Part shown: piece by piece, positions 1 through 64,000 of the stretch
How positions within the stretch are numbered: position 1 is the first letter of the stretch
Layout of the letters: each line of letters opens with the position of its first letter
Source of the DNA: a virus
IMG/VR virus record: IMGVR_UViG_3300006076_000001
Span: 1-64,000 of that record
Length of the DNA: 64,000 bases
Strand: one strand, 5' to 3'
Made by a program: the position numbers and the translations under genes
The notes under the pieces: model-generated
Told to the model about the DNA's origin: nothing
The model's database searches: none
Seen by the model: the letters and a program-made list of their open reading frames with translations, nothing else

Positions 1-155
1 GGTTGTTTTAAATCTTGTCTATACCATTTAACTATCTTTCCATTTTCGTCTAAATCAAATTGAGCTACTTCAGGTTTACATAATTCTGAAATAGCTTTAC
101 AAACTAATGGAAATCTTTGATTGTGATTTTGAATTTGAAAACTATAAACTAACAT
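1..155 (-). CDS. Unknown protein, 3' end outside window (partial)
   Basis: An open frame starts at an ATG at 155-153, preceded by an AAGGAG site 7 nt away, and runs off the left edge after 51 codons (start MLVYSFQIQNHN). It lies 13 nt downstream of the fibre or tailspike gene, so it probably belongs to the distal tail module as a fibre part, chaperone or assembly protein. The visible part contains the segment FDLDENGKIVKWYRQD and has no motif I recognise. Function unknown; that it is a gene is supported by the ribosome binding site and spacing. Confidence 0.7.
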   Translation of the reverse strand, partial: MLVYSFQIQNHNQRFPLVCKAISELCKPEVAQFDLDENGKIVKWYRQDLKQ

Positions 156-168
156 TATTTACTCCTTA

Positions 169-1818
169 TCATTTTATAATAATACCATCATTTGTCCAAC
201 TATTTTCATTATTACTTATAGTAGATAAATTAGAACCTGATGCTCTAATTATTGAAGCATTAGTTGAGTTAGCATCTGCATTATCACTTGTTACATTAAA
301 GTTTTCTGCATTAATATAACTAAAATTATCTGCTTCAACAGCATGGGTAGAAATCCCTTCGCTCGTATTATTCCATCCTCTAATTGTTGAATTATTGATA
401 GCACTCATTGCATATTCTGCATTTTTTAAAGTAGAACCAGCGCTTTCTATTAATCCACAACTATCGGCTCTTAAACACCATTTCCCCCTACCCTGCCCAT
501 CAACCGTAACTGGTGATGCATAAACATATGAATTATGTAAAGCTAATATACCACTATCCCCGAAATTGCTCACAGTTGTATTAGAACAATGTATTCTGCT
601 TTGAGCATCAGCAGCTATTCCGTTTATAAATCCTGAAATTGTTGAATTGCTACAATCACAAAAGCTATTGTCAAATGTATTTACACCGCAACTATAAACA
701 TCATGGTTAGAAGTCAAAGTAGCAGTAATTCCTATCGCCCACATTACTGAATTTGTAAACACTCTAATAGGACTTAGACACTCTGTGAATACCCATCCAT
801 CGCAGTGAACTCTACTGTGTTCAAAAGCACTAATTGCATAGCTCATATTTTTAACTTCACAATCCGAGTTCCAAGAAGCAAAAACGCTTTTATTATGTAA
901 TTGAATAAATTCTCTAACATTACTATTTACCCAATCCTGATTTTTATCAGAAAAATCCAATCCTCCATCAAATGTCAGATTTTCAAATCTTATGTATACA
1001 TTATTATAACACTCAAATAATACACCATTAAAATCCATTGTAATAGTAACTTTAGTTTTGTCTTGTGACTGACTTCTTATAATTAACCAATAATCCCATT
1101 CTCCTAAATTTCTTAAATGAATGGTTTCATTAAATGTATAAGTACCATCTTCTAATTCAATAATAACAGGACTTAAAAATTTTTTTCTATTTACAGTATT
1201 AATTGCATCTAAAAATTCAGTTGTATTTGACACTGTTATTGTTGTTAATCCATCATATACACCTATCTGACCAATGGTTTTTCCTCTCCACAAATCAGCA
1301 TCAAGTCCACTCCCTATGCCATCTACATTTTTAAGTTTAGAAAGAAGTGTATTACTATCAAGAGTATTTAAAGTTTCATCAACTAATGTGTGATATACAC
1401 CATCACCATAATCAAGTTTCCATTTATCATTTAATTCATCAAAAATTAATTTTGCTGGTTTAAGGCTACCTCTATCTATTTCAATACCAGCTGTACCCTT
1501 AGTAACACCAGAACCTGTTTCACCTGCATTTAAAACAACTATATTATCTTTAACCTCTGTGTCTGTAGTTTGAATTTTAGTAGTATCACCAGTAATTGTA
1601 AGTTCACCATCTATTACAAAATTACCTGCTACCTTTGTACCACCTCTAATTTCAATAGTCCCATTATTATCTTGTAACACTTGATTAACAGCACTGTATA
1701 AATCTTCATAATTTTGATTTACTTGTTTAACTGGTCTATTAGTAACAGATGCTGTTACCTCTTCTCCGTCCTGAATCCATTTTATTGATGCATTTGTTTT
1801 TTTAATATCATTTGCCAT
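169..1818 (-). CDS. Tail fibre or tailspike with beta-helix-like body
   Basis: 549 aa. The N-terminal ~170 residues look like phage fibre stalks: an IEIRGGTKVAGNF repeat-like strand, then DNIVVLNAGETGSG and the GLDADLWRGKTI motif common in tail fibres. From about residue 185 the sequence turns into short Ser/Asn-rich strands (IELEDGTYTFNETI onward to the end), as expected for a right-handed parallel beta-helix of the pectate-lyase or tailspike type. This suggests binding to or cutting of a surface polysaccharide, but I see no catalytic residues I can name. The start at 1818 has an AAAAGGAG site. It follows the baseplate and tail-fibre adapter genes, the usual place for a receptor-binding protein. 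Confidence 0.75.
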   Translation of the reverse strand: MANDIKKTNASIKWIQDGEEVTASVTNRPVKQVNQNYEDLYSAVNQVLQDNNGTIEIRGGTKVAGNFVIDGELTITGDTTKIQTTDTEVKDNIVVLNAGETGSGVTKGTAGIEIDRGSLKPAKLIFDELNDKWKLDYGDGVYHTLVDETLNTLDSNTLLSKLKNVDGIGSGLDADLWRGKTIGQIGVYDGLTTITVSNTTEFLDAINTVNRKKFLSPVIIELEDGTYTFNETIHLRNLGEWDYWLIIRSQSQDKTKVTITMDFNGVLFECYNNVYIRFENLTFDGGLDFSDKNQDWVNSNVREFIQLHNKSVFASWNSDCEVKNMSYAISAFEHSRVHCDGWVFTECLSPIRVFTNSVMWAIGITATLTSNHDVYSCGVNTFDNSFCDCSNSTISGFINGIAADAQSRIHCSNTTVSNFGDSGILALHNSYVYASPVTVDGQGRGKWCLRADSCGLIESAGSTLKNAEYAMSAINNSTIRGWNNTSEGISTHAVEADNFSYINAENFNVTSDNADANSTNASIIRASGSNLSTISNNENSWTNDGIIIK

Positions 1819-1834
1819 TTACCTGCTCCTTTTA

Positions 1835-2332
1835 TTAAAACTTAATAGTCCAAGTGAAAATAAATGCTCTTGTATTATTTTTAGTAATTACAGTAAATGT
1901 TTTATGAGAAAACATTTCATCTTTACCATTAAATAAACCAGCCTCACTAATAGGGTATTCACCATCATTTAGATTAGCTTCATTCTCTGATAATATAACT
2001 TTAAACACCACATCATAAGACCCTGATTTTGTGATAGAATCAGCATTTTTAGTATAAATAAGGTTACTGTTTGTTTCATATAACTTAGTATCATTTACAG
2101 TAGGCGATTTAACATTACCATTAGAATCTACACCTTTAGTACCAAATTTAAATTTAATAATTGGTTTATTAGTAGTGTCCCCAGCAACCATATCTCTAAG
2201 AATCGTTCTAGCTTTATTAACAATAAGGTTGTGGTCTTCTACTAATACTTTAGTTGAGCCATCTGGTAATATTTCCTCAACCTTAAAAATCCCCTCTAAA
2301 GGTTGTTTTTCTATCTTATCTTGAAATTGCAT
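1835..2332 (-). CDS. Tail fibre adapter-like virion protein
   Basis: 165 aa. The C-terminal half reads SEAGLFNGKDEMFSHKTF and ends with FIFTWTIKF. This pattern (EAGLF, an F-x-R/K-x-TF strand, a final aromatic W-x-I-x-F strand) recurs in phage proteins that attach fibres to the baseplate or form fibre bases. I place the start at the ATG at 2332-2330, seven nt after GGAG. A TTG two codons upstream is too close to that site. It sits between the gpI-like baseplate protein and the fibre gene, which fits a connector role. The precise function is inferred from pattern and position. Confidence 0.55.
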   Translation of the reverse strand: MQFQDKIEKQPLEGIFKVEEILPDGSTKVLVEDHNLIVNKARTILRDMVAGDTTNKPIIKFKFGTKGVDSNGNVKSPTVNDTKLYETNSNLIYTKNADSITKSGSYDVVFKVILSENEANLNDGEYPISEAGLFNGKDEMFSHKTFTVITKNNTRAFIFTWTIKF

Positions 2333-2350
2333 TATCAAACTCCTTTTAAT

Positions 2351-3922
2351 TTAGATTGAATTTGTGCTTGTTTTTCTAAAAACGATTTTATCATACTTTA
2401 ATTTATTGTCACCATCGTTATACACTATTGGGTCATAAAACTTATCTTGTTTGTATGTCCCATTATATTTAGCACCCTCCCCAAACTTAGCTGGAGTTTT
2501 ATTATACTGAGTATAATTTAAATTTTCTGATTTGTTAAAGATATAGTTGTCTTTATCAGTCTGTTTATAGTTACTATGTAAAGTTTCTGACTTACTAAAA
2601 GTATAACTATCTTCATAAACTTCAGATAACACTACCTTTAAAATACCTGTTTTATTTTTATCATAAACATCAGTAAATAAAAATGAAACTTCTATATCAA
2701 AAGAATCTATAAGGTAAGGTGTGTCCTCTTCACAGTAGCCATAAACAGCTCCTCTATGTTTATAAACATCATCATTCCCATACGATATCCCTTTATATTT
2801 AGTAGGGTCATCGTTATTAGGGTCATTATCACAATTAGCTTTATACCATTGTCTTAAGTCCTCCGTATATGACACCTTAACAAGAGTATGTAGGGACTCT
2901 TTAACATCATAAGGATACTCTTCATCGATTCTTTGTTTAATTATTGTATATAAAGATTCGGTAACTCTATTTAAAGTATCAAAAAAATCGGAATCATTCT
3001 GATAAACTTTTTGCATACAAAAATCAAAAATGTATGGGTAAAGACCCTCACAACACGGAACATCATTGTGAGGAGTTGAAGTGCATAATCTATAACTTAT
3101 TTTATTCCAACCAAATTTCACTTTTTTGATATTATCTCTTGTATATTTTACTCCGTCTTGACCGAAATGATAAATAATATTAGTCACATCACCACCATAT
3201 TTTAAACCAGTACCATATTTCTTATGTGAAGTTGTATAAAAAAACCGCCACCCACAATTTAGTTCCCCATAAAAATGAGCTAGATTATCTAAATCTGATT
3301 GATATACCTCGGTATGTAACTCTTCCAAAAGTTTTTCTAAAGTTTCAAAAATGTCTTGTCCTGTAACATATAAATAAGTTGCTCCAAAATAAACACAGAC
3401 ATAAACAAGGTATTGTCTCAAATCAATCAATATATCTTGTAATTTAAATATTTCTTCGTCTGAATAATTTAGAGTATCCATATTTATATAAACTTTTGAA
3501 ATGAGTTCACATTCTCCTACTTCTTCTTGATTTCTAATATAATCTCTATCTAAAGTATTATCAGTTAAAAACATATTCGGATTTTGAATAAAATCGATAT
3601 CCAAATCAAAAATGTTTAAAGCCCATTTAAGTAGGTTTTTAGTACCTTTTAAATTAATAAGAGTTTTTAAAAAGTTAGGGTCTTTAAGTTGAAATAATAC
3701 CTTGCTAGGAAACAATTGGTCTAACTTAAATTCTTCTATATAAGAATCAATGTTATCCCATAATGAGATACCATTATTAATATCATCGTTTATTTTGTGA
3801 ATAAATCCCTCTAAAAGAGCCATAGTATTAGGCTCTAATTTATCTAAAAGCTCTTTGTATTCATCTGAATTTTCTCTAAATTTTATATAAACTCTCGGAG
3901 TTAAAAACACTTCTTTTGACAT
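2351..3922 (-). CDS. Baseplate wedge / tail protein I-like
   Basis: 523 aa, directly downstream of the gp6/J-like gene. Residues near 90-115 contain the block NLKGTKNLLKWALNIFDLD, which resembles the KGT...L conserved in P2 gpI-type proteins that join wedge and fibres. The rest is rich in Tyr and Asp and matches no family I know. The last ~100 residues carry repeats of a TFSKSE / IFNKSENL type (three related copies), suggesting strands that bind the next tail component. Start 3922 has GGGGTAAG upstream. The gpI-like assignment depends mostly on gene order. Confidence 0.55.
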   Translation of the reverse strand: MSKEVFLTPRVYIKFRENSDEYKELLDKLEPNTMALLEGFIHKINDDINNGISLWDNIDSYIEEFKLDQLFPSKVLFQLKDPNFLKTLINLKGTKNLLKWALNIFDLDIDFIQNPNMFLTDNTLDRDYIRNQEEVGECELISKVYINMDTLNYSDEEIFKLQDILIDLRQYLVYVCVYFGATYLYVTGQDIFETLEKLLEELHTEVYQSDLDNLAHFYGELNCGWRFFYTTSHKKYGTGLKYGGDVTNIIYHFGQDGVKYTRDNIKKVKFGWNKISYRLCTSTPHNDVPCCEGLYPYIFDFCMQKVYQNDSDFFDTLNRVTESLYTIIKQRIDEEYPYDVKESLHTLVKVSYTEDLRQWYKANCDNDPNNDDPTKYKGISYGNDDVYKHRGAVYGYCEEDTPYLIDSFDIEVSFLFTDVYDKNKTGILKVVLSEVYEDSYTFSKSETLHSNYKQTDKDNYIFNKSENLNYTQYNKTPAKFGEGAKYNGTYKQDKFYDPIVYNDGDNKLKYDKIVFRKTSTNSI

Positions 3923-3926
3923 TTTC

Positions 3927-5567
3927 TTACCCCATTACTTCTATTTCTATCTCTGTATTAAACTTAAGGTAATTTTTACCATCAATCTCAATGTCAAATG
4001 GCTCTTGTTGCGGTAACACAAATAAAACCTGTGAAATCGCTCCTATTTTTGCTAATAATTCTCCATAATAGAAATTCTTTCTCAATTGTAACTCATACTC
4101 AGAAATAAGACTTTTTATTTCATCTTTAACTAAATCAATGTCTGCTGTTTTATCAACCTTAACCAGTAATTTCAAATCTTTTTCTATTTTTTGAGCTGGT
4201 AAAAAAATAATATTAGTTCCTGCCATTTGATACTGCATAAAATAATCAGAAAGGTCAGATTGTTCTTTATCAGTAAAGATGATTGGGTCATCAATAGTAT
4301 TATACTTAATATAATAACATAACAGAGTGCAACAAATAGGTTTAACATTTTGTCTAACATTTTCTAAACTAAGAGAAGCATCTACAGAAACATTTTTATC
4401 AAAGTCAAGTCTTGTATTTACATTTTCTATCTCTACATAATTATCAGTATAAGAAGCTTTAATCAAAGTGTTATTTTTAATGGCATTGTAAATTCTTTCA
4501 TACCTTACAGATAATGAGTCTTCATTATTAACAGAAATAGTGTATAAAGTCCCGTAAATAATAACATTATATTGCAAGTTACTACTATTTACGATTTTAA
4601 TTCTTTTAATCCCTTTAACACCCTCTTCTCTTTTAAAATAAACATCTTTAAATAAAGGATTTGCTAAAGCAATATAGGTATAATCTTTTAAAGTAACTGC
4701 TCTTCTTAAAGTATGATAATAATATGGAATTAAATTTTTTACTTTTAAAAGAGAATCACCATAAGTCCCTAAATGAGCTACATCTAAAACAATAAAGTCC
4801 TCATTATTCAAAGACACTTTATTTATATCAAAGTCTGGGTCATAACCATCAGTTTCCACCCATTTAATTGTATAATTTTGTTGAATATTATCTGGGTCTA
4901 TACCAAAATTTGAGTCTTTATCAAAGACATAAACTATTGTAGAAAATTTAGTATTAGAAAATTCAGTTGCCTGTCTGTTAATTAAATAATCTTCTGGATT
5001 TCTTGAAATTATGCCTTGTTGAGTCCCATCAATAAATAAAGCAATCTGATTATTAACACTTTTTAGATGCTCTGGATTTATAGTAACTTTTTCTATTGTA
5101 GAAAAGTCCTCTTTATTTTTAGTAATAGAATTAATTATACCAATAGAAATTGATTCTAAAATATCACCCTGTTCGTATTTTTTCTGTCTTCCTGTATAAA
5201 TAACTTCATATTTATCTCCATAAGTACCTATCACCTCCCCATACGATAAAGAAATTGTATCTCTACCAAGATACTTAACCTGAATTTGAGGAGCTGTAAA
5301 TCTATTTATGTTGTATCCGAACATATAAGCGAAATTATAGATTGAAGTGTCTAAAGTAGCTGTAGATAAATAGAACTCTTCTCTTGTTCTTCTTAACTTT
5401 TGAGCTAAATAAACTGCATAAGATGATGCAACTCTTTCAATTAAGTCTATTGTAGAAGCTGGTATTGTCTCTTGTATATCAGAAAATGTGTCTAACTTTT
5501 TAAGATAGTTATCTAAATCCTGTTTTATGATATCAAAATCAATGTGATTCAAATCAATTATATCCAT
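3927..5567 (-). CDS. Baseplate wedge protein, gp6 / J-like
   Basis: 546 aa. Features typical of gpJ/T4 gp6 wedge proteins: an N-terminal helical part with the segment LAQKLRRTREEFYLSTATL, a central part with HTLRRAVTLKDYTYIALANPLFKDVYF (equivalent to the RAVT...D...A... motif of baseplate J), and a C-terminal beta-rich end. In the family this protein forms the wedge ring around the hub and triggers sheath contraction. Start 5567 follows a GGGAGGTAG site, and its 3-nt distance from the gp25-like gene implies co-translation. Larger than P2 gpJ (~300 aa) and closer to T4 gp6 (~660 aa). Confidence 0.8.
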   Translation of the reverse strand: MDIIDLNHIDFDIIKQDLDNYLKKLDTFSDIQETIPASTIDLIERVASSYAVYLAQKLRRTREEFYLSTATLDTSIYNFAYMFGYNINRFTAPQIQVKYLGRDTISLSYGEVIGTYGDKYEVIYTGRQKKYEQGDILESISIGIINSITKNKEDFSTIEKVTINPEHLKSVNNQIALFIDGTQQGIISRNPEDYLINRQATEFSNTKFSTIVYVFDKDSNFGIDPDNIQQNYTIKWVETDGYDPDFDINKVSLNNEDFIVLDVAHLGTYGDSLLKVKNLIPYYYHTLRRAVTLKDYTYIALANPLFKDVYFKREEGVKGIKRIKIVNSSNLQYNVIIYGTLYTISVNNEDSLSVRYERIYNAIKNNTLIKASYTDNYVEIENVNTRLDFDKNVSVDASLSLENVRQNVKPICCTLLCYYIKYNTIDDPIIFTDKEQSDLSDYFMQYQMAGTNIIFLPAQKIEKDLKLLVKVDKTADIDLVKDEIKSLISEYELQLRKNFYYGELLAKIGAISQVLFVLPQQEPFDIEIDGKNYLKFNTEIEIEVMG

Positions 5568-5570
5568 AAA

Positions 5571-5930
5571 CTACCTCCCTCTATTAACATTAATATTCAC
5601 TGTAGTATCTATTGTAGCTGGTAATCCCTTAGCTGTCAATTTAACATTAATATATAAAATTTGATTGTTATAATCTTTATAATTAGATATAGATATAATT
5701 TTAACTCCTCTAAGCCATCTTGTCAATGCTCTTTTAACTTCCATATTTATAAGCTTTTCTGTTCTGGTATCATATGGCTCAAATAAATACCTTTCTAAAA
5801 ATGACCCAAAAGCTCTATTTGATGGGACTTCCCCCACCTGAGTTAATAAAATGTTTCTAATGTAATTTTTATAAGCTTCCTCATCTTTTAAAATTATTCC
5901 GTTATCTGCTATATCTTTATATCTATCCAT
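5571..5930 (-). CDS. Baseplate wedge protein, gp25-like
   Basis: 119 aa, the usual size of the gp25/GPW family. It shows the family pattern: D-EEAYKNYIRNILLTQVGE followed by NRAFGSFLERYLFEP, then an alternating strand-helix region ending IDTTVNINV. The R-x-FG(S)-x-L segment matches the conserved RP-x-FG-x-x-L motif. In contractile tails this protein links the wedge to the first sheath ring. It lies just upstream of the gp6-like gene with 3 nt between them, the order found in many myoviruses. Start at 5930 has AGGAG 11 nt upstream. Confidence 0.85.
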   Translation of the reverse strand: MDRYKDIADNGIILKDEEAYKNYIRNILLTQVGEVPSNRAFGSFLERYLFEPYDTRTEKLINMEVKRALTRWLRGVKIISISNYKDYNNQILYINVKLTAKGLPATIDTTVNINVNRGR

Positions 5931-5963
5931 AGATTACCAACTCCTATTATATATTTATTCATA

Positions 5964-6251
5964 CTAAGCAAAACTGGAGGTAGAAGCTGTAGCCACAACC
6001 GACCCACAACTAATTGCATCACCTATTCTTGAAACTGGACTACCATTAACCTTAATGGTAGGAGACCCTCCCGCTTGTGATGCTCCGTGTGGTGAAGTAT
6101 GGGGACAAGCGTGAGGAGCATAAGAGTCTCCTACCCTTGAAACTGGTATCCCATCTACAAAAACATTTGGAGAAGATGTTACAATAGGTCTAGGAGGATA
6201 ACAACTATGACCTGACCCAATGTCTCCTAATCTTTCTATTGGTTTACCCAT
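5964..6251 (-). CDS. PAAR-repeat spike tip protein
   Basis: 95 aa, the size of single-domain PAAR proteins. It begins with MGKPIERLGDIGSGH and has two copies of the NVFVDGIPVSRVGD / TIKVNGSPVSRIGD repeat, with His and Cys (SGHSCYPP, HACPHTSPHG, AISCG) placed to bind a metal at the tip of the cone. In phage tails and type VI secretion the PAAR cone caps the spike and sharpens it for membrane piercing. It follows the beta-helix spike gene. Start at 6251 has AGGGAG upstream. Confidence 0.93.
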   Translation of the reverse strand: MGKPIERLGDIGSGHSCYPPRPIVTSSPNVFVDGIPVSRVGDSYAPHACPHTSPHGASQAGGSPTIKVNGSPVSRIGDAISCGSVVATASTSSFA

Positions 6252-6263
6252 ATCTTAAACTCC

Positions 6264-7010
6264 CTAATTATGAGAAATAGTTGATGCGGTAGTAGAATCA
6301 CTACCAGCTACATTTAATGAATTATTGCCACCAACCATTGTAGATTTATTACCCCCAACTATGTCTGTTCTATTTCCTAAAGTAATAAAGTCTGAATTAC
6401 CTCTAACATTCATAGTAAAGTCCCCATCAACTACCCATTTAACAGACCCAGCCACTTTCATTGTAACATTACCATCACCATCAATTTTCAAATGAGTTCC
6501 ACTATGATGAACTAATTCTATCTTACCAGATAATAAATCTACCCTAAACCAATCTCCATTTGGGTTAATTACCCCGTAAGAGTATGGGTAATTTTGTTTA
6601 AGTGTATAATGTGCGTCCTCTATATTGACTGGTATAGTAGATACACCTACTGCAACTGGCTCTGGAACTACAATTACCTCTTTTGGAGAATTAAAATCCA
6701 GATGTGAAACTTTAGGATTATCAGAAGCTTTATTATTAGCTCCAGAAGTCATAACACTTTGATGTATATTTTCCTGATTAGAAATTATTGTTTCCAATTG
6801 GTTATTAAACTCTTTGTTTATCTCTTTATTCGGTGATTCTGAATCATCAAAGATGTTTTTATCAAACTTGTTTAATTCATCATCGATTTGAGATATTTCA
6901 TCATCAGTCCAGCCTTTTTCTTTTAAAGCCTGTATTAATTTCTCTTTTAGATTACAATTTTGTAGCTTCTCTTTTAAAGAAGCATTAACTGATGCTTTAT
7001 CAAACTCCAT
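6264..7010 (-). CDS. Baseplate spike beta-helix protein (gp5 C-terminal-like)
   Basis: About 248 aa. The C-terminal half starts with GKIELVHHSGTHLKIDGDGN and then has repeats of the type VKWVVDGDFTMNVRGN, GNRTDIVGGN, STMVGGN and SLNVAGS. These are the short repeats of the T4 gp5 triple-stranded beta-helix needle. The N-terminal ~110 residues are helical and charged, with no lysozyme domain. AGGAG lies 3 nt before one ATG (7013) and 6 nt before the next (7010); I prefer the second. With the separate OB-fold gene at 9084 it seems to make up a two-polypeptide version of the spike. Confidence 0.8.
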   Translation of the reverse strand: MEFDKASVNASLKEKLQNCNLKEKLIQALKEKGWTDDEISQIDDELNKFDKNIFDDSESPNKEINKEFNNQLETIISNQENIHQSVMTSGANNKASDNPKVSHLDFNSPKEVIVVPEPVAVGVSTIPVNIEDAHYTLKQNYPYSYGVINPNGDWFRVDLLSGKIELVHHSGTHLKIDGDGNVTMKVAGSVKWVVDGDFTMNVRGNSDFITLGNRTDIVGGNKSTMVGGNNSLNVAGSDSTTASTISHN

Positions 7011-9081
7011 CATTATCTCCTATACAAGCAAATTTAGAACTATCTAATTTAGGTAATTCAAAATGAGGTACATTAAAATTAAGTGATAAATCTAATTTGA
7101 TATTACCAAAATCATACGGCTTACAATTTAATGCCTCTTTCAATGCTAAAATGTTGTCTATTGCTGTTTCTGCGTGTGATTTTAAAGTGTTAAAGGCTGT
7201 CTCTGCTTGAGTTTTAATAATATTACCTATATTAGAAGAGTTATCATTTAGACATTGTTCGAAGACTTTGTCCGCTTCCTCTTTAAACTCTTTAGCTTTA
7301 TCTGCTCCTAATTTTTGATGAACTGACCCAGCTAAAGTAGCTGTTAAATTAGAGTTGTAACCTTTCATTAAATTGGAATAAACATCATTAGTATTATTAG
7401 AAAAAGTTTCTTTTACTTTATCTGTAAAAGTAGACCAAGTATCAACTCCCTCAAATTGAATCAATTTATCTAAATTAGTAAGAGTTTTAATAACTCCCTT
7501 AATAACTGAAACAATGAAACATAAAATAGCTTTTATAGCACAAACAATTTGATTTAAAGTAGCAAGTAAAGCTTCGAATGGAGTAGTAAGCATAGTAAGT
7601 AAATTAGCTACAAAATTATTAGGATTTATTATATCAAGAATTGCAAGAACAGAATTACCTAAGTTCTCTATCATTCCTTTAACTTCATCTATATATTGTT
7701 GAGCTGTATCACTTACATTTGAGAAAAAATCCTTAACCAGAGACACTTTATCCTGCATAACAGATAGAAAGTCTTTTAATTTAGTGGTATATTTATTTCC
7801 AATAATGGCAAAAGGTCTTATTAATGATTGCTGAAAAGCGTAAATTTTTTCCTGTATTGATAAGATTTTATTATAAATGTTTTTGGTTTTAAGATTTAAT
7901 AAATGAAGTTTTTGGTAAATTACATCTTTTCTTTTTATCAAATCGTCTTTTTGCCCGTCAGTAATGTCATTTGTATGTTGAATAACATTTACCAAATCTG
8001 AAATCGCATTCATTTCATTCTGTATGTCTGAAATCAATTGATTTATTGTTTCTTCATCTGTTTCTGGTAATGAAAAATTATCTGGAAGCTCATCATCTGA
8101 TAAACCAATTTCTAATGCGATTTCTAAAGAAGTTTCTATGATATCATTAAATTGTAATTGTGAGTTCTCAATAAATAACCACTGAGTTAAAATCGATTGA
8201 ATGTATCCGACTTCTATTTGATTATTATGAAGTAATTCATTTAATTCTTCAATGTTAAATGTAATATAAGCGTTATTTACATAAACTACAAAAATTTGTA
8301 ACATCTGAACGAATTGTTTTCTTGTAAGATTATAACATTTTTGAATTGGTAAATTATTTATTATTTTTTGATAGAAATCAGATGGTAAAATCAATTTATT
8401 TGAATAATAGATTTCCTCTGAATCAATATAAGTGTATATCTCTGAAAGATTATCTGTGTAATCTAAAAATAGATTATCAAATTTAGTTAATATTTGATTT
8501 TGTAAAGTTACAATTATTTTTAGCCTTGTGTATTCATCTCTATCTTTCAACCATTTCAATAACAATTTACCGATTTCTGTTTTATCGTTATTTAAACTTT
8601 CATAAATAAATTTACTATCTAAATCAATCAGTGATGGGTTATGGACTATAACTAATAAGTCATTTTTATCTAAAAGTGTTTTTTTAAGCAATTGTTTATT
8701 TAAATCAATTAAGTCATCTGTATCTTCTGCTAAAGCAAAATTAACAATTTGGGTAGTAAAAGTAATAAGTGGCATTAGTTCCTCTATGTCTGAATAAGTT
8801 TGAAATAATTTACTTAGAGTATATAGTCTTTTATGGCAAGTTGAATTTTCATCTGCATATAGATTTAAATTATCTGAAATCAATTGAGATAGTAATTGTT
8901 TGTTGTAAATGTATGAATTACAAAAATCATCAATGTAATTTGGTAAATAATTACAATCTATGTTTCCTTTGTATAAGTCTTGTAAATATTGAATCAATGG
9001 CGGAGTTGTATCTACTTTCTGATGATAGAAGCCGTATTTAATATGTTTTATACTTTCAAATATCTCATTCAAATAAACCAT
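7000..9081 (-). CDS. Large unknown baseplate-region protein
   Basis: 693 aa, unrecognised. The first ~330 residues are strongly helical and acidic. Residues ~340-470 include coiled-coil-like stretches (IQNEMNAISDLVNVIQ onward), and around 500-540 there is a hydrophobic region (LLTMLTTPFEALLATLNQIV, then AILCFIVSVIKGVI) that could form one or two membrane-active helices. It lies between the OB-fold spike gene and the beta-helix spike gene, so it is probably a virion protein of the hub or spike, perhaps acting at the host membrane. That is inference from position and hydrophobicity. Start 9081 has AAAGGA upstream. Confidence 0.55.
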   Translation of the reverse strand: MVYLNEIFESIKHIKYGFYHQKVDTTPPLIQYLQDLYKGNIDCNYLPNYIDDFCNSYIYNKQLLSQLISDNLNLYADENSTCHKRLYTLSKLFQTYSDIEELMPLITFTTQIVNFALAEDTDDLIDLNKQLLKKTLLDKNDLLVIVHNPSLIDLDSKFIYESLNNDKTEIGKLLLKWLKDRDEYTRLKIIVTLQNQILTKFDNLFLDYTDNLSEIYTYIDSEEIYYSNKLILPSDFYQKIINNLPIQKCYNLTRKQFVQMLQIFVVYVNNAYITFNIEELNELLHNNQIEVGYIQSILTQWLFIENSQLQFNDIIETSLEIALEIGLSDDELPDNFSLPETDEETINQLISDIQNEMNAISDLVNVIQHTNDITDGQKDDLIKRKDVIYQKLHLLNLKTKNIYNKILSIQEKIYAFQQSLIRPFAIIGNKYTTKLKDFLSVMQDKVSLVKDFFSNVSDTAQQYIDEVKGMIENLGNSVLAILDIINPNNFVANLLTMLTTPFEALLATLNQIVCAIKAILCFIVSVIKGVIKTLTNLDKLIQFEGVDTWSTFTDKVKETFSNNTNDVYSNLMKGYNSNLTATLAGSVHQKLGADKAKEFKEEADKVFEQCLNDNSSNIGNIIKTQAETAFNTLKSHAETAIDNILALKEALNCKPYDFGNIKLDLSLNFNVPHFELPKLDSSKFACIGDNDGV

Positions 9082-9083
9082 TG

Positions 9084-9410
9084 TTATCCTTTTTCTGGTG
9101 CTTTATTTGGTAACACGGCTGTAACTACTCCGTGATAAAAATCATTATCTAAAAATTTAACCAATACATAAGCCCCAATAGGTGGGACAGTGGCTGATTG
9201 ATTAACAGAGTTAGAATTAGTGGTAAGAACTGGATAAAAAGGTAATTTATCAGTCGGAATTTTATCATTAAGACCTTTTATCTTAACTCTAACCCTATAA
9301 ATAGGTGTACCCGTATCAGAAAAGCCAGTATCACTATTATCTACAATCTGTCCTATAAACTCATTCTTTAATAATCTATCAAATTCAGAATTAATAACCT
9401 CTCTATACAT
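9084..9410 (-). CDS. Baseplate spike OB-fold protein (gp5 N-terminal-like)
   Basis: 108 aa. The pattern FIGQIVDNSDTGF...GTPIYRVRVKIKGL, then VPPIGAYVLVKFLDNDFYHGVV, is that of the OB-fold domain of T4 gp5 and VgrG-like proteins: an opening GxVVDN strand, an R-V-R-V strand, and P-x-G-x-x-V near the end. The domain connects the hub to the needle. Here it stands alone, without lysozyme or helix domains. It lies 3 nt before the 693-aa gene. Start at 9410 has AGGAGGAAAGG upstream. Confidence 0.8.
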   Translation of the reverse strand: MYREVINSEFDRLLKNEFIGQIVDNSDTGFSDTGTPIYRVRVKIKGLNDKIPTDKLPFYPVLTTNSNSVNQSATVPPIGAYVLVKFLDNDFYHGVVTAVLPNKAPEKG

Positions 9411-9425
9411 AACTTACCTTTCCTC

Positions 9426-10484
9426 CTACCTCAATGTATTACCGATTATTTTATAACTTATAGTAGAATCAGAATTAATTATCAATTGTTTCTGAGTAAT
9501 AACCCATTTTTTATTTATCTTATCCACTGATTGATATCTATCTGAGTCTATTTGTAATAAAAATGTGTCTAAAAGGTCTAATTTATCATCTGGTATCCAA
9601 CCCTGAGACAGGGTAATAATAACATTCTCAGAAAGAAAATCTACCCAGTTAGATATATTTCTAATCTTTGTTTTCCAGTATTCTTTGTAAGTATTACCTA
9701 ACCAAATGTGTGTTTTTCTCATTGCTTTGACTTCAAAATCGGAATCCACTTCCATTGGTTGATTTTTTGCTTTCTTTGTCAAATAGTCATAAACTTTAAT
9801 ATATGACCCTTTAGGAAACAGAAATTTAAATGAGTTATCAGTCTCATACCTAAATTGATGAATTTGATATTCATTATCTCCCAATTTGGTCTTAGTTAAA
9901 AATAATTTTGCTTTAGGTGGTTTGTCTAGTCTCTCTTTTAAGGCAACCATTTTTATTTCTCTATGTTTAGTTAAACATAACAACGGCGTGTCATTTTTTA
10001 AGTTAATAAAAGGTAAAATAGATTTAAGCCACATAAACTCTGATAAATTATATCTTATCCAGTTTTGTTTATCATCACTATCCAATGATGAGTCCCATTT
10101 AACTTTTATATTATTGAAAGATGTAATCACTTCTTTCAAAGTTTTTTTCTCTTTTATTTCTTGTTTTATTTCTGTTAAGAATTTATCTAAAGATAAAATA
10201 CCAGAAACAATATAATTTATCTCTTTTATATTAAGAGAATCAATAATTATGTTGTTTAACACAAACTCTAATTTTACAAAAGGGTTATCCATAAATGAAT
10301 AACTAATTTCTATTTTAGTACCACTTTTAAATTTTAAAAAGTCAAAAGACATACTCCTAAAATGAATTTCACAAATAGGAACAAATAAAATGCCCTCTTT
10401 AATTAAAAGAGAGTCAAACTCAAGAGGTGATAACTCTTTGTCTCCTATCCTAATAATCAATTGTAAATGTTTAACTTTTATCAT
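9426..10484 (-). CDS. Baseplate hub protein (gpD / gp27-like)
   Basis: 352 aa from the ATG at 10484, which overlaps the previous stop as TAATG and follows GGGGGAC. I chose it over an upstream ATG that has no ribosome binding site. The N-terminal beta strands (VKHLQLIIRIGDKEL), the GTKIEISYSFMD segment and a central 'late control' type region fit P2 gpD / T4 gp27 hub proteins, which form the tube-like ring on which the spike sits. The order LysM-like gene, hub, OB-fold spike is common in myoviruses. Direct sequence similarity is weak, so order carries much of the call. Confidence 0.6.
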   Translation of the reverse strand: MIKVKHLQLIIRIGDKELSPLEFDSLLIKEGILFVPICEIHFRSMSFDFLKFKSGTKIEISYSFMDNPFVKLEFVLNNIIIDSLNIKEINYIVSGILSLDKFLTEIKQEIKEKKTLKEVITSFNNIKVKWDSSLDSDDKQNWIRYNLSEFMWLKSILPFINLKNDTPLLCLTKHREIKMVALKERLDKPPKAKLFLTKTKLGDNEYQIHQFRYETDNSFKFLFPKGSYIKVYDYLTKKAKNQPMEVDSDFEVKAMRKTHIWLGNTYKEYWKTKIRNISNWVDFLSENVIITLSQGWIPDDKLDLLDTFLLQIDSDRYQSVDKINKKWVITQKQLIINSDSTISYKIIGNTLR

Positions 10485-10789
10485 TATGTCCCCCATTTAT
10501 TTATTAAGACCATTATATCCTCTTTACTAGGGTATTTTATATAAGTGTTGTTTATATCCAAAGGGTCTATAATGTCATTATAAATAGCTAAGATATAATA
10601 TAGATTTTCATCTTTATATAAATCGTATGCAATAGCATCTAATGGTTTGTCAAATGACACTTCACCTACCATTGGTAGTTGTTTAACTTCTATAAAAAAC
10701 CCTCTACATTTAGATGATAAAGTGTCATAAATTACTCCATTAAAACAATCTTTTATTATTCTTTCTAACTCTGTATTAGGGTTTGTCAT
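10484..10789 (-). CDS. LysM-like / gp53-like baseplate protein
   Basis: 101 aa. The segment PLDAIAYDLYKDENLYYILA, followed by IYNDIIDPLDINNTYIKYPS, matches the LysM-type pattern D-x-IA-x-x-x-Y...L-x-x-I-x-x-x-N-x-x-x-x-P...I-x-YP. It is found in P2 gpX and in the wedge protein T4 gp53, which bind the hub or stabilise the baseplate. The last codons overlap the hub gene (TAATG), so the two are translationally coupled. Start at 10789 has AAAGGA upstream. LysM folds can bind peptidoglycan, but in baseplates they serve as structural parts. Confidence 0.7.
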   Translation of the reverse strand: MTNPNTELERIIKDCFNGVIYDTLSSKCRGFFIEVKQLPMVGEVSFDKPLDAIAYDLYKDENLYYILAIYNDIIDPLDINNTYIKYPSKEDIMVLINKWGT

Positions 10790-10822
10790 TTTCTGTATCC
10801 TTTCTTTTATTTTTCTATATTA

Positions 10823-10885
10823 TTAGCTATGTATTTAGCTAAAATGTCTCTCTGATGCAAAGAAAAAATAACTCTCTTGCATCAG
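10823..10885. promoter_or_regulatory. Paired inverted repeats in the 10.8 kb intergenic gap
   Basis: The ~100-bp gap before the LysM-like gene contains two inverted repeats. At 10823-10842 TTAGCTA and TAGCTAA flank a 6-nt spacer. At 10852-10860 and 10877-10885 CTGATGCAA and TTGCATCAG form perfect 9-bp arms around 16 nt. The motif CTCTTGCATCAGAAA recurs near 48950 in the gap after the SSB gene, beside another AGCTA-N6-TAGCT. I infer a shared regulatory or RNA-processing element; neither arm is followed by a clean T-run on the minus strand, so a simple terminator is not clear. Confidence 0.5.
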
Positions 10886-10890
10886 AAAAA

Positions 10891-11559
10891 TTATGTTTTA
10901 AAAAATGAAGCAAACTCTTCTGCTGTTAATTTTCTATAAGGTTGGAATGTAAAATCTACTTTAACAAATAAAGGCACTCCCATATCATCTGTAATAGTTG
11001 ATAAAGTCGGATTAGCTGAAGTGCATAATAATCCTGATGCTTCAAACCAATCACCAATTGATAAATGAATAAGTTGTCCGTCAAAAATTGTATAATCGTG
11101 AAATAAGTTTTTAAGCATTTGGTCGTCATATAAATAAGTTCCATATAATCCAGCTTTATCTACATTTGCCATAGTTAATTTATTTATATTAGTCATTAAT
11201 TCTTGGACTGATGATGGATTACCATCTCTACCTAATAATATATCTATTGATAAAGAAAAAGAAATGTCATTAGGAACTCCATAACCTTTTACCGAATCTC
11301 TGATTGAATGTTCTCTTTCTACATCTGACCCAGAAATTTTTTTCAAAAGACCTTTGATAGCTCCCCATCCAAGTGATTCCAATAAATGACCCATTGTAGT
11401 AATTGAATCGGGTGTCATACCTGTAGGAAATGACATAGATTCTGTATTAATATACCCAGTTATATTAACACCAGCATATGGAGCTGAAACAATTACCAAA
11501 AATTTGCTTAAAAAATCTTTATTAAAGACATTAGAAAGATAATCACTTTTATTTACCAT
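10891..11559 (-). CDS. Baseplate / tail-tube-associated protein
   Basis: 222 aa from the ATG at 11559, which overlaps the tape measure stop as TGATG and follows GGGAGG. It opens with FLVIVSAPYAGVNITGYIN and ends with VPLFVKVDFTFQPYRKLTAEEF, an all-beta outline with a Gly-rich centre (MGHLLESLGWGAIKGLLKK). Position directly after the tape measure and before the LysM and hub genes is that of proteins that start the tail tube (T4 gp48/gp54) or of hub tube-like proteins. I do not recognise a specific family; the baseplate role is inferred. Confidence 0.55.
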   Translation of the reverse strand: MVNKSDYLSNVFNKDFLSKFLVIVSAPYAGVNITGYINTESMSFPTGMTPDSITTMGHLLESLGWGAIKGLLKKISGSDVEREHSIRDSVKGYGVPNDISFSLSIDILLGRDGNPSSVQELMTNINKLTMANVDKAGLYGTYLYDDQMLKNLFHDYTIFDGQLIHLSIGDWFEASGLLCTSANPTLSTITDDMGVPLFVKVDFTFQPYRKLTAEEFASFFKT

Positions 11560-14288
11560 CAAATTCCTCCCATTTGTGTAGCTACTTGATAATTACTTAA
11601 ATCCACTTCTCTAACTGGTTGACCTTTTATAATCTGTTGATTAACCATTGTTACATTTTGTTCTGATTTATTACCTTTCTCATTTGTTGTATCTTTTTTA
11701 TTAGTCACATTTAGAACTTTGTCTGTCATATTAGTAGGCACATTAGTACTAACTTTTGCCACTTCTTCCTCTGATATATTTAAGTATCTAGCAATGTGAG
11801 CGTCTGTATATCCTTTAGATTTTAATAATTCAATTTTTCTTCTTAAAGTATCATTAACAGATGAACTACCACTTTTTTTATGGCTAACCCCTGTAGTAGA
11901 AACAGAAATTTTATTTGATGATTTTTGTTGTTTAAGTTTCTCTTGATATAAAGCTTTAAGTCTTTTCATTGTATCATCGTCCCAATCATCAAACTCAATT
12001 AACTTTTTAATATCCTCTGCTGGTAATTTCTGAATCATATCCCAGTCTTTAATTTCTGAGTCACCTATAACATAATGTTCTAACACACCCATATCTTCAA
12101 GTCTCTCAACTAATTCATATTTATCTCCACCAAACAATGATTGGAAAGCTTTAATGTTATGAGAAATAAGACCTGTAGGAGTAAATGCCGAATTAGCTAT
12201 TTTTTTAACTAAATCTTTAGCTTTTTGAAAAGTAGTTTTAGGTTTTTTACCACCTTTCATTTCATCATTTTTTGGTTTAATAGATTTTTTAATAGAAGCA
12301 TTCTCCATTGCAAACTTTTTACTACTATCGTCCATTACAGAAATTAAATTTTTCAACTCTTTTTTATCTTTTATTTGAGTAGCTAAATCTGCAATGCCTT
12401 TCTTAGTTAGATGTAATTTACCATCTATAATATAAGCATCCCCTCTATCAAACTCTTCAGCTAATTTCATTCTATCTTCTAATTTCATTTTATAAAAAGT
12501 TTTAAGTAATTTTTTAGTCTTATCGTCCCAATCATCAAAATGGATTAGGGATTGTAAAGTTTTGTCATCTGCCATTTTTAATAATTTACCCCAATCCTTA
12601 ATTTCTGAATCACCTATAAATGAATAATCTACAATGCCTTGTTGTTCCAATTGGTTAATAATCTCTTTATCTTTACCATATTTATGATTATAGATAGCAA
12701 ACCCTGCTCCAACCACTGCTGTCGCACCTAATACAGCCCAACCTACTGGATTAGATACTAAAGCTGGGATAGCTCTCATTGCTAATCCCGCACCAGTTCT
12801 TAACAATGACCCAGCTCCTCTAGCAATTGTAGAAACTGCTCCCCCAAGTTTAGGTAATTTAATTTTGCTAAAAAGGTTACCGAATAAACCACTAAGTTTA
12901 GCGGCTAATTTACCACCATATTTTTTACTGAATTTATCGAAAATCTTATCTAAAATAGTGTCTTCCCCAAATATCTTGTCAAGAACAGCAATGGTAGCGT
13001 TCTCACCTAATTCTTCTAAAGAGTTGGATTTACTAACTATCTCTCCAAAGAAATGTTTAGAGTTTTGAGCCTTAATCTCTTCACTAACTTCTGCTAAAGT
13101 AGTTGCTGTCTTTTCCAATAACTCGAATCTTTTTTCTTGCAAAATCTTATCAGCATTATCTAATTGATTTGTTTTTACTGCTTCCTCTACCTGTTTAGTA
13201 TAATCCAATAATTTTTCAAATTGGTCTTTTGAAATACCATTTTCAGCAAAAATGTCTCTTAGTTGTTCCTCTGTTAATTTGCCCTCTTTAAACTCTCTAA
13301 AAGTTTTTTCAAGTATCTTTCTCTGTTCTAACGATAAACTGGTAGTTTCTGCTAAATAAGCGTCCATCTCATTCAAAAGAATAGTCATTTCATCAAAATG
13401 TTTATTAATTTTTTCTAATAAAGAAGTAGTGTCCTCACCTTGCTTTTCCAATTCTTTAATAAACTCTTGAAGTGAAACTTGACCTGTTACCAGTTGGTCG
13501 TAAATTGGAGAGTTTTTTATACTATCAGACAAAGTATTATTTAAGGTATCTATTACTTCGTCATATTGTTTAGACATTATATTTTTAGTAATAGATTGTT
13601 CTATTACTTTAGATAACACATCTTTATCTGAGATTTCTATACCTTTTTCCTCTAAAGTTTTTATTGTTTCTATCAAATCAGATAAAGTTTTTTCACTAAG
13701 ACCTCCTGTTTCTTTATATGATTCTACGATTTTATCTAAACCAGATAATAAGTCCTTTCTCTCTAACATAGATACCTTAGTAGTGTTTTTAATATCTTGT
13801 TCCAAAGATGATAAAGTCTTAACCATAGCTTTATTTTCTGCATTTAAGTTCTTAACTAATGCGTCCACTATATTAGCTTCAGCATCAGACAATACAGATT
13901 CAAGTAAATCTTCCAATTGCTTTTTCTGTTTATTATTTACATAATCTGTAGATTCAATTTCTCTTTTAAGATAGTCTCTCTGTTGTCTCTTTTGTTCTAA
14001 AGTGGTTACGGCATCAATAATAATTTCTTGTAAAGCCTCAGGAGTAATAGACTTAGTATCTACATTCTTGTTTATGACTCCTAATTTTTTATAATTTTCA
14101 AGAGTTTTTAACATCTCCTCTGTTAATTTACCCTCCAAGGCATACTCTTCTTGTATTTTTAATAATTGGTCTTCAATTAAAGACAAAGAGGGTAATCCAT
14201 TTTTCTCTAATGTTGATACAAATTTATCTATTTTTAAATTTGTATTTTCTAATAACTTTTTTACTTCTGGACTTAAATTGTTATCCAT
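11559..14288 (-). CDS. Tape measure protein
   Basis: 909 aa, the longest tail gene, starting just after the tail chaperone. Residues 1 to ~430 are continuous charged helix with coiled-coil character. At about 470-525 there is a Gly/Ala-rich hydrophobic part (LSGLFGNLFSKIKLPKLGGA ... NPVGWAVLGATAVVGAGFAI), typical of the membrane-inserting segment of tape measure proteins. A ~50-residue block with IGDSEIKDW and HFDDWDD / EFDDWDD occurs twice, around 545-600 and 720-780. The protein sets tail length and is ejected with the DNA. Start 14288 has AAGGGG upstream. Confidence 0.85.
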   Translation of the reverse strand: MDNNLSPEVKKLLENTNLKIDKFVSTLEKNGLPSLSLIEDQLLKIQEEYALEGKLTEEMLKTLENYKKLGVINKNVDTKSITPEALQEIIIDAVTTLEQKRQQRDYLKREIESTDYVNNKQKKQLEDLLESVLSDAEANIVDALVKNLNAENKAMVKTLSSLEQDIKNTTKVSMLERKDLLSGLDKIVESYKETGGLSEKTLSDLIETIKTLEEKGIEISDKDVLSKVIEQSITKNIMSKQYDEVIDTLNNTLSDSIKNSPIYDQLVTGQVSLQEFIKELEKQGEDTTSLLEKINKHFDEMTILLNEMDAYLAETTSLSLEQRKILEKTFREFKEGKLTEEQLRDIFAENGISKDQFEKLLDYTKQVEEAVKTNQLDNADKILQEKRFELLEKTATTLAEVSEEIKAQNSKHFFGEIVSKSNSLEELGENATIAVLDKIFGEDTILDKIFDKFSKKYGGKLAAKLSGLFGNLFSKIKLPKLGGAVSTIARGAGSLLRTGAGLAMRAIPALVSNPVGWAVLGATAVVGAGFAIYNHKYGKDKEIINQLEQQGIVDYSFIGDSEIKDWGKLLKMADDKTLQSLIHFDDWDDKTKKLLKTFYKMKLEDRMKLAEEFDRGDAYIIDGKLHLTKKGIADLATQIKDKKELKNLISVMDDSSKKFAMENASIKKSIKPKNDEMKGGKKPKTTFQKAKDLVKKIANSAFTPTGLISHNIKAFQSLFGGDKYELVERLEDMGVLEHYVIGDSEIKDWDMIQKLPAEDIKKLIEFDDWDDDTMKRLKALYQEKLKQQKSSNKISVSTTGVSHKKSGSSSVNDTLRRKIELLKSKGYTDAHIARYLNISEEEVAKVSTNVPTNMTDKVLNVTNKKDTTNEKGNKSEQNVTMVNQQIIKGQPVREVDLSNYQVATQMGGI

Positions 14289-14289
14289 A

Positions 14290-14433
14290 TTATTGCCCCT
14301 TAGATTCCATTTTACTTAATGCAAATTCAACTAAATGCCTAACTTTACTATATAACATTTCTTTTTGTATAGATGTATGAAACATCATCATATATGAAAC
14401 TTCCAAATCTAATAAATTTTTATAAGAATAGCT
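14290..14433 (-). CDS. +1 frameshift extension of the tail assembly chaperone
   Basis: The zero-frame chaperone gene ends ...TTA CCC TAG. In the +1 frame the sequence stays open from the same place for 47 codons (SYSYKNLLDLEVSYMMMF and on to MESKGQ) and stops TAA at 14292-14290, two nt before the tape measure ATG. There is no ribosome binding site for this frame. A CCC-UAG site, where tRNA-Pro can slip from CCC to CCU ahead of a slow stop codon, matches the +1 type reported for Listeria phage PSA (CCC-UGA). Tail chaperones just before the tape measure commonly use frameshifting. The product would be 343 aa. Confidence 0.65.
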   Translation of the reverse strand, partial: SYSYKNLLDLEVSYMMMFHTSIQKEMLYSKVRHLVEFALSKMESKGQ

Positions 14434-15322
14434 AGGGTAAAACCTTAAACACATTCATAGATACATAAATTTTATTATGATACCCACACTTAGGACATCT
14501 TCTAATAATAGGTTTCAATTTAATGTCGGTCTTAGAGTCGTATTCAATAAGCTTATTAATCTCACTAATAGGTAAATTAGAAACCAAATTGTATCTATAA
14601 CCTATGGGATAAGAATTATCAATAAACAATGCAAATTTAGCTACTTTTTCATTAATTTCTGTTTTTACCCTTTTAAAGTCTTCTAATTCTATTATATCAG
14701 ACACCTTAACAGGCTTAAGTTTTATTTTATCCCCATTTACTTCAATATAATCTTCTATGTCAGTTATAACTGAATAGAAATCGATTTCTTCTAATGATAT
14801 CGGTTTATTAAGAGTAGTATTACAAACTGCTACATCTGGTAATAACTCCATTTTAGCTGTTAATTCTAATACCTCTTCCATAAGAGAATTGATTTCTTCT
14901 TCATCATCTAATTCACTAAGTTTTGATTCTAATTTTTCTATGTCCTGTTTAAGTTTTTCTTTCTCTGGGTTTGGCTCTACTAAGTTCCTACATTTAAAAA
15001 CAACTGGCGGAGAGTAATTATCAAATGATAGCATATTAGCAATAGCTGTAGAAATTAAAAAGTCTGGAATCTCCATCTCTCTAATGTCTATTCCTTTAAT
15101 TACATCATCAAAAATAGTAACTAACTTAGAAAGTTGCTTCTCAAACTCTATGTCTTCATCATAAAATTTTGATAAAGCCTCTACCTCTGAAAAATAAAGA
15201 CCTCTTATATAAACTTTATTTGTATTATATGACCTAAATTTAGATGGTAAATCAATAACCTCTAAGTACTGGTCTAATCTTTCTGCTTTATCACTCATTA
15301 ATTTTTTAAACGAAATCTGCAT
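14432..15322 (-). CDS. Tail assembly chaperone / hub chaperone-like
   Basis: 296 aa, between the tube-like gene and the tape measure, the standard site for the tail assembly chaperone. The N-terminal part has SKFRSYNTNKVYIRGLYFSE and a DDVIKGIDIREM segment. Residues ~120-165 are a charged coiled coil (EKEKLKQDIEKLESKLSEL). The end has one CxxC (RRCPKCGYHNKIYVSM). The outline resembles the T4 gp26/gp51-type hub chaperones, but I would not insist on that family. The gene ends CCC TAG with an open +1 frame beyond (see 14290-14433). Start at 15322 has AAAAGGAG. Confidence 0.65.
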   Translation of the reverse strand: MQISFKKLMSDKAERLDQYLEVIDLPSKFRSYNTNKVYIRGLYFSEVEALSKFYDEDIEFEKQLSKLVTIFDDVIKGIDIREMEIPDFLISTAIANMLSFDNYSPPVVFKCRNLVEPNPEKEKLKQDIEKLESKLSELDDEEEINSLMEEVLELTAKMELLPDVAVCNTTLNKPISLEEIDFYSVITDIEDYIEVNGDKIKLKPVKVSDIIELEDFKRVKTEINEKVAKFALFIDNSYPIGYRYNLVSNLPISEINKLIEYDSKTDIKLKPIIRRCPKCGYHNKIYVSMNVFKVLP

Positions 15323-15347
15323 CTTCTGACTCCTTTTATCTTAAATA

Positions 15348-15866
15348 TCACTTTTTATTAACACCTAACACTGAAAAGCTTATCGGTAAAGTCCCTAATG
15401 AATAATCTTGGTCTCCCCTAATTGTTAAATCCTTACTAGGTATAACATTAAAAAAGTATTTTTCTTTTATAGTTTTATCTTTCTTATAAATTTCTATAAC
15501 CATTTCCCAAGAGTCTTTTAATAATTGTTCTATATTTTTAACTAATAAAGTGTCCTTACCAAAAAGTTGTTCCCACTTATCTAAAATAATATTTCTTATT
15601 GTTCCCTCTTCATCGTCTATTACTTCCAATTGTACCTCTTTTATAAGTTGTAACCCAACAGGAAACTGAATTTCTAATTGTAAAGGCGTTAGAGTTAGAG
15701 ACTTTTCTATCGTAGAAATAGTAAAAGAGTAATTTACCACTGGAACATACTGCTTATTTAATAAATTTAATTTATTTCCATTATTTTTAGATGTGAAATA
15801 TACTAAGCCTTGTGATGTATGAGCTGGTTCAAATCCTGAACTTTTAATCTGATTTAAAGAAATCAA
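15348..15866 (-). CDS. Tail tube-like or tube-initiator protein, TTG start
   Basis: 172 aa, 42 nt after the tube gene. The beta-rich outline (VVNYSFTISTIEKSLTLTPL ... DYSLGTLPISFSVLGVNKK) and position suggest a second tube-like protein or tail terminator, perhaps one per virion ring. The start is TTG at 15866-15864, six nt after GGAGG, and no ATG lies in a better place. The binding site itself sits in a small hairpin (15873-15889), so translation is probably kept low compared with the tube. No family recognised. Confidence 0.5.
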   Translation of the reverse strand: MISLNQIKSSGFEPAHTSQGLVYFTSKNNGNKLNLLNKQYVPVVNYSFTISTIEKSLTLTPLQLEIQFPVGLQLIKEVQLEVIDDEEGTIRNIILDKWEQLFGKDTLLVKNIEQLLKDSWEMVIEIYKKDKTIKEKYFFNVIPSKDLTIRGDQDYSLGTLPISFSVLGVNKK

Positions 15867-15872
15867 AGAAAC

Positions 15873-15889
15873 CTCCCTTTTTTAGGGAG
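15873..15889 (-). promoter_or_regulatory. Hairpin hiding a ribosome binding site
   Basis: On the minus strand CTCCCT and AGGGAG form perfect 6-bp arms around an A5 loop. The 3' arm holds most of the AAGGGAGG binding site of the TTG-start gene at 15866. No T-run follows, so this looks like translational control rather than termination. Confidence 0.6.
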
Positions 15890-15908
15890 ATATCAAAAAA
15901 CTAAATGA

Positions 15909-16445
15909 TTACCATTTAACTTTTTTACTTTCATAATGATAATCATCATAAGTAAATGTAACTGATGGATTTTGAACTGCTGAATCTTGTCCTAATTGAG
16001 CCACTGGGTCAAAGTCTGGTAAGCATCCAATTAAATGATATGTTTTAGTAGGATTATCATCTCCGTCAAGCATAATTAAATCAATATCAGCTTTTAAATC
16101 TTCTGTTTTTGCTTGTTTTCCAGTAGTGTCTTTACCATCACCAGACCAGTAAGCGTTATACCATTGCATAAATACATCTTCTACTCCTGCATCTGTCCCA
16201 TCTACCAATTGTAGAGGAATTGAGCCACTTTTTTCCATTTTACCTGCAAAATTTAAAGTATGCCCAGCTACTTTTACTTGAATATGGTTAGGAGTAGCTT
16301 TAGGTGCTTGTGTAGATATAGCTCTAATTTCAATGTCTTCTGGTATGTTTATACCTTTAGGTTTAGTAACAAATCTAATTTGCCACCTATATAGTGTTTG
16401 AACTTCCCCAACCGCTTTTCTAGCTTTAGAATAACTAATTTTCAT
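15909..16445 (-). CDS. Tail tube protein
   Basis: 178 aa, directly after the sheath gene, as in nearly all myoviruses. It has the beta-rich outline of tube proteins: YRWQIRFVTKPKG at the start, IEIRAISTQAPKAT, VAGHTLNFAGKMEKSG, and VTFTYDDYHYE at the end. In this family R-I-x-T-x-x-P and the G-x-x-x-x-x-G strands form the inner barrel that stacks in hexamers. Start at 16445 has AAGGAG upstream. It is probably one of the most abundant virion proteins; the leader contains a 7-bp hairpin at 16474-16490. Confidence 0.85.
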   Translation of the reverse strand: MKISYSKARKAVGEVQTLYRWQIRFVTKPKGINIPEDIEIRAISTQAPKATPNHIQVKVAGHTLNFAGKMEKSGSIPLQLVDGTDAGVEDVFMQWYNAYWSGDGKDTTGKQAKTEDLKADIDLIMLDGDDNPTKTYHLIGCLPDFDPVAQLGQDSAVQNPSVTFTYDDYHYESKKVKW

Positions 16446-16473
16446 TTTATCAACTCCTTATATTGATATTAAA

Positions 16474-16490
16474 CGGAACTTAAAGTTCCG
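16474..16490 (-). terminator. Hairpin between sheath and tube genes
   Basis: CGGAACT-TTA-AGTTCCG (minus strand), perfect 7-bp arms with a 3-nt loop that includes part of the sheath stop codon, followed by TTTAATATC. The T-run is short, so it is more likely a partial attenuator or an mRNA-stabilising end for the downstream tube transcript than a full terminator. Confidence 0.45.
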
Positions 16491-19047
16491 CTTTGATTTC
16501 TACCCCATAAGGGTATGTTGCTAATGTAACTGGAATCTCTTTAATAGAGCTTGTAGGTTGAATTCCTACGAAAATTGGCATTCTTTGATTGTTAATATCT
16601 TGACCTGAAATAACATCTTTAACTGCTACTTTATATTTATAAAGCCCTCTTTTTGATTTGATATCCATTAGGAACTTATCAATTGCTCTTTCTGTTTCTA
16701 CCCAAGTTCTTTCATCATTGAAATCGAACTCTTTGTATTCAAGCATTTCTCTAAGTCCGTGTTTGATAACAATCAATAAGATTGCTACACTTCTTTGTGT
16801 TAATGGACTTGGTTTGCTAAACAATGTTCTATTACCCCAGATTGCAAACCCTTTATCTGAACTATATTTTAATGGGTTAATTCTGTTATCTATTAACCAG
16901 TCTCTCTCAGGCTCTGATGGAACGATTTTAGATTCAAGAACTCTAATTCTACCTCTTTCCCAACCAGCTGCTGGATACCAGTCATAATAATCTTTATGAG
17001 TAATTGTTTGAGCCACAATTGCAAATGCACTAGGTGGAGTCCATACATACTTTTTGTTATATCTATCATAAATTTTAACCCAACCTGCAAACACTGATGC
17101 CTTTTCTGTATTAAGATTTAGACTTGCTACATAATCAACTACATCTTGTTTCCAATTGTTACTGTCTTCTGCATTAGGGTCAATTGATAGATAACAATGT
17201 GTTTCATCTTGTTTTTCTGCAATCTCTACCATTGCTTGAGCGTAAGCTGGGTGTGTGTATCCACCATCACAAAGTAATACTACAGGTGTTTTTTCTCTAT
17301 TTTCAAGTGTATATAAAGCATTTAACATTTCAGCTAATGTTACTGGTGACCCATCACTACCACCATTCATTAAATTAACACCTGCATCAAGTAATTTACC
17401 AACTTTATCACCAATTACAAATGTTTTACCAATTGGGTAATTGTAGAATACTCTATCTAATTTTGTAATTGGGTAATATCTAACTCCGTGATAAATTCCC
17501 TCATCAGCATTATTATAAGATGCATCAAATTTGTATAATTCAGTTTGTTTTGTATTACCCTCTAAGTCTTCATATGTTCTAGCGATTTCATACTCTTCAA
17601 CTGGTCTATCAAGAATAATGTAATTGTTTGCACTATCTATGCTACTAATTTTATATTCTTTTGAATACACTGGAGAACCACCTATATTAACATCATAAAC
17701 AAATTTAACTCTATCACCTATTGATAATCCATCAACTGATGAAAGTAATACTTGTTTATGTCCTCTCAATACATTTTCTGCTAAATGAATTCCTGTTGAA
17801 ATAAATACATCTTCTGGCAATTGTCTCCAGTAACTATGGTCTGTATAAAGTGGATTATTTTCAAAGTTTCTGTTATCAATTACTTTGATGTATTTTGATT
17901 TACCATTAATTCTGTCTTCTAAATAAAGTTGATTATCATTACCATCAATAAAATCGTGTTTTGTAACTTCCCAAGTTTCTACAAGAACTCCCTCATCATA
18001 TACTAAAATGTTGAAAGCTTCTTCATAATTTTTGCTAGGAGCTATACCAATAGAAATTTTACCATTGCCCCAAGCACCAGCTGATTCTTCTACTACTAAG
18101 AATGAATCTCTTTCTTCAAATTCATAATGAGTGATTTTCATTAGGTTTTTACCTATTGTATCTACTTCTGCTTTAATGTTATCTACATAAATTACATTTT
18201 CATCTACTGTTAATTTATCTTTTTGTTTTACAGTTGTAGTTTGGTCTCCAATTTTGATTTCCATTGTAGGAGTTAGATAGTCTGCATTATCAACTAAAAT
18301 CTGTTTTGAATTTTCAGCATTAGCCATTACAGTAGGATTACCTTTAATTGGATTACCATCTTTATCTTTAATTACAGTCCCCTTAGTTACTGTAACCGCA
18401 TCATCTAAAGTAACTAAATCATACTCCACTTTCTCTGTTTTTAAATCCACAATAGTGTAGTATGGTAATGATTCTCCTACATTGTTATTTGGGTCATTTA
18501 GTTCATCTTCAGTCAATGAATTAGAAACAATGCTAAATTTGTCCCCAACTTGAAGAGTACCAAAAGTATCAACCACTAATTTACCCATTTTAAGTGGAGA
18601 TTTCATTTCAATGTTTTCTTTTGCGTATGTTCTATTACCTAAATAAAGTGGAAATTCAAATGATTCTAATTTTTTATATGGAATACCATCATCTAATGGT
18701 TTTACTACCATTGCTTCATCATTCCATTTAGCAAATGGATTAGTTGTATCTATTGAAATAGTTTTTCCTCTAACCAATACTCCAGCATACTTAGTATCAT
18801 CTGTAGCTGCTCTAACTACCCATACTTTTCCATTTTCACTTAACATAGTTAAAGCACTATAAGTCTCTGGAAATCTTGGGTCTGGGTCTCCATACACATC
18901 TAAGTATTCAGACACTGAAGTAGTAAGTCTTGGAACATTAATATCACCTTTACCTGCTCTCACTACAATACCAGCAAAAATCCCATCCATTGATGGAACT
19001 ACATCACCTCTAATTTGCTCTTTTATAATAACTTTTGCACTTCCCAT
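16480..19047 (-). CDS. Tail sheath protein
   Basis: 855 aa, long for a sheath protein (T4 gp18 is ~660). The N-terminus VIIKEQIRGDVVPSMDGIFA followed by GIVVRAGKGDINVPRLTTSVSEY is the usual sheath opening. The C-terminal ~250 residues contain the conserved core: DRYNKKYVWTPPSAFAIVAQ, WYPAAGWERGRIRVLES, NRINPLKYSSDKGFAIWGNRTL, and the final DVISGQDINNQRMPIFVGIQPTSSIKEIP. The middle ~450 residues are a large variable insertion exposed on the outer surface. The sheath contracts to drive the tube through the cell wall. Start at 19047 has AAGGAG. Confidence 0.95.
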   Translation of the reverse strand: MGSAKVIIKEQIRGDVVPSMDGIFAGIVVRAGKGDINVPRLTTSVSEYLDVYGDPDPRFPETYSALTMLSENGKVWVVRAATDDTKYAGVLVRGKTISIDTTNPFAKWNDEAMVVKPLDDGIPYKKLESFEFPLYLGNRTYAKENIEMKSPLKMGKLVVDTFGTLQVGDKFSIVSNSLTEDELNDPNNNVGESLPYYTIVDLKTEKVEYDLVTLDDAVTVTKGTVIKDKDGNPIKGNPTVMANAENSKQILVDNADYLTPTMEIKIGDQTTTVKQKDKLTVDENVIYVDNIKAEVDTIGKNLMKITHYEFEERDSFLVVEESAGAWGNGKISIGIAPSKNYEEAFNILVYDEGVLVETWEVTKHDFIDGNDNQLYLEDRINGKSKYIKVIDNRNFENNPLYTDHSYWRQLPEDVFISTGIHLAENVLRGHKQVLLSSVDGLSIGDRVKFVYDVNIGGSPVYSKEYKISSIDSANNYIILDRPVEEYEIARTYEDLEGNTKQTELYKFDASYNNADEGIYHGVRYYPITKLDRVFYNYPIGKTFVIGDKVGKLLDAGVNLMNGGSDGSPVTLAEMLNALYTLENREKTPVVLLCDGGYTHPAYAQAMVEIAEKQDETHCYLSIDPNAEDSNNWKQDVVDYVASLNLNTEKASVFAGWVKIYDRYNKKYVWTPPSAFAIVAQTITHKDYYDWYPAAGWERGRIRVLESKIVPSEPERDWLIDNRINPLKYSSDKGFAIWGNRTLFSKPSPLTQRSVAILLIVIKHGLREMLEYKEFDFNDERTWVETERAIDKFLMDIKSKRGLYKYKVAVKDVISGQDINNQRMPIFVGIQPTSSIKEIPVTLATYPYGVEIKAEL

Positions 19048-19058
19048 AAGTTTGCTCC

Positions 19059-19247
19059 TTATAATTTTTTGAAGATAAGTTTGTTACCAAATTGTTTAAC
19101 TAAATTAACAAATTGTTTGTTAGTAAAAATATTTGTAACTAATGACCCTCTTGGCGGAACTGTCACAATGTCCTCTTTATTACCTAAGCCCACTGTATCC
19201 ACAAACTGTTGGAAATCCGTTTTGTTAATAATTTTACATCTAATCAT
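19059..19247 (-). CDS. Small unknown protein before the sheath
   Basis: 62 aa, basic (MIRCKIINKTDFQQFVDTV... FGNKLIFKKL), with AAGGAG 10 nt before the ATG and only 11 nt before the sheath start. The segment IVTVPPRGSLVTNIFT looks like a short beta domain. Unknown family. Position between the tail completion gene and sheath suggests a minor connector or tail protein. A weak hairpin (AAAATTACA ... TGTAAATTTT, one bulge, about 19268-19291) lies in its leader. Confidence 0.55.
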   Translation of the reverse strand: MIRCKIINKTDFQQFVDTVGLGNKEDIVTVPPRGSLVTNIFTNKQFVNLVKQFGNKLIFKKL

Positions 19248-19310
19248 AGGTAATTACTCCTTACATTAAAATTTACATAAAGTGTAATTTTAAAACTCGG
19301 AGTAATGAAA

Positions 19311-20057
19311 TTATACTTTTAATTTCAAGTCTATTTCTTTTAGCGGTTTTTTATATTTAACATAATTTGATAACATTAAACCATATACATTACATTTAAA
19401 TGATACTTGAAGAAGATTACCATACTTAGTGTAATCTATATGTCCCACACTGTCTATATCAAGGAAACTAATATTAAAATCCATTTCAATTGGCTCTAAT
19501 CCGTCCCCTATATTGACCTCAAACTCTATATTTCTTAATCTGTTAAAATGTCTCAAATAAATAAATTGAAAATCATTCATTATTCTGGTACTAAATGTAA
19601 GGAATTTACACTCATATGAGACTTTACCATACATAGCATCTCTAAATGGAACTTCAAAATTAGGGTCTTCTAATTGTTTTTCTCTTATGTATTGAATTAC
19701 TTCATAAAACCCCGTTTCTTTAAGTATTGCTTTCTCTTTGAATTTAGATTTTATATCTACATCAGGGTTATTAAAAAACACTTCTAAGTTTATATTATTA
19801 AATTTATCATCTACCCTCTGAAATGGAGAATAATTATACATTAATAAATTATAACTCTCTTTATGCATTTTTTGCAACTCTTCATCTGTTAAATTGATAA
19901 TTTCATCTAAAGTAAATAGTTTTTTATAATTTAATGAAGTTAAATATTGATTTAACATATCTAAAGATGGAACATACTTAACATCCATTTTAATATTAAA
20001 TTTAGATAACTCTAATACAATAAATTTCATTACTTCGTGATGCAACCTACTAAGCAT
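19311..20057 (-). CDS. Putative tail completion / neck protein
   Basis: 248 aa, unrecognised by motif. The N-terminus is helical (MLSRLHHEVMKFIVLELSK) and the second half beta-rich (FEVNIGDGLEPIEMDFNISF, YGNLLQVSFKCNVYGL), an outline shared with tail terminators that cap the tube. It lies between the head-closure-like gene and the sheath, where the tail terminator or T4 gp15-type protein is normally found. Start at 20057 has GGGAGGAG upstream. The role is inferred from position. Confidence 0.5.
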   Translation of the reverse strand: MLSRLHHEVMKFIVLELSKFNIKMDVKYVPSLDMLNQYLTSLNYKKLFTLDEIINLTDEELQKMHKESYNLLMYNYSPFQRVDDKFNNINLEVFFNNPDVDIKSKFKEKAILKETGFYEVIQYIREKQLEDPNFEVPFRDAMYGKVSYECKFLTFSTRIMNDFQFIYLRHFNRLRNIEFEVNIGDGLEPIEMDFNISFLDIDSVGHIDYTKYGNLLQVSFKCNVYGLMLSNYVKYKKPLKEIDLKLKV

Positions 20058-20073
20058 TATGACTCCTCCCTTT

Positions 20074-20631
20074 TCATTCTACTGGTTTATAAACCAAATC
20101 ATTTGAATTGTTATTAGATGTGTCAATATTATCATCTTCTGTAATAATATCTTCATCTACATACCATTCTGGTAATGGTTTTTCAAGTTTAGACTCAATG
20201 GTATCTTTATCTCTTGGCAATCTAAATTCTTTATCTGGAACTACAAAATATTTAGTTAAAATGATTCTTTCATCATCTCTAATTTGTTTGATATCAGAAA
20301 TTATATAACTTGTTTTACCCCATTTTGTATCCATAACTATTAAAGAGTGTCTCGGAAAATGATAATCTGTAGTAGTATAAACTGCTTGGTCGTCATCTAA
20401 AAAAGAACTAATTATGTCTAAGTTATCCTCTTTCTTTTTAAAAATAAATGGTGCAAGTAATTTACCCTCATAAATTGGAGTCTGTTCCCACTCAATATTA
20501 GAATCAAAATAGCCGTGAGCTGGGTCATTAAATTTAATCGGTTTATAAACCTTTGAGGTTATACCAAAAATTTTTGTAAGAGATTTAATAGCTGAGTTTA
20601 TACCTTTAGCTATTCCTCTTGTTACTCTCAT
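20074..20631 (-). CDS. Putative head closure / neck protein
   Basis: 185 aa. The N-terminus is basic and helical; the middle (TTDYHFPRHSLIVMDTKWGK, TSYIISDIKQIRDDERIILT) is beta-rich with the flavour of head-closure (stopper) proteins that seal the portal. The tail is acidic and disordered (ITEDDNIDTSNNNSND). It overlaps the upstream adaptor-like gene by 4 nt (TAGATG). The order adaptor, stopper, terminator, sheath, tube is standard for siphoviruses and myoviruses. No firm family match. Confidence 0.5.
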   Translation of the reverse strand: MRVTRGIAKGINSAIKSLTKIFGITSKVYKPIKFNDPAHGYFDSNIEWEQTPIYEGKLLAPFIFKKKEDNLDIISSFLDDDQAVYTTTDYHFPRHSLIVMDTKWGKTSYIISDIKQIRDDERIILTKYFVVPDKEFRLPRDKDTIESKLEKPLPEWYVDEDIITEDDNIDTSNNNSNDLVYKPVE

Positions 20632-21128
20632 CTACCTCTCCAAGTGTATGGCATACAGCCCAATGCTCTAGCCCTTGATGAGCCAGTTGATGCATAAGGA
20701 TTATTTGGAACAACCTTTCTAAATACTGACTTAGGTTTAGTAATATAGATTTGAGATTTAAGAGTTTGAGTCATCTCTTTACATTCATCTTTATAATGGT
20801 CTGCGATTTCTTTATATGCAGACATTTTATCTTCTACAGATAATTCATCAATTGAAATGTTAATTCCATTATGCATCCATTCTGATACCTGATGCATAAT
20901 AATATGATAGGCTGTCCCATAAATAAATGGATTTAACCACACATTATTTTCATCTGATAAAATGTCATCGATAGTAAAATGAGTGATTGGTTTAGAAAGA
21001 TTAATGCAACCTAATGCCATAATCATTGCATTTTCTACATCTGTATCAGAAATATTATTAATAAAATTGTCCTGAACATCTCTTCTAAGTAAATTAGATA
21101 CTAAATCTTTAAATTGTTCTCTCGTCAT
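20628..21128 (-). CDS. Putative head-tail adaptor protein
   Basis: 166 aa, mostly helical, starting MTREQFKDLVSNLLRRDVQD, with a helix bundle outline like the gp6/gp15-type adaptors that dock under the portal. C-terminus is basic with Gly and Arg (SSRARALGCMPYTWRGR). Coupled to both neighbours by 4-nt overlaps. Start at 21128 has AGGAATGGTGAT upstream. Assignment from gene order and helical outline. Confidence 0.45.
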   Translation of the reverse strand: MTREQFKDLVSNLLRRDVQDNFINNISDTDVENAMIMALGCINLSKPITHFTIDDILSDENNVWLNPFIYGTAYHIIMHQVSEWMHNGINISIDELSVEDKMSAYKEIADHYKDECKEMTQTLKSQIYITKPKSVFRKVVPNNPYASTGSSRARALGCMPYTWRGR

Positions 21129-21781
21129 ATCACCATTCCTATTTCTAATAATTTTGTTTCATAATTATATCTGTCTAAAGACCTTAAAAACTCATCTGGG
21201 TTTATGTCTGGTCTTTCTCTTCTTATAAAGTTTTCAATTGCATCAAAAGTATCTTCAATAGGAACAATCTCATCAGTCAAGTATGCTGTTCTCTTTTTTC
21301 TTCTCTGTTTATATAAAGAGTATAATTTTGGATTACCTTTTTTCATCAATTGCTTAAAGGTCTTACCTCTTAAATAAGAAGCCACTTTAACACAATGCTT
21401 ACACAATTTATTCTTGAGTTCTGGGTCTCTAATTTTCGGATATCTCCACTCCTCAAAATCCAAATTGTAATCACCTATTGTAGCTATGTAAGCTGACCCC
21501 CAATATAAGAAAGCGGGACACTCACAGTGGAGTTTAATATCATCACCTAATGGTTTTAAAGTGTCTCTTGATTTAGGTTGATAATTTTCAAATTGAATAG
21601 AAACTAAATGACCTGAATTATTAGAATACTCCTCATAACACCTGACAAGCACAATCAATCTATGTTTAGATTTAATTTCATAATCAATGTCATAAACTTT
21701 ACAATTTTTAGCTCTCTGTCTGGTTTTATCAGGAGTATTTTTAACCAGTTCCATTAAAGTAATGGCAGAAAGAGACTTCAT
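21125..21781 (-). CDS. Cys/His cluster protein, SWIM-like zinc finger
   Basis: 218 aa. Residues ~86-135 contain LHCECPAFLYWGSAYI and, further on, NKLCKHCVKV. This CxC...CxxC/CxH pattern is close to the SWIM zinc finger (CxCx(n)CxH), a nucleic-acid or protein binding fold. Similar proteins occur near head-tail connector genes of several large myoviruses, but I cannot name their role. The gene overlaps the adaptor-like gene by 4 nt and abuts the acidic protein upstream. Start at 21781 has AGAGGAG. Confidence 0.55.
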   Translation of the reverse strand: MKSLSAITLMELVKNTPDKTRQRAKNCKVYDIDYEIKSKHRLIVLVRCYEEYSNNSGHLVSIQFENYQPKSRDTLKPLGDDIKLHCECPAFLYWGSAYIATIGDYNLDFEEWRYPKIRDPELKNKLCKHCVKVASYLRGKTFKQLMKKGNPKLYSLYKQRRKKRTAYLTDEIVPIEDTFDAIENFIRRERPDINPDEFLRSLDRYNYETKLLEIGMVI

Positions 21782-22329
21782 TAAGAGTCTCCTCTAACTA
21801 ATTCTTTTAATTTATCTTTTGATAACTTCATTGCATTTTTTGGTAGTTCAATATTATGTGCTTTAGCATACTCAATTATTTCTTTTTTAGTCATATTATC
21901 TAAATTAACCTCTTCTTGTGCTTCTTCTTGGCTTTCTTCTGTATTTTCTTTGTTTTCTTCTGTATCTTCAGCTATATCAGTAGCTGAAGTATCTTTTTGT
22001 GCTTCTTCTTGGTTTTCTTGTGGCTCTTCTTTTTTAGTGTCATCATCGATTTTTCCAAGAATCTCCCCATCAGTTGCTGGTGGTTTAATCCCACTTCTTG
22101 TAGTTATTTTTTCATTGTCGTCTTCAATTTTGTCAAGTGGAACACCGAACTCATCTAAACCTTTTTGATTAGACACTCCATCTTTAATTGGTTTATCAGT
22201 TAAAATCCCCATTTTAATAAATGTTTCTAAAGTGTCTTTGTCAAATCTGTCAGCTGATACTTCATCACCTACTCTGTAACTATAAATCCCATAAGAAAAC
22301 GATTTCTTTGCATAATAAACTTTAGCCAT
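21781..22329 (-). CDS. Acidic protein with C-terminal SAP/HeH-like helices
   Basis: 182 aa. The N-terminal ~50 residues (YYAKKSFSYGIYSYRVGDEV) look like an SH3-type small beta domain. Residues ~95-145 are a Glu/Gln-rich low-complexity linker. The last ~40 residues (NMTKKEIIEYAKAHNIELP... LSKDKLKELV) fit the SAP/HeH/Rho-N two-helix motif that binds nucleic acid. The linker resembles that of the polymerase fragment at 33157 (both ENQEE... then AT-D/N-IA). Role unknown; in the connector cluster. Start 22329 has AAAGGAG. Confidence 0.6.
   Translation of the reverse strand: MAKVYYAKKSFSYGIYSYRVGDEVSADRFDKDTLETFIKMGILTDKPIKDGVSNQKGLDEFGVPLDKIEDDNEKITTRSGIKPPATDGEILGKIDDDTKKEEPQENQEEAQKDTSATDIAEDTEENKENTEESQEEAQEEVNLDNMTKKEIIEYAKAHNIELPKNAMKLSKDKLKELVRGDS
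21966..21989. repeat. AGCTA-N6-TAGCT palindrome inside coding sequence
   Basis: CTTCAGCTA and TAGCTGAAG form perfect 9-bp arms around TATCAG, in the linker of the acidic protein, where it codes for SATDIAED. One of five AGCTA-N6-TAGCT sites in the window (others at 10825, 28522, 33406 and 48964). Confidence 0.6.
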
Positions 22330-23148
22330 TTAACTTTCTCCTTTCTGATTTTTTGCATTCTTTTTTAATTTCTCATTAAACAAATCATTAATTTCCTTAA
22401 TCCATCTTGATAAAAACTTATCTTCTGCCTCTTCTAAATATTTATTATCACCAGTTTCTTTATACTTATTAATCAACTCATTAAATTGGTATAGTTCCAT
22501 CCAATTCCAATGAAATTGTTGTAACCAAGTCCAGTACCAATGTGATTTCTCTGAATAGGTATTTGGGTCAAAATTAAAATACTTGCCTATTATAAAGTCT
22601 ATATATCCATTTAATTCTAATTCTCTAAGAGACCTATTTCTAAAAGTAGCTAAATACATTGGCTCTCTCGATGTTAAAGTTGCAATATAAGGCTCTTGAT
22701 TGGCTATGTCACCATTTGTTATAAGAAATGGTTGATTTATACCAAACTCTTTCTTTAAATCTATTATAACGGGAGTAACATTACATTTATCTTTATACTT
22801 ACAGTCAAAACAACCTTGTCTTATACAATAATAATACTTATCCTCCAATCTAAATAAAATAAAGTTTTCTTTCTTCTGTTCCTCCGTAGGAACTATTCTT
22901 TTATAAACCCTTTTATCTCTTCTATCAGCTAGATATTTACCATCATCATACTCCACAAAGTCTTCTGGTCTGTCTCCGCTACCAACCACTCTTCTAAAAG
23001 CTGGATTATCATTCTTTTCTACTTCGTATTCTTCCTCTGTCACTTTAATGTAATCTGGCAACTCTCCTAAATCTGGGTCATAATACCAATCACCATTAAT
23101 ATAAACAATAGGTAAATCATCTAATTTAAATAACGGATTTAGTGCCAT
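22330..23148 (-). CDS. Unknown protein with Cys-x2-Cys cluster
   Basis: 272 aa, unrecognised. Residues ~105-125 hold YYCIRQGCFDCKYKDKCNV, a four-Cys cluster that could bind zinc. A striking Trp/Tyr-rich part follows (YSEKSHWYWTWLQQFHWNWM, ~205-225). The N-terminal ~90 residues are acidic and charged (DPDLGELPDYIKVTEEEYEV). The gene leads into the connector cluster and directly follows a homing-endonuclease-like gene. Start at 23148 has AAAAGGAG. It may be a virion protein, by position only. Confidence 0.5.
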   Translation of the reverse strand: MALNPLFKLDDLPIVYINGDWYYDPDLGELPDYIKVTEEEYEVEKNDNPAFRRVVGSGDRPEDFVEYDDGKYLADRRDKRVYKRIVPTEEQKKENFILFRLEDKYYYCIRQGCFDCKYKDKCNVTPVIIDLKKEFGINQPFLITNGDIANQEPYIATLTSREPMYLATFRNRSLRELELNGYIDFIIGKYFNFDPNTYSEKSHWYWTWLQQFHWNWMELYQFNELINKYKETGDNKYLEEAEDKFLSRWIKEINDLFNEKLKKNAKNQKGES

Positions 23149-23149
23149 T

Positions 23150-23989
23150 TTATTTGTCTCCTTTTATTAAGTTAGTCAAAATAGATTCTATTTCATCAAA
23201 TTTATAATAAGGTATTCTGATTAAATTAATCTTGTTTGCTTTAGCATAATTATTTTTAATTTTATCTCTTTTCTGAATGTTTTCAAGCTCCTCTTTTCCA
23301 CCAAAATTGTTATTTGGTTTAAAATGCTGTTCTCCGTCATACTCAATCAAAACATTATAATCTGGCAAATAAAAATCGAAATAATAACTTTTATTATCGA
23401 TAAGCACTTTATATTGGTGAGTATAATTAATGTTATGCCTATCTAAAAAGTGTTTTATCTTAAGTTCCCCCTTAGACAATTTACAATAAATACAACCAAA
23501 TTGTTCTTTATGTAAATGGTTTTTCACACTTTGATAAAATAGTCCGTGTTGAGGACAAATGATTGATATCTTTGTGTGTACCCCTTTATAATGCTGTCCC
23601 CACCAAATTTCATTAAATGGATAAGTGTATCTATTATTATGGATTTTGTTGGCTCTAACAATAAACTCTTGATAAGTAAGTTTTTTCTCTATATTAAGAC
23701 AATTGAGACATTGATGTCCCTCAAGATGTTTATTGATTCTTCTATTAAAAATAGCCCCACATACCTCACATTTTAATGGAACTTTATCCTTAAAAGAAGT
23801 AATATTATTAAGCCACCAATCTAAATCAAACTGGTAAGAGATGGTATCATATAGCCTGTTGTGTTTTTCCACAAAATAATAATATTTAAACTCTTTTGAA
23901 AGATACCTGATAACATTAGACCCCAATTTAAGGTCTCTTTGATTTTTAAGAAACAAAATCCAACTATTTATATCCATATCTTTAAACAT
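23150..23989 (-). CDS. Zinc-ribbon-repeat homing endonuclease-like protein (2 modules)
   Basis: 279 aa, the shortest of five paralogues. After an N-terminal part related to the others (WILFLKNQRDLKLGSNVIRY) there are two zinc-ribbon-like modules: a degenerate one (LKCEVCGAIFNRRINKHLEG) and a good one (IICPQHGLFYQSVKNHL then GCIYC). The last ~110 residues form a PD-(D/E)XK-type nuclease: NKSYYFDFYLPDYNVLIEYD with GEQHF following (D..., E-x-D-G-x-QH). It sits between the UvrD-like helicase and the 272-aa gene. I infer a free-standing homing endonuclease; the binding site AAAAAGG is weaker than most. Confidence 0.7.
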   Translation of the reverse strand: MFKDMDINSWILFLKNQRDLKLGSNVIRYLSKEFKYYYFVEKHNRLYDTISYQFDLDWWLNNITSFKDKVPLKCEVCGAIFNRRINKHLEGHQCLNCLNIEKKLTYQEFIVRANKIHNNRYTYPFNEIWWGQHYKGVHTKISIICPQHGLFYQSVKNHLHKEQFGCIYCKLSKGELKIKHFLDRHNINYTHQYKVLIDNKSYYFDFYLPDYNVLIEYDGEQHFKPNNNFGGKEELENIQKRDKIKNNYAKANKINLIRIPYYKFDEIESILTNLIKGDK

Positions 23990-23990
23990 T

Positions 23991-25814
23991 TTAACCTTTT
24001 TTTAGATTATTTATAAATTCATTAAATTTTGGATAAGGTTTAACTCTAACTGTCCCTAATTTAAATGTGTTTTTATTTTCATAATTAATTATAAATAACT
24101 TATCCATTGGTCTAGTAATAGCTGTATAGAATACAGAATAAGTGGAATCATCAAACTCAAATGATGTATCACACATATCTGTAACAAAAACAATTTTGTT
24201 TTCAAGTCCCTTATATTGATGTATAGTCGTCATTTCGATTTTATCTGAGTTCTCTTCATCATAATCTTCTATTCTCTGAACTATGTTAAACACTAATTCT
24301 TCTATGTCAGTAATACCCTCCTCTTCTATTAATTGCTTAATAAAATTAGAAAATGTTTTTAATGCTATGTTTAATTGTTTTTCTGTAAATAACGATTGTT
24401 TAAAATGTTGCTCCGCAAATGACTTTAAAAATGAGTTAAGTATAATTAAATCCTTAACCGATTTTAGGTTATGTCTTCTTGCATTTAGAATAGAAATAAA
24501 TTCATCGATTTTGTCTCTTTTTGGGTCATTAATAGATGGGTTTGCAAGTAATCTATTTTTAAATGATTCCCCTATACCAATCCAATAATCTGAAATTGAA
24601 TAGATGTATAACTTATTACCAGAAATAAGATACTGGTAAACCGAAATAAAAAAGTTGTTAATAGGGACTTCAAAAAATTTTCTTTTGTATAATGGTGTCC
24701 TAACTTTATAGGGTAAATTAGCCCTAACAAATGACGGCTCAAGGATAGTCTTAATAAAAGAAGACTTCCTAACTAAAATAACAAAATCTTTAAATTTTAG
24801 AGTTGGGTCTTGCTGTCTAAGTTCTCTAATTTGTTTAACTATAAAATTACCGACTTGAGTATCTATTTTTAAAGTAGTAATTTTAACTGCCCCTTTAGTT
24901 TCTGGTCTGTATGGAATAGCAACTAAATCATCTACCAACTCTCTATACTTATTAGAAACTTTAACTATAATCCCATCAGACCTATAATTATAAGGTAAGC
25001 TTAATTTAAAAATTTGTTTTTCTTTCCCGAAGTATTGTTCTGGGTTATCCATAGGCTCTGAATAGGCATACCTAAAAGAGTATAACTTTTGCATATTATC
25101 ATAAATTAGAATTATAGAAGCATTAGGAAACAAACTTTCTAAAATAAAATGATTTGCTTTTGATGCATCTTGTGCTTCATCGTGAAAAACATATTTAACT
25201 TGTTTATCAATCATTTCTGGTAAAAGCACCTTTTCAGAAACTAAATCATCAAAATCTAATAAATTATTCTTTTTCTTATATAACTCATACCAATTATAAA
25301 CCATTTTAAAATTTTTCTCCGTAAATGGAACAGTATCGTTAAAAAATTGCCATAATGATTTCTCATTAGGGTCAATTAAATTTGCTCTAAAAAATGATAG
25401 ATAATTAAAAAATTGTTGAGCGTATGCTGTCCCCTCTTTTTTAGTTTGATAATAGATTCCTGCTTGTGGTAAATAATCTCTAATTAATTTTGTAGATTCC
25501 CACTCTGTCAAGACAGTAACTTTTGGAAAAAGTTGTCTATATTTATTATAGACAATGGAATGAATTGTCCCTACAATTACTCCCTCAATCCCTTGTTTTT
25601 TTAATTTTCTCTTAGCCTGAGAACCCATTCTATTAGAAAAAGTAGCTAAAACAATTTGTTCTGGTTTGACACCGCTATCTATTAGTTTTTCTATTTTAGC
25701 TACTGAAGAAGTAGATTTACCAGCACCCGCTACTGCTTTTACTAAAAGAACGGATTTATCTGGCAAATCAAAATCAATGTATTTTTGTTGAAATTCATCA
25801 AATTTAATTGACAT
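23991..25814 (-). CDS. UvrD/Rep-like superfamily 1 DNA helicase
   Basis: 607 aa. SF1 motifs in order: Q-motif and Walker A (FDEFQQKYI ... VKAVAGAGKSTS, ~25-37), motif Ia (LATFSNRMGSQAKRKL), Walker B with DEAQD (VFHDEAQDASK, ~205), motif III (IYDNMQKLYSFRYA), motif IV (YNYRSDGIIVKVSN), V (IEMTTIHQYKGLENKIVFV) and VI (VFYTAITRPMDKLFI). Known roles of the family are replication restart, recombination and displacement of proteins from DNA, as with T4 Dda. Start at 25814 has AAGGAG. Confidence 0.92.
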   Translation of the reverse strand: MSIKFDEFQQKYIDFDLPDKSVLLVKAVAGAGKSTSSVAKIEKLIDSGVKPEQIVLATFSNRMGSQAKRKLKKQGIEGVIVGTIHSIVYNKYRQLFPKVTVLTEWESTKLIRDYLPQAGIYYQTKKEGTAYAQQFFNYLSFFRANLIDPNEKSLWQFFNDTVPFTEKNFKMVYNWYELYKKKNNLLDFDDLVSEKVLLPEMIDKQVKYVFHDEAQDASKANHFILESLFPNASIILIYDNMQKLYSFRYAYSEPMDNPEQYFGKEKQIFKLSLPYNYRSDGIIVKVSNKYRELVDDLVAIPYRPETKGAVKITTLKIDTQVGNFIVKQIRELRQQDPTLKFKDFVILVRKSSFIKTILEPSFVRANLPYKVRTPLYKRKFFEVPINNFFISVYQYLISGNKLYIYSISDYWIGIGESFKNRLLANPSINDPKRDKIDEFISILNARRHNLKSVKDLIILNSFLKSFAEQHFKQSLFTEKQLNIALKTFSNFIKQLIEEEGITDIEELVFNIVQRIEDYDEENSDKIEMTTIHQYKGLENKIVFVTDMCDTSFEFDDSTYSVFYTAITRPMDKLFIINYENKNTFKLGTVRVKPYPKFNEFINNLKKG

Positions 25815-25846
25815 AAAGACTCCTTATAAGAGGGTATAAGAGGAAA

Positions 25847-26170
25847 TTAAGCCTCTTTAAAAGCTTTGAAGACTTTATTTGTTACTGGTTTTAAATAATT
25901 TTCATAGTATTTTGGATGGTCTTTTTTAAAATTAGTTGTATCAAATCTGTTTTGAACTACTAATTCTAATTGTAATTTGTATTCATCTACTTCAAGTAGA
26001 TATTTTAATTCATCTTCTTGAATGTTTTTCTCAAAATATTCTTTTAAGAATTCATCTTTTAAAGCTTTGATTTCTTTATCTAATTCTCTTTTTTGTTCTA
26101 CTAGTTTAAGATATTTATCTATTTTAGCTTTTAATTGGTCTTTATTTTTTGTTGCTGTTAATTTTTTCAT
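25847..26170 (-). CDS. Small coiled-coil protein
   Basis: 107 aa, very charged (MKKLTATKNKDQLKAKIDKYL...KELDKEIKALKDEFLKEYFEK). The first 60 residues predict a coiled coil; the rest has aromatic Lys-rich segments (FDTTNFKKDHPKYYENYLKP). Host-nuclease inhibitors such as Gam have this type of outline, but I see no specific match. Upstream of the helicase and behind a CTATAAAAGA box about 35 nt before the start. Function unknown. Confidence 0.55.
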   Translation of the reverse strand: MKKLTATKNKDQLKAKIDKYLKLVEQKRELDKEIKALKDEFLKEYFEKNIQEDELKYLLEVDEYKLQLELVVQNRFDTTNFKKDHPKYYENYLKPVTNKVFKAFKEA

Positions 26171-26237
26171 TTCCGACTCCTTTCTGACTTATTTTTCTTA
26201 TTCTTTTATAGGAAACAATTGGAAAATCTTTAATATG

Positions 26238-26966
26238 TCAAATGTTTATCTCTTTAGCCATAGCATCAACTAATTTCATTGGGACTTGTCTATCATAATC
26301 TTTAATAATTTTACCAGCTAACATAGCGTGAGTAGAACTATTGAAACCAGAACTTAATTGCTTTGGTTTATTATATTCATCTACTAAAAAGAATGGTCTA
26401 CCATTTACATAAGAAGTATAAATAGTTCCCTCTTTACCATAAGCTGGTTTTGGCTCAAATGTATAAACTTTTTTAAATCCAATCCAATTATTACAGCATT
26501 TATTTGTTCCTACCAAATAACCCCTTTGTTTAGTATTAGGGTCTAATGCACCTTTAGGTAGAATTAACACACTGTCTTGTCTGTATTTTACACCTAATCT
26601 GATTAAATCTCTCTTTAAATTTCCAGTATTTTTACAATCAACTACAAATATAAAGTCTTCCGTAACTTCTCTACCACCCTCTGGGTATTTACCTTTAACT
26701 TTAGTTATACAATACCCCTTAGCTCTCAATTCAGTAGCTAAAGCTTTACTTAGTTTTTTAATTTCATCTTTTGATAGTTTTCTTGGTTGTCCCTTTACTG
26801 GTCTACCCCATTCATCAGTAGGACAAGGTTTATCAGTTTCGTTACCTAAATCGTCTGTCTCGTACCCGCAATTATCATACTTTCTCGAAGCTGAAATTAC
26901 ACCAGCATCATACTTTTGATTCCATTCTAAAAGTCTTGATAACCCAGATGCATTTAAATGAATCAT
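26238..26966 (-). CDS. Unknown protein, DUF3293-like middle
   Basis: 242 aa. The middle (LRAKGYCITKVKGKYPEGGR, then TEDFIFVVDC and YRQDSVLILPKG) resembles the pattern of DUF3293 proteins (GY-S-x...G...E-x-S-F-x-V ... Y-x-Q-xS-x-L). A Cys-containing N-terminus (YDNCGYETDDLGNETDKPCP) and a basic linker with PRKLSKDEIKKLSK precede it. Function of this family is not known. Next to the replicative helicase gene. Start at 26966 has AAAGGAG. Confidence 0.45.
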   Translation of the reverse strand: MIHLNASGLSRLLEWNQKYDAGVISASRKYDNCGYETDDLGNETDKPCPTDEWGRPVKGQPRKLSKDEIKKLSKALATELRAKGYCITKVKGKYPEGGREVTEDFIFVVDCKNTGNLKRDLIRLGVKYRQDSVLILPKGALDPNTKQRGYLVGTNKCCNNWIGFKKVYTFEPKPAYGKEGTIYTSYVNGRPFFLVDEYNKPKQLSSGFNSSTHAMLAGKIIKDYDRQVPMKLVDAMAKEINI

Positions 26967-27030
26967 TTAATCTCCTTTCTCTAAAGTTTTTCTATTTATT
27001 TTTAATGTATAAAAAATGCACTCTTAATAC

Positions 27031-28461
27031 TTAAAGATTAATTTCTTCTATGATGGCTGTAATTTCTTCCTCTGATGTTTCTTCATCTTCAAAAATAAAC
27101 CAACCTGTATTAGGATTAATTCTAGCTAGGATACCCTCATCTGGCAACCCTGCTGACTCTCTATGTAATACACTACCTATTTTAACTAAATTAGCTTTTC
27201 TCATTTGAGAATTAGTAGCTAAATACAAGATAGAAGTACAAGATTTTTCAAATTCAGAGTAACTACCTATATCAGCTAAATTTAAGGATAAATTTTCTAC
27301 CTCTTTAATTGCCGTAATTTTATTAAACCCAGCTCTGTTTGCTTGAATAGGTGTAATTACTACAAACCCCTCTTCTAATGCAAATAATCTCAAAGCTTTT
27401 ATCATATTATTAACTTCAATAATATCCGCTTTTCTTCTCAAAGTAGGAACAATTAATGTTAAGTAGTCTATTGCCACATAATCTAAAGTCTTGCCTTTTA
27501 ATTCCAAATAATTTTTGTATTCAAGTATATCAGCCTTTAAATCATCAAATGTGTATACCTTTGTAGGAAATACAATAGACAGCTCTCCCATTTTAGGAGA
27601 ATTAACAAAATCTGAAATAACATCAAGGTAAAATTGCTCTTCCTCTGGAGTAAGTTGTTTTCTGTTTATTCTATGATAAGTTAGGCTTGGTTTATCCCAA
27701 CCCCACCTGTCTGAATTATTTGCGTGTAAGGTATATAAATGTCTTTTTATAGTTTTTTCGTTCATTTCTAATGAAATAAATAGCCCATTTTTATTCTGGA
27801 TTATTTGATTATAAACCAAAAATCTTAACATATAAGATTTAAATGATTTAGCACTACCAAGTAACCCTATAAATTCATCTCCCTTTTTGATACCACCTGT
27901 TATTTCATCTAAAAGAGGAATACCCCACTGAGACATAAAATAAGTATCATTTTGCTGTTGTAAAAATGCTTTTTCTTCTGAAACTGCTGATTCATCTTTC
28001 AAGTTTTCTATCTTCTTAGTATCAGATGAAGTAACTTGTAGGTAATCATTTAAATCGTTAATCACCTCTTTTATTTTCTGCTCTATTTCTTCCAAAGAGA
28101 TTTTAGACATATCTTCTTTAAATTTATCTAAAAGGTCTAAAATCTTATACTTCAAGTTAAAATTAAGTTGTTGTTTTACCAATGCTGGTAATGGGTCTTG
28201 TGGAGTTTCTGTCTCAACTATTTCAGATAATACCTTTGATTCCTCTTTATAAGAAGAGTCCATTATAAACAATGATTCTAAATAATCTAAAGTAGGGACT
28301 GCACCATATTTAATAACATAGTCTGTTATTATTTTAAAAAAGTTTTTATATAAATCTTCACTGAATACAAAGTCTGCAACCTTATTTAATTTATTAATAA
28401 TTTCAATAGTAGTGTGTTCTCTGTCTTTAATGATTTTAGTTAAAATTTTTACTTCGTTCAT
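27031..28461 (-). CDS. Replicative DNA helicase, DnaB-type
   Basis: 476 aa. RecA-like core with a Walker A variant GSAKSFKSYM (~202-211; the last Gly before Lys is Phe, the Lys and Ser kept), motif H1a (LFISLEMNEKTIKRHLY), Walker B (LDYVAIDYLTLI, ~330), and the Gln motif (VITPIQANRAGF, ~368). N-terminal ~150 residues are helical as in DnaB NTDs. It unwinds DNA at the fork as a hexamer and pairs with a primase. It lies 90 nt downstream of a loader-like gene. Start 28461 has AAGGTGG. Confidence 0.88.
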   Translation of the reverse strand: MNEVKILTKIIKDREHTTIEIINKLNKVADFVFSEDLYKNFFKIITDYVIKYGAVPTLDYLESLFIMDSSYKEESKVLSEIVETETPQDPLPALVKQQLNFNLKYKILDLLDKFKEDMSKISLEEIEQKIKEVINDLNDYLQVTSSDTKKIENLKDESAVSEEKAFLQQQNDTYFMSQWGIPLLDEITGGIKKGDEFIGLLGSAKSFKSYMLRFLVYNQIIQNKNGLFISLEMNEKTIKRHLYTLHANNSDRWGWDKPSLTYHRINRKQLTPEEEQFYLDVISDFVNSPKMGELSIVFPTKVYTFDDLKADILEYKNYLELKGKTLDYVAIDYLTLIVPTLRRKADIIEVNNMIKALRLFALEEGFVVITPIQANRAGFNKITAIKEVENLSLNLADIGSYSEFEKSCTSILYLATNSQMRKANLVKIGSVLHRESAGLPDEGILARINPNTGWFIFEDEETSEEEITAIIEEINL

Positions 28462-28521
28462 CTTTCTACCACCTTTTTCTGATTTCTTTCTGGTATTTTT
28501 CTTTTAAGAAGAAAATGTATC

Positions 28522-28537
28522 AGCTATAAACATAGCT
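28522..28537. repeat. AGCTA-N6-TAGCT palindrome before the helicase
   Basis: AGCTA and TAGCT flank TAAACA in the 91-bp gap between the loader-like gene and the DnaB-type helicase. A second inverted repeat (TTTTCTT/AAGAAAA, 28497-28515) sits beside it, and a TTTCTGGTATTT motif is shared with the gap near 48930. Confidence 0.5.
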
Positions 28538-28552
28538 ACTATATTATCAATG

Positions 28553-29194
28553 TTATTTTTCTTTGTCTTTTATAAAGAACTTTTTATTATCAAAAGTTAG
28601 TTTTTTATCTGCGATAACAAATGATGTAATTAAATAATTATAAGTTAGCACACCATATTTATCTTGAATATATTCTTTCTTACTTGATGAGTCTTTAACT
28701 AGTGGGTTTTCCCAAACAACTATTGTTTGTAATGATTGAGATATTCTGTTACCTATAATATGAGGCATTATATCTTGAAGATATTGATTTTTAAAATCAT
28801 TACCGAATGAAATGATTAATAAGTCATACTTAAGAACATCTTGTTGTAAATTAACATCATCAGAAATAAAAATGTCAAATATCTCTTTACCTGAAAGGTA
28901 GTTAATAGTAGCCGTTTTATGTTTTATGATGAAATGAGTAACATATAGTTTAAGAAATTGTTTATAAGATATATTACTCTTCCCATCACTTGAGAATAAC
29001 AAATTACCACCAAAATATAAACTAGAGTCATAAACCTGCTGGTCGATTTGCATCTTTTTAAATTGGTCTGGCACTTTAACCGATTTCAATCTCAATGGCA
29101 TATTAGCATCTATTAATTTGTTTATTACACATTTACAGACTTTACCATTAACAAAGCCTGTATCATTACAGATGTCACAAAAATTTGAAGTCAT
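28553..29194 (-). CDS. Helicase loader-like protein (DnaC/DnaI type, degenerate)
   Basis: 213 aa from the ATG at 29194, which follows AAAGGGAG (six codons inside a longer frame). The N-terminal zinc-ribbon CDICNDTGFVNGKVCKCV is the hallmark of DnaI/IstB/DnaC-like helicase loaders. The remainder keeps the order of strands of a RecA/AAA fold (INYLSGKEIFDIFI, KYDLLIISFGND, QTIVVWENP), but I find no Walker A. It is directly upstream of the helicase it would load. I read it as a loader that has lost ATP binding, or one that works only as an adaptor. Confidence 0.6.
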   Translation of the reverse strand: MTSNFCDICNDTGFVNGKVCKCVINKLIDANMPLRLKSVKVPDQFKKMQIDQQVYDSSLYFGGNLLFSSDGKSNISYKQFLKLYVTHFIIKHKTATINYLSGKEIFDIFISDDVNLQQDVLKYDLLIISFGNDFKNQYLQDIMPHIIGNRISQSLQTIVVWENPLVKDSSSKKEYIQDKYGVLTYNYLITSFVIADKKLTFDNKKFFIKDKEK

Positions 29195-29223
29195 TTTCCT
29201 ACTCCCTTTCAAATTTTATTTGC

Positions 29224-29235
29224 CTTTTATAAAAT
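29224..29235 (-). promoter_or_regulatory. Candidate late-type promoter box
   Basis: ATTTTATAAAAG on the minus strand, 30 nt before the loader-like start at 29194, resembling the TTATTATAAA(A/T)A box seen in front of several genes. It lies inside a GCCTTT/AAAGGC hairpin (29222-29241), so a terminator is an alternative reading. Confidence 0.35.
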
Positions 29236-29250
29236 AAAGGCATAAAAGGA

Positions 29251-30891
29251 TTAATTATAAGACTTTTTCCACTCCCATTTAAAATTACCAGAATTATAAA
29301 CTCTGATTAGTCCCATTTTATCTGTTATTTCTCTTTCTGTCATATCTTCAGAAACCCAATCCGCCATTTTTAATAATCTCTTCTTTTGAAAAAGTCTTCT
29401 ATGTTTTCTAATTAAATCTTTATTAAAATAAAAATAAGTAGGAACAGTAATATGGACGAATTTAAACCCGTTCTTACCATAAACTACATTATCTTTGATA
29501 TTATTTAAATCAATGTGGGAAAATGTAGTTACCCAATTTGGATTATATTTAGATATAAAATGCTTAAATAATTTAGAAAAGCCTCCCACGATTATAAAGT
29601 CTTGTTTATTTGCAAACTTATCTATCTCCCATCTGTCTTCTTGTTTCCAGTATTTAATTGATATTAAAGAGATTATAGTGTTATCATACTTTAATGCAAG
29701 AAATAATTTAGCTGGAGCAAATCCATCAATGTGGTTTTCATCTAAAAAATTCTTAGCGGTGTTGTAATCCACCTCTTCAACTTTACACTTTCTAGCATAG
29801 ACTCTATTTTTAACTTTACCTAACTTTTGCCTAATAAAAGATTTAACTATATTATTTTTATATAACCACCAGTCTTCCCAAATGTGTATAAGAGTTATAC
29901 CTTTATTAGCAAAGTATAATGATTTTTCTTGATGATACTTTTTAGGTTTATTAATATCGGAATGCCAAAAAATACCATTATATTCAAACCCTATGTTTAA
30001 TTCTGGAATAAACACATCGATTTCATACTTATTATCTTTGTATTTAGTAGTGTTAAAGCCTAATGATTCAATAAATTGTCTAAGCTCTTCTTCCCCTTTA
30101 GAATAATTACTAGCACATTTGGGACACCCATATCCAGATAAATGATTATCAATAATTTGTTTAAATTCTCCGTGAATAGGACAAATAATAGTAACTTCGG
30201 TATCTTTTCTTTTATTATAACTCCTATCCCACCAATTTTTACCAACAGGATAAGTGTATTTGTTATTATGAGTTCTAATAGCTCTTTCAATAAACTCTTG
30301 ATAGGATAATCGTTTGGAATCGTTTGATTTTTCTCTACCACACTCAGGACAACCCTCTCCTCTTAAATGAGCGTTCACACTCTGCATAAATTCTCCGTGA
30401 ATAGGACAGATAATGGGGACTTTCTGACTATGATTTTTGTAATTTTCTTGCCACCAGTTATTATCAAAAGGGTATTGATACCTATTATTATGAACTCTTT
30501 TTGCTTTATTAATAAAGTCTTGGTATGATAATCTATGCTTTTTAATTGAGTTTATTCTACCACACTCAGGACAACCTTTACCACTTAAATGACCTAAAAT
30601 ACTCTGTTTAAATTCTCCGTGAATAGGACAGATAATAGGTATCTTTGTATTTTTATCTTTATAATTAATAACAAACCAATCAAATGTAAATTGAGAATAA
30701 TTGTATCTATTATTATGAGTTTTTTCTAATTTTTCTCTAACCAAATAATATTGGAACTCTTTTGGCAACTTGGAAATAGTAATAGGGTTTATGGATTTAA
30801 GTTTTTCTATTGGTTGTTTGTCTAACCAATCAATCCACTTATTTATATCAGAAAGGTTATCTGTAAGTTGTTTTATTTCTGATAACTTCAT
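29251..30891 (-). CDS. Zinc-ribbon-repeat homing endonuclease-like protein (3 modules, GNAT-like tail)
   Basis: 546 aa. N-terminal helical part conserved in the paralogues (KLSEIKQLTDNLSDI ... PKEFQYYLV), then three modules with CPIHGEF and GCPEC/GCPKC at about 88, 162 and 237. A PD-(D/E)XK nuclease follows (EELRQFIESLGFNTTKYKD, then YEIDVFIPELNIGFEYNGIF). The last ~200 residues (VYARKCKVEEVDYNTAKNFL ... GGFSKLFKHF ... KNGFKFVHITVPTYFYF) form the GNAT-like domain found in many phage endonucleases. It lies between the capsid gene, which ends in a terminator, and the helicase loader-like gene. AGGAG before the start. Confidence 0.75.
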   Translation of the reverse strand: MKLSEIKQLTDNLSDINKWIDWLDKQPIEKLKSINPITISKLPKEFQYYLVREKLEKTHNNRYNYSQFTFDWFVINYKDKNTKIPIICPIHGEFKQSILGHLSGKGCPECGRINSIKKHRLSYQDFINKAKRVHNNRYQYPFDNNWWQENYKNHSQKVPIICPIHGEFMQSVNAHLRGEGCPECGREKSNDSKRLSYQEFIERAIRTHNNKYTYPVGKNWWDRSYNKRKDTEVTIICPIHGEFKQIIDNHLSGYGCPKCASNYSKGEEELRQFIESLGFNTTKYKDNKYEIDVFIPELNIGFEYNGIFWHSDINKPKKYHQEKSLYFANKGITLIHIWEDWWLYKNNIVKSFIRQKLGKVKNRVYARKCKVEEVDYNTAKNFLDENHIDGFAPAKLFLALKYDNTIISLISIKYWKQEDRWEIDKFANKQDFIIVGGFSKLFKHFISKYNPNWVTTFSHIDLNNIKDNVVYGKNGFKFVHITVPTYFYFNKDLIRKHRRLFQKKRLLKMADWVSEDMTEREITDKMGLIRVYNSGNFKWEWKKSYN

Positions 30892-30918
30892 ATTATTCTC
30901 CTATTTTTCTTTCTGACT

Positions 30919-30930
30919 CTTTTATAACAA
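30919..30930 (-). promoter_or_regulatory. Candidate late-type promoter box
   Basis: TTGTTATAAAAG on the minus strand, 28 nt before the endonuclease start at 30891 and just downstream of the capsid terminator, so the endonuclease gene would have its own promoter. One of the TTATTATAAA(A/T)A-like boxes. Confidence 0.45.
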
Positions 30931-30964
30931 TAAATTAAATTGGATTTAATAGTGAAAAGAAGAA

Positions 30965-30981
30965 AATCCTCAAAGAGGATT
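30965..30981 (-). terminator. Rho-independent terminator of the capsid gene
   Basis: AATCCTC-TTT-GAGGATT (minus strand), perfect 7-bp arms with a 3-nt loop, followed by TTCTTCTTTT. It overlaps the capsid stop codon. The stem-plus-T-run makes this the best terminator in the window. Confidence 0.75.
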
Positions 30982-31846
30982 AGCTTAGTTTAATAGCTGC
31001 TACTGCGTGGTCTTGTAAGAAGATTCCAATAGCTTCAAATACACTGAAACCAATAGTTCTATTTGCAGGGTTATCTGCGTTAATGCTTGTTAAGCTAATA
31101 GCTTCTACTAATCTTCCTACATATTCAGGCTCTGCTGTTACGAAAATGTAATTAGTTGGAACTGCTCTACTTACATTAACTTTAGCACCTAATACTGTTC
31201 CAACTACACCCGCTTGCACGATTTCACTCACAGTAACTGGTTCAAATAAGTCTTTTAGCACTTTTCTTAGAGTAGTTAATTGTGCTCCATTAATAAACAT
31301 ATTAACTACTTTATTTCCTCCGTGTCTTTCTACAAGGCTAAATAAGTCACTAATATGGTCTAAAGAAATTGTGTTGCTTTTTACTGGCATTACAGGGTTT
31401 GTAGCATTATTTGCTTCAACCGCTTTTTTCATCATACCAAAAATTCTTTTATCTTCTGCTAAGAAAATATCTTGTCTTGTTCTTTGTTTTACCCTGCTTT
31501 CAAGGTCGTATCTTTTTTGTTGAACTTCAGTGTATGGGATTTCAACTAAAGTTGCGATTTCAAAAGTTGGTACGAATACTCTATCTACACCTGTTAAAAT
31601 TTGTTTTACGCTTTCACCATCTTCTGCAATAACAAGAGCATTTGTATCAATATCTTTATCATAATATGGTAGTTCTCCCTTTCCAAGTGGGTCTACTACA
31701 AATGTTCTTCTACCTACAGCTTCATAATCTCTAAATTGTTTTAGCGGAGCATTCATTTCAGCCGCTAAAAGTTTTCTACCCTCTGCACTTCTTAATAGAG
31801 AAGCGATTCTAGCTTTTCTTTGTTCTGCTGTTAATGTTTTTGGCAT
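30980..31846 (-). CDS. Major capsid protein
   Basis: 288 aa. Segments typical of HK97-fold capsid proteins: an N-terminal helix (EGRKLLAAEMNAPLKQFRDY), a hydrophobic spine segment (DRVFVPTFEIATLVEIPYTE), a long helix (RVKQRTRQDIFLAEDKRIFG), a TLRKVLKDLF axial-domain part and a Gly-Val strand (VGTVLGAKVNVSRAVPTNYI). It ends in its own strong terminator. The order scaffold-like gene, decoration protein, capsid protein supports it. Base composition is a little less AT-biased than its neighbours, as for highly expressed genes. Start 31846 has AAGGAG. Confidence 0.85.
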   Translation of the reverse strand: MPKTLTAEQRKARIASLLRSAEGRKLLAAEMNAPLKQFRDYEAVGRRTFVVDPLGKGELPYYDKDIDTNALVIAEDGESVKQILTGVDRVFVPTFEIATLVEIPYTEVQQKRYDLESRVKQRTRQDIFLAEDKRIFGMMKKAVEANNATNPVMPVKSNTISLDHISDLFSLVERHGGNKVVNMFINGAQLTTLRKVLKDLFEPVTVSEIVQAGVVGTVLGAKVNVSRAVPTNYIFVTAEPEYVGRLVEAISLTSINADNPANRTIGFSVFEAIGIFLQDHAVAAIKLS

Positions 31847-31857
31847 CTCTCAACTCC

Positions 31858-32316
31858 TTATATAAAGAATCTAATTTTTACTGTTTTGTCAGTAGCACTA
31901 TTAGCACTTCTTGCTACCGCAACCGCAACTGAATTATTAGATGGTTTATTTTTAGTTAAAAGACCTTTATTATTATCTTTACCAATGTAAAGTAGGTCTC
32001 CAGCTTTAATATCAGTTTCAACTACTTGGTCTGTTTCTGCAACACCACCACCCATTACAATAGCTAATTTACCAGTAGCTACTGATGCTTGGTTAGTTCC
32101 ATATTGAGATACTGCATCGTGAACGATGAAACCTGCATCTACATCTCCGTCTTCAGCTAATTCAACATAACCATTTTTTACAGTTGCAACTCTACCTGAA
32201 ACCAAACTTCTTAGATAATCAGATTGTAAATCTGTATTTAAATCACCAGTTAATTTAGCTGGGTTAAGTTCATTGCTTCCGTCAATTGCCCCAAATATAT
32301 ATGCTAACTTTAACAT
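31858..32316 (-). CDS. Head decoration / stabilisation protein
   Basis: 152 aa, rich in Gly, Ala, Val and Asp, low in Lys compared with the rest of the window. Beta-rich pattern (VSGRVATVKNGYVELAEDGD, KAGDLLYIGKDNNKGLLTKN, AVAVARSANSATDKTVKIRF) like the DUF2190/decoration group of capsid-stabilising proteins. It sits directly before the capsid gene and shares its last codon region with the scaffold-like gene (start and stop touch at 32316). Start has AGGAGGAGG. Confidence 0.7.
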   Translation of the reverse strand: MLKLAYIFGAIDGSNELNPAKLTGDLNTDLQSDYLRSLVSGRVATVKNGYVELAEDGDVDAGFIVHDAVSQYGTNQASVATGKLAIVMGGGVAETDQVVETDIKAGDLLYIGKDNNKGLLTKNKPSNNSVAVAVARSANSATDKTVKIRFFI

Positions 32317-33056
32317 TATTTACCTCCTCCTATGAAATCGAATAATCCAGTTACACCACTTGTAGGCATTTTTTTATTAACTACTTTTTTAGCAACTGCT
32401 GGTTTTCTTTTAGTTGCTTTTGGTTTTTTTGATGCTGTAACTGCTGGTTGAGCTTCTTCATCTTCTTGGTCGTCTTCTTCGTCACCCTCTTCTTCAACCA
32501 TTACATCATCACCATTGCCAAATAAATCTTCTGCGTCCTCGTGGTCTCCCTCAAAGTCTTCTGGAAGTTCTCCGTGACCCTCATCTACATCTGCTACACC
32601 ATCATTATCTTGGTCGTCTTCATCTGCATCTTCAACCATTACATCATCATTTTCATCATCTGCTGGTTGAGTTTCTTCATCACCACCTAATTCTTGAAGC
32701 ACATCATCAACTGTAACCTCTTCCCCGTCATCTTCTGCATCTTCTTCTGAAGTTTTACATTTAGCAATTGCTGATTTTAGTAAATCAACTTTTGTAGCAA
32801 GGATTGCTGTATCTTCAAGTAAATCTGCTGTTCCTTTATCTAAACTTGATAAAGCTTCAACTGTAGCAACTTTGTCTTTCACATTTGCATAAAGTCTTTG
32901 TAAGTCTGTAGCCATTTTATCTAATTCAGCTGAAATTTTTTTGTGGTCTTTTGCCACTTTTGCCACTGCTAACACTCTATCTAATTTTTTATCCATAGCT
33001 GTTAAAGCTTTTTGAGCTTTAGCCACTGTCCTTTTGGCAATCAATGGTTTTGGCAT
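32316..33056 (-). CDS. Probable scaffold / prohead core protein
   Basis: 246 aa. N-terminal ~115 residues are basic, Ala/Lys-rich helix and coiled coil (RTVAKAQKALTAMDKKLDRV onward); residues ~115-205 are extremely acidic (DEDDQDNDGVADVDEGHGEL and so on); the C-terminal 40 are basic (KKPKATKRKPAVAKKVVNKK) ending in FDFIGGGK. Scaffold proteins are helical, highly charged and encoded next to the capsid gene, with a short C-terminal capsid-binding tail. Start at 33056 has AAAGGAG. A ~100-bp leader precedes it, with no clear promoter. Confidence 0.6.
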   Translation of the reverse strand: MPKPLIAKRTVAKAQKALTAMDKKLDRVLAVAKVAKDHKKISAELDKMATDLQRLYANVKDKVATVEALSSLDKGTADLLEDTAILATKVDLLKSAIAKCKTSEEDAEDDGEEVTVDDVLQELGGDEETQPADDENDDVMVEDADEDDQDNDGVADVDEGHGELPEDFEGDHEDAEDLFGNGDDVMVEEEGDEEDDQEDEEAQPAVTASKKPKATKRKPAVAKKVVNKKMPTSGVTGLFDFIGGGK

Positions 33057-33156
33057 TTTGATTACTCCTTTACTAAATTTTGAATTTACATAACATATTG
33101 ATTTAAAACTTAAAAAAGAAAGTTGTAGATTATTGGAAAAATAAGGAGGGACTGGC

Positions 33157-33771
33157 TCAGAGAGGGTTTATGTCTATTAACTCTCTCTTAAACCTACTTT
33201 TATCTGGTAAAACCAAAATTAATGTGTCTTTTCCTTTCTCTAAGGATTGTAATTTAGGTAATAATTTTATAAACTCATCATAAGAATTAATAATTATTTC
33301 TTTTGTAATAGGCTTGGTTTGTTGATGTGTTTCTTCTTTATCTATATCAGAAGATATGTCTTCTTGTGTTTTTTCTTTGTCTTCCTTGCATTCTGTAGCA
33401 TTATTAGCTATATTAGTAGCTGGATTATCTTTATGTGGCTCTTCTTGATTTTCTTTAAACCCATTTTCTAATAATTGCCACTTCATAATCTCCAAATGAT
33501 AAGTGTATGGATTTAAAGATGATGTAGCGGTGTAACTACCCCATTTATCATACTCCACATCAAATTTAAAAGTGATATACGGATAGCCAACTTGGTTAAA
33601 CACTTTTTGTAATTCAATAATTCTAACCATTTGTAAAGCTAAAGGTTGATGTAAAAATCTATCCATTATATTCACGATTTCATCGTGCACCGAAAAATTA
33701 TTAATAAATAAGTCCTGATGTAAATTTAACATAACCTCTTTCATTGTTTTATCTAACTTAATCAATGGCAT
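33157..33771 (-). CDS. DNA polymerase family A segment with motif C
   Basis: 204 aa. Residues ~15-80 fit the C-terminal palm of a family A DNA polymerase: FINNFSVHDEIVN carries motif C (VHDE, ~28-31), and ITFKFDVEYDKWGSY matches the end of the family (L-x-V-x-x-x-x-x-W). After ~residue 105 comes a Glu/Lys-rich linker and a C-terminal domain I do not recognise (SYDEFIKLLPKLQSLEKGKD). It starts 47 nt after the segment with motif B at 33819. Two other polymerase parts are separate genes. Start 33771 has AAGGAG. Confidence 0.55.
   Translation of the reverse strand: MPLIKLDKTMKEVMLNLHQDLFINNFSVHDEIVNIMDRFLHQPLALQMVRIIELQKVFNQVGYPYITFKFDVEYDKWGSYTATSSLNPYTYHLEIMKWQLLENGFKENQEEPHKDNPATNIANNATECKEDKEKTQEDISSDIDKEETHQQTKPITKEIIINSYDEFIKLLPKLQSLEKGKDTLILVLPDKSRFKRELIDINPL
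33400..33421. repeat. 22-bp element shared with the 48.96 kb gap
   Basis: This 22-bp stretch is identical to the reverse complement of 48964-48985. It carries AGCTA-N6-TAGCT and lies in the polymerase-fragment linker, coding for PATNIANN. A related site at 21966 codes for SATDIAED in the same reading frame. Confidence 0.7.
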
Positions 33772-33818
33772 TTTATTGTCTCCTTAATAATTTTTTTTCT
33801 ATTTCTTTGATTGTCATC

Positions 33819-34649
33819 TTAAAAAATCTTTTCTAAGTTCCATTTTTCTATAAAATCGACTGGGAATGATACCAATCTATCTAATTCTAAAATTACTTGT
33901 TCTCCGTCATAAACAATAAATTTATGTGAGCCATCTGGTAAAGCATCTAACTCTTTTTCTAACTGCTCTTTGTCTATCTTATCAAATTTATCTTTAGATA
34001 GACCTATTATTCTTGTGTATGGTTTATAGGTATGTTTTAAGTCCCCAAACATTCTATTTAGTCTATTTTTTTCAATCCACTTATTTATAGCCGTAATGAT
34101 GAGAATCAATTGGATAGCTGATGCACTCTGAATTGGAAAGTTCATCGCTAATCTCTCAGCTTGGGATTTAAGAGACCAATATTTCTTTCTAAGTTTTGGG
34201 TCGGCTTTTTCCTCTGGAGTAATTTTTCTTGTAGCCATAGGTAAATATCTTTTTGAGCCAAAAATGTTATCTGTGTACCCCTCAGTTTTTACTCTTTCTT
34301 TTTGAAATTTATGTAATACTTTAAGTCTTGATAGATTAGAATAAAATCTATTAATAATTTCATTTGCTTCCTCTTTTGATATACCTACTTTTTGAGAGAC
34401 TGTGTATTCAGTTCCACCATATAATAAAGCTAACCCGACTGTTTTAGCAATAGCCCTCATTTCATTTTTGAATTTATGATATGCCTCTTTATTACCAGTT
34501 GCTTCATACTCCCTAACCAATTTATCAAACTCTTCTCCATAAATGGATAAAGCATTGGCACTATGGAAGTCTCCTATATAAGTTTTTGGAGTATCATCTT
34601 TATAATCTTTTAATTCCTCAAAAATCTTACTTAACTTAGCTTTATCCAT
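33819..34649 (-). CDS. DNA polymerase family A segment with motif B (fingers)
   Basis: 276 aa. Residues ~20-190 match the fingers of family A polymerases: GDFHSANALSIYG (D-x-H...A), then the O-helix/motif B region RAIAKTVGLALLYGG (R..K....L-x-YG), the SKEEANEIINRFYSNLSRL helix, GSKRYLP, and AERLAMNFPIQSASAIQL (ER...N-x-P-x-Q-x-x-A). It begins just after the place where motif A (DYSQIELR) should be and carries no motif C. The last ~75 residues (KHTYKPYTRIIGLSKDKFD...) are unassigned. AAAAGGAG before the start at 34649. Confidence 0.65.
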   Translation of the reverse strand: MDKAKLSKIFEELKDYKDDTPKTYIGDFHSANALSIYGEEFDKLVREYEATGNKEAYHKFKNEMRAIAKTVGLALLYGGTEYTVSQKVGISKEEANEIINRFYSNLSRLKVLHKFQKERVKTEGYTDNIFGSKRYLPMATRKITPEEKADPKLRKKYWSLKSQAERLAMNFPIQSASAIQLILIITAINKWIEKNRLNRMFGDLKHTYKPYTRIIGLSKDKFDKIDKEQLEKELDALPDGSHKFIVYDGEQVILELDRLVSFPVDFIEKWNLEKIF

Positions 34650-35028
34650 TATTTGCTCCTTTTACTCCTACATTTGTAATTTTATTTATCTCCCACATTT
34701 TATTTTCCGAATGAAAAGTAAATACATAGTTAATGTCTCTATCAAAGAAATATTGTTTATCTCTATCACAAACTGGTATTTTTTCTGGATTTAGATTTAA
34801 GAAAGAATACAAAGTGTAAATGTTAAGTGGGGTTATTTTTAACCCTCTTGTATCTTCATTAAATGAGACCTCAAAATCTAAATGACTTTTATCATACCCT
34901 AAATCTAAACATACAGATAATAAATCAGAGTGTATTTGATGTATTAAAAAATTAGTATAAATGGCACATTCATACTTATTTAACACTTTCTGAATCTCTA
35001 ACCTTAACTGAAATTTAGTTTTATCCAT
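34642..35028 (-). CDS. Unknown protein between endonuclease and polymerase segment
   Basis: 128 aa, unrecognised (MDKTKFQLRLEIQKVLNKYE ... WEINKITNVGVKGANNG). It overlaps both neighbours by 8 nt. A 20-bp sequence around its start (35020-35039) is repeated exactly around the start of the next gene (34641-34660), and the C-terminal GANNG is shared with the endonuclease gene. It was examined for polymerase motif A and lacks it. Start at 35028 has GGAG upstream. Confidence 0.5.
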   Translation of the reverse strand: MDKTKFQLRLEIQKVLNKYECAIYTNFLIHQIHSDLLSVCLDLGYDKSHLDFEVSFNEDTRGLKITPLNIYTLYSFLNLNPEKIPVCDRDKQYFFDRDINYVFTFHSENKMWEINKITNVGVKGANNG

Positions 35029-36352
35029 TATTTGCTCCTATTTCTGATTTCACTAAATCAATAATTGTTTTCTTTATTTCCTCATCAGTCTTATAATATG
35101 GTATTCTAATTAATTTAATTTTGTTATCTTTTGCAAAAGTATCTTTAATTTTATCTCTTTGTTTAATTTTTTCAAATCCTATTTTTCCACCCCAATTATC
35201 AACTGGCTCAAAATGTTGTTTTCCGTCATACTCAATAAAGGTGTTATAATCTGGAAGATAGAAATCAAAATAATAATTTGAATCATTAATTTTAACTCTG
35301 TATTGATGAATATAATTAACACCTAATTCATCTAAAATTGATTGAATAAATAACTCTCCTTTTGAAGTATTACATTTAGGACAGCCGTGATTGTTTAAAT
35401 GATTGTCTATCCTTTGATAAAACAATTCGTGTTGAGGACAAACAATTGGGATTTTTTGTTTATTATTTTGATAATTACTCTGCCACCAATCCAATGATGG
35501 ATAGGTATATCTATCTCCGTGAGTTTGGATAGCACTCTTAATAAAGTCTTGATATGATAATCTATGATTGTTTTCCAGCTTTTCTCTACCACATTTGAGA
35601 CAACCTCTACCCTGTAAATGACTTTCTACACTTTGATAAAATAAGCCGTGAATGGGACAGATAATAGGTATTTGGGTAGAGTTATTTTTGTAATTTTCTT
35701 GCCACCAATTAGCATCAATTGGGTAGATATAAAAATCATTATGGATTTTAGTGGCTTTATTAATAAACTCTTCATAAGATAATCGTTTAAAATCTTCTGA
35801 TTTCTTTCTCCCACATTTGGGACAACCTCTACCCTGTAAATGTTTAGCTATTTTTTGTTTAAATTCTCCGTGAATAGAACAAACAATTGGAATATAAGTT
35901 GATTGTAAAGTTTTGTAGTTTTCTTGCCACCAATTTTCATCAAAAGGATAGATGTATTTATTATTGTGAATCTTATTTGTTCTATCTATAAACTCTTTAT
36001 AAGACATTTTTAAAGTGTTTTTACCACATTTAGGACAGCCATATAATTGATGGTTAGTAACACTTTGATAAAATAAGCCGTGAGTAGGACAAACAATTGG
36101 GACTTTAGTGTTTTTATCTTTATAATTGGAAATAAACCAATCCAATGTAAATTGAGAATAGTTGTATCTATTTTTATGAACTTTTCTAAATTTCTCTAAA
36201 ATCAAATGGTATTGAAACTCTTTTGGTAATTTAGAAATGGTTGATGATTTTATTGATTTTAAATCATTAAAAGAGAGGTTTTGGAGAAGTCCTCTCCACT
36301 TATCTAAATTAGATAAGTTGTCTGTAAGTTGTTTAATTTCTTTCAAATTCAT
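35021..36352 (-). CDS. Zinc-ribbon-repeat homing endonuclease-like protein (4 modules)
   Basis: 443 aa. Conserved N-terminal part (NLKEIKQLTDNLSNLDKW ... PKEFQYHLI), four modules with CPTHGLF/CSIHGEF/CPIHGLF/CPQHELF and their GCPKC/GCLKC pairs, spaced ~70 residues. The C-terminal ~105 residues are the short nuclease: DSNYYFDFYLPDYNTFIEYD, then GKQHF, ending in LIRIPYYK. Located just downstream of nrdB (10 nt), so nrdB has one of these genes on each side. Binding site AAAGAG is weak. Inferred free-standing homing endonuclease. Confidence 0.75.
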   Translation of the reverse strand: MNLKEIKQLTDNLSNLDKWRGLLQNLSFNDLKSIKSSTISKLPKEFQYHLILEKFRKVHKNRYNYSQFTLDWFISNYKDKNTKVPIVCPTHGLFYQSVTNHQLYGCPKCGKNTLKMSYKEFIDRTNKIHNNKYIYPFDENWWQENYKTLQSTYIPIVCSIHGEFKQKIAKHLQGRGCPKCGRKKSEDFKRLSYEEFINKATKIHNDFYIYPIDANWWQENYKNNSTQIPIICPIHGLFYQSVESHLQGRGCLKCGREKLENNHRLSYQDFIKSAIQTHGDRYTYPSLDWWQSNYQNNKQKIPIVCPQHELFYQRIDNHLNNHGCPKCNTSKGELFIQSILDELGVNYIHQYRVKINDSNYYFDFYLPDYNTFIEYDGKQHFEPVDNWGGKIGFEKIKQRDKIKDTFAKDNKIKLIRIPYYKTDEEIKKTIIDLVKSEIGANNG

Positions 36353-36362
36353 TTAAACTCTT

Positions 36363-37439
36363 TTAATCAAAGAGGTCATCTACATCTACTGCTTTTTTAT
36401 TTCCAGTGCTTCTTTCGAAAGAATAATCAGTTACTGTATTAGTAAATGGGTTTGTATCTCTAACTTTCATTGATGATGAATCTTCTGCTTCAAATCTATC
36501 ATCATATCTTTTGTAAGGGTTTTCTGTGTAAGAACTATAAGGGTTATTTGAAATACCTATCTCTCTAAGTCTTTTATTAGCTAAAAATCTTGTATATTTT
36601 TCTATGATTGCATCAGAGAAACCTACAATTGGAGCAAGAATATCTTTACTAAATTGTTCTTCTAATTCTACTCCTTTTCTCATTTCTTCAATAACCATTT
36701 CCTCATCAAAGAAATCTGGGTATATTGCTCTTATCTCTTTAATTAAGTTTCTATATAGGATTAGATGTGAAACTTCGTCTCTATTGATTAAGTAAATCAT
36801 ATCTGCGGTAGACCTCATTAGTCCTTTCTCAGCAAGAATGTAAAAGAACTTAAATCCATTATAAAAATAAAGTCCCTCTAAAATATAATCACCAATAATA
36901 GCTCTAGCAAAAGTTCTATCAGTAGGGTTATCTGCGAAATCCTGATAAATTTGAGCTATATATCCATTTCTTTCTTTAAGTAATTCGTGAGTTCTCCAAA
37001 AGTCATAGATTTGTTTCTTCTCCTCTGGAGTAGGTATTACAGTCTCAATACAAGTAGAATAAGCCTGAGAATGTATGTCTTCTTGAAAAGCTTGGAAAAC
37101 TAATAAAGATGTTACATCTGGAGCTGTGATGTATGAAGCAAACTGAAATGGATTGATTGTTTGAATTGAATCTAAAAACACTAAAAATGACAGAATACCA
37201 TTATATCCTCTTTGAACTTCTGGTAATAAGTTAGGATATTGTCTAGCATCTTCATAGAACTCTATATCCTCTGGAAACCAAATGTCCTTTCTCATTTTAG
37301 TTCTTAAATCTTGATACCATTTTTTATTTGCATATTTACCAAAGTTATGAGTAGCCAATCCAGTTGTATTAGCACCAATAATATCATTTTTAAATGAATC
37401 TCCCTCTGGATTCCATAGTCTTCTTTTTTTAATCCTCAT
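36363..37439 (-). CDS. nrdB: Ribonucleotide reductase class I beta chain (from internal start)
   Basis: 358 aa if started at the ATG at 37439-37437, which follows AAAGGAGA by 7-8 nt. Class I beta ligands are kept: D in FLDSIQ, E-x-x-H in QEDIHSQAY, E in DYILEGLYF and E-x-x-H in DEVSHL. The Tyr four residues after the first His is the place of the radical Tyr. It makes the radical used by NrdA (encoded at 55129) for dNTP synthesis. The reading frame continues without a stop into an upstream endonuclease gene (see 36363-38543). The C-terminus (VDVDDLFD) is acidic, as NrdB tails that bind NrdA are. Confidence 0.9.
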   Translation of the reverse strand: MRIKKRRLWNPEGDSFKNDIIGANTTGLATHNFGKYANKKWYQDLRTKMRKDIWFPEDIEFYEDARQYPNLLPEVQRGYNGILSFLVFLDSIQTINPFQFASYITAPDVTSLLVFQAFQEDIHSQAYSTCIETVIPTPEEKKQIYDFWRTHELLKERNGYIAQIYQDFADNPTDRTFARAIIGDYILEGLYFYNGFKFFYILAEKGLMRSTADMIYLINRDEVSHLILYRNLIKEIRAIYPDFFDEEMVIEEMRKGVELEEQFSKDILAPIVGFSDAIIEKYTRFLANKRLREIGISNNPYSSYTENPYKRYDDRFEAEDSSSMKVRDTNPFTNTVTDYSFERSTGNKKAVDVDDLFD

Positions 37440-38543
37440 AGCTCTATCTCCTTTCATCTTAATTAAATTTTTAATAGTGTGTTCCACTTCTTCATCAGTT
37501 TTATAATATGGTATTCTAACCAATTTAATTTGGTTGTTTTTTGCAAAATCATTTTTAATTTTATCCCTCTGTTTTACCTTTTCAAACCCTACCCTACCAC
37601 CCCAACCCTTAATTGGTTTAAAGTGCTGTTCTCCGTCATACTCAATAAAAATGTTATAGTCTGGAAGATAAAAGTCAAAATAATAATTTGAATCATTAAT
37701 TTTAACTCTATATTGATAGATATAATTAACATCTAAATCGTCTAAAATTGATTTTATTTTGAGTTCTCCCTTAGACGATTTACAAACAGGACAGCCGTGA
37801 TTGTTTAAATGATTATTAACTGATTGATAAAATAGACCGTGAATAGGACAAATAATTGGGACTTTGGTGTTATCTTTTCCTTTATAATTTTCTCGCCACC
37901 AGTTATTATCAAAAGGGTACTGATAGTAACTATTATGGATTTTAGTAGCTTTATCAATAAACCCTTTATAAGACAATTTTTGATTATCAGTTGAACTCTT
38001 TTTTCCACACTTAGGACAGCCGTGATTATTTAAATGGTCGCCTACTCTCTGATAAAACAAACTATGAATAGGGCAAATAATAGGGGCTTTGGTATGTCTG
38101 TTTTTATAATTTTTATTCCACCAATTCTCATTAAATGGATACTGATATCTACCATTATGAATCTGAATAGCTTTTCTAATAAAATCTTGATAGGATAATT
38201 TTTTATTTCCAATACATTTAGAACAATTTTGCCCTCTCAAATGTCTATCTATCCTTTGATAAAACAATCCGTGTTGAGGACAAATGATTGGAACTTTTTG
38301 TTTGTTATTTTGATAATTATCTATAAACCAATTTAAGGTAAATTTAGAATAATCATATCTATTTCCGTGAATCTTTCTAAACTTCTCTTTAACCAAATAA
38401 TATTGGAACTCTTTTGGCAACTTGGAGATGGTTGTTGGTTTTATTAGTTTTAATTCCTCAAGAGAGGAATTTTTAATAAACCCTTTCCATTTGTATAAAC
38501 TTTTGAAGTTGTCTGTAAGTTGTTTAATTTCTTTCAAATTCAC
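36363..38543 (-). CDS. Zinc-ribbon-repeat endonuclease fused in frame to NrdB
   Basis: 726 aa from a GTG at 38543 (AGGGGA upstream). Residues 1-368 are a complete paralogue of the endonuclease family: N-terminal part, three modules (CPQHGLF, CPIHSLF, CPIHGLF with Cys pairs) and the short nuclease (YYFDFYLPDYNIFIEYDGEQ then HF, ending RIPYYKTDEEV). No stop codon separates it from NrdB; MKGDRAMRIKKRR bridges the two. The 3' end of the endonuclease contains NrdB's binding site. Both a 726-aa fusion and a free 358-aa NrdB could be made. Confidence 0.75.
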   Translation of the reverse strand: MNLKEIKQLTDNFKSLYKWKGFIKNSSLEELKLIKPTTISKLPKEFQYYLVKEKFRKIHGNRYDYSKFTLNWFIDNYQNNKQKVPIICPQHGLFYQRIDRHLRGQNCSKCIGNKKLSYQDFIRKAIQIHNGRYQYPFNENWWNKNYKNRHTKAPIICPIHSLFYQRVGDHLNNHGCPKCGKKSSTDNQKLSYKGFIDKATKIHNSYYQYPFDNNWWRENYKGKDNTKVPIICPIHGLFYQSVNNHLNNHGCPVCKSSKGELKIKSILDDLDVNYIYQYRVKINDSNYYFDFYLPDYNIFIEYDGEQHFKPIKGWGGRVGFEKVKQRDKIKNDFAKNNQIKLVRIPYYKTDEEVEHTIKNLIKMKGDRAMRIKKRRLWNPEGDSFKNDIIGANTTGLATHNFGKYANKKWYQDLRTKMRKDIWFPEDIEFYEDARQYPNLLPEVQRGYNGILSFLVFLDSIQTINPFQFASYITAPDVTSLLVFQAFQEDIHSQAYSTCIETVIPTPEEKKQIYDFWRTHELLKERNGYIAQIYQDFADNPTDRTFARAIIGDYILEGLYFYNGFKFFYILAEKGLMRSTADMIYLINRDEVSHLILYRNLIKEIRAIYPDFFDEEMVIEEMRKGVELEEQFSKDILAPIVGFSDAIIEKYTRFLANKRLREIGISNNPYSSYTENPYKRYDDRFEAEDSSSMKVRDTNPFTNTVTDYSFERSTGNKKAVDVDDLFD

Positions 38544-38556
38544 TAAATCCCCTATT

Positions 38557-39000
38557 TTAATTTATTTCCCCGTCATCATCTATAATGACATACTTTTTAT
38601 TTCCAAAAAGGTTAGTATCCTCATCTTTTGATTTAGGTTTAGCTGGAGCAACTTTTAATTGTTCTTTCTTTTTTATATAAGTTTTAAGTAGAACACAATA
38701 CCCTACTAAATCATTTATCGTATCTACTATCGTCTCATCGCTAACATTTATCTCTTCGCTTTTTGTTATAGATGCAAGTCTGGATAGTTTATCACCCATT
38801 CTACTAATAATAACTGATTCAACTGGAATGTCTAATAAGTCTGCAGATAGTTTAAAGTTTTTAAAAGTGTCTTCTTTACCAGAATAATCTCTACCTTTTC
38901 TAACCAAAGTGTCCTTTAATTCAGAAAATGTTTTGTCTAATGTTTCAATCACTTCTTCTTGTGTAGCAAATACATTGTGATGAATTTTTCTTCTTTTCAT
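38557..39000 (-). CDS. MazG/Nmad1-like nucleotide-associated protein
   Basis: 147 aa from the ATG at 39000 (AAAGGAG upstream; a longer frame starts six codons earlier). The pattern LVRKGRDYSGKEDTFKNFKL, then MGDKLSRLASI and ETIVDTINDLVGYCVLLKTY, is that of the DUF1599/Nmad1 group of MazG-like all-alpha proteins, tied to nucleotide modification or dNTP pool control. Acidic DE and DL pairs (ETIVDTINDL) would hold the metal. A CCTTATAAAAAC box lies 31 nt before the start. It immediately precedes the fused endonuclease-nrdB gene. Confidence 0.7.
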   Translation of the reverse strand: MKRRKIHHNVFATQEEVIETLDKTFSELKDTLVRKGRDYSGKEDTFKNFKLSADLLDIPVESVIISRMGDKLSRLASITKSEEINVSDETIVDTINDLVGYCVLLKTYIKKKEQLKVAPAKPKSKDEDTNLFGNKKYVIIDDDGEIN

Positions 39001-39059
39001 TTGTTTTTCTCCTTTCATTATTTATGCCTTGTTTTTATAAGGTTATTTAGATTTTATGA

Positions 39060-39626
39060 TTAATTTCCTCTGTATTCTTCCCACTGATTGAGGGTAAAAT
39101 CAAATTTATATCTAATTGGTTTTAATCGGTCTAAAAACATCATAATAGGCTTAACCTCTCTACCCTTCATTTCTAATAAAAGCTGATAATCATCAATTTG
39201 AGATGGGACTGAAAGATAATATTGAACCACCTCTGTTTTAGACTCTTTTAATGGAAAATGCTTACTTTTTAAAATCATTAAATTAACATTAAATTGTTTT
39301 TCAAATTGTTTAATTAACCTTTTTGCTATTGAAGAAAGCTCTTTTTTATTATCAATCTCAATAGTGTAATTACCTTTAACAAAAGTAATTTTAGAATCTG
39401 ATTTGTCGTCCATTTTAAAGTTTTGCTCTTCTATCCATTTTATCCATTCATCTAACTTTCCCCCACAAAATTTATATCTGTATTCTACATTGCCACCCTC
39501 TTTACCAAAGACAAACCACCATTTATATTGGTCTGCCTTTTCCAAATATACAAATGGGTCGGTAATTGATTCAAATAATTGAACTGCTCTTTCTTTACAA
39601 CAAGGGTACTGAATAATTTTATCCAT
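39060..39626 (-). CDS. Unknown protein downstream of ThyX
   Basis: 188 aa from the ATG at 39626, preceded by AAAGGAG (a start seven codons earlier has no site). It overlaps the ThyX stop by 8 nt. The sequence is charged and helical with aromatics (YLEKADQYKWWFVFGKEGG); KCGGKLD-type or catalytic motifs are not evident, apart from two Cys (PCCKERAV). Unknown. Co-translation with ThyX suggests a role in nucleotide metabolism, but that is only context. Confidence 0.5.
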   Translation of the reverse strand: MDKIIQYPCCKERAVQLFESITDPFVYLEKADQYKWWFVFGKEGGNVEYRYKFCGGKLDEWIKWIEEQNFKMDDKSDSKITFVKGNYTIEIDNKKELSSIAKRLIKQFEKQFNVNLMILKSKHFPLKESKTEVVQYYLSVPSQIDDYQLLLEMKGREVKPIMMFLDRLKPIRYKFDFTLNQWEEYRGN

Positions 39627-40557
39627 TAATGTCTCCTTTATCTTCAAAATCTGGAGCTACTCCACTACCAATATTATTTAATATGGATAAGTCTGTTTCC
39701 AGCAAGTCTTCCTCTACTTTTTTATAATGATTAACTATTTTATCATCAGTGAAAATAATTTCTTTAAATAAAGTTGGTAATGATTTAATCATTAAATAAG
39801 AAACTATTCTAAACTCCCAAAGAGCCTCTGGAGATAATCTTAGATGTAAAATGTGTAAAAACTCTCTAAAATTGACTGTAAATTGAAGTTCTGTTCTAAA
39901 AGACTCTGGGATTGAAAATTTAGCAATGTCGTTAGAAACTCCCACACTTATGCTTTGTCTTACATTTTCCAATGCTAAAATAGAGTTATGGTCTGTCCTA
40001 TCATTACCTGTATAAATCAGATATTTAGAAGCCCTTTTACCTATTTCTGTTTCTTGACAACGGAAATCCGATTCTAAATAAAATGGCTTTTCATCTTTCA
40101 ACTCTTTCAAAGTGTATCTGGTAGATTTAACAGTCGGACTAATTAACCTATGGCGTGAAAATTCCTGTAAGGTGGCTCTACTCATTCCAATATGGAATGA
40201 CAAAGTGCTATGTTCTAACACTGATTCGTGTTTATATTTAAACCCAACTCTCTTAATGAGTTCTTTATCTTTATATCCTAAATGATGATAAATTGGGACT
40301 CTGGTAAAACAATCATTACACTCTATCTCATCATTTTCATTCCTATAGATGTTAGTACCTCCACATTCTCCACAAGTCAATTGGTTTTTCTGATTATGTA
40401 AAACATTTATCATATATGAATCACTAAGTCTGTGATTATTATGTGAATATCTAATCCCGTTAGCTATAAGCCATAAAGGTTTATAATCCAAAAGTTTAAC
40501 ATCGATGTTTGTGTCAATTGGTCTGCAACTTTCATAAGGTAAGTTAATTCTAATCAT
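39619..40557 (-). CDS. thyX: Flavin-dependent thymidylate synthase (ThyX) with Cys4 insertion
   Basis: 312 aa. The signature RHRLISPTVKSTRY (~137-150) matches RHR-x7-8-S-x-RY that binds FAD and dUMP, preceded by KHESVLEHSTLSFHIGMSR (H-E-x-x-x-E-H-x-x-x-x-F). It makes dTMP from dUMP using folate and FAD. Between the N-terminus and the core is an unusual insertion with two CxxC pairs (LTCGECGGTNIYR ... ECNDCFTRVP, ~61-87), a zinc ribbon not normally present in ThyX (~220-260 aa). The dUTPase gene at 47615 supplies dUMP. Start 40557 has AAAAGGAG. Confidence 0.9.
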   Translation of the reverse strand: MIRINLPYESCRPIDTNIDVKLLDYKPLWLIANGIRYSHNNHRLSDSYMINVLHNQKNQLTCGECGGTNIYRNENDEIECNDCFTRVPIYHHLGYKDKELIKRVGFKYKHESVLEHSTLSFHIGMSRATLQEFSRHRLISPTVKSTRYTLKELKDEKPFYLESDFRCQETEIGKRASKYLIYTGNDRTDHNSILALENVRQSISVGVSNDIAKFSIPESFRTELQFTVNFREFLHILHLRLSPEALWEFRIVSYLMIKSLPTLFKEIIFTDDKIVNHYKKVEEDLLETDLSILNNIGSGVAPDFEDKGDING

Positions 40558-40570
40558 TTTTCTTCTCCTT

Positions 40571-40774
40571 TTATTTAAAGATTAAATAATCAATGGGATA
40601 AAAAATGATAGCCCCTATAATTTGGACTATTACTAAATGAATAAACTCTTGATATTTACCAGAACAACATTTAATTTTAATAAGCAACCATAATGGCAAC
40701 ATCATAACCAAAGCAGATAATATCCATCTACCTAAATAAAGTAAGAACTGAAAAGAAAAGTAATCTACAAACAT
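40571..40774 (-). CDS. Small two-helix membrane protein
   Basis: 67 aa from the ATG at 40774 (AAAGGA upstream; a start seven codons earlier lacks a site). Two predicted membrane helices, ~LYLGRWILSALVMMLPLWLL and ~LVIVQIIGAIIFYPIDYLIF, with a positive CCSGKY loop. Placed just after the lytic transglycosylase gene (1 nt gap), which fits a holin or a lysis accessory, but no holin motif beyond this topology is present. Confidence 0.5.
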   Translation of the reverse strand: MFVDYFSFQFLLYLGRWILSALVMMLPLWLLIKIKCCSGKYQEFIHLVIVQIIGAIIFYPIDYLIFK

Positions 40775-40775
40775 T

Positions 40776-41504
40776 TTATTTTCCTTTAACATCATTCAAA
40801 TATAATTTAATTGACAGTAGATTTCCGATAAAGTTATTAACTTTATCTAAATAATAGGTTGGGTTTTTTGGTATCACCCCATAGTATCTTATAATAGCTG
40901 ACTCCATTGGTGTTTTAACTCCCTTTAAAATAGGTTTTTCTCTTAAAGTTTTAAGAATAAAAGCGGTTGCCTCTACATTTGTATCAATGTTATACAAGTC
41001 TGACTTTGTAGTAGCGATTTTAGCTTTAATTAAGTCCCATTTCCACATTTCCCAAATAACACCACCTAAACCAATAGCTCTTGTATGTATCTTAACAAAC
41101 CTTGTTTTAGATTGATTAATAGGGACTGAAACATAAACTCTTGAATGTTTAATCCAAAATCTCATTGAACTCTCAGTATGTAACACTGCAAACAAAATAA
41201 TAGGAGAGATGTTATACTTTTTAGAATATTTTAAGATAGCATCATAAATTCTCATTTTAGATTTATTTGATAAAAAATTATAATGAGAGTATAAGTAATC
41301 TTTTAAATCGTCTTTTGTAATTCCAACAAGAGAACTATTAGAATCAATATAAACAGGAACTTTTTTTATCACTTTATTTTCAACTATTTTAGTTATTGTT
41401 TTAACCTCAGGTTTAATGTGAGTTAGTTTATAAACCAAAAAACCAATCACAATAATACCAATTACCCAACTGGAAATAATTAAAATAATGACTCTTTTAT
41501 TCAT
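40776..41504 (-). CDS. Membrane-anchored lytic transglycosylase (SLT-like)
   Basis: 242 aa from the ATG at 41504, preceded by AAAGGGGAG. N-terminal signal anchor (RVIILIISSWVIGIIVIGFL), a basic coiled stretch (IKPEVKTITKIVENKVIKKV), then an SLT-type lysozyme-like domain with the catalytic Glu in PIILFAVLHTESSMRF (~115), RAIGLGGVIWEMW and a helical end. It would cut peptidoglycan glycans during lysis or DNA entry. A two-helix membrane protein follows. The start I chose removes ten residues from the longest frame. Confidence 0.75.
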   Translation of the reverse strand: MNKRVIILIISSWVIGIIVIGFLVYKLTHIKPEVKTITKIVENKVIKKVPVYIDSNSSLVGITKDDLKDYLYSHYNFLSNKSKMRIYDAILKYSKKYNISPIILFAVLHTESSMRFWIKHSRVYVSVPINQSKTRFVKIHTRAIGLGGVIWEMWKWDLIKAKIATTKSDLYNIDTNVEATAFILKTLREKPILKGVKTPMESAIIRYYGVIPKNPTYYLDKVNNFIGNLLSIKLYLNDVKGK

Positions 41505-42015
41505 TTGACTCCCCTTTAATAAAATAAAAATCATCTGGTTTAGATAAGAACTGGTCTAAAGTAATAATCATATTATCTTTATAATAAAGGATTGGAGAAA
41601 AGTCTTTATTTAAAGTATTAGGTAGGATACAAAATGGATTAACTAAGTTATATTTAACTATAACTACCCAATAAGGTTTGCCAGAAGTTTTATTATCCAA
41701 TTTAGCTTGTTCTATCCATTTATCCCATTGAGTAATTTTTTGCTCTAAAAATGATTTAAAAGATGGTGGGTTTCCGTAAAATTTACACTCTATATTAAAT
41801 TTAAAGTTTTTTGGAGTAACTATGTCTCCAACAACTTTTGCATCGTCCGCTACCATCATAGCAACTCTGGCATTTTTACCACCAAATCTAGACCCACTTC
41901 CTAAATTTCTAAGAAACCCTTTTTTAACTTTAAGATAAGAAGCAAACCTATCAGAAAGAAGATTTGCTATCTTTCTTTCAAAATTATCCCCCTTAGCTTT
42001 AGAATTAATTGCCAT
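41497..42015 (-). CDS. PD-(D/E)XK nuclease, Holliday-junction-resolvase-like
   Basis: 172 aa. KGDNFERKIANLLSDRF (first Glu), then DAKVVGDIVTPKNFKFNIEC (D ... E-x-K, reads GDIV...NIECKF) gives the PD-(D/E)XK core of archaeal Hjc-type resolvases and related phage nucleases. Residues GSGSRFGGKNARV form a Gly-rich loop seen before the strand in Hjc. It likely resolves branched DNA before packaging, or trims ends. Overlaps the lytic transglycosylase start by 8 nt. Binding site GGAG at the ATG. Confidence 0.75.
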   Translation of the reverse strand: MAINSKAKGDNFERKIANLLSDRFASYLKVKKGFLRNLGSGSRFGGKNARVAMMVADDAKVVGDIVTPKNFKFNIECKFYGNPPSFKSFLEQKITQWDKWIEQAKLDNKTSGKPYWVVIVKYNLVNPFCILPNTLNKDFSPILYYKDNMIITLDQFLSKPDDFYFIKGESNE

Positions 42016-42016
42016 T

Positions 42017-42628
42017 TTATAACTCCATTTGAATTATATTTTGACCTGAAGCCATTATTTCATTTATAGCTGATGAGTCTAAGATTTTTTGTTTTAATCT
42101 GATTGATGACTCTAATCTCATCAAATAATCGTTTTGCTTATCAAGGAACTTGACAAGCTCTTTTATTGAGTTATAAACTCTTTCTATCCTCTTAAATTGA
42201 TTAGACAAAGGAAGAGTAATGTAATTAACCTCTCTTTCTCTTTCTGCATTTGAATTGGTTAAATGATACAGAGTTTCATCAACCAATAATTCCTGTTGAG
42301 TAGTAGATAATGTTATTTTAGCATCATTGTAAAGTTTATTTACCTCTGGCATAATATAAACAGCATTTTTAGTCAAAATGTCATTCAATTTATAAATGGC
42401 TTTATGGATTAATGCTAAAGCATCTAATTGAGGTAGATTTTTCTCTACTAATTCAGAAGCTATTTTATAAGGAATGTAAGGTGAATCTACAAATTCAAGG
42501 ACTTGTTTTCTAAGTTTAGTTTGGTATTCGCTAAGTTCTTTTTCTACTTCTTTAAATTCCTCTACCATTGGCTCTATTTCTTTTCTCTTATCTCTTCTAA
42601 AAGAAAAAATTGTTTTAACTTTTTGCAT
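42017..42628 (-). CDS. Unknown coiled-coil protein
   Basis: 203 aa, helical throughout with coiled-coil stretches at ~20-45 (PMVEEFKEVEKELSEYQTKL) and ~130-195. No domain or Cys cluster recognised. It abuts the resolvase-like gene (1 nt) and overlaps the upstream gene by 14 nt, so it is part of one DNA-metabolism operon. Start 42628 has AAAGGAG. Confidence 0.5.
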   Translation of the reverse strand: MQKVKTIFSFRRDKRKEIEPMVEEFKEVEKELSEYQTKLRKQVLEFVDSPYIPYKIASELVEKNLPQLDALALIHKAIYKLNDILTKNAVYIMPEVNKLYNDAKITLSTTQQELLVDETLYHLTNSNAEREREVNYITLPLSNQFKRIERVYNSIKELVKFLDKQNDYLMRLESSIRLKQKILDSSAINEIMASGQNIIQMEL

Positions 42629-42911
42629 CTTCTGACTCCTTTCCTGCTATGTTTTCAACATTGTTTGCATAGTATATTTCAAAGTCCTCTTTAGAAACTT
42701 CCATAATATTTATTATAACAATATTATCAAAATCTACTTTCAATGATTTTGCTATATCTTCAACCAGAGTTTTTCTATTTACAAATAGTCCGTTACCAGT
42801 AATTATGGAGATTTCTCCGTATTGTTTATCAAATGAACTCATTCCTAAAGGACTAACAAACTCTCTTGTATAAACAAAAGAAATTATAAAATATCTTTTA
42901 TTCACTTTCAT
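42615..42911 (-). CDS. Small unknown protein
   Basis: 98 aa (MKVNKRYFIISFVYTREFVS...IVIINIMEVSKEDFEIYYAN). Mixed alpha/beta, ending with an acidic tail. Overlaps both neighbours (14 nt on each side), suggesting coupled translation. No family recognised. Start at 42911 has AAAGG upstream. Confidence 0.5.
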   Translation of the reverse strand: MKVNKRYFIISFVYTREFVSPLGMSSFDKQYGEISIITGNGLFVNRKTLVEDIAKSLKVDFDNIVIINIMEVSKEDFEIYYANNVENIAGKESEDAKS

Positions 42912-43278
42912 CTGATTTACCTTTTTCTTTTTTATAATAAGCTGTAATAAGTTTAGCTAAATTAGAAATCATTTCACCTTTATGATACAAATAATCACTA
43001 TAGTTAATTACCCCGTCAATTACAAATGATTGATAATGGTTTATTCTGTTTATAGTTTGCAATGTTTGAATAACTGGCATTTTATCAGAAGCAATTGTGT
43101 ATCTGATTTCAAGTCTGCCTCCTTTTGATGAGTAGTCGTCTCTAAGTGGATTTTTATAATCAGATGCAACAATTACTTCCACTGGTTTTAAATTAGCTTC
43201 TTCAATGTCTTTTAGATATTTATCTTTGTATTGACTTGGTAGTTTATCTAAAATCTCTTTAATAACTAAACTAAGCAT
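42898..43278 (-). CDS. Unknown protein upstream of small-gene cluster
   Basis: 126 aa. Beta strands ADSDYKNPL-type and GGRLEIRYTIASDKMPVIQT, C-terminal helix rich in Lys (KLITAYYKKEKGKSDESE). Checked as a possible carrier of polymerase motif A: the piece DYSSKGGRLEIRYT has the letters but not the spacing or context, so I reject that. Start at 43278 has AAAGGAG. Confidence 0.5.
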   Translation of the reverse strand: MLSLVIKEILDKLPSQYKDKYLKDIEEANLKPVEVIVASDYKNPLRDDYSSKGGRLEIRYTIASDKMPVIQTLQTINRINHYQSFVIDGVINYSDYLYHKGEMISNLAKLITAYYKKEKGKSDESE

Positions 43279-43299
43279 CTCCGACTCCTTTCTGATTTA

Positions 43300-43644
43300 T
43301 TATTTTAAATAAGTATCCACAACAGGTGTGTATCTTTTGTAACTAGGTGAAGAAAATAATAACTCTAATTGAGTTGTTTTGTTCTCCTCACTTTTAATTT
43401 TAATATCATTAATAATTTGCCATCTGCTTTGCTCTGCCTCATCAGGATTACCATAAACAAATTCAATTTCTTCTACTCTTGTATCTGATAATTTCACTGT
43501 AACTGAATAAACATAACTGACTTCTTTTTGTTTCTTAAAAAATCCCCCTGTAACTTCTACCCTTTCTTCCACTGGAGAAATCATTAAAATATTATTATAA
43601 TCTCCAACCAATGTGCCATCTGGCAATAAAATTGCTTTATCCAT
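43300..43644 (-). CDS. Unknown protein after polymerase N-terminal segment
   Basis: 114 aa from the ATG at 43644 (AGGAGG upstream). Beta-rich (AILLPDGTLVGDYNNILMIS, SYVYSVTVKLSDTRVEEIEF), possibly a small OB- or SH3-like fold. Unknown function. It begins 22 nt after the polymerase exonuclease segment and shows no similarity to missing polymerase parts. Confidence 0.5.
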   Translation of the reverse strand: MDKAILLPDGTLVGDYNNILMISPVEERVEVTGGFFKKQKEVSYVYSVTVKLSDTRVEEIEFVYGNPDEAEQSRWQIINDIKIKSEENKTTQLELLFSSPSYKRYTPVVDTYLK

Positions 43645-43666
43645 TTTCAAACCTCCTAATATAAGA

Positions 43667-45385
43667 TTAATTCTTGCTTTTATATTCCCAAGAAATTAAA
43701 GTGTTAATTATTCTTTGTTCTGCTTCTCTCTCTAACTCTTCCATTTGTGGGAGTTTAGTAACGACTTTTTTTAATTTAACCAATTTTGGTGATTCTGACG
43801 GCATACCCTGAGTATTTAAAGAGTGGGTAATACCATTACCTAATTTTAATTTACAATTTGTTTTAGTTTTAAGTTTATTAAAAGTTGCATATCTTGGGTG
43901 TCCTGACCCTTTTTCATTTGCAAATCTTAGGGTATCAGTACCGATGTATCTCAAATTAATATTAACAAAAAAATGGTTTCTGTCATCAATGTAAAGGTTA
44001 TATAAAATACCATAATAAATTGCTATATCTTTAACTAAAGACCTATATAAAGAAATAATACTTAATAAAGTTTGAATATCTTGTTTAGTATCCTCTGGTA
44101 AGAACTCTGCTTCCATAACAGCTGATTTAAATTTAGATAAAATGGAGTCATCCATATTGAACTGCTCTTTAATTGCACCACTTTTTAATTTATCTACTTT
44201 TCTAACCAATCCAAAATAGTCCTCTATATACTTATAGAAGTTATTTTCATCTCCTTTCCATAAAGGTTTTAGTATATAATTAACTATTATCACAGACACC
44301 ATAGGACTGACTACTGATATCTCCTCTTCATAACCATACTTTTTAAGTGTATTAATAAATTTTTGCTCTAAAAGTATCATTCTAATGTTAATTGTTTTGA
44401 TTGTCCTAACCAATCTGTCTTTATCGATTAAAAGCCCGTATTGTAAAGATGAAATTACATAATACAAAGCTTGATGAACTATTTTAGTTGTAGTAGGTTG
44501 CTCTTTATATGGGTTTCTACCATAAATGTCGTCTATCACAAATGCTTTAAACAAACCATAGGTATTAGTAGCATCTGACCCAGCATATGTTAAAGCATTT
44601 GAAACTGGCAACCTGTTAAAAGAAATGTGATTTTTAGTGGGTAAATTTAAAATTTCATTAATTTCAAGCATCTTTCTATTAAGTACATACTCTGATAATG
44701 CTTTAAGCCCATGACCTATATTCATAGGCATAAACTCTTGATTATTCATCAATTTTGAAACCAACATTGTATCTGTTATTGGGATATTACCTATTTTAAT
44801 TCCCCAGTTAGATAAATGAGCTAAGTCAAATTGTGCGTTATGTAAAACAATATGGAAATTGTCTATCAACCATTGTAAAAATGGTTTGACTTGTGTCTCC
44901 CAATCTAAATTTTTTATGCCATCTGTTTCTGTATGTTTAACTGGTAAAATAAACCCCTCTTTATCAGAAATAGCTAACGGAACTGAAACGATTTCTGTAT
45001 CTGGAACAAACCTACCTTTAATCAATTTACCTTTAGTAGATAACCCCGAAGTTTCTAAATCCAATGCAATAACAGGTTTATTGAAGCCGTCATAAGTAAC
45101 TGCTTTCTCTTTAATATAACTTTTGAATTTATCTAAATCTTTATCTACAACTTCTACATAATCAGCAATTGGAGTAAATAATTTATCCTTATCAATCTCA
45201 GTTGTAATAATTTTAAAAGAACATTCCTTTACCCAGTCGTGCATTTTAGCAAAATTATGAGGTAAAAATACCTCTGACGGCTCTAATGGAGAAAAGTCTT
45301 TTTCTAATTTACTATCAATTAATTCCTGATAATTTGGGATTTCAACAGGAACTTTATCATAAACAAAAAAATCTTTATACTTCAA
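43667..45385 (-). CDS. DNA polymerase family A, 3'-5' exonuclease and thumb segment
   Basis: 572 aa from a TTG at 45385, seven nt after AAAGGAG. DnaQ-like proofreading exonuclease: Exo I VIALDLETSG (D109, E111), Exo II LHNAQFDLAHL (~187), Exo III YAGSDATNTYGLFK (~290). The thumb follows, and the start of the polymerase domain shows LRYIGTDTLRFAN (equivalent to TGRLSS) and HSLNTQGMPS (equivalent to NLQNIP). It ends ~40 residues later with a charged tail (VKLKKVVTKLPQMEELE), before motif A. Fingers and palm motif C are in other genes (33819, 33157). Confidence 0.8.
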   Translation of the reverse strand: MKYKDFFVYDKVPVEIPNYQELIDSKLEKDFSPLEPSEVFLPHNFAKMHDWVKECSFKIITTEIDKDKLFTPIADYVEVVDKDLDKFKSYIKEKAVTYDGFNKPVIALDLETSGLSTKGKLIKGRFVPDTEIVSVPLAISDKEGFILPVKHTETDGIKNLDWETQVKPFLQWLIDNFHIVLHNAQFDLAHLSNWGIKIGNIPITDTMLVSKLMNNQEFMPMNIGHGLKALSEYVLNRKMLEINEILNLPTKNHISFNRLPVSNALTYAGSDATNTYGLFKAFVIDDIYGRNPYKEQPTTTKIVHQALYYVISSLQYGLLIDKDRLVRTIKTINIRMILLEQKFINTLKKYGYEEEISVVSPMVSVIIVNYILKPLWKGDENNFYKYIEDYFGLVRKVDKLKSGAIKEQFNMDDSILSKFKSAVMEAEFLPEDTKQDIQTLLSIISLYRSLVKDIAIYYGILYNLYIDDRNHFFVNINLRYIGTDTLRFANEKGSGHPRYATFNKLKTKTNCKLKLGNGITHSLNTQGMPSESPKLVKLKKVVTKLPQMEELEREAEQRIINTLISWEYKSKN

Positions 45386-45409
45386 ACTGACTCCTTTCTT
45401 CTAATTTAT

Positions 45410-45688
45410 TTAATTACCGAGCAAATCAACTAATGCAAATCTAACATCATCGATTGTAAAGTTTTCTGGAATCGACACCTCTTTGTCATCTGTTTTTAAA
45501 ATAACTTCACCATCTTTATTAACACTAAATATTATGATTCTACCATCATTTAATCTAAACAAAGGTATTGATTTACCAATAAACATTTTAATTTTATCTT
45601 TTAAAGATAATCTACCTAATTTAATTTTAAGTAGATTATAAATTGAATTAACTGCTCTTTCGTCTATCTGAGAAACAATATTTTTCAT
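45410..45688 (-). CDS. Small unknown protein with hidden ribosome binding site
   Basis: 92 aa (MKNIVSQIDERAVNSIYNLL...VSIPENFTIDDVRFALVDLL). Mixed alpha/beta, no family recognised. It lies directly upstream of the polymerase exonuclease gene. Its binding site GGAG is within a perfect 9-bp hairpin with the end of the upstream gene (45691-45721), so translation should depend on ribosomes finishing that gene. Confidence 0.55.
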   Translation of the reverse strand: MKNIVSQIDERAVNSIYNLLKIKLGRLSLKDKIKMFIGKSIPLFRLNDGRIIIFSVNKDGEVILKTDDKEVSIPENFTIDDVRFALVDLLGN

Positions 45689-45690
45689 TT

Positions 45691-45721
45691 AATCACTCCT
45701 TTTTATCTTTTTGGAGTGATT
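45691..45721 (-). promoter_or_regulatory. Hairpin hiding a ribosome binding site, 45.7 kb
   Basis: AATCACTCC and GGAGTGATT (9-bp perfect arms, 13-nt loop, minus strand). The 3' arm holds the GGAG binding site of the gene starting at 45688; the 5' arm is the coding end of the upstream gene. Reads as a translational-coupling device. Confidence 0.6.
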
Positions 45722-46043
45722 TTAATAAAACAAAAATTGAAGAAGTAATACTGCTAACTTGTGCTGAATCCCATTTAGAAATTAAATCTTCTAAAGTTTT
45801 TTCAGGCTCAATAAATACAACATTATCTTTACAAACTAAAATAATAGCAATAGCTAATAATAAATTTTGAGGTAAATCAGCCATTGTATCCTCATCTGGA
45901 GTAGCCCTTAAAATAGCTTTAGTTTTATCAATTAAATCATTGCACTCCTCATTCTCAGTCAAAAAATCGATTTGAGACTTAACATCTTTCACTTTCACTT
46001 TATTAGTAAGTAATTCAATTACTTTATCTTTAACAATATCCAT
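45693..46043 (-). CDS. Small unknown protein
   Basis: 116 aa, helical (DIVKDKVIELLTNKVKVKDV ... WDSAQVSSITSSIFVLLKSL). Overlaps the hairpin that controls the next gene. A box CCTATAAAGTGG lies about 28 nt before the start at 46043 and may be a promoter. Binding site GGAGG. No family recognised. Confidence 0.5.
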   Translation of the reverse strand: MDIVKDKVIELLTNKVKVKDVKSQIDFLTENEECNDLIDKTKAILRATPDEDTMADLPQNLLLAIAIILVCKDNVVFIEPEKTLEDLISKWDSAQVSSITSSIFVLLKSLQKDKKE

Positions 46044-46106
46044 TTGTGTCCTCCTTTTCTTTTTTGTACCACTTTATAGGTAGAAGAAAAAAAGGATTTA
46101 ATAATT

Positions 46107-46559
46107 TTAAAGATAGATTGGAGATGGTAAGTAAGACTCTACAATAGTATTAATTTCTCTTGTAGATTTATTATAAGCGGTATTTATAATCAACTTTTCT
46201 ATTACCAAAGGTGGGATTTTTAAATTGAAACTTCTAAATAATTTAATTAATTCTGTAATTTTAGTGTCTTTAGCTTGAGTATTATTAGAAAATTGAATGC
46301 CATAATTTGTATAGATGTATTCTACTGCCTCTTGATAAGAAAACCCTTTAAGTTCCATTAAAAAAGTAGTAGGGAGATAAGCTTTACCAGTTCCGAAATC
46401 ATAAGCCGACCCAAAGTCATTTTCATCTTTTGGTTTGTAAATTCTAAATGATGGATTTGAGTCGCTTCTGAATGGAGAGGAAATAGTATAATCTCTCCAC
46501 TCTGGAATCTCCTCTCCCAATTCATCACTAACTATTTTAGCAAAAAGGTTAATTGCCAT
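46107..46559 (-). CDS. DnaG-like primase N-terminal domain, no zinc ligands
   Basis: 150 aa. The segment SSPFRSDSNPSFRIY..., then SAYDFGTGKAYLPTTFLMEL and GFSYQEAVEYIYTNYGI, follows the DnaG zinc-binding domain pattern (PFHxxKxPSF ... Y.CFGCG..G....F....E..SF.EA....A...GI) as in phage and Bacteroidota primases. The Cys/His ligands are all replaced and no TOPRIM domain follows in this gene or its neighbours. So it may be a relict, an adaptor, or half of a split primase. Start 46559 has AAGGTG. Confidence 0.6.
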   Translation of the reverse strand: MAINLFAKIVSDELGEEIPEWRDYTISSPFRSDSNPSFRIYKPKDENDFGSAYDFGTGKAYLPTTFLMELKGFSYQEAVEYIYTNYGIQFSNNTQAKDTKITELIKLFRSFNLKIPPLVIEKLIINTAYNKSTREINTIVESYLPSPIYL

Positions 46560-46562
46560 TAA

Positions 46563-47159
46563 TTACACCTTAAGATTTTTCCAATCTTTCCATCTGTAGT
46601 ATCTATAAGTCTTATCATTATCTTTAATAATATAGTGTAATTTTTCTACTGGAACTCCACAAAATTCTAAATTAGAGTATTCTTCTACCTTTTCTTCCGC
46701 CCATTTCTCAATTTTATCCATTGAATAGTCATCTACATAAAATGGGTATTCCTTAATAAACTCTTCTACTAAATTTAGTGACCCCTCTTTATATCCTAAA
46801 ACAAATGCTTGTGCCTCTTTAATATACTCTTCTATAGAATTAATTATCCACATTGGAGGTAGCCCCTCTAATGGCACATTTTTATCATCAGAAGTCCTTG
46901 CGAAGTATCTCCATAAAGGAATGCCTTTAATTGTATTATAGCCTAACATTTCTCCGTGTCTTGTTTTATTAAAGAATGCAACATCATAAACTGGAATATC
47001 TCCGTCATCTTCTTTACCAACAACAATAACAGGTGTAATTATTTTTCTATCTGATTCTACACCTATATCTGTTAAATCAAAGATACCAATATTACAAATT
47101 AAACCTACTTCTATAGTATCTATTCCTCTTTCAAAAGGAATCATTTTGTCTTTTTTCAT
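46563..47159 (-). CDS. Unknown protein, box-promoter downstream
   Basis: 198 aa, acidic, mixed strands and helices (RGIDTIEVGLICNIGIFDLT ... GVPVEKLHYIIKDNDKTYRYY). No motif recognised. It is the first gene after a TTATTATAAATA box (47189-47200, 30 nt before its start) and abuts the primase-like gene (3 nt gap), so it may be the first gene of a transcript leading into the replication genes. Start at 47159 has AAAAGGAGG. Confidence 0.5.
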   Translation of the reverse strand: MKKDKMIPFERGIDTIEVGLICNIGIFDLTDIGVESDRKIITPVIVVGKEDDGDIPVYDVAFFNKTRHGEMLGYNTIKGIPLWRYFARTSDDKNVPLEGLPPMWIINSIEEYIKEAQAFVLGYKEGSLNLVEEFIKEYPFYVDDYSMDKIEKWAEEKVEEYSNLEFCGVPVEKLHYIIKDNDKTYRYYRWKDWKNLKV

Positions 47160-47188
47160 TTAAACCTCCTTTTAATGATTTTTGGACT

Positions 47189-47200
47189 TATTTATAATAA
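47189..47200 (-). promoter_or_regulatory. Candidate late-type promoter box
   Basis: TTATTATAAATA on the minus strand, identical to the box at 50648-50659. It contains TATAAATA, the T4 late promoter core. It lies 30 nt before the start at 47159; no -35 element is evident. Confidence 0.55.
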
Positions 47201-47210
47201 GAGTTAAAGT

Positions 47211-47447
47211 TTATTTTAACTTTATATCAACCTCAATTGGGATAGGGGGTATAGGTTTAGGCTTTATAATTATTTCACCTGCCCCAATGTATTTAAATTC
47301 AACTGCACTACTATCAATATTTAAAGAATCGACCATATCTGAAATTTCAGACTCTATTCTGTTTATGTTTTCTACTCTTTCTGTAACCTTTTTAAGTTCT
47401 TCTATAATTTTAATCATATCTAAAGATATGCTATTTTTTGTACCCAT
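47211..47447 (-). CDS. Small coiled-coil protein
   Basis: 78 aa. First 45 residues predict coiled coil (IKIIEELKKVTERVENINRI), the rest is a Pro/Ile-rich strand (IIIKPKPIPPIPIEVDIKLK). Binding site GAAAGGAAA. Between the membrane miniprotein gene and the TTATTATAAATA box, so it may be the last gene of the dUTPase transcript. Function unknown. Confidence 0.5.
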   Translation of the reverse strand: MGTKNSISLDMIKIIEELKKVTERVENINRIESEISDMVDSLNIDSSAVEFKYIGAGEIIIKPKPIPPIPIEVDIKLK

Positions 47448-47459
47448 TTAAATTTCCTT

Positions 47460-47618
47460 TCACAAAAATAAATTAATTATTGCTATTATGATTGCACCAA
47501 TCCCTAATAATAAAAAATGAGGAAAATTATTGAATCTAGGTATATCCGATTTTGTAAAGAAAGCCATCACAAAGAAAAAGACGGATAAAAATATTAAACC
47601 TATCGTTGCATTATTCAT
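47460..47618 (-). CDS. Small two-helix membrane protein (52 aa)
   Basis: A 52-codon frame with two hydrophobic helices (IGLIFLSVFFFVMAFF and HFLLLGIGAIIIAIINLFL) joined by a short polar loop. Its ATG at 47618 overlaps the dUTPase stop as ATGA, a common coupling arrangement. Possible holin, antiholin or membrane accessory. No family recognised; the tight coupling supports that it is real. Confidence 0.6.
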   Translation of the reverse strand: MNNATIGLIFLSVFFFVMAFFTKSDIPRFNNFPHFLLLGIGAIIIAIINLFL

Positions 47619-48061
47619 TTTCCAGTACTCCCAAATCCATTATGTCCTCTATCAGACCAAACAGGTAATTCGTCTACTTCCTCTAATTCTGTATGAATCA
47701 TAGGGACTGGAATAAGCACTCCCTGAGCTATTTTATCCCCTACTTCAATTTTTGGTGGTTTTCCAGAGCCTAAATACCATAATAAAAATGTTACCTCCCC
47801 TTGATAACCAGAATCAATAACACTATGAAACACGGCTATGTGTTTATTAAAAAGCATACTACTTCTTGGAGCTGTAGATAGATAATAACCCATCGGAACT
47901 TCTACTGCTACATCTGTCCTAGCAATTGCAAACCATAAATTGTTATCATTTTTAATCCATTCTAATGGTCGTGATAATTTAAAATCAATCCCTGCATCTG
48001 TAACTCTTGACTTAACTGGACTAAACGCTTTATCTGATAATTTTTTAAATTTAATTTTCAT
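47615..48061 (-). CDS. dut: dUTP diphosphatase (dUTPase)
   Basis: 148 aa, the normal size for trimeric dUTPase. Five family motifs in order: DAGIDF (1), PRSSM (2), IDSGYQGEV (3), GDKIAQ (4) and RGHNGFGSTG (5). It converts dUTP to dUMP, preventing uracil in DNA and feeding ThyX. Coupled to the membrane miniprotein gene. Start at 48061 has AGAGGAGG. Confidence 0.97.
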   Translation of the reverse strand: MKIKFKKLSDKAFSPVKSRVTDAGIDFKLSRPLEWIKNDNNLWFAIARTDVAVEVPMGYYLSTAPRSSMLFNKHIAVFHSVIDSGYQGEVTFLLWYLGSGKPPKIEVGDKIAQGVLIPVPMIHTELEEVDELPVWSDRGHNGFGSTGK

Positions 48062-48528
48062 ATCTCTACCTCCTCTTTATTTAAAGGTTTATTTTCTGTA
48101 AAATAGATTTTATTACAAGACATTAATAAAGCATCAGAACTAAAAATAACTTCAATAAAATCACCGAATATCTTTATTTTTTGATTAGGTGTGATACTAA
48201 ATGGTTTACCAATAGGAATGTGTATTTTAGTTCCAGAAGAGATTTTAAATTGATTATCTGATAATTTTTCTATTGTTCCCTCTATTAAAATACATTCCAT
48301 AGACTCTTTAGTATTAAAATCGATTCCTAATTGAGAAAGTAAATGGTTTATACCTCTTCCTGTAGATTTCTCTCCGTCCCAATGAACTTTACCTGATGAT
48401 GGATAAAAGTTTATCCATTTTTGTTTTTCATCACTCCATATTTTTATATGTGTCCCACTGTTAAGCCTCTTATACATTATGAAGTTTTCATCAAGTATCC
48501 TAAATAAAGTTTCTAATTCTTTAGGCAT
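48058..48528 (-). CDS. Unknown protein with RNA-binding-like N-terminal part
   Basis: 156 aa if started at the ATG at 48528 (seven nt after GGAGG; the ATG at 48531 is too close). The N-terminal ~65 residues (LDENFIMYKRLNSGTHIKIW ... NFYPSSGKVHWDGE) resemble the small dsRBD/HicA-like domain in phage proteins with a T-H-x-K-I and FYPS-x-GK core. The rest is beta-rich and uncertain. Overlaps dut by 4 nt. Confidence 0.5.
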   Translation of the reverse strand: MPKELETLFRILDENFIMYKRLNSGTHIKIWSDEKQKWINFYPSSGKVHWDGEKSTGRGINHLLSQLGIDFNTKESMECILIEGTIEKLSDNQFKISSGTKIHIPIGKPFSITPNQKIKIFGDFIEVIFSSDALLMSCNKIYFTENKPLNKEEVEI

Positions 48529-48869
48529 CATTTATCCTCCGAATCATTTAAGATTTCTATTATGGTAGCTAACTCAACTAAATTTTCTAATTTATCTCTA
48601 TCAATTTCTGGAAGTATATCGTCTCTAACCCATAAATTATATAAGATATGGCTGTCATCTGAAACAATTAAATCACAAAATTGATTAAACACTTGAATTT
48701 TTCTTTTTGAAGATAAGTCTTTAGATTGTTTAATTAAGTCTTTTGCGTATAAAACAATGTTTTTATAATTAGAATCACAATTATCAAATGGTCTTTTGAA
48801 ACCGAAATGGCTACACCTTTGATGTAATCTATCCCAATAAATACAATCATTACATCTTTTCTGATTCAT
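48528..48869 (-). CDS. Small Cys-rich protein
   Basis: 113 aa. N-terminal Cys/His cluster KRCNDCIYWDRLHQRCSHFG (C-x2-C-x7...C-x-H), as in small zinc-binding phage proteins; the rest is helical (LYAKDLIKQSKDLSSKRKI). Its leader holds a TCTAATC/GATTAGA hairpin (48887-48903) that pairs next to the AAAGGAG site. First gene downstream of the ~230-bp regulatory gap after SSB. Confidence 0.55.
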   Translation of the reverse strand: MNQKRCNDCIYWDRLHQRCSHFGFKRPFDNCDSNYKNIVLYAKDLIKQSKDLSSKRKIQVFNQFCDLIVSDDSHILYNLWVRDDILPEIDRDKLENLVELATIIEILNDSEDK

Positions 48870-48886
48870 TTTTATTGACTCCTTTC

Positions 48887-48903
48887 TCTAATCTGAGATT
48901 AGA
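48887..48903 (-). promoter_or_regulatory. Hairpin next to the 48.87 kb ribosome binding site
   Basis: TCTAATC-TCA-GATTAGA (7-bp arms on the minus strand), immediately upstream of AGAAAGGAG. It could block or stabilise ribosome entry at the Cys-rich gene. Confidence 0.45.
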
Positions 48904-48963
48904 TTTAAAAGATACATCTTCTTGGCTCTTTCTGGTATTTCTCTTGCATCAGAAAGATGCTTA

Positions 48964-48985
48964 AGCTACTAATATAGCTAATAAT
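48964..48985. repeat. 22-bp AGCTA element in the SSB 3' gap
   Basis: Exact reverse-complement copy of 33400-33421. Here it lies in a non-coding gap, next to a GCATC/GATGC hairpin (48946-48960) and a CTCTTGCATCAGAAA motif that also occurs at about 10875. Confidence 0.7.
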
Positions 48986-49020
48986 GTTGTAAAAATGCCT
49001 TTTCTGGCTTCTCTTTAAAT

Positions 49021-49082
49021 AGTTCTTATTCCAGCCTCCTAAATCAATAAGAGAACAAAGAAAAGAGACTGGAGTAAGAACT
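49021..49082. repeat. Long inverted repeat downstream of SSB
   Basis: Arms 49021-49034 and 49069-49082 match at 13 of 14 positions (one of the pair AGTTCTTACTCCAG) around a 34-nt loop. Part of a ~230-bp gap with no gene. Could be an RNA-processing site, an mRNA 3' end, or an origin-like structure. Confidence 0.55.
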
Positions 49083-49105
49083 AAGAGGAAAGGAAGCCCT
49101 CTTAG
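49081..49105 (-). terminator. Hairpin at the end of the SSB gene
   Basis: CTAAGAGG and CCTCTTAG (8-bp perfect arms, 9-nt loop), overlapping the SSB stop codon and followed by TTCTTACTCC. The T-run is short, so it may be partial. Confidence 0.5.
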
Positions 49106-49821
49106 ATATCGTCTAAATCATCGATATCTACATCTGTTACAGTGCTTCCACTAGCTTCCTCTGGTTTTGGAGTTGATGGAGATGCCAATAACCCTGCATT
49201 AACTAAAATGCTTCTTAAATTAGCACAGCTTGTCTCAGTTGCAACTGCTTTATGCATATCTTTCGCTACTTCTTGCACTTGAGCTTGAATTGCATCTTTT
49301 AATTTTTCGTGTCTCCATACTGCTTCTTTATTTGTAGGTAAGATTGTTAGATTTTGATATTTTGGGTCTGTTCCCTCTTTTAATGAAACCAATAAATCGT
49401 GTTCTGCTAAAGGAAACTCTTCATTAATTGCTTTTAAATCTGCTAAGATGCCATCTGCAAATACAAATGGTAATACTTTAAAATTAATTGGTTTAATTAA
49501 TCTACCATCTTTTTCTGTGCCATAAACCACAATTGTAGTTACATATCTGTAAATCGGCTCTCCTAACACCTCAATAAATTTGCCAAATGTCTCTTCATCA
49601 CAGTCTTCAGGAACAATGAATTTGCCTTTAAAGTTATCATCAAATCTGTTGAAATAAAACACTCTGTCAATTCTCACTTTACCATTTTCATTTAATAGTG
49701 GAAAACCGATTCTGTATTTATGGTTTGGCTCTGCTTTGAATTTTTCAACTGTTCTTCTCTCTGGCTCTACCTCATCTAAAGTCGCTGTTTGTTTTCCTAA
49801 AAATTTTTTGTAATCTGCCAT
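49102..49821 (-). CDS. Single-stranded DNA-binding protein-like
   Basis: 239 aa from the ATG at 49821, which follows AAGGAG (a start 18 codons earlier has no site). Beta-rich core with Tyr/Phe (YRIGFPLLNENGKVRIDRVF, IYRYVTTIVVYGTEKDGRLI, FKVLPFVFADGI) like the OB-fold of phage SSBs, and a C-terminal acidic tail (TVTDVDIDDLDDI) typical of SSBs that recruit replication proteins. No T4 gp32 zinc motif. The leader is a GC-rich structured segment, and the 3' gap carries several hairpins. SSB autoregulation at the mRNA level is known for T4 gp32. Confidence 0.6.
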   Translation of the reverse strand: MADYKKFLGKQTATLDEVEPERRTVEKFKAEPNHKYRIGFPLLNENGKVRIDRVFYFNRFDDNFKGKFIVPEDCDEETFGKFIEVLGEPIYRYVTTIVVYGTEKDGRLIKPINFKVLPFVFADGILADLKAINEEFPLAEHDLLVSLKEGTDPKYQNLTILPTNKEAVWRHEKLKDAIQAQVQEVAKDMHKAVATETSCANLRSILVNAGLLASPSTPKPEEASGSTVTDVDIDDLDDI

Positions 49822-49859
49822 TGTTTCTTCTCCTTTTCGTTTAATTTGTCTTTGGCTTT

Positions 49860-49912
49860 TGGGTCTTTCGCCCAATGAGCGGAGACCAGTTTAACGACTT
49901 AACTCCAATGGG
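49860..49912 (-). promoter_or_regulatory. Structured GC-rich leader of the SSB gene
   Basis: 46 of the 90 bases at 49861-49950 are G or C, against under a third around it. Two helices share the same strand: CCCA/TGGG with GGAG/CTCC (49871-49912) and TGGG/CCCA around CGAAAGA (49860-49874). Only one can form at a time. It lies in the leader of the SSB gene, as a switch or protein-binding site would. No tRNA fold fits. Confidence 0.55.
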
Positions 49913-49951
49913 TCGAATTGCTTCAGTGTTTTTGCCCTCCCAGTGGCTTCA

Positions 49952-50620
49952 TTATTTTATACAGTCGGCAACTTCTGCTTTTAATACCTCTTTCATTTTT
50001 TCTTCGTATTCTTTAGATAACTTTGTTCTATCATCATCAGATGAAGTGTCTTTAAGTTTCGCATAATATTCATCTTTAATTTTTTCAATTGCTTGTTGCA
50101 CTTTATTATGGCAACTTTTAAATGTTTCAATATTCCAATTTAAATAAATGTCTTCTTGAACTGCTTTTTTAAAATCACCGCCATTTTTAGCAACTATAGC
50201 ATCTATGTAAGCATACAAAATGTCTCTATAAATAGTAGTCCCATCAAGACCTAATAATTTTTTAAGTTTCCAATATGATATTTTATTATCATAAAGGTTT
50301 TTAAAAGTTAGATAAAATCTAACTGAATCAGACCATTTTTCAAGAGTTTTATATTTATCTTTATAAGAATTAACTTTAGATTTTAATAACTTAACTTGTT
50401 CTCTAAGTTCTTTAACTTCTGAAAATAGGTCTGTTGTTCTTCTATTTGCATCAACTGGGTTGTAACCATCTGCTACCAATTCAGCTCTTTTATCTTTTAA
50501 TTCTTTTTCTTTTTCAACTAATTTTGTTGTTAAAGCTTCTAATTCTTTTTTAGCTTCAGCCCATTGCTCTTTTAAAGCTTCCAATTCTTTAACTTTTACT
50601 TGATTAATTGTTTTTGCCAT
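49952..50620 (-). CDS. Coiled-coil protein upstream of SSB
   Basis: 222 aa. The first ~105 residues are charged coiled coil (VKELEALKEQWAEAKKELEA onward). The middle has LLGLDGTTIYRDILYAYIDA, and the end is again helical and charged. Family unknown. It follows the sigma-like gene and a TTATTATAAATA box, and precedes SSB, so it may be expressed with replication genes. Start 50620 has AAAAAGGAG. Confidence 0.55.
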   Translation of the reverse strand: MAKTINQVKVKELEALKEQWAEAKKELEALTTKLVEKEKELKDKRAELVADGYNPVDANRRTTDLFSEVKELREQVKLLKSKVNSYKDKYKTLEKWSDSVRFYLTFKNLYDNKISYWKLKKLLGLDGTTIYRDILYAYIDAIVAKNGGDFKKAVQEDIYLNWNIETFKSCHNKVQQAIEKIKDEYYAKLKDTSSDDDRTKLSKEYEEKMKEVLKAEVADCIK

Positions 50621-50647
50621 TTTCTGACTCCTTTTTCTGATTTCATT

Positions 50648-50659
50648 TATTTATAATAA
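50648..50659 (-). promoter_or_regulatory. Candidate late-type promoter box
   Basis: TTATTATAAATA on the minus strand, 28 nt before the start at 50620, identical to the box at 47189. It sits in a TTTCATT/AATGAAA inverted repeat, and a related TGAAAATTTCATAACTATA segment precedes the sigma-like gene. Confidence 0.55.
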
Positions 50660-50680
50660 TGAAACTTTCATCTTTTAATA

Positions 50681-51409
50681 TTAGATAAGTTTTAAAGCTT
50701 TTTTAAGAATGTAATTGTCACTTTCTTGTGCCACCTCTTTAATAGCTTCTTTAATAGGTTTTAATAAATGAGTTATTCTCACTGCTGACACACCTAACGC
50801 TTTAGCAATTTCTGATTTAGAATACCCTAATAATAGCATATCCATAATAGTTTTTAATGTATCATAGTTTTGTTTAACTTTTAATTTATTAAGAATTTTA
50901 TCTTGTAATTGTTCCCACTCTGCTACTTCGTCTGGTTTGTATTCATCATACATTTGACTAACAACATAATCAAGTAAATCGTCTAAACCACCCTCACCCT
51001 CTGAATTTTCATTAAAGTGAGTAGAATCTACTTCAACATCAAATTTTTTAATATATTTTTGAGATAATGCTGATAACTCTCTTTGAAACATTAAATGTAA
51101 TAATTGTTCTAAACCTGCACCACCTTTTGTTTTTCTTTCTTCTCTTGTTCTAAAATTTTTAAATGGGTCTCTTTGTAACATAATGTTTGTAAAAGCTTCT
51201 ACCAAGATATCCCAAGCTTTATCATAATCACCATTACCTATTACCCAAGCTAATTCTTTTTGAACTAATTTAGATAAGTTTTTAGTAAAGAAATGTGGGT
51301 CGTTTTGGTTATTTTTTGTTAATTCATCAATTAAACCTCTTTTTTTAAGCACTTCGTAAATTGATTCACTGATTTTATTAATGTTTTTATTAAATTCATA
51401 AGCTGTCAT
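50681..51409 (-). CDS. Sigma-factor-like protein
   Basis: 242 aa from the ATG at 51409 (AAAGGAG upstream, a longer frame starts 12 codons earlier). The last ~60 residues (LLLGYSKSEIAKALGVSAVR, ITHLLKPIKEAI) form the HTH of sigma region 4. The N-terminal part (KELAWVIGNGDYDKAWDILV ... LLHLMFQRELSALSQKYIKK) has the helical outline of region 2. A TTGACA/TTTAAT promoter precedes it. It may direct transcription from the phage-type boxes, like T4 gp55. Confidence 0.6.
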   Translation of the reverse strand: MTAYEFNKNINKISESIYEVLKKRGLIDELTKNNQNDPHFFTKNLSKLVQKELAWVIGNGDYDKAWDILVEAFTNIMLQRDPFKNFRTREERKTKGGAGLEQLLHLMFQRELSALSQKYIKKFDVEVDSTHFNENSEGEGGLDDLLDYVVSQMYDEYKPDEVAEWEQLQDKILNKLKVKQNYDTLKTIMDMLLLGYSKSEIAKALGVSAVRITHLLKPIKEAIKEVAQESDNYILKKALKLI

Positions 51410-51509
51410 TCCCAGTCTCCTTTCATTTGTTCTCTTTAATTTCACTTTTTTATAGTTATGAAATTTTCATTTTTTAATATATTTAGAATTAAAGACTCTC
51501 TCTAATAAA

Positions 51510-51539
51510 ATTAAAGCACACCAAAGGGTATTTTGTCAA
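51510..51539 (-). promoter_or_regulatory. Host-type sigma-70 promoter
   Basis: TTGACA (51539-51534), 18-nt spacer, TTTAAT (51515-51510) on the minus strand. It drives the sigma-like gene, start 51409, with a leader of about 90 nt. Confidence 0.55.
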
Positions 51540-51555
51540 GATATGTGAAATTGAC

Positions 51556-53397
51556 TCAACCCTCCCATTCCCATTTAAAATTACCAGAATTATAAACCCG
51601 ATACCACCCAGCTAAATCCATAATTTCCCGTTCTGTGTAATCACCTTTAGCTTCAAAAACTTTAGAAATAATAGGCTTTAAATAATCATAATTTAATAAT
51701 TTATGTTTTTGAAAATGATTTCTACTGTATCTCTTAGTCTTATCTGGACTGATATAAAAATAAGATGGGTCAGTTATACTAATCAATTTAAATCCCGCTT
51801 TATAATAAACCGAATCAGTCTCAAGATTGTTTAAATCTATTGCCGAAAAGGTTATGATTTTATCAGGATTATTTTCTCTTAAAAAGTGTTTAAATAATTT
51901 AGAGAACCCACCGACTACTGAATAATTTCTCTCCGTAGCAAATCTATCTATTTCCCAATAATCCTTTTTCTTGATAAAAGTCAGAACTTGAATCAATTTG
52001 TCTTGATAAAATAAGCCATAATATAAATTGGACGATTTAGTCCCCTGAAAATGATTTCTATCTAAAAAGTCTTTAACATCTTTATATTTAAGTTGTCTAA
52101 TTTCACATTTTCTAGCATAAACCCTGTATTTTGATTTACCTAATTGATTCCTTATAAAAGCAAATACTAAGTCTCTCTTATTCAACCACCAATCCTCCCA
52201 GATATGTACTAACTTAATTCCTTTTTCTGCAAAATACAATGACTTTTCTTGATGATACTTTGGATGTTTAAATTGGTCTGAATGCCACCTAATCCCGTTA
52301 AACTCAAAGCCTATATTAAGTTCTGGAATAAAGATGTCTATTTCATATTTACTGTCTTTGTATTTAGTAGTATTAAATCCAAAAGATTCTATATATCTTC
52401 TTATCTCTTCCTCCCCATTTGAAAAAGTATTCCCACATTTAGGACAACCCTCACCCTGCAAATGAGAATTAACCTGTTGATGGAATAAGCCGTGTTGAGG
52501 ACAAATAATTGAAACTTTTTCTTTACTATTTCTATAATGTTGTTTCCACCAATCTAATGATGGGTAAATATATTTATTTCCGTGAATTTGTGTAGCTTTT
52601 TCTATAAACTCTTGATAAGAAAGTCTATTTTTATCTCCCATTGTTTCATAACCACATTTAAGACAGCCTTTACCACTTAGATGACTACCCACACCCTGCA
52701 TAAATTCTCCGTGTTGAGGACAAATAATTGGTACTTTGGTATCTTTATTTTTATAATTCTCTTGCCACCACTCTTCATTAAAAGGGTATTGATACCTGTT
52801 TTTATGGATTTTGGTAGCTTTACTAATAAAGTCTTGATAAGATAACTTTTTATTATTAGCACATTCGGGACAGCCTAAACCTTTTAAATGATTTTCTGCT
52901 TTTTGATAAAATAACCCGTGTTGAGGACAAATGATAGGGACTTCACTTTTCATCCCTCTATAGTTATTACACCACCAATCATTATCAAAAGAGTAATTAT
53001 ATAAATTATTATGGACTTTAGTGGCTTTTCTTATAAAGTCTTGATAAGAAAGTTTTCTATTTTTAGCACATTTAGGACAGCCGTGATTATTAAGATGGTC
53101 GTTTATTCTTTGATAAAATAAGCCGTGAATGGGACAGATAATAGGTATTTTAGTTGCACTCCCACCAAAATTATCTATAAACCAATCTAATGTAAATTGA
53201 GAGTAATCGTATCTGTTATTATAAATTTTGATTAATTTCTCTAAAATTAAATAATATTGGAACTCTTTTGGTAATCTTGAAATAACAGCGGAATTTATAG
53301 ACTTTAATTCCTCAAGAGAGGAATTATTGAGAAATTGTTTCCATTTATTTAAATTAGTTAGATTATCTGTAAGTTGTCTAATATCTGACAATCTCAT
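51556..53397 (-). CDS. Zinc-ribbon-repeat homing endonuclease-like protein (4 modules, GNAT-like tail)
   Basis: 613 aa, the largest of the free-standing paralogues. N-terminal part to ~65 (LSDIRQLTDNLTNLNKWK), four modules with CPIHG/CPQHG at 88, 157, 227 and 299 and matching GCPKC/GCPEC/GCLKC pairs, a PD-(D/E)XK nuclease at ~325-420 (YEIDIFIPELNIGFEFNGIR, catalytic D354 and E366), and the GNAT-like tail (NHFQGTKSSNLYYGLFYQ ... GGFSKLFKHF). It lies between the portal gene and the sigma-like gene, after a TTATTATAAAAA box. Start 53397 has AAAGGGAG. Confidence 0.8.
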   Translation of the reverse strand: MRLSDIRQLTDNLTNLNKWKQFLNNSSLEELKSINSAVISRLPKEFQYYLILEKLIKIYNNRYDYSQFTLDWFIDNFGGSATKIPIICPIHGLFYQRINDHLNNHGCPKCAKNRKLSYQDFIRKATKVHNNLYNYSFDNDWWCNNYRGMKSEVPIICPQHGLFYQKAENHLKGLGCPECANNKKLSYQDFISKATKIHKNRYQYPFNEEWWQENYKNKDTKVPIICPQHGEFMQGVGSHLSGKGCLKCGYETMGDKNRLSYQEFIEKATQIHGNKYIYPSLDWWKQHYRNSKEKVSIICPQHGLFHQQVNSHLQGEGCPKCGNTFSNGEEEIRRYIESFGFNTTKYKDSKYEIDIFIPELNIGFEFNGIRWHSDQFKHPKYHQEKSLYFAEKGIKLVHIWEDWWLNKRDLVFAFIRNQLGKSKYRVYARKCEIRQLKYKDVKDFLDRNHFQGTKSSNLYYGLFYQDKLIQVLTFIKKKDYWEIDRFATERNYSVVGGFSKLFKHFLRENNPDKIITFSAIDLNNLETDSVYYKAGFKLISITDPSYFYISPDKTKRYSRNHFQKHKLLNYDYLKPIISKVFEAKGDYTEREIMDLAGWYRVYNSGNFKWEWEG

Positions 53398-53422
53398 CTG
53401 ACTCCCTTTATATTATCTTTAC

Positions 53423-53434
53423 TTTTTATAATAA
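53423..53434 (-). promoter_or_regulatory. Candidate late-type promoter box
   Basis: TTATTATAAAAA on the minus strand directly after the portal stop codon, 25 nt before the endonuclease start at 53397. Differs from the 47189 box at one base. Confidence 0.5.
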
Positions 53435-55117
53435 TTACATTTCATCTTCTAAGTCTCCAAGAATTTCTTTTTTAATTTTTGCTTCCTCTTTTATTTTTCT
53501 TAATGTCTCTTCATAATCCATTCCAAGATAATCTTCAATTAAAATGCTAACTGGTAATTTACCATCACTAATAAGGTCACTAATTTTATCAATATAATCT
53601 TCTATGATTACACTACCTTTATAATAACCTATTCTTGGATAAATAGGTTGAGGCTTTCCTAAAGTGTTAAAATAATAAAATCCTTTTTTAATAGCAATAG
53701 GGATAACAATTCTATCTCTGATTATACTCATTATATGAGAGGTAATAGTGTTAAACTCAGTTTGTAACATTTGAAGACTAATAAAACTATTTCCATATGA
53801 ATCGTCTCCACTAATAAGTGCTGTAGGGACACCTAACCCACTAGCAACTGCTTCTATTAATTCACCTTTATCATCATCAGATAAACTATCCTTAATTGCA
53901 AAGTCTATATCTGTTACGGATACATCATAATTAGTTCCTATAATAGATATATCATTTTGTTGAGCCATTTCTGTAATGTCATCTACCAAAAGATTTATTT
54001 CGTCTGGAGTGCTTTCAGTAGAAGTAACTATCTTTACATTTTTATCAATTGCATTAATTTTCTTTCTTCTTTTTAATTTTGCTGTATGTAAATCTATTAA
54101 CTCCTCTAAAATAGAAATTAAAGTGGTAGATTTATCATCAGTTGCTATCTCTACAAAGTAGATTGGCTCTGATGTATCATTAGTAATAGTTATTGTTTCC
54201 CTACCCTCAAAAATAGCATCTACATTTAAAGAAGCGAATGTAGAAGTATATCCCATTCTTACTAGCTTAGATACAATCTGTTTTTTAATGTTATGTTGTG
54301 CTTCTTCAGAATAACCAAATTCTGACATTAATTTAGGTTTATTTGACTCTATGTATTTTTTGATATATGGAGAAACTGGGATTTCAATTTCCATAAAGTC
54401 GATTTCTGTATTTTCTGAAATAGAATTTATCTCAAACACTGAAAGGACTTGTATTCTTTCTATACCTGAAAAATTAGCATCAAACATAGGCATTATTTTT
54501 TGAATAACCCATTTAATATCTTTATAAACTACTTCCTCTGGATTTATATTATACTTTTCTACAATCTGATTAATTTTTACCAAATCATCTTTTATATAGG
54601 TAACTATTTTAGTATCATCTAAATAATCAAAGTTACTGTATGCTTTATTGTCTATTTGCTCTGTATCTACAATAACGAATGCTCTTCCATAAACATAATA
54701 ATTAAAAAAGATTTTATGTAATTTATCTATAAAATTAATTTTTTCAAAATTTTGAGAAAAGAAATCATAGACTACATCTTGTATAATATCATTATCAGGG
54801 TTTTTAGGTTTAATAATTGAAACCGCCGATAATGGTATCTTAATTTTAAGATTAATAGCTCTCCTAACAATATGATTCTTTTTGTAAAAATAATATGCTA
54901 ACAAAGCCTGATGATATGAGCTTAGTATGTCTAAATTTAATGACCCCTCAGATAACCTTGCTATTAATGCTGAAGCTTCTACCAATAAAGGGTCATTGTC
55001 ATATTCAATATCATCTTCATCACCGCTTAAAATCTCTTCCTCTATAAGTTTATTATTACTTTTAACAAAAGAGAAAAGAGAAGCTGTCATATGAGTTTTT
55101 TCTGTTTTTTCAGCCAT
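53435..55117 (-). CDS. Portal protein
   Basis: 560 aa. Portal-type layout: N-terminal helices with LLAYYFYKKNHIVRRAINLK, wing strands (YYVYGRAFVIVDTEQ), long central helical and strand region, and the C-terminal stem/crown with the motif GVPTALISGDDSYGNSFIS (the GxPxxLI...Y.N pattern) and a helix (LQTEFNTITSHIMSIIRDRI). It forms the 12-mer ring at the packaging vertex. Located after nrdA, with a different order from the usual terminase-portal pair (the terminase gene lies 4 kb upstream). Start 55117 has AGGAGG. Confidence 0.92.
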   Translation of the reverse strand: MAEKTEKTHMTASLFSFVKSNNKLIEEEILSGDEDDIEYDNDPLLVEASALIARLSEGSLNLDILSSYHQALLAYYFYKKNHIVRRAINLKIKIPLSAVSIIKPKNPDNDIIQDVVYDFFSQNFEKINFIDKLHKIFFNYYVYGRAFVIVDTEQIDNKAYSNFDYLDDTKIVTYIKDDLVKINQIVEKYNINPEEVVYKDIKWVIQKIMPMFDANFSGIERIQVLSVFEINSISENTEIDFMEIEIPVSPYIKKYIESNKPKLMSEFGYSEEAQHNIKKQIVSKLVRMGYTSTFASLNVDAIFEGRETITITNDTSEPIYFVEIATDDKSTTLISILEELIDLHTAKLKRRKKINAIDKNVKIVTSTESTPDEINLLVDDITEMAQQNDISIIGTNYDVSVTDIDFAIKDSLSDDDKGELIEAVASGLGVPTALISGDDSYGNSFISLQMLQTEFNTITSHIMSIIRDRIVIPIAIKKGFYYFNTLGKPQPIYPRIGYYKGSVIIEDYIDKISDLISDGKLPVSILIEDYLGMDYEETLRKIKEEAKIKKEILGDLEDEM

Positions 55118-55128
55118 TTTATTCCTCC

Positions 55129-57468
55129 TTAATTAGCACAACCTACACAAATATAACTAGTAGGTCTTGCGTAATAGGTTGTTTTAATACCTTTTTGCCA
55201 AGCTTTGATATAAAATTTAGCTAAATAATTTGAATCGTGTTTATTACTAAAATAAGGAACTTCCATAGAAATACCCATATCTACCCATTTTTGGAATAAA
55301 GCATAAGTATCTAAGTATTGAGTAAAGATGTCAATGTTATAAAGAGAACTTGCATTATAGACCCATCTATATTTATCATATTCAGGAACTACTACTGTCT
55401 CTGTTCCAAAAATACCTGTTTTTTCATAAATTGGAGATTTAATAGGCATAATTGATGCTGTTTCTCCCATAACTGCTGAAGTTCCAGTATTAGGAGCTAT
55501 AGCAAAAAGTCCAGTGTTTGCCATTCCTTTTTCTTTAATAAGATTATGAAGTTCAATCCATTTATTACCTAATTTACCATTTTTAGCGATTTCTTCTACA
55601 GGTCTACCAAAGAATACACCTCTTTCCCAATCTGAGCCATAAAATGCTGGAGCTACTCCAAAAAATCCAGTAGCTTTAACTGATGCTTTAATTACATAAT
55701 AAGCTACTCTCTCAAGAACTTCTTCAGTCCATTTTAAAGCTTCTGGTGTCCCATAAACTAAGTTATGTCTAGCTAATGCATGAGCGTAACCAATATAACC
55801 TATACCGATTTTTCTAAACTTTTTATCGAATTTAGTTGATTGAGGATTTGATGAATGAGTTAAACTCATTACTGCGTTTAATTGTAATACTATGGTATCA
55901 GCTACATCCCCTAACTCTTCATCTGATAAATCACAGATTTTATTAAAGTTTAAAGATGATAAATGACAAGTAGCCGCAAATGAATCTTTTAAATTCCATT
56001 TAATAGTTTCGATGTCATTTTCAAATAAATGTTCTTGTGGATTAATGTCATCATTAAATGGAGTATGTATCCCTAAAAATTCCATACATAAATTACCAGA
56101 ATAAATTACACCTTTATGTTTATTTGCATTTGCTCTATTAACTGCATCTCTATAAAAGAAAAACGGGTCACCTATTTCTGGGACTCTGTCTATAATTTCC
56201 ATATAAAATGACAGAGCGTCCACTTGTTTAAATAGTCTTAATTTACCCTCAATCCCCATTTGTTCCAGCATTTTATACTTTTCTTCAAACTCTTCGCCAT
56301 AAAAATCAGATAAATCTTTACCCAAAATCTGTTTAATTTCATAAGGGTCAAATAAAGACCATTTTCCTTTTTGTTTTATTCTCTTAAAGAATAAATCAGG
56401 AACTGAAACACTTCTGAAAATCGTAGTAGCTTTCTTTTTAACATCACCATTAATGTCTTTCAACTGAATAAAATCACCAATGTCAAAATGCCATAAATCC
56501 ATAGTAACATTAGCATTACCTTGTCTTATGTCTAATTGGTCTGTTGCTGATACACAAGCATCTACAATCCTAATGTATGGTATTGACCCACCAGCAACTC
56601 CCCATTTTCCTTTAATTGCTGAGCCTCTTGCCCTAATTTTCCCCATATAAACACCGAAACCTCTACCCATAGATAAGTCTTCAGTTAATTTAACAATCGA
56701 ATAATTTATTGATTTCAAACTATCACCAATAGCAAGAACTTCACAAGATGTCCCATTAAAGTTATTTGTTCTTAAATTAGATAGTATTGGAGTAGCTGGA
56801 GAAATTGTTCTTTCTTTAACAAAATGTTTAAATAGTTTTTTTACCATTAGATTTCTAAAGTCTTTAGATTTAAACACAGAAGCAATTGCCATTGCAACAC
56901 CAAGATACATCTCTTGTGGTAACTCAACTACCTTATTACCTTTATTAGCTAAATATTGAGACTCCATAGACCTCAAAACAACTGGTTCTAATTCATTTTC
57001 CCAATTTTCATTATACATTGAAACAAACTCTTTTAAGTCATCATCTGAATAACAGCTAAACAACTCTTTATTCCAAACACCTAATTCCATAAGCTTTTTA
57101 ATAACTTCTATTCTTGTATCAATAGAGCCATACCCAAATTTCCTATTTACTTTAGTCCCTAAAATTTTTGCCGTATTGTATCTAATCCTTTTATTTAAGT
57201 CCATATTAATTAAACGACCTTTTACATAAGTCCAATTAGGATTATCAGAATCAATTAATTGTTCTGCTGTATCAATTAACATTTGCTGAATTTCTATTGT
57301 TTTAATACCATCTTTTATTAATAAAGAAAATTTTTCTTCTAACACCTGAGGGTCTACCCCATCAATCCCCTCTGTAGCCCATTTAATTGTTCTTCTAATT
57401 TTAGAACTATTCCATTCCACTTTAGAGCCATCTCTTTTTTCTACAAAGACTTTTCTATTACCTACCAT
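55129..57468 (-). CDS. nrdA: Ribonucleotide reductase class I alpha chain
   Basis: 779 aa. N-terminal ATP-cone (VFVEKRDGSKVEWNSSKIRR). Active-site Cys positions: FNGTSCEVLAIGD, NLCMEFLGI and FAATCHLSSLNF; Asn/Glu in the NLC-x-E segment. Substrate loop GGSIPYIRIVDACVSATDQL. The C-terminal Cys pair (YICVGCAN) transfers electrons. It reduces ribonucleotides with the NrdB radical (gene at 36363, ~17 kb away). Between portal and protease genes, an unusual location. Start 57468 has AAAGGAG. Confidence 0.95.
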   Translation of the reverse strand: MVGNRKVFVEKRDGSKVEWNSSKIRRTIKWATEGIDGVDPQVLEEKFSLLIKDGIKTIEIQQMLIDTAEQLIDSDNPNWTYVKGRLINMDLNKRIRYNTAKILGTKVNRKFGYGSIDTRIEVIKKLMELGVWNKELFSCYSDDDLKEFVSMYNENWENELEPVVLRSMESQYLANKGNKVVELPQEMYLGVAMAIASVFKSKDFRNLMVKKLFKHFVKERTISPATPILSNLRTNNFNGTSCEVLAIGDSLKSINYSIVKLTEDLSMGRGFGVYMGKIRARGSAIKGKWGVAGGSIPYIRIVDACVSATDQLDIRQGNANVTMDLWHFDIGDFIQLKDINGDVKKKATTIFRSVSVPDLFFKRIKQKGKWSLFDPYEIKQILGKDLSDFYGEEFEEKYKMLEQMGIEGKLRLFKQVDALSFYMEIIDRVPEIGDPFFFYRDAVNRANANKHKGVIYSGNLCMEFLGIHTPFNDDINPQEHLFENDIETIKWNLKDSFAATCHLSSLNFNKICDLSDEELGDVADTIVLQLNAVMSLTHSSNPQSTKFDKKFRKIGIGYIGYAHALARHNLVYGTPEALKWTEEVLERVAYYVIKASVKATGFFGVAPAFYGSDWERGVFFGRPVEEIAKNGKLGNKWIELHNLIKEKGMANTGLFAIAPNTGTSAVMGETASIMPIKSPIYEKTGIFGTETVVVPEYDKYRWVYNASSLYNIDIFTQYLDTYALFQKWVDMGISMEVPYFSNKHDSNYLAKFYIKAWQKGIKTTYYARPTSYICVGCAN

Positions 57469-57493
57469 TGTCTTGTTACTCCTTTCTTACTTT

Positions 57494-57850
57494 TTAAGCT
57501 AATTTTTCTAACTGAGAAACTATTTCATCATCTTCAATGATTTCTAATAAAGCATCCCTGTATGTTTTAATATGTATATCTGCTTGTTCTAACTGATTCT
57601 GAATCATATTAATTAAAAATAAATACTCTCTCTTAAGGTTTTCATCTGTATTAATACAATCATCATCATAAAGACAATCATAATTTATTTGAGACAGAAA
57701 CTTTTCTACAATTGGTCTAAGTCTTTCTAAAAGTATGTAATATTTATCTGTCTCAACTTCTCTATCTGAAAAATCAACTAATGGTATATCATTATCTGAA
57801 TTTTGTCTTTCTTCCATAAAAAGAGGAACAAAAGAAAATAAATTAGCCAT
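57494..57850 (-). CDS. Small unknown protein near nrdA
   Basis: 118 aa, helical and acidic (RLRPIVEKFLSQINYDCLYD ... LEQADIHIKTYRDALLEIIE), with no recognised motif. It lies between the prohead-protease region and nrdA. Start 57850 has AAAGGA. Could be a virion core or assembly protein by position, but this is weak. Confidence 0.45.
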   Translation of the reverse strand: MANLFSFVPLFMEERQNSDNDIPLVDFSDREVETDKYYILLERLRPIVEKFLSQINYDCLYDDDCINTDENLKREYLFLINMIQNQLEQADIHIKTYRDALLEIIEDDEIVSQLEKLA

Positions 57851-57862
57851 CTTAGTTCCTTT

Positions 57863-58144
57863 TTATCTAAATGAAATTCCACTATATGATTCTCTTACTT
57901 TAATCCCGTTTTTCTTACCTTTTTTAATCTCTTCTACACAGCTACATTTTTTACCATTTTTCTTAAACCCGAAGTTATAAGCAAATACAGCTTCTCTTAC
58001 TCTTTCTGTGTTTCCTGATTTTAAAGCCTCACAAATACACTCACAAGTAACTCCCTTATACCCTTTAGATTTACAATAATGTGTGAATTTACCTTTATTT
58101 TTTGGGTCAATATGAATATTAGAATTAGCAATTAAATGAATCAT
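57863..58144 (-). CDS. Small Cys-rich protein
   Basis: 93 aa. The block GKFTHYCKSKGYKGVTCECI followed by VREAVFAYNFGFKKNGKK is a conserved pattern in uncharacterised phage proteins (FTxYCKxKGFxGVTxECI), with more Cys near KCSCVEEI. A zinc site is likely. Sits between protease and the 118-aa gene. Start 58144 has AAAAGGAG. Function unknown. Confidence 0.55.
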   Translation of the reverse strand: MIHLIANSNIHIDPKNKGKFTHYCKSKGYKGVTCECICEALKSGNTERVREAVFAYNFGFKKNGKKCSCVEEIKKGKKNGIKVRESYSGISFR

Positions 58145-58156
58145 TTTTATCTCCTT

Positions 58157-58972
58157 TTATTTTAAGATTTCTAACTGGTTTTTTCTTTCAAAACTTTTTA
58201 ATGCTGAAAATTTTGTTCTTGTATAAGCTCTTGCTGGTAAAGATAATTTAACTACCCCCTTAGATAAAATAGTTTGTGGAAAATGATACAAGAAACTATT
58301 CGTTACTCCTGCATATGCTGGAGGGTGGTCGTAAGATAAAAGAGAGTTTTCAATAAAAGTCATAGGATAAGAATCATAATCGTCTTCATCATACTCTGGT
58401 ATCTCTCTATTTTTATTCAATGGTGATGCGATATCAGCAATAACTGATTTATACCCATATGGAGTAATGTATTTATCTCCTAAATGAAATATAATATGAT
58501 GACATTCATCAGTATCAGAAACAGAAATATTACCACACAAACTACAAATAGTAGAAGTTGATAATACACCCATTGATGTTTTAACTTCTCCTGTTTCTTC
58601 TATTTGTTTAACAAAATCTACATCTGGACTAACCTCTTTATTTATAGCCATAAGCAACTCAACTATAAATCTATACTTACCATTTTCCTTAACTTTTCTT
58701 AAAGCCACATCAGCCACAAACCCATAAATAAAGTTCATATCTTGATTATGGTCTCTAAAAATAGGTGCACCAAAATATGTTTTTGCAAATTGAAGTAAGT
58801 CTTCATTTATAAAAGTATTACCATTGTCATTTACATACTTATCAAATCCCTCAGCGATGGTATGTCCGTCCTCCATTATTGGAACTGATGATAAAGCGGA
58901 ATTTTGTAAGAAAAACCATTTATCAGTTGGCAATAAAATGTCAATCTTATTTGGGTTTTTAACAAAAGCCAT
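58157..58972 (-). CDS. Putative prohead protease
   Basis: 271 aa. KTYFGAPIFRDHNQDMNFIY (His at ~75) and EVKTSMGVLSTSTICSLCGN (Ser at ~135, then CSLCGN... TDECHHI) form the pattern of phage maturation proteases of the assemblin-like fold: DHN supplies His, SMG supplies Ser, and a Cys4/His cluster follows. It would cut the scaffold and capsid tails inside the prohead. The position between terminase and portal fits. It overlaps the 30-aa miniprotein's stop (TAATG). Confidence 0.7.
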   Translation of the reverse strand: MAFVKNPNKIDILLPTDKWFFLQNSALSSVPIMEDGHTIAEGFDKYVNDNGNTFINEDLLQFAKTYFGAPIFRDHNQDMNFIYGFVADVALRKVKENGKYRFIVELLMAINKEVSPDVDFVKQIEETGEVKTSMGVLSTSTICSLCGNISVSDTDECHHIIFHLGDKYITPYGYKSVIADIASPLNKNREIPEYDEDDYDSYPMTFIENSLLSYDHPPAYAGVTNSFLYHFPQTILSKGVVKLSLPARAYTRTKFSALKSFERKNQLEILK

Positions 58973-59064
58973 TATTTTCTCCTCCTTTTATATTTATTAG
59001 AATAAGGTGCTGACTTAGTATTTGGATACTTACTTCTATAAATTTTTGGTTTTTTTCTAGCCAT
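58972..59064 (-). CDS. 30-residue basic miniprotein
   Basis: ATG at 59064 with GGGAG 6 nt before, 30 codons (MARKKPKIYRSKYPNTKSAP...KYKRRRK), stop overlapping the protease start as TAATG. It has 13 Lys/Arg residues and no acidic residue, so it would bind nucleic acid or another acidic partner. Too short for normal gene calls, yet coupling and the good binding site support it. Confidence 0.6.
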   Translation of the reverse strand: MARKKPKIYRSKYPNTKSAPYSNKYKRRRK

Positions 59065-59066
59065 TC

Positions 59067-60896
59067 TTATCTCCCTCTTTTTGTTATCTTATTTAACAAC
59101 CTCTTATTTTGTCTATATACTACTCTTGATTTCACATAATTCGTAGAAATCATTTGATTTTTAAAATCCTCAAAATACTTATGACCTAAATATAAAGCTT
59201 TAGTAGCCGCTGAAAATCTATCATCGTGTTTCCCGTTTGGAGCTTCTACTTTTAAAAAGCCCCCACTAACTTTTTTAACTTGTAAATCTATGATTTCTTC
59301 TGTAAAAGAAATAGTTTGAATGGTTTCTTCTTCTCCTTTCAATGTAACTCTTTCCTCTATTGCATATGGAGACCAAACCAATCTACCATTTAATAATTCT
59401 CTACTAAATAATTTAGCGACTTCATTATTGAATGCCACAGTAGGGTTGATAACCTCTAATTGTCTATGATAACCTCTATGATTAAAATACTTGACAAAAA
59501 ACTCTTTAGCCCAATTGTCTATACCTATTTTAACCACTCTAAAGTTTCTCAAAATGGATAATAACTCTTCCATTATTATATCAGGGTCTAATGGCTTACC
59601 TTTAATAGGAGTCCAAGAATGGATAAAATCATAAACAAAAGCTGGTTTAGAGTCATCTACCTCTAAATAAGGTAATAAAGTTTCATCTGGTAATTGTCTA
59701 TTATGAATAATATTATAATCAAAATGTCCTATAGCTAAAGCAAATCCGTCTGATGTTAAAGCTGGGTCTACTCCTACAAAGTAAGGGGTATTAGGACTAC
59801 CGATTGGTTGATTAGGCACTTGTAAATCCTCACATACTTTCACTTTATTAGGAATAGGTATGAAAGAAGAAGATGATGATGTAAATTCAGCAAGAAATTC
59901 TTGTTTATATTTAAACGGAGATTTTTTATACTCAGATTTCAAAAATAATGGTGATAAAGTTGGATTAGTCCAATGTGATGGGACATTAATCATAATAACA
60001 TTAGGATTATCAAAAGACTCTTTGTATAATTCGTATCCTTTACCTTTTTTACCATTAGGTGATGATGCTATAAGAATTAAACCTGCTGGTGTCCCATCTT
60101 CATATTTGAAACCAGAAACAGATGGAGTAGAAGCCGTATAAACTAATTCATCTAATGGCTCACTCTTTGTAGATTTATTACTATCTATAAAATGACAGAA
60201 CTCATCAAGAGCTACCACTATGTTGTTTCCTCCCCTAATAGATGGACTAGCGGCTGAAACTTTTACTTTCAATAAACCATATTTTTTAGTCCTGTCTTCT
60301 AATTGTTTCTTAACAAATAAATCAAACCCACTATTTGAATACTCTTTAGGATTAACTAGGTATGGCTTAAAAAAATCAGTAGAATAAACCATATTACCTA
60401 TTTCTTGTGCTTGTTTAGTAGCATTATCCTCTTTATTTGAAATAACCGAAACGGAAATCTCAGAATAAGGTATGACTTTAAAATATTCTTGTGGTGTAGG
60501 CTCTAACATTTCTAATTCATAAAGTTTATGAGAAGATAGAATAGACATCATTGTAGTTTTAGTACCTCTTCTACCTACAAAAAATCTAACTTCAAAAATC
60601 CTTGAATCTGGTTGTTTATCTACATTAATTCTACCCTCTTTATATAGAAATCTAAGAAAATCAAACTCAGAATCAAAAATGTGAATAACTTTTTCATTAA
60701 ATTCATCTTTTATAATAATAGGGTCTTCCAATTTATCAGATAACGGAATGTTATACATCATTTTAAATATAAATCTCTGAACTGGAAAAAGTTTAAGCCC
60801 CAAAAATTTAGGGGACTCTGCAAACTCTATAACATTTAGAAGTCTATTAGAGTCTTCATCAGCTAAGTTCTTTCTGACTAAATCGACTAAAGCCAT
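59067..60896 (-). CDS. Terminase large subunit
   Basis: 609 aa. ATPase: Walker A variant VGRRGTKTTM (107-116) and Walker B IVVALDEFCHF (D231-E232). RNase H-like nuclease: GVDPALTSDGFALAI (D377), IGIDNWAKEFF, and the final HDD in GKHDDRFSAATKAL (~560). It cuts the concatemer and drives packaging through the portal. Two genes upstream is a possible small subunit. Start 60896 has AAGGTAG. Confidence 0.93.
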   Translation of the reverse strand: MALVDLVRKNLADEDSNRLLNVIEFAESPKFLGLKLFPVQRFIFKMMYNIPLSDKLEDPIIIKDEFNEKVIHIFDSEFDFLRFLYKEGRINVDKQPDSRIFEVRFFVGRRGTKTTMMSILSSHKLYELEMLEPTPQEYFKVIPYSEISVSVISNKEDNATKQAQEIGNMVYSTDFFKPYLVNPKEYSNSGFDLFVKKQLEDRTKKYGLLKVKVSAASPSIRGGNNIVVALDEFCHFIDSNKSTKSEPLDELVYTASTPSVSGFKYEDGTPAGLILIASSPNGKKGKGYELYKESFDNPNVIMINVPSHWTNPTLSPLFLKSEYKKSPFKYKQEFLAEFTSSSSSFIPIPNKVKVCEDLQVPNQPIGSPNTPYFVGVDPALTSDGFALAIGHFDYNIIHNRQLPDETLLPYLEVDDSKPAFVYDFIHSWTPIKGKPLDPDIIMEELLSILRNFRVVKIGIDNWAKEFFVKYFNHRGYHRQLEVINPTVAFNNEVAKLFSRELLNGRLVWSPYAIEERVTLKGEEETIQTISFTEEIIDLQVKKVSGGFLKVEAPNGKHDDRFSAATKALYLGHKYFEDFKNQMISTNYVKSRVVYRQNKRLLNKITKRGR

Positions 60897-60908
60897 TTTT
60901 TATCTACC

Positions 60909-61340
60909 TTATTGTTTATCTTTTGCTTTATCAATTACCTCTTTAGCAAATGGATTAACAATTTGGTCTATCATAGATAATTTAACACCTTTAAGTGTTT
61001 TATTAAGTTTTTCTTCAAATCCAACCAAATTAAATGTTAATTGATTAAGAACTTTTCTCTTTGTATTTTCATCTACACCTACTTCGTCCATTGAAAAAAT
61101 AAAAGTTTCTACTAAAAAATAAAAAGCTTTTTGAATTTTAGGGTTTGTAAAATCTACATCTCCTCCTCTTAATTCAAATTCTTTTTCTTTATATGCATTA
61201 GATGATTTAACTTGCAAAAGTTTAGATATAGAGTTAGTTACCGATACCAGCTCTTTAATTGTTAATTGCTCTTCTCCATTAATAAGCTTATCTAATTTTA
61301 CTACTAGGTCATCTATTTTTCTATTAATATCTTTAAACAT
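60909..61340 (-). CDS. Possible terminase small subunit
   Basis: 143 aa from the ATG at 61340, overlapping the upstream stop as TAATG, after GAGGAG. Helical, basic-acidic mix (IDDLVVKLDKLINGEEQLTI ... LNQLTFNLVGFEEKLNKTLK). Size and place directly before the large terminase gene are right for a small subunit, but no HTH is obvious. Low confidence in function. Confidence 0.45.
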   Translation of the reverse strand: MFKDINRKIDDLVVKLDKLINGEEQLTIKELVSVTNSISKLLQVKSSNAYKEKEFELRGGDVDFTNPKIQKAFYFLVETFIFSMDEVGVDENTKRKVLNQLTFNLVGFEEKLNKTLKGVKLSMIDQIVNPFAKEVIDKAKDKQ

Positions 61341-62215
61341 TACCACTCCTCACCAGATAAATCAGAATTTAACTCTAAAATTCTTTTAACTTTTCTGTAT
61401 TTATCTTCACTAACACATTTAGCCACTTTATCTATGTCTAAGTCTCCCTCTAAAATCATTTCTACTATTTCAAGTGGGGTAAATACTTCTAATTCCATTC
61501 CTTCACATTCACTTTTTTCTTTTAAGATTTCCATACCATTTACAATTTCATCAATGATGTTTCTGTTATATTTTAATGCAAAAAATTCTGACGCTACAGC
61601 ATCTATTGTAGTTTTTTTCAAATTAGTAATAATTGGTTTATTAGCCCAGATATATACTGTCCCTCTTCTTAAAATAGGTTTACCTAACCAATTTGATAGA
61701 ACTCCTCCTCCTGTTGCAAACATATTATATGGAATATAAATCAAACATACACCTACTGGAAATAGTCTTGAAAAGTCTGGTTTTACTAAATAGACTTTAG
61801 GTGTTCTAACCAATCCAGACCATAATCCGACCATTAAATTAAATGTATCTGGGTAACTTTCTCTATTTTCTCTAAGTAAATTCACTAAGTCCACCTCAAT
61901 CATTGCATTTTCAAGTAACATTTCTTGGATACCTAAAATCATTGCCTCTTCAGAATCTGCTTTAATAACTATGTCTGGATTATCCTCTACCACAGTATAA
62001 ATTGCATTTACCATTGAGGCATCATCGATTTCTTCAATCTCTGGCTCTTCTTCAATAGAAACCACACCATTATCAAATAATAAATCTCCCATTGCAAATG
62101 GAGATTCAGTAAAATCCATTTCTTCATCAACCATATTATCATCATATTGAATAATTTCGTCTGCCATTCTATCTAACCCAGTATTAGGGTCAAATAAATT
62201 AAAATTTTCGTTCAT
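61340..62215 (-). CDS. Unknown protein upstream of terminase
   Basis: 291 aa. Very acidic N-terminal ~70 residues (FDPNTGLDRMADEIIQYDDN ... ESPFAMGDLLFDNGVVSIEE), a central region with LMVGLWSGLVRTPKVYLVKP and PILRRGTVYIWANKPIITNL, then a C-terminal acidic helix. No family recognised. It overlaps the small-subunit candidate's start and abuts the 115-aa gene. Start 62215 has GGGAGG. Confidence 0.5.
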   Translation of the reverse strand: MNENFNLFDPNTGLDRMADEIIQYDDNMVDEEMDFTESPFAMGDLLFDNGVVSIEEEPEIEEIDDASMVNAIYTVVEDNPDIVIKADSEEAMILGIQEMLLENAMIEVDLVNLLRENRESYPDTFNLMVGLWSGLVRTPKVYLVKPDFSRLFPVGVCLIYIPYNMFATGGGVLSNWLGKPILRRGTVYIWANKPIITNLKKTTIDAVASEFFALKYNRNIIDEIVNGMEILKEKSECEGMELEVFTPLEIVEMILEGDLDIDKVAKCVSEDKYRKVKRILELNSDLSGEEW

Positions 62216-62562
62216 TATCTTCCTCCCTTTCTAATAATAAGAAATGAGCCATCAGTAAGTTGTTCAATTTCCCATAGGTTTTCTTCTGCTTGTTGTTGTA
62301 ATTCACATTCTTCTCCAGTGCATTCCATTATTACTTTTTTAATAAAATCAGTACCAGCTATTCCCATCAATTTAGCTTTCAATTGTTTTTTAACTGGTTT
62401 TACTTTAAATGTGCCGTTCCCTCTATCTATTACTTTAAATCCAGCCCTAGCCAATTTAGCTGTATTTAAAACACTCCCTTTTGATAACCCACATTCATTA
62501 GAATTACAATTAGAAGTATTATCAAGGAAATCTAAATCTACATCATTTGTTAAAAATTCCAT
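62215..62562 (-). CDS. Small unknown protein with Cys pairs
   Basis: 115 aa. Cys in NTSNCNSNECGLSKGSVLN and ECTGEECELQQQAEEN; a central RAGFKVIDRGNGTFKVKPVKKQL. Possibly a small zinc-binding or disulfide-linked virion protein. It overlaps the next gene's start region by one base. Start 62562 has AAGGAGG. Confidence 0.5.
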   Translation of the reverse strand: MEFLTNDVDLDFLDNTSNCNSNECGLSKGSVLNTAKLARAGFKVIDRGNGTFKVKPVKKQLKAKLMGIAGTDFIKKVIMECTGEECELQQQAEENLWEIEQLTDGSFLIIRKGGR

Positions 62563-63175
62563 TTTGCCTCCTTAAGCTACTAGCATATTTAAATAATTGT
62601 TTATTACAGATAAAAACCTTAGAAACTCCATTTAACACTGAAACTTCTAAAACTTTTTTAGTTGGGTTAATTATAAAATTACATTTATTTATGAATGTGA
62701 ATAGTCTTTCTTTGGTTATTTTTATTTTATTTTTAGTAGGAAATGTAACTGGATAAAAATTAATTATATATTTATCTTCATTAACCAAGTAGAGATTAGT
62801 AAAATGATGTTTGAAAAGAGGATTACCTAAAGTCGGCATAAAAACACTATTAATCCAATGAGGTAGTTCCTTTCTGGTAAATAAAAAGAACTCTCTTCCC
62901 TCTAAAAGGTTAGAAATCAACCATATGTTATTAACATAATCAATCCATTGTTTTTCTTCTCCGATATAAACTTTTTTTGCACCACACACTTTACATAAAT
63001 AATTTTCTTCGTCCCATATATGTTTGCAATTAAGTTGGTCTTTATTAAAAGCTATGATATCTGGAATCCTAAATTGATTAGACCATAAATCAATAAAAAT
63101 CCTACCAGACAAACCATTTTGATTGATTAATTTAACTGAATTGATAACTGATTTATCTATAATAATTTCACTCAT
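62543..63175 (-). CDS. Unknown protein with zinc-ribbon-like motif
   Basis: 210 aa. CKHIWDEENYLCKVCGAKKV (C-x-H...C-x2-C) is a probable zinc ribbon; the rest has aromatic strands (LFTRKELPHWINSVFMPTLG). Unknown family. Overlaps the 115-aa gene by 20 nt. Start 63175 has AAAAGGAG. Confidence 0.5.
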   Translation of the reverse strand: MSEIIIDKSVINSVKLINQNGLSGRIFIDLWSNQFRIPDIIAFNKDQLNCKHIWDEENYLCKVCGAKKVYIGEEKQWIDYVNNIWLISNLLEGREFFLFTRKELPHWINSVFMPTLGNPLFKHHFTNLYLVNEDKYIINFYPVTFPTKNKIKITKERLFTFINKCNFIINPTKKVLEVSVLNGVSKVFICNKQLFKYASSLRRQNGIFNK

Positions 63176-63189
63176 TTTCTGACTCCTTT

Positions 63190-63855
63190 TTATTCAAAGA
63201 TAACTTTATCGTCAAAATTAAATCTACCCTCATACTCTTTAGTCTTAAATAAAAAGTTACCTGTAAGTTGTGTATTAACTGAAAATTCTAAATAGTCTCT
63301 AACCCTACATAGAAGTAATTTATCTTTAAGTGTAGCTTTTTGATACCTTTTAATAAACTCCTCATCTGACAAACTACATATATCTGTCATATGTTTAATT
63401 GCATTTCTCAAAACAGCTGAAATAGTTGTATATTTAACATTAAATAAAATCCTATTAGTCATAGAAAATAACCCGATAGAATAAAAAACTATTATAGGCT
63501 CTATTTCTTTATTTGGAAAAAATTTTTCTAATAACTCTCTAAGTTTGTCATTACTATGAATAGGTCTATTAAGTATGATTTTTATTTTATTTTTAGAACT
63601 CCTATATCTCTTAGACACACCAAATTGGCTTATATTAAGCAATTTAGCTATATTTGTTTGAGATAAACCGCAATAAACATTTAAATATAACACCATTGCA
63701 TTCACCCAAAATAATTTATCAATTATTTTCTCTGCTATATCAGGAAAGGTATCCATTAAAGCCGACTTAAAAGGGTCTTTTTCTTTCTTTTGATTATTAT
63801 TAGCTCTAACCGAAACATAATCCCAATAATTTTTATTCTCTTCATATTGAGCCAT
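63190..63855 (-). CDS. HTH protein, sigma-region-4-like
   Basis: 221 aa from the ATG at 63855, which has AAAGGAG 5 nt upstream (a longer frame starts seven codons earlier). The segment YLNVYCGLSQTNIAKLLNIS followed by QFGVSKRYRSSKNKIKI is a region-4-type HTH, and ~150-175 has FNVKYTTISAVLRNAIKHMT. Could be a regulator or a sigma-like factor. Second of two such genes (the other at 50681). Confidence 0.55.
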   Translation of the reverse strand: MAQYEENKNYWDYVSVRANNNQKKEKDPFKSALMDTFPDIAEKIIDKLFWVNAMVLYLNVYCGLSQTNIAKLLNISQFGVSKRYRSSKNKIKIILNRPIHSNDKLRELLEKFFPNKEIEPIIVFYSIGLFSMTNRILFNVKYTTISAVLRNAIKHMTDICSLSDEEFIKRYQKATLKDKLLLCRVRDYLEFSVNTQLTGNFLFKTKEYEGRFNFDDKVIFE

Positions 63856-64000
63856 AGATTCTCCTTTGTTTAACATTATAAATTAAATCAAAATAGTAAT
63901 AAAAGTTCTCAACCATCCATTTCCAACCCACTTTTTCTAATTTTGATAGTATCTCCTGAGGAGAAACTCTACCAGCTTCCGACTCAAAGTATGGTAATGA
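63842..64000 (-). CDS. Unknown protein, 5' end outside window (partial)
   Basis: Open frame entering at the right edge and ending TGA at 63844-63842, overlapping the start of the HTH gene. The last 52 codons include ESEAGRVSPQEILSKLEKVG and FYYYFDLIYNVKQRRIYGSI. Basic, helical. Function unknown. Confidence 0.6.
   Translation of the reverse strand, partial: SLPYFESEAGRVSPQEILSKLEKVGWKWMVENFYYYFDLIYNVKQRRIYGSI

Follow-up and report, generated by a model that had tools for sequence, protein, structure and literature searches.

A probable prfB-like +1 frameshift in a viral tail-assembly chaperone with predicted kinship to T4 gp26/gp51

The myovirus tail-assembly chaperone gene analysed here very probably gives rise to a G/GT pair, a short form of 296 aa and a long form of 343 aa, through a programmed +1 ribosomal frameshift of the prfB type. 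We observed the shift site, a conserved +1 coding sequence, conserved nucleotide signals and a kinship with T4 gp26/gp51. The frameshift had been put forward in an initial annotation of this DNA, and the interpretation gains support from nine diverged lineages of relatives, which carry a CCY codon directly before a stop together with a homologous +1 peptide. The prfB-like Shine–Dalgarno (SD) element and the T4 kinship were absent from that annotation and are added here.

The shift site within the tail gene cluster

The window is the whole stretch of DNA that was analysed, 64,000 nucleotides with a G+C content of 29%, taken from positions 1 to 64,000 of the 93.8-kb virus record IMGVR_UViG_3300006076_000001. 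Its relevant features are as follows:

16480..19047, minus strand: tail sheath protein, 855 aa (PHROG tail sheath, 4e-45); query for fetching relatives
15909..16445, minus strand: tail tube protein, gp19-like (PHROG tail tube, 2e-8; Pfam gp19, 5e-5)
15348..15866, minus strand: 172-aa tail protein, whose Carin-5 equivalent is annotated 'baseplate tail-tube protein'
14432..15322, minus strand: 0-frame ORF, putative tail-assembly chaperone (gpG-like, 296 aa), ending ...FKVLP*, from relatives and a fold match
14486..14497, minus strand: C276-x-x-C279 knuckle, likely zinc site with C111 (14990-14992) and C167 (14822-14824); cysteines invariant in clade A
14443..14446, minus strand: AAGG, internal SD-like element (-9 to -6 relative to the slip codon); Lys AAG kept in 6/6 lineages
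14435..14437, minus strand: candidate slip codon CCC, with +1 re-pairing on CCU, from the sequence and relatives
14432..14434, minus strand: TAG stop of the 0-frame, which would occupy the A site during the slip; UAG, UAA or UGA in all clade A relatives
14290..14433, minus strand: +1-frame extension (gpT-like, 47 codons plus TAA), a conserved peptide; predicted fusion to residue P296 of the 0-frame protein, 343 aa
11559..14288, minus strand: presumed tape measure protein, 909 aa, from position and length only

The chaperone gene lies, as G/GT genes do, between the tail tube gene and the presumed tape measure gene, the latter assigned from its position and its equivalent in Cobetia phage Carin-5. 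A family search with the 909-aa ORF (11559..14288) gave no match; in Carin-5 its counterpart has PHROG matches to tape measure and tail lysin. The order of sheath, tube, chaperone and long ORF is common to the window, Carin-5 and the Yersinia phages GN1 and YerA41. The tube gene (15909-16445) is a separate ORF, and the putatively frameshifted gene encodes neither the tail tube nor a major structural protein. Ordinary SD sequences precede most gene starts in the window, so the host probably uses SD sequences. Phage-encoded tRNA genes, for example for tRNA-Pro, were not found within the window. Just upstream of the tail genes, two adjoining minus-strand ORFs, read by eye only, encode a 279-aa zinc-ribbon protein resembling a homing endonuclease (23150-23989) and a UvrD/Rep-like helicase of 607 aa (23991-25814).

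On the minus strand, the 3' end of the 296-aa ORF reads GUU UUA CCC UAG, with CCC at 14437-14435 and TAG at 14434-14432, as the initial annotation had it. It was also correct in giving 47 further open codons in the +1 frame (14433-14293) and product lengths of 296 and 343 aa. Starting from AGC, this frame reads AGC UAU UCU... and encodes SYSYKNLLDLEVSYMMMF... up to a TAA at 14292-14290. The next ATG, presumed to start the tape measure gene, occupies 14288-14286, which leaves a gap of 1 nt (14289) rather than the two nucleotides first reported. The description of the extension as lacking its own binding site holds in that codons 1-9 contain no start codon; codon 10 is TTG and ATGs fall at codons 15-17, and the description has to be relaxed for these ATGs, which have a weak GGAAG upstream. 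A -1 slippery heptamer, the usual G/GT form, is not present at the site, where the direction would be +1 at a CCC-stop.

By mononucleotide shuffling, the chance of such an open +1 frame is 0.6% for the window locus alone. A loose SD-CCY-stop pattern was matched 10 times in the AT-rich window versus 8.7 expected, which is chance level; the CCC-TAG motif alone is thus unremarkable here, and its significance comes from conservation in relatives. CCC makes up 7 of the 206 Pro codons counted in the window. Pairing of the AAGG with the anti-SD sequence is weak (-3.9 kcal/mol), and 12% of positions in the gene are equally good.

Conservation of the site and its signals

Searching by tblastn recovered three annotated phages, Carin-5, GN1 and YerA41 (26% identity). 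Peptide-pattern scans with the chaperone yielded few relatives and none in genome contigs; a scan with the sheath gave the remaining ones. Seven metagenomic lineages were obtained, L005 and L009 via the chaperone and L021, L023, L024, L025 and L029 via the sheath. Together with the window, Carin-5 and the Yersinia phages (GN1/YerA41, one lineage), they form the ten diverged lineages that we call clade A. The nine other clade A chaperones share merely 27-38% identity with that of the window, a divergence at which neutral frames would have decayed.

In all ten lineages the homologous position is a CCC or CCU codon with a stop (UAG, UAA or UGA) immediately after it; a +1 extension of 42-49 codons follows, which encodes a homologous peptide and ends next to the downstream gene. 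Conservation at CCC-TAG had been proposed as a check, and loss of the +1 frame in relatives as grounds for rejecting the shift: the frame is conserved in all 9 further lineages, and 9/9 end CCC-UAG, CCC-UAA or CCU-UGA, the seven metagenomic ones all with CCC-UAA or CCC-UAG. In Carin-5, GN1 and YerA41, the annotated chaperone ORF ends Pro-stop and precedes an unannotated gap of 142-153 nt, whose +1 frame is open throughout and specifies a peptide resembling that of the window (S-Y-K-N-x-L...). Their sites read AGGGGG UAC CCU UGA C (Carin-5) and AGGAGU UAU CCC UAG C (Yersinia phages). This is the G/GT arrangement of a short ORF and an open, conserved extension in another frame without its own start. 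None of the annotated isolate records that were viewed in detail lists the joined product, and the long chaperone form, missing from the annotation of all isolate phage records examined, is probably missing from many more. Tools tuned to -1 heptamers will miss CCY-stop +1 sites.

More distant relatives, termed clade B, come from phages of Acinetobacter, Rhizobium, E. coli, Vibrio, Thermus and Pseudomonas putida. Comparison of the clade A and clade B chaperone profiles gave 99.3% (E 3e-20). At the homologous Pro, clade B has CC[CG] UUU CGU instead of CCY-stop, or CCC UAU in Va2; the 0-frame continues for 9-20 codons past the Pro, from which a +1 frame also stays open almost as far as the next gene. 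As a +1 motif, UUU-CGN is already known from influenza PA-X and has been proposed for HF1 haloviruses. Judging by position and by a profile alignment extending across the shift site, clade B would also shift +1 at this proline; when the clade A and clade B extensions were compared on their own, their likeness was not significant. One clade B protein, AYJ73978.1 of Thermus phage phiLo (L013, 2474-3220), is annotated as 'DNA methylase', carries a CCG-UUU-CGU +1 site and matches PF12322 (T4_baseplate) above the cut-off; it is probably a misannotated tail chaperone.

The nucleotides at the site are conserved beyond what they encode in the 0-frame. The slip codon is CCC in 9/10 clade A lineages although this is a rare codon, and in four lineages CCC was not seen elsewhere in the chaperone or the next gene. 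Six lineages have AAGG at bases -9 to -6 relative to the slip codon. Wherever a Lys codon stands at the SD-like position it is AAG (6/6 lineages), AAA being otherwise preferred; AAG accounts for 3-28% of Lys codons in those six, with a product of 1.4e-6. Anti-SD pairing is strong in Carin-5 (-9.9 kcal/mol), L005 (-9.2 kcal/mol) and GN1 (-6.9 kcal/mol), where it ranks among the top 1% of positions within the respective gene. It is limited to a weak AAGG in the window and five others and is absent in L009, so the SD-like element is not obligatory. Carin-5 has the sole CCU site, at which +1 re-pairing on CUU is poorer, and it also has the strongest SD and UGA-C, which looks like compensation in this single case (n=1). 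No conserved downstream pseudoknot or hairpin stimulator was detected across the lineages, GN1 being the one case that folds better than shuffles. The Yersinia phages are alone in having a stable hairpin immediately 3' of the shift site (L003, 6748-6828; -15 kcal/mol, z -2.7).

The same fusion might be reached by other recoding, that is, by a -2 shift, bypass or transcriptional slippage. A -2 shift leads into the same frame, and the chaperone of phage Mu uses one. We nonetheless rate these routes as very unlikely, as CCC-U re-pairing, the A-site stop and an SD at prfB spacing favour +1, Carin-5 CCU-UGA-C with AGGGGG copies the known +1 cassette of prfB, and the site lacks the homopolymer run that transcriptional slippage would use.

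Coding in the +1 frame and the proposed mechanism

In the +1 frame, clade A extensions reached a mean pairwise local-alignment score of 64 versus 22 for shuffles (z=58). Scores in the two remaining frames, which contained 47 and 53 stops, stayed close to those of shuffles (z 6 and 11). Substitutions were analysed in four close pairs, three from clade B and one from clade A (GN1/YerA41). After the 0-frame stop, third positions of the +1 frame take 22/29 substitutions (p=3e-6), and among changed +1 codons 20 are synonymous and 6 are not. One close pair has 0 changes in the 48-nt dual-coded overlap versus 22 in the 177 nt after it. These patterns indicate that purifying selection acts on the +1 frame.

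Another reading of the +1 ORF is a separate small protein, translated by reinitiation or coupled initiation after termination at TAG. The TTG at codon 10 of the window extension and the ATGs at codons 15-17 with their weak GGAAG offer possible starts, and separate small ORFs appear in some annotations of clade B phages. Across clade A extensions, however, the first possible start lies anywhere from codon 7 to codon 41, or is missing; conservation (F/S-x-Y-K-x) sets in at codon 2, ahead of every possible start. In L024 neither the extension nor the upstream open +1 frame contains an ATG, GTG or TTG, GN1 has no start before codon 37, and L005 has only a TTG at codon 12. With no usable start in the extension of two lineages, reinitiation cannot explain all lineages, and it gives no reason for the kept Pro-stop and SD-like AAG; we consider it highly improbable. 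An indel, a sequencing error or a decaying gene, for which only the frame break itself speaks, can be dismissed almost outright, given that the same codon is broken in ten diverged clade A lineages, that clade B isolates have a homologous +1 frame and that this frame shows the marks of purifying selection.

For the programmed +1 shift, we infer its occurrence, its efficiency and the role of each form from the sequence as follows. Most ribosomes would terminate at UAG and release the 296-aa, G-like short form. A minority would pause while the P site holds tRNA-Pro on CCC and the A site a slow UAG, the upstream AAGG pairing with the 16S anti-SD sequence as in prfB. The tRNA would then re-pair one base forward on CCU, and AGC-UAU-UCU... 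would be read for 47 codons, giving the 343-aa, GT-like long form. On the lambda gpG/gpGT model, the short form would serve to coat the tape measure and the extension at the C terminus to bring in tail-tube subunits, with both forms gone before the tail is complete.

Kinship with T4 and comparison with known systems

PF12322 (T4_baseplate) is the family of both T4 gp26 and gp51, which are listed as hub assembly chaperones, gp51 being listed as absent from the virion. Two clade B proteins, from phiLo (33.4 bits) and RhY65 (29.6 bits), exceed the Pfam cut-off of 24.5, and a Pfam search with the window chaperone gave no PF12322 match. The AlphaFold model of the window protein has a mean pLDDT of 75, falling to about 25-60 in the extension, which was modelled without alignment depth there. 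The model matches T4-like baseplate hub assembly proteins (E 1.3e-6) and has no meaningful match among solved structures; direct profile comparison of the chaperone with gp26/gp51 is weak. By way of the clade A–B profile comparison and the fold match, the chaperone is assigned to the T4 gp26/gp51 (PF12322) hub-chaperone superfamily.

Cysteines C276, C279, C111 and C167 likely form a zinc site in clade A. All four are absent from GR7B, Va2, V1031 and the P. putida phages of clade B, and the Vibrio and P. putida members of that clade (L012, L014, L015-L020) lack the CxxC pairs common to other chaperones. Columns 153-304 of the clade B profile align with residues 5-156 of T4 gp51, second half against first half; this half-alignment suggests that the chaperone arose by internal duplication, with one zinc knuckle per half. 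The window, L021, L023, L024, L025 and L029 have a coiled-coil insertion of 40-50 residues (14825-14990 of the window, residues about 112-166) between the first and second cysteines of the zinc site; Carin-5, the Yersinia phages, L005 and L009 do not.

As in lambda gpG/gpGT (Xu 2004; PMC5009743), the gene lies between tube and presumed tape measure and would make a short form and a form with a trans-frame C-terminal extension. It differs in having +1 at a proline-stop, not a -1 heptamer, and in encoding a protein assigned to the T4 gp26/gp51 superfamily. In tail chaperones -1 is usual and not obligatory, Mu using -2 and HSTV-2 +1.

The mechanism resembles that of the +1 site of prfB (RF2), which shares the internal SD-like element at -9, the P-site slip and the A-site stop, as well as a UAY E-site codon (most lineages) and often a C after the stop. 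The prfB element is a strong SD that ends 3 nt before the slip codon. The Carin-5 sequence AGGGGGUACCCUUGAC is almost the prfB cassette, AGGGGGUAUCUUUGAC. Unlike prfB, with its CUU slip codon and a UGA read by RF2, clade A has CCC or CCU, and the SD is weaker in most of its lineages; the stops are mostly UAG or UAA (UGA only in Carin-5), so this is no RF2 feedback loop.

Published +1 shifts at CCC-stop comprise Listeria tsh, SPP1 gp17.1* and E. coli pheL (CCC_UGA, 15%). The tsh genes of Listeria PSA, A118 and A500 and SPP1 gp17.1* share the rare CCC directly before the stop, re-pairing on CCU and an open +1 frame. PSA, the precedent cited in the initial annotation, thus does use CCC-stop, but in tail-tube and capsid genes and not in a chaperone, as is likewise true of SPP1 gp17.1*; for the SPP1 chaperone gp17.5* a -1 frameshift is putative. 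A +1 shift in a myoviral tail chaperone was earlier proposed for haloviruses HSTV-2 and HF1 (PMC5009743, PMC7230728). The HF1 site UUU-CGC resembles the UUU-CGU of clade B; these viruses are archaeal, and the HF1 site has no CCC-stop. As a relative, the HF1 chaperone was rejected, belonging to an unrelated family by the searches made (PHROG 14268, no PF12322 match). The homologous positions described here would provide a natural series of +1 sites (CCC-UAG, CCC-UAA, CCU-UGA, CCC-UUU-CGU, CCG-UUU-CGU and CCC-UAU), with the strongest SD where re-pairing is weakest (n=1), on which bacterial +1 slippage rules could be tested side by side.

G/GT frameshifting in tail chaperones has been described as widespread 'except T4' (PMC5009743), and our findings would extend the rule to the gp26/gp51 superfamily, previously thought an exception. 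In clade B, phiLo and RhY65 pass the PF12322 cut-off and the window model matches T4-like hub assembly proteins; T4, unlike clade A, has two separate genes without an overlapping extension in either, neither adjoining tape measure gene 29. In PHROG 150 coordinates the C terminus of gp51 extends about 45 residues beyond that of gp26. The +1 extension is collinear with the gp51 C terminus, a likeness that is not significant (8/60 column shuffles were equally good). Tentatively, and with the odds against it, the frameshift pair may be the counterpart of T4 genes 26 (short form) and 51 (longer C terminus). If so, T4 would be no exception to the G/GT rule, gene duplication having replaced the frameshift.

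Follow-up and report, generated by a model that had tools for sequence, protein, structure and literature searches.

In T4-like phages, the homing endonuclease gene mobE lies between nrdA and nrdB and its product targets nrdB, and Hef of phage U5 likewise cleaves nrdB (PMC2988022). The overlaps described in that paper are with the gene upstream, and mobE is separated from nrdB by a promoter in T4 (PMC2988022). Phage endonucleases are often found near genes for ribonucleotide reductase (RNR), as in 33% of T5orf172 neighbourhoods (PMC10448857). In 128 phage genomes that were surveyed for RNR genes, split genes as well as insertions of mobE are described, with the words 'fused' and 'fusion' absent from the main text (PMC3653736). 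Extra domains preceding NrdB in one open frame are known from N-terminal Grx and ATP-cone additions in Facklamia, where they are functional, in Leeuwenhoekiella and Francisella and from Grx-NrdB fusions in 24 viruses (PMC6187632).

While endonucleases next to nrdB and N-terminal NrdB fusions of other kinds have precedents, the locus described here has a homing endonuclease that is joined in frame to NrdB, a combination that our searches did not list. The locus belongs to an uncultured phage and was analyzed in a window of 64,000 nucleotides, positions 1-64,000 of the IMG/VR record IMGVR_UViG_3300006076_000001, which comprises 93,786 bases and may be incomplete. Like mobE of T4, the endonuclease gene is located directly upstream of nrdB, but it encodes a Vsr-like nuclease in frame with NrdB, whereas MobE belongs to the HNH nucleases and is made as a protein of its own (PMC2988022). 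Grx and ATP-cone additions serve the chemistry or control of RNR (PMC6187632), whereas the addition in the window consists of a selfish nuclease and leaves the NrdB start in place. The context of mobE is the spacer between nrdA and nrdB, whereas nrdA of the window is about 16 kb away from the fused gene. In some phages hef reportedly occurs in place of mobE, judging by the title of a cited study.

Results

The fused frame occupies positions 36363-38543 of the minus strand and is open over 726 codons from a GTG at 38543 to the stop at 36363, which bears out an earlier note on this DNA that had described an endonuclease paralogue running without a stop into NrdB. It encodes, in this order, a full-length Vsr-like homing endonuclease, a junction of six residues and a complete NrdB. 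Both halves have matches in Pfam and PHROGs that are beyond chance (phrog_559, an endonuclease family, over residues 45-372 and phrog_86, NrdB, over residues 373-712), and both appear intact by their alignments and dN/dS. The endonuclease shares with free-standing homing endonucleases the combination of a DNA-binding module and a nuclease, paralogues in the genome, a position adjoining an essential gene and the absence of an intron or intein; it departs from them in lacking a frame of its own with its own stop, being in frame with NrdB with no stop between. A stop codon that would yield free endonuclease is absent from the sequence. An intron or intein was considered and rejected, with NrdB complete and no Rfam family reaching the threshold in the window.

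Read from its own ATG at 37439, nrdB (36363-37439, minus strand) encodes 358 amino acids that align with other phage NrdBs from the first residues onward. It is the sole NrdB match in the 93,786-base record, and no second NrdB was found elsewhere in that possibly incomplete record. Pfam Ribonuc_red_sm matches with 201.9 bits against a cut-off of 33.6, and D90, E120, H123, Y127, E188, E222 and H225 are invariant in seven aligned NrdBs; from their roles in E. coli R2 we take these residues to be the metal ligands and the radical tyrosine. By its ligands, tyrosine and full length, the second half is identified from sequence as the class I ribonucleotide reductase small subunit NrdB. Its Shine-Dalgarno sequence, AAAGGAGAT at 37446-37454 (minus strand), lies inside the endonuclease frame and scores -8.7 kcal/mol in pairing with an anti-Shine-Dalgarno tail, a strength equalled or exceeded at 24 of 71 minus-strand ORF starts versus 1 of 272 other internal in-frame ATGs. 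The internal start thus equals the usual starts of the phage in quality, so that free NrdB is very likely made from ATG 37439, and the earlier claim of an internal ATG giving a normal 358-residue NrdB agrees with our analysis.

Translation of the endonuclease would start at a GTG (38541-38543) preceded by a Shine-Dalgarno-like AGGGGA at 38548-38553 (minus strand) with -6.4 kcal/mol, and 48 of 71 minus-strand ORF starts have a Shine-Dalgarno sequence at least as strong. Zinc-ribbon repeats of the DUF723/DUF4379/CapR-like type, recognized by Pfam, Cys/His columns and the fold model, cover approximately residues 80-255 (37779-38306, minus strand). The Cys/His columns are conserved in the alignment, and the Pfam matches, which fall short of the curated cut-offs in the fusion, exceed them for two of the paralogues (35021 and 29251); the repeats likely serve DNA binding. 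The Vsr-like nuclease domain follows at approximately residues 256-365 (37449-37778, minus strand), with the EDxHD endonuclease I-Bth0305I as best match.

The fold model of the endonuclease has a pLDDT of 87, and among Foldseek's top-ranked chains it superimposes best on 3r3p, the catalytic domain of the intron-encoded I-Bth0305I (Z 12.0, rmsd 2.8, 95 aligned residues), followed by Vsr 1cw0 (Z 11.4, rmsd 2.5, 105 aligned residues). The modelled nuclease fold is Vsr-like. This alone is insufficient to assign the EDxHD family, because other Vsr-like proteins such as the mitoribosomal chain 9g6k_Li also score high (Z 11.2). By itself, the Foldseek ranking was weak, with a mitoribosomal chain on top (E 0.0022, rmsd 20.7), followed by AbaSI, PvuRts1I and Vsr with E values of 0.011-0.057, and searching the PDB with the endonuclease sequence yielded no informative match and none to I-Bth0305I. 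In common with I-Bth0305I and EDxHD enzymes, the fused endonuclease is predicted to join this nuclease fold to a DNA-binding region; it differs in having zinc-ribbon repeats as DNA-binding part. Across 23 aligned sequences, D290, E301, D303, H307 and D327 are invariant and E260 is nearly so, and these columns likely form a putative active site. The endonuclease and the paralogue at 35021-36352 share 64% identity, and the note's description of a complete endonuclease of 368 residues holds, with homology through K362 and the likely active-site columns invariant. Comparison with this neighbouring paralogue gave a dN/dS of 0.24 over 363 codons, a rough value with dS near 1 or above. The branch of the fused endonuclease is not faster, because dN to a third paralogue is 0.37 for the fused endonuclease and 0.38 for the neighbour. 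As judged from these sequence comparisons, the endonuclease is without sign of decay.

The junction consists of the codons for MKGDRA, residues 363-368 (37440-37457, minus strand), which form the end of the last endonuclease helix and the link to NrdB. Protein homology with the paralogues reaches the motif NLIK, ending with K362 one codon before those for K364-D366, which encode the NrdB Shine-Dalgarno sequence, so that only six codons separate the end of homology from the NrdB ATG. At the DNA level, the match to the 35021-36352 paralogue stops at about 37488. The pLDDT is low here, under 50 for residues 366-368 in one model and for residues 364-368 in another. The alignment with which the fusion was folded replaced one that had NrdB rows at 16-24% identity and invariant columns placed in the endonuclease half.

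The record contains five endonuclease places including the fused one, all of them inside the window. Directly downstream of nrdB, the paralogue of 443 amino acids at 35021-36352 (minus strand) covers with its last codons the Shine-Dalgarno sequence and ATG of the ORF at 34642-35028, overlapping it out of frame by 8 nt. A paralogue of 279 amino acids (23150-23989, minus strand) ends with LIKGDK and a stop, where KGD forms the Shine-Dalgarno sequence of the next gene, whose ATG follows after a 1-nt gap and is not in frame. The remaining two, of 546 amino acids (29251-30891, minus strand) and 613 amino acids (51556-53397, minus strand), have a different C-terminal region and their own stops, and the latter is one ORF away from nrdA (55129-57468). 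All three paralogues of the window that have a C-terminus of the fused type cross the Shine-Dalgarno sequence of the next gene, by a 1-nt gap, an out-of-frame overlap and, in the fusion, in frame. A special habit of the endonucleases to end in the Shine-Dalgarno sequence of the next gene was rejected: 36 of 70 neighbouring gene pairs in the window are tightly packed, 19 with an overlap and 17 with a distance of at most 12 nt, and because such packing is common among its ordinary genes, the overlap says nothing special about endonucleases. The five endonuclease genes (23150-53397) make up about 10.6% of the window, compared to approximately 11% in T4 (PMC2988022).

Surveys of other loci did not reveal a second case. 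In the 80 viral NrdB loci examined, the best of 473, the open frame never extends more than 60 residues ahead of the NrdB profile; many of these loci are near-identical contigs, and the N-terminus is partly seen in L092, which starts at position 54 of the profile, and in L022, which starts at the edge of a contig. Related endonuclease frames were joined to a non-endonuclease gene in 0 of 121 cases, 81 viral and 40 from genomes. The viral frames carry an EYDGxQH-type motif and come from 72 of 80 loci, the best 80 of at least 563, and 80 of the 81 stop 51-77 residues past the motif. The exception, L101, continues for 284 residues into another endonuclease-type region. By eye, this frame (L101:2950-4650) is a composite of an EYDGxQH-type core and a C-terminal region resembling the other endonuclease type of the window. 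The 40 genome frames were scored from 44 loci and have tails of 83 residues at most; four of the tails, with 6-24 residues, appear truncated or divergent. By an automatic, purely mechanical rule, 12 of the 69 distinct tails from viral contigs run over a downstream start that has a Shine-Dalgarno-like site, and one more lies within 24 nt of such a start.

Searches with the fusion itself gave a similar picture. In tblastn, 3099 phage records match some part of it and none covers 80% in one place, and the 50 listed rows (of 477) of a BFVD search with the fusion model are endonuclease-like or NrdB, none being named as both. A single-protein scan gave one relative for NrdB, the nearest found, with 46% identity. 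Its nrdB is preceded by nrdA and not by an endonuclease, but the relative is too distant for a comparison of presence and absence or of the junction. No endonuclease-NrdB fusion was recognizable in the literature from titles and the starts of abstracts, a search that covered few subscription papers. No example other than the present one therefore emerged from the databases and papers searched, as the earlier note had supposed, and the joining looks rare in the sequences surveyed. The closest arrangement is found in L076 (IMGVR_UViG_3300026518_000006), where the last codons of a T5orf172-type endonuclease similarly cover the Shine-Dalgarno sequence and start of nrdB, overlapping its ATG by 11 nt. 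There, the nuclease domain is T5orf172 and the overlap is out of frame, so that two separate proteins result. In the same locus (L076:1-2585) nrdA is split: an N-terminal part with an intein-like stretch at its end is accompanied by a separate ORF resembling endonucleases (1189-2118) and by one that carries the C-terminal part of nrdA, an organization similar to the 'fractured gene' arrangement.

Discussion

The explanation that we consider probable is that a free-standing Vsr-like homing endonuclease gene without its own stop landed directly ahead of the nrdB Shine-Dalgarno sequence, by chance in the nrdB frame, and that the resulting fusion is tolerated. Ribosomes starting at GTG 38543 would produce the endonuclease-NrdB fusion at low level, and those starting at ATG 37439 would produce ordinary NrdB, probably as the larger share. 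The sequence thereby permits two of the products that the earlier note had offered as alternatives, the fusion and free NrdB; free endonuclease is impossible without a stop, and the nuclease would exist only as fusion unless a protease cuts it off. Tolerance would be favored by the NrdB start, by the acceptance of N-terminal additions in other organisms and by the possible pairing of fused with free NrdB subunits, in which case RNR need not suffer. The note had further suggested that the endonuclease would be tied to the essential gene. Protection of the endonuclease by such a tie is not supported, because NrdB has its own start and stays readable after a stop or frameshift in the endonuclease; the dependence runs the opposite way, as the endonuclease has no stop except that of NrdB.

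An accidental in-frame insertion is the simpler reading because tight packing is general in the window, two paralogues cross the next Shine-Dalgarno sequence out of frame and L076 shows a comparable overlap. Under such packing, we estimate that a gene ending without its own stop lands in the frame of the next gene in about one of three or four cases, so that the open junction, taken by itself, argues only weakly for design. The joining may be a mere side effect of the landing place of a selfish gene. Harmless joins of this kind might be expected to yield more in-frame fusions to non-endonuclease genes than the 0 found in 81 viral and 40 genome frames, which counts against an accident, although this comparison of frequencies is loose because many of the overlaps are of the start/stop type, for which a shared frame is impossible. 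A further point against it is that the arrangement is known in one copy, which gives no support for stability of the frame.

Alternatively, the fusion could have been selected because NrdB stabilizes the endonuclease, serves as its dimer partner or brings it to sites of replication, to the benefit of phage or endonuclease. Both halves are intact, the dN/dS is low, the branch of the fused endonuclease is not accelerated and the arrangement is unusual, all of which would suit a working fusion. NrdB is a dimer. EDxHD enzymes dimerize on a long target (PMC3943268), and functional N-terminal NrdB fusions exist (PMC6187632). However, the dN/dS mirrors the past of the endonuclease rather than the link, and the junction, which is short, owes its form to the NrdB Shine-Dalgarno sequence; the internal start releases NrdB from the fusion, and a second example is lacking. 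We regard selection for the fusion as unlikely. There is likewise a small chance that the selfish endonuclease has turned into a stable domain of an essential enzyme, with plain and nuclease-bearing NrdB side by side and the dimeric state and abundance of NrdB serving the nuclease.

The open junction might also be an artefact of sequencing or assembly, or a very recent mutation might have erased a stop or shifted the frame, in which case the real genes merely abut. The locus is known from one virus record, the other two frames close near the junction, and exact stretches of 35 to 37 nt that the fusion region has in common with paralogues can confuse short-read assembly. These stretches lie away from the junction, and no exact repeat of at least 21 nt within the window touches it, as none starts below 37624 in the fusion region. 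Moreover, there is no long single-base run at the junction, and protein homology continues in frame up to one codon before the Shine-Dalgarno sequence, which makes such an error improbable. We consider it very unlikely that the endonuclease start is hardly used, leaving the junction silent and free NrdB alone to accumulate. Its GTG codon and a Shine-Dalgarno sequence weaker than that of about two thirds of the ORF starts would fit this idea, and several free-standing endonucleases of T4 are thought to be kept at low translation (PMC2988022), but the Shine-Dalgarno sequence at 38548-38553 is recognizable and the endonuclease coding sequence is intact.

If the fusion is made, it would mean that a mobile endonuclease can use the stop codon of its neighbour and be produced only within an essential enzyme. 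Either domestication or loss could follow from such an early step. Endonucleases ending in the ribosome-binding site of the next gene should sometimes fuse with it, yet the loci examined contain no second case.

A promoter scan gave 25 sites versus 22.6 expected, which is uninformative, and a terminator scan gave no terminators. The ORF at 59067-60896 is a terminase by its matches; among the 12 of its 25 phage matches that are listed, identity is at most 31.1%. A family A DNA polymerase is encoded in two ORFs approximately 9 kb apart, one with the exonuclease part and one with the polymerase-domain part (43667-45385 and 33819-34649), and the relative L002 by eye has a short polymerase-like ORF as well (8635-9417). 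The successive ORFs starting at 34649 and 35028 share their opening stretch, AGGAGCAAATAATGGATAAA, and each is preceded by a frame that ends with GANNG and a stop; this is perhaps a duplicated gene start.
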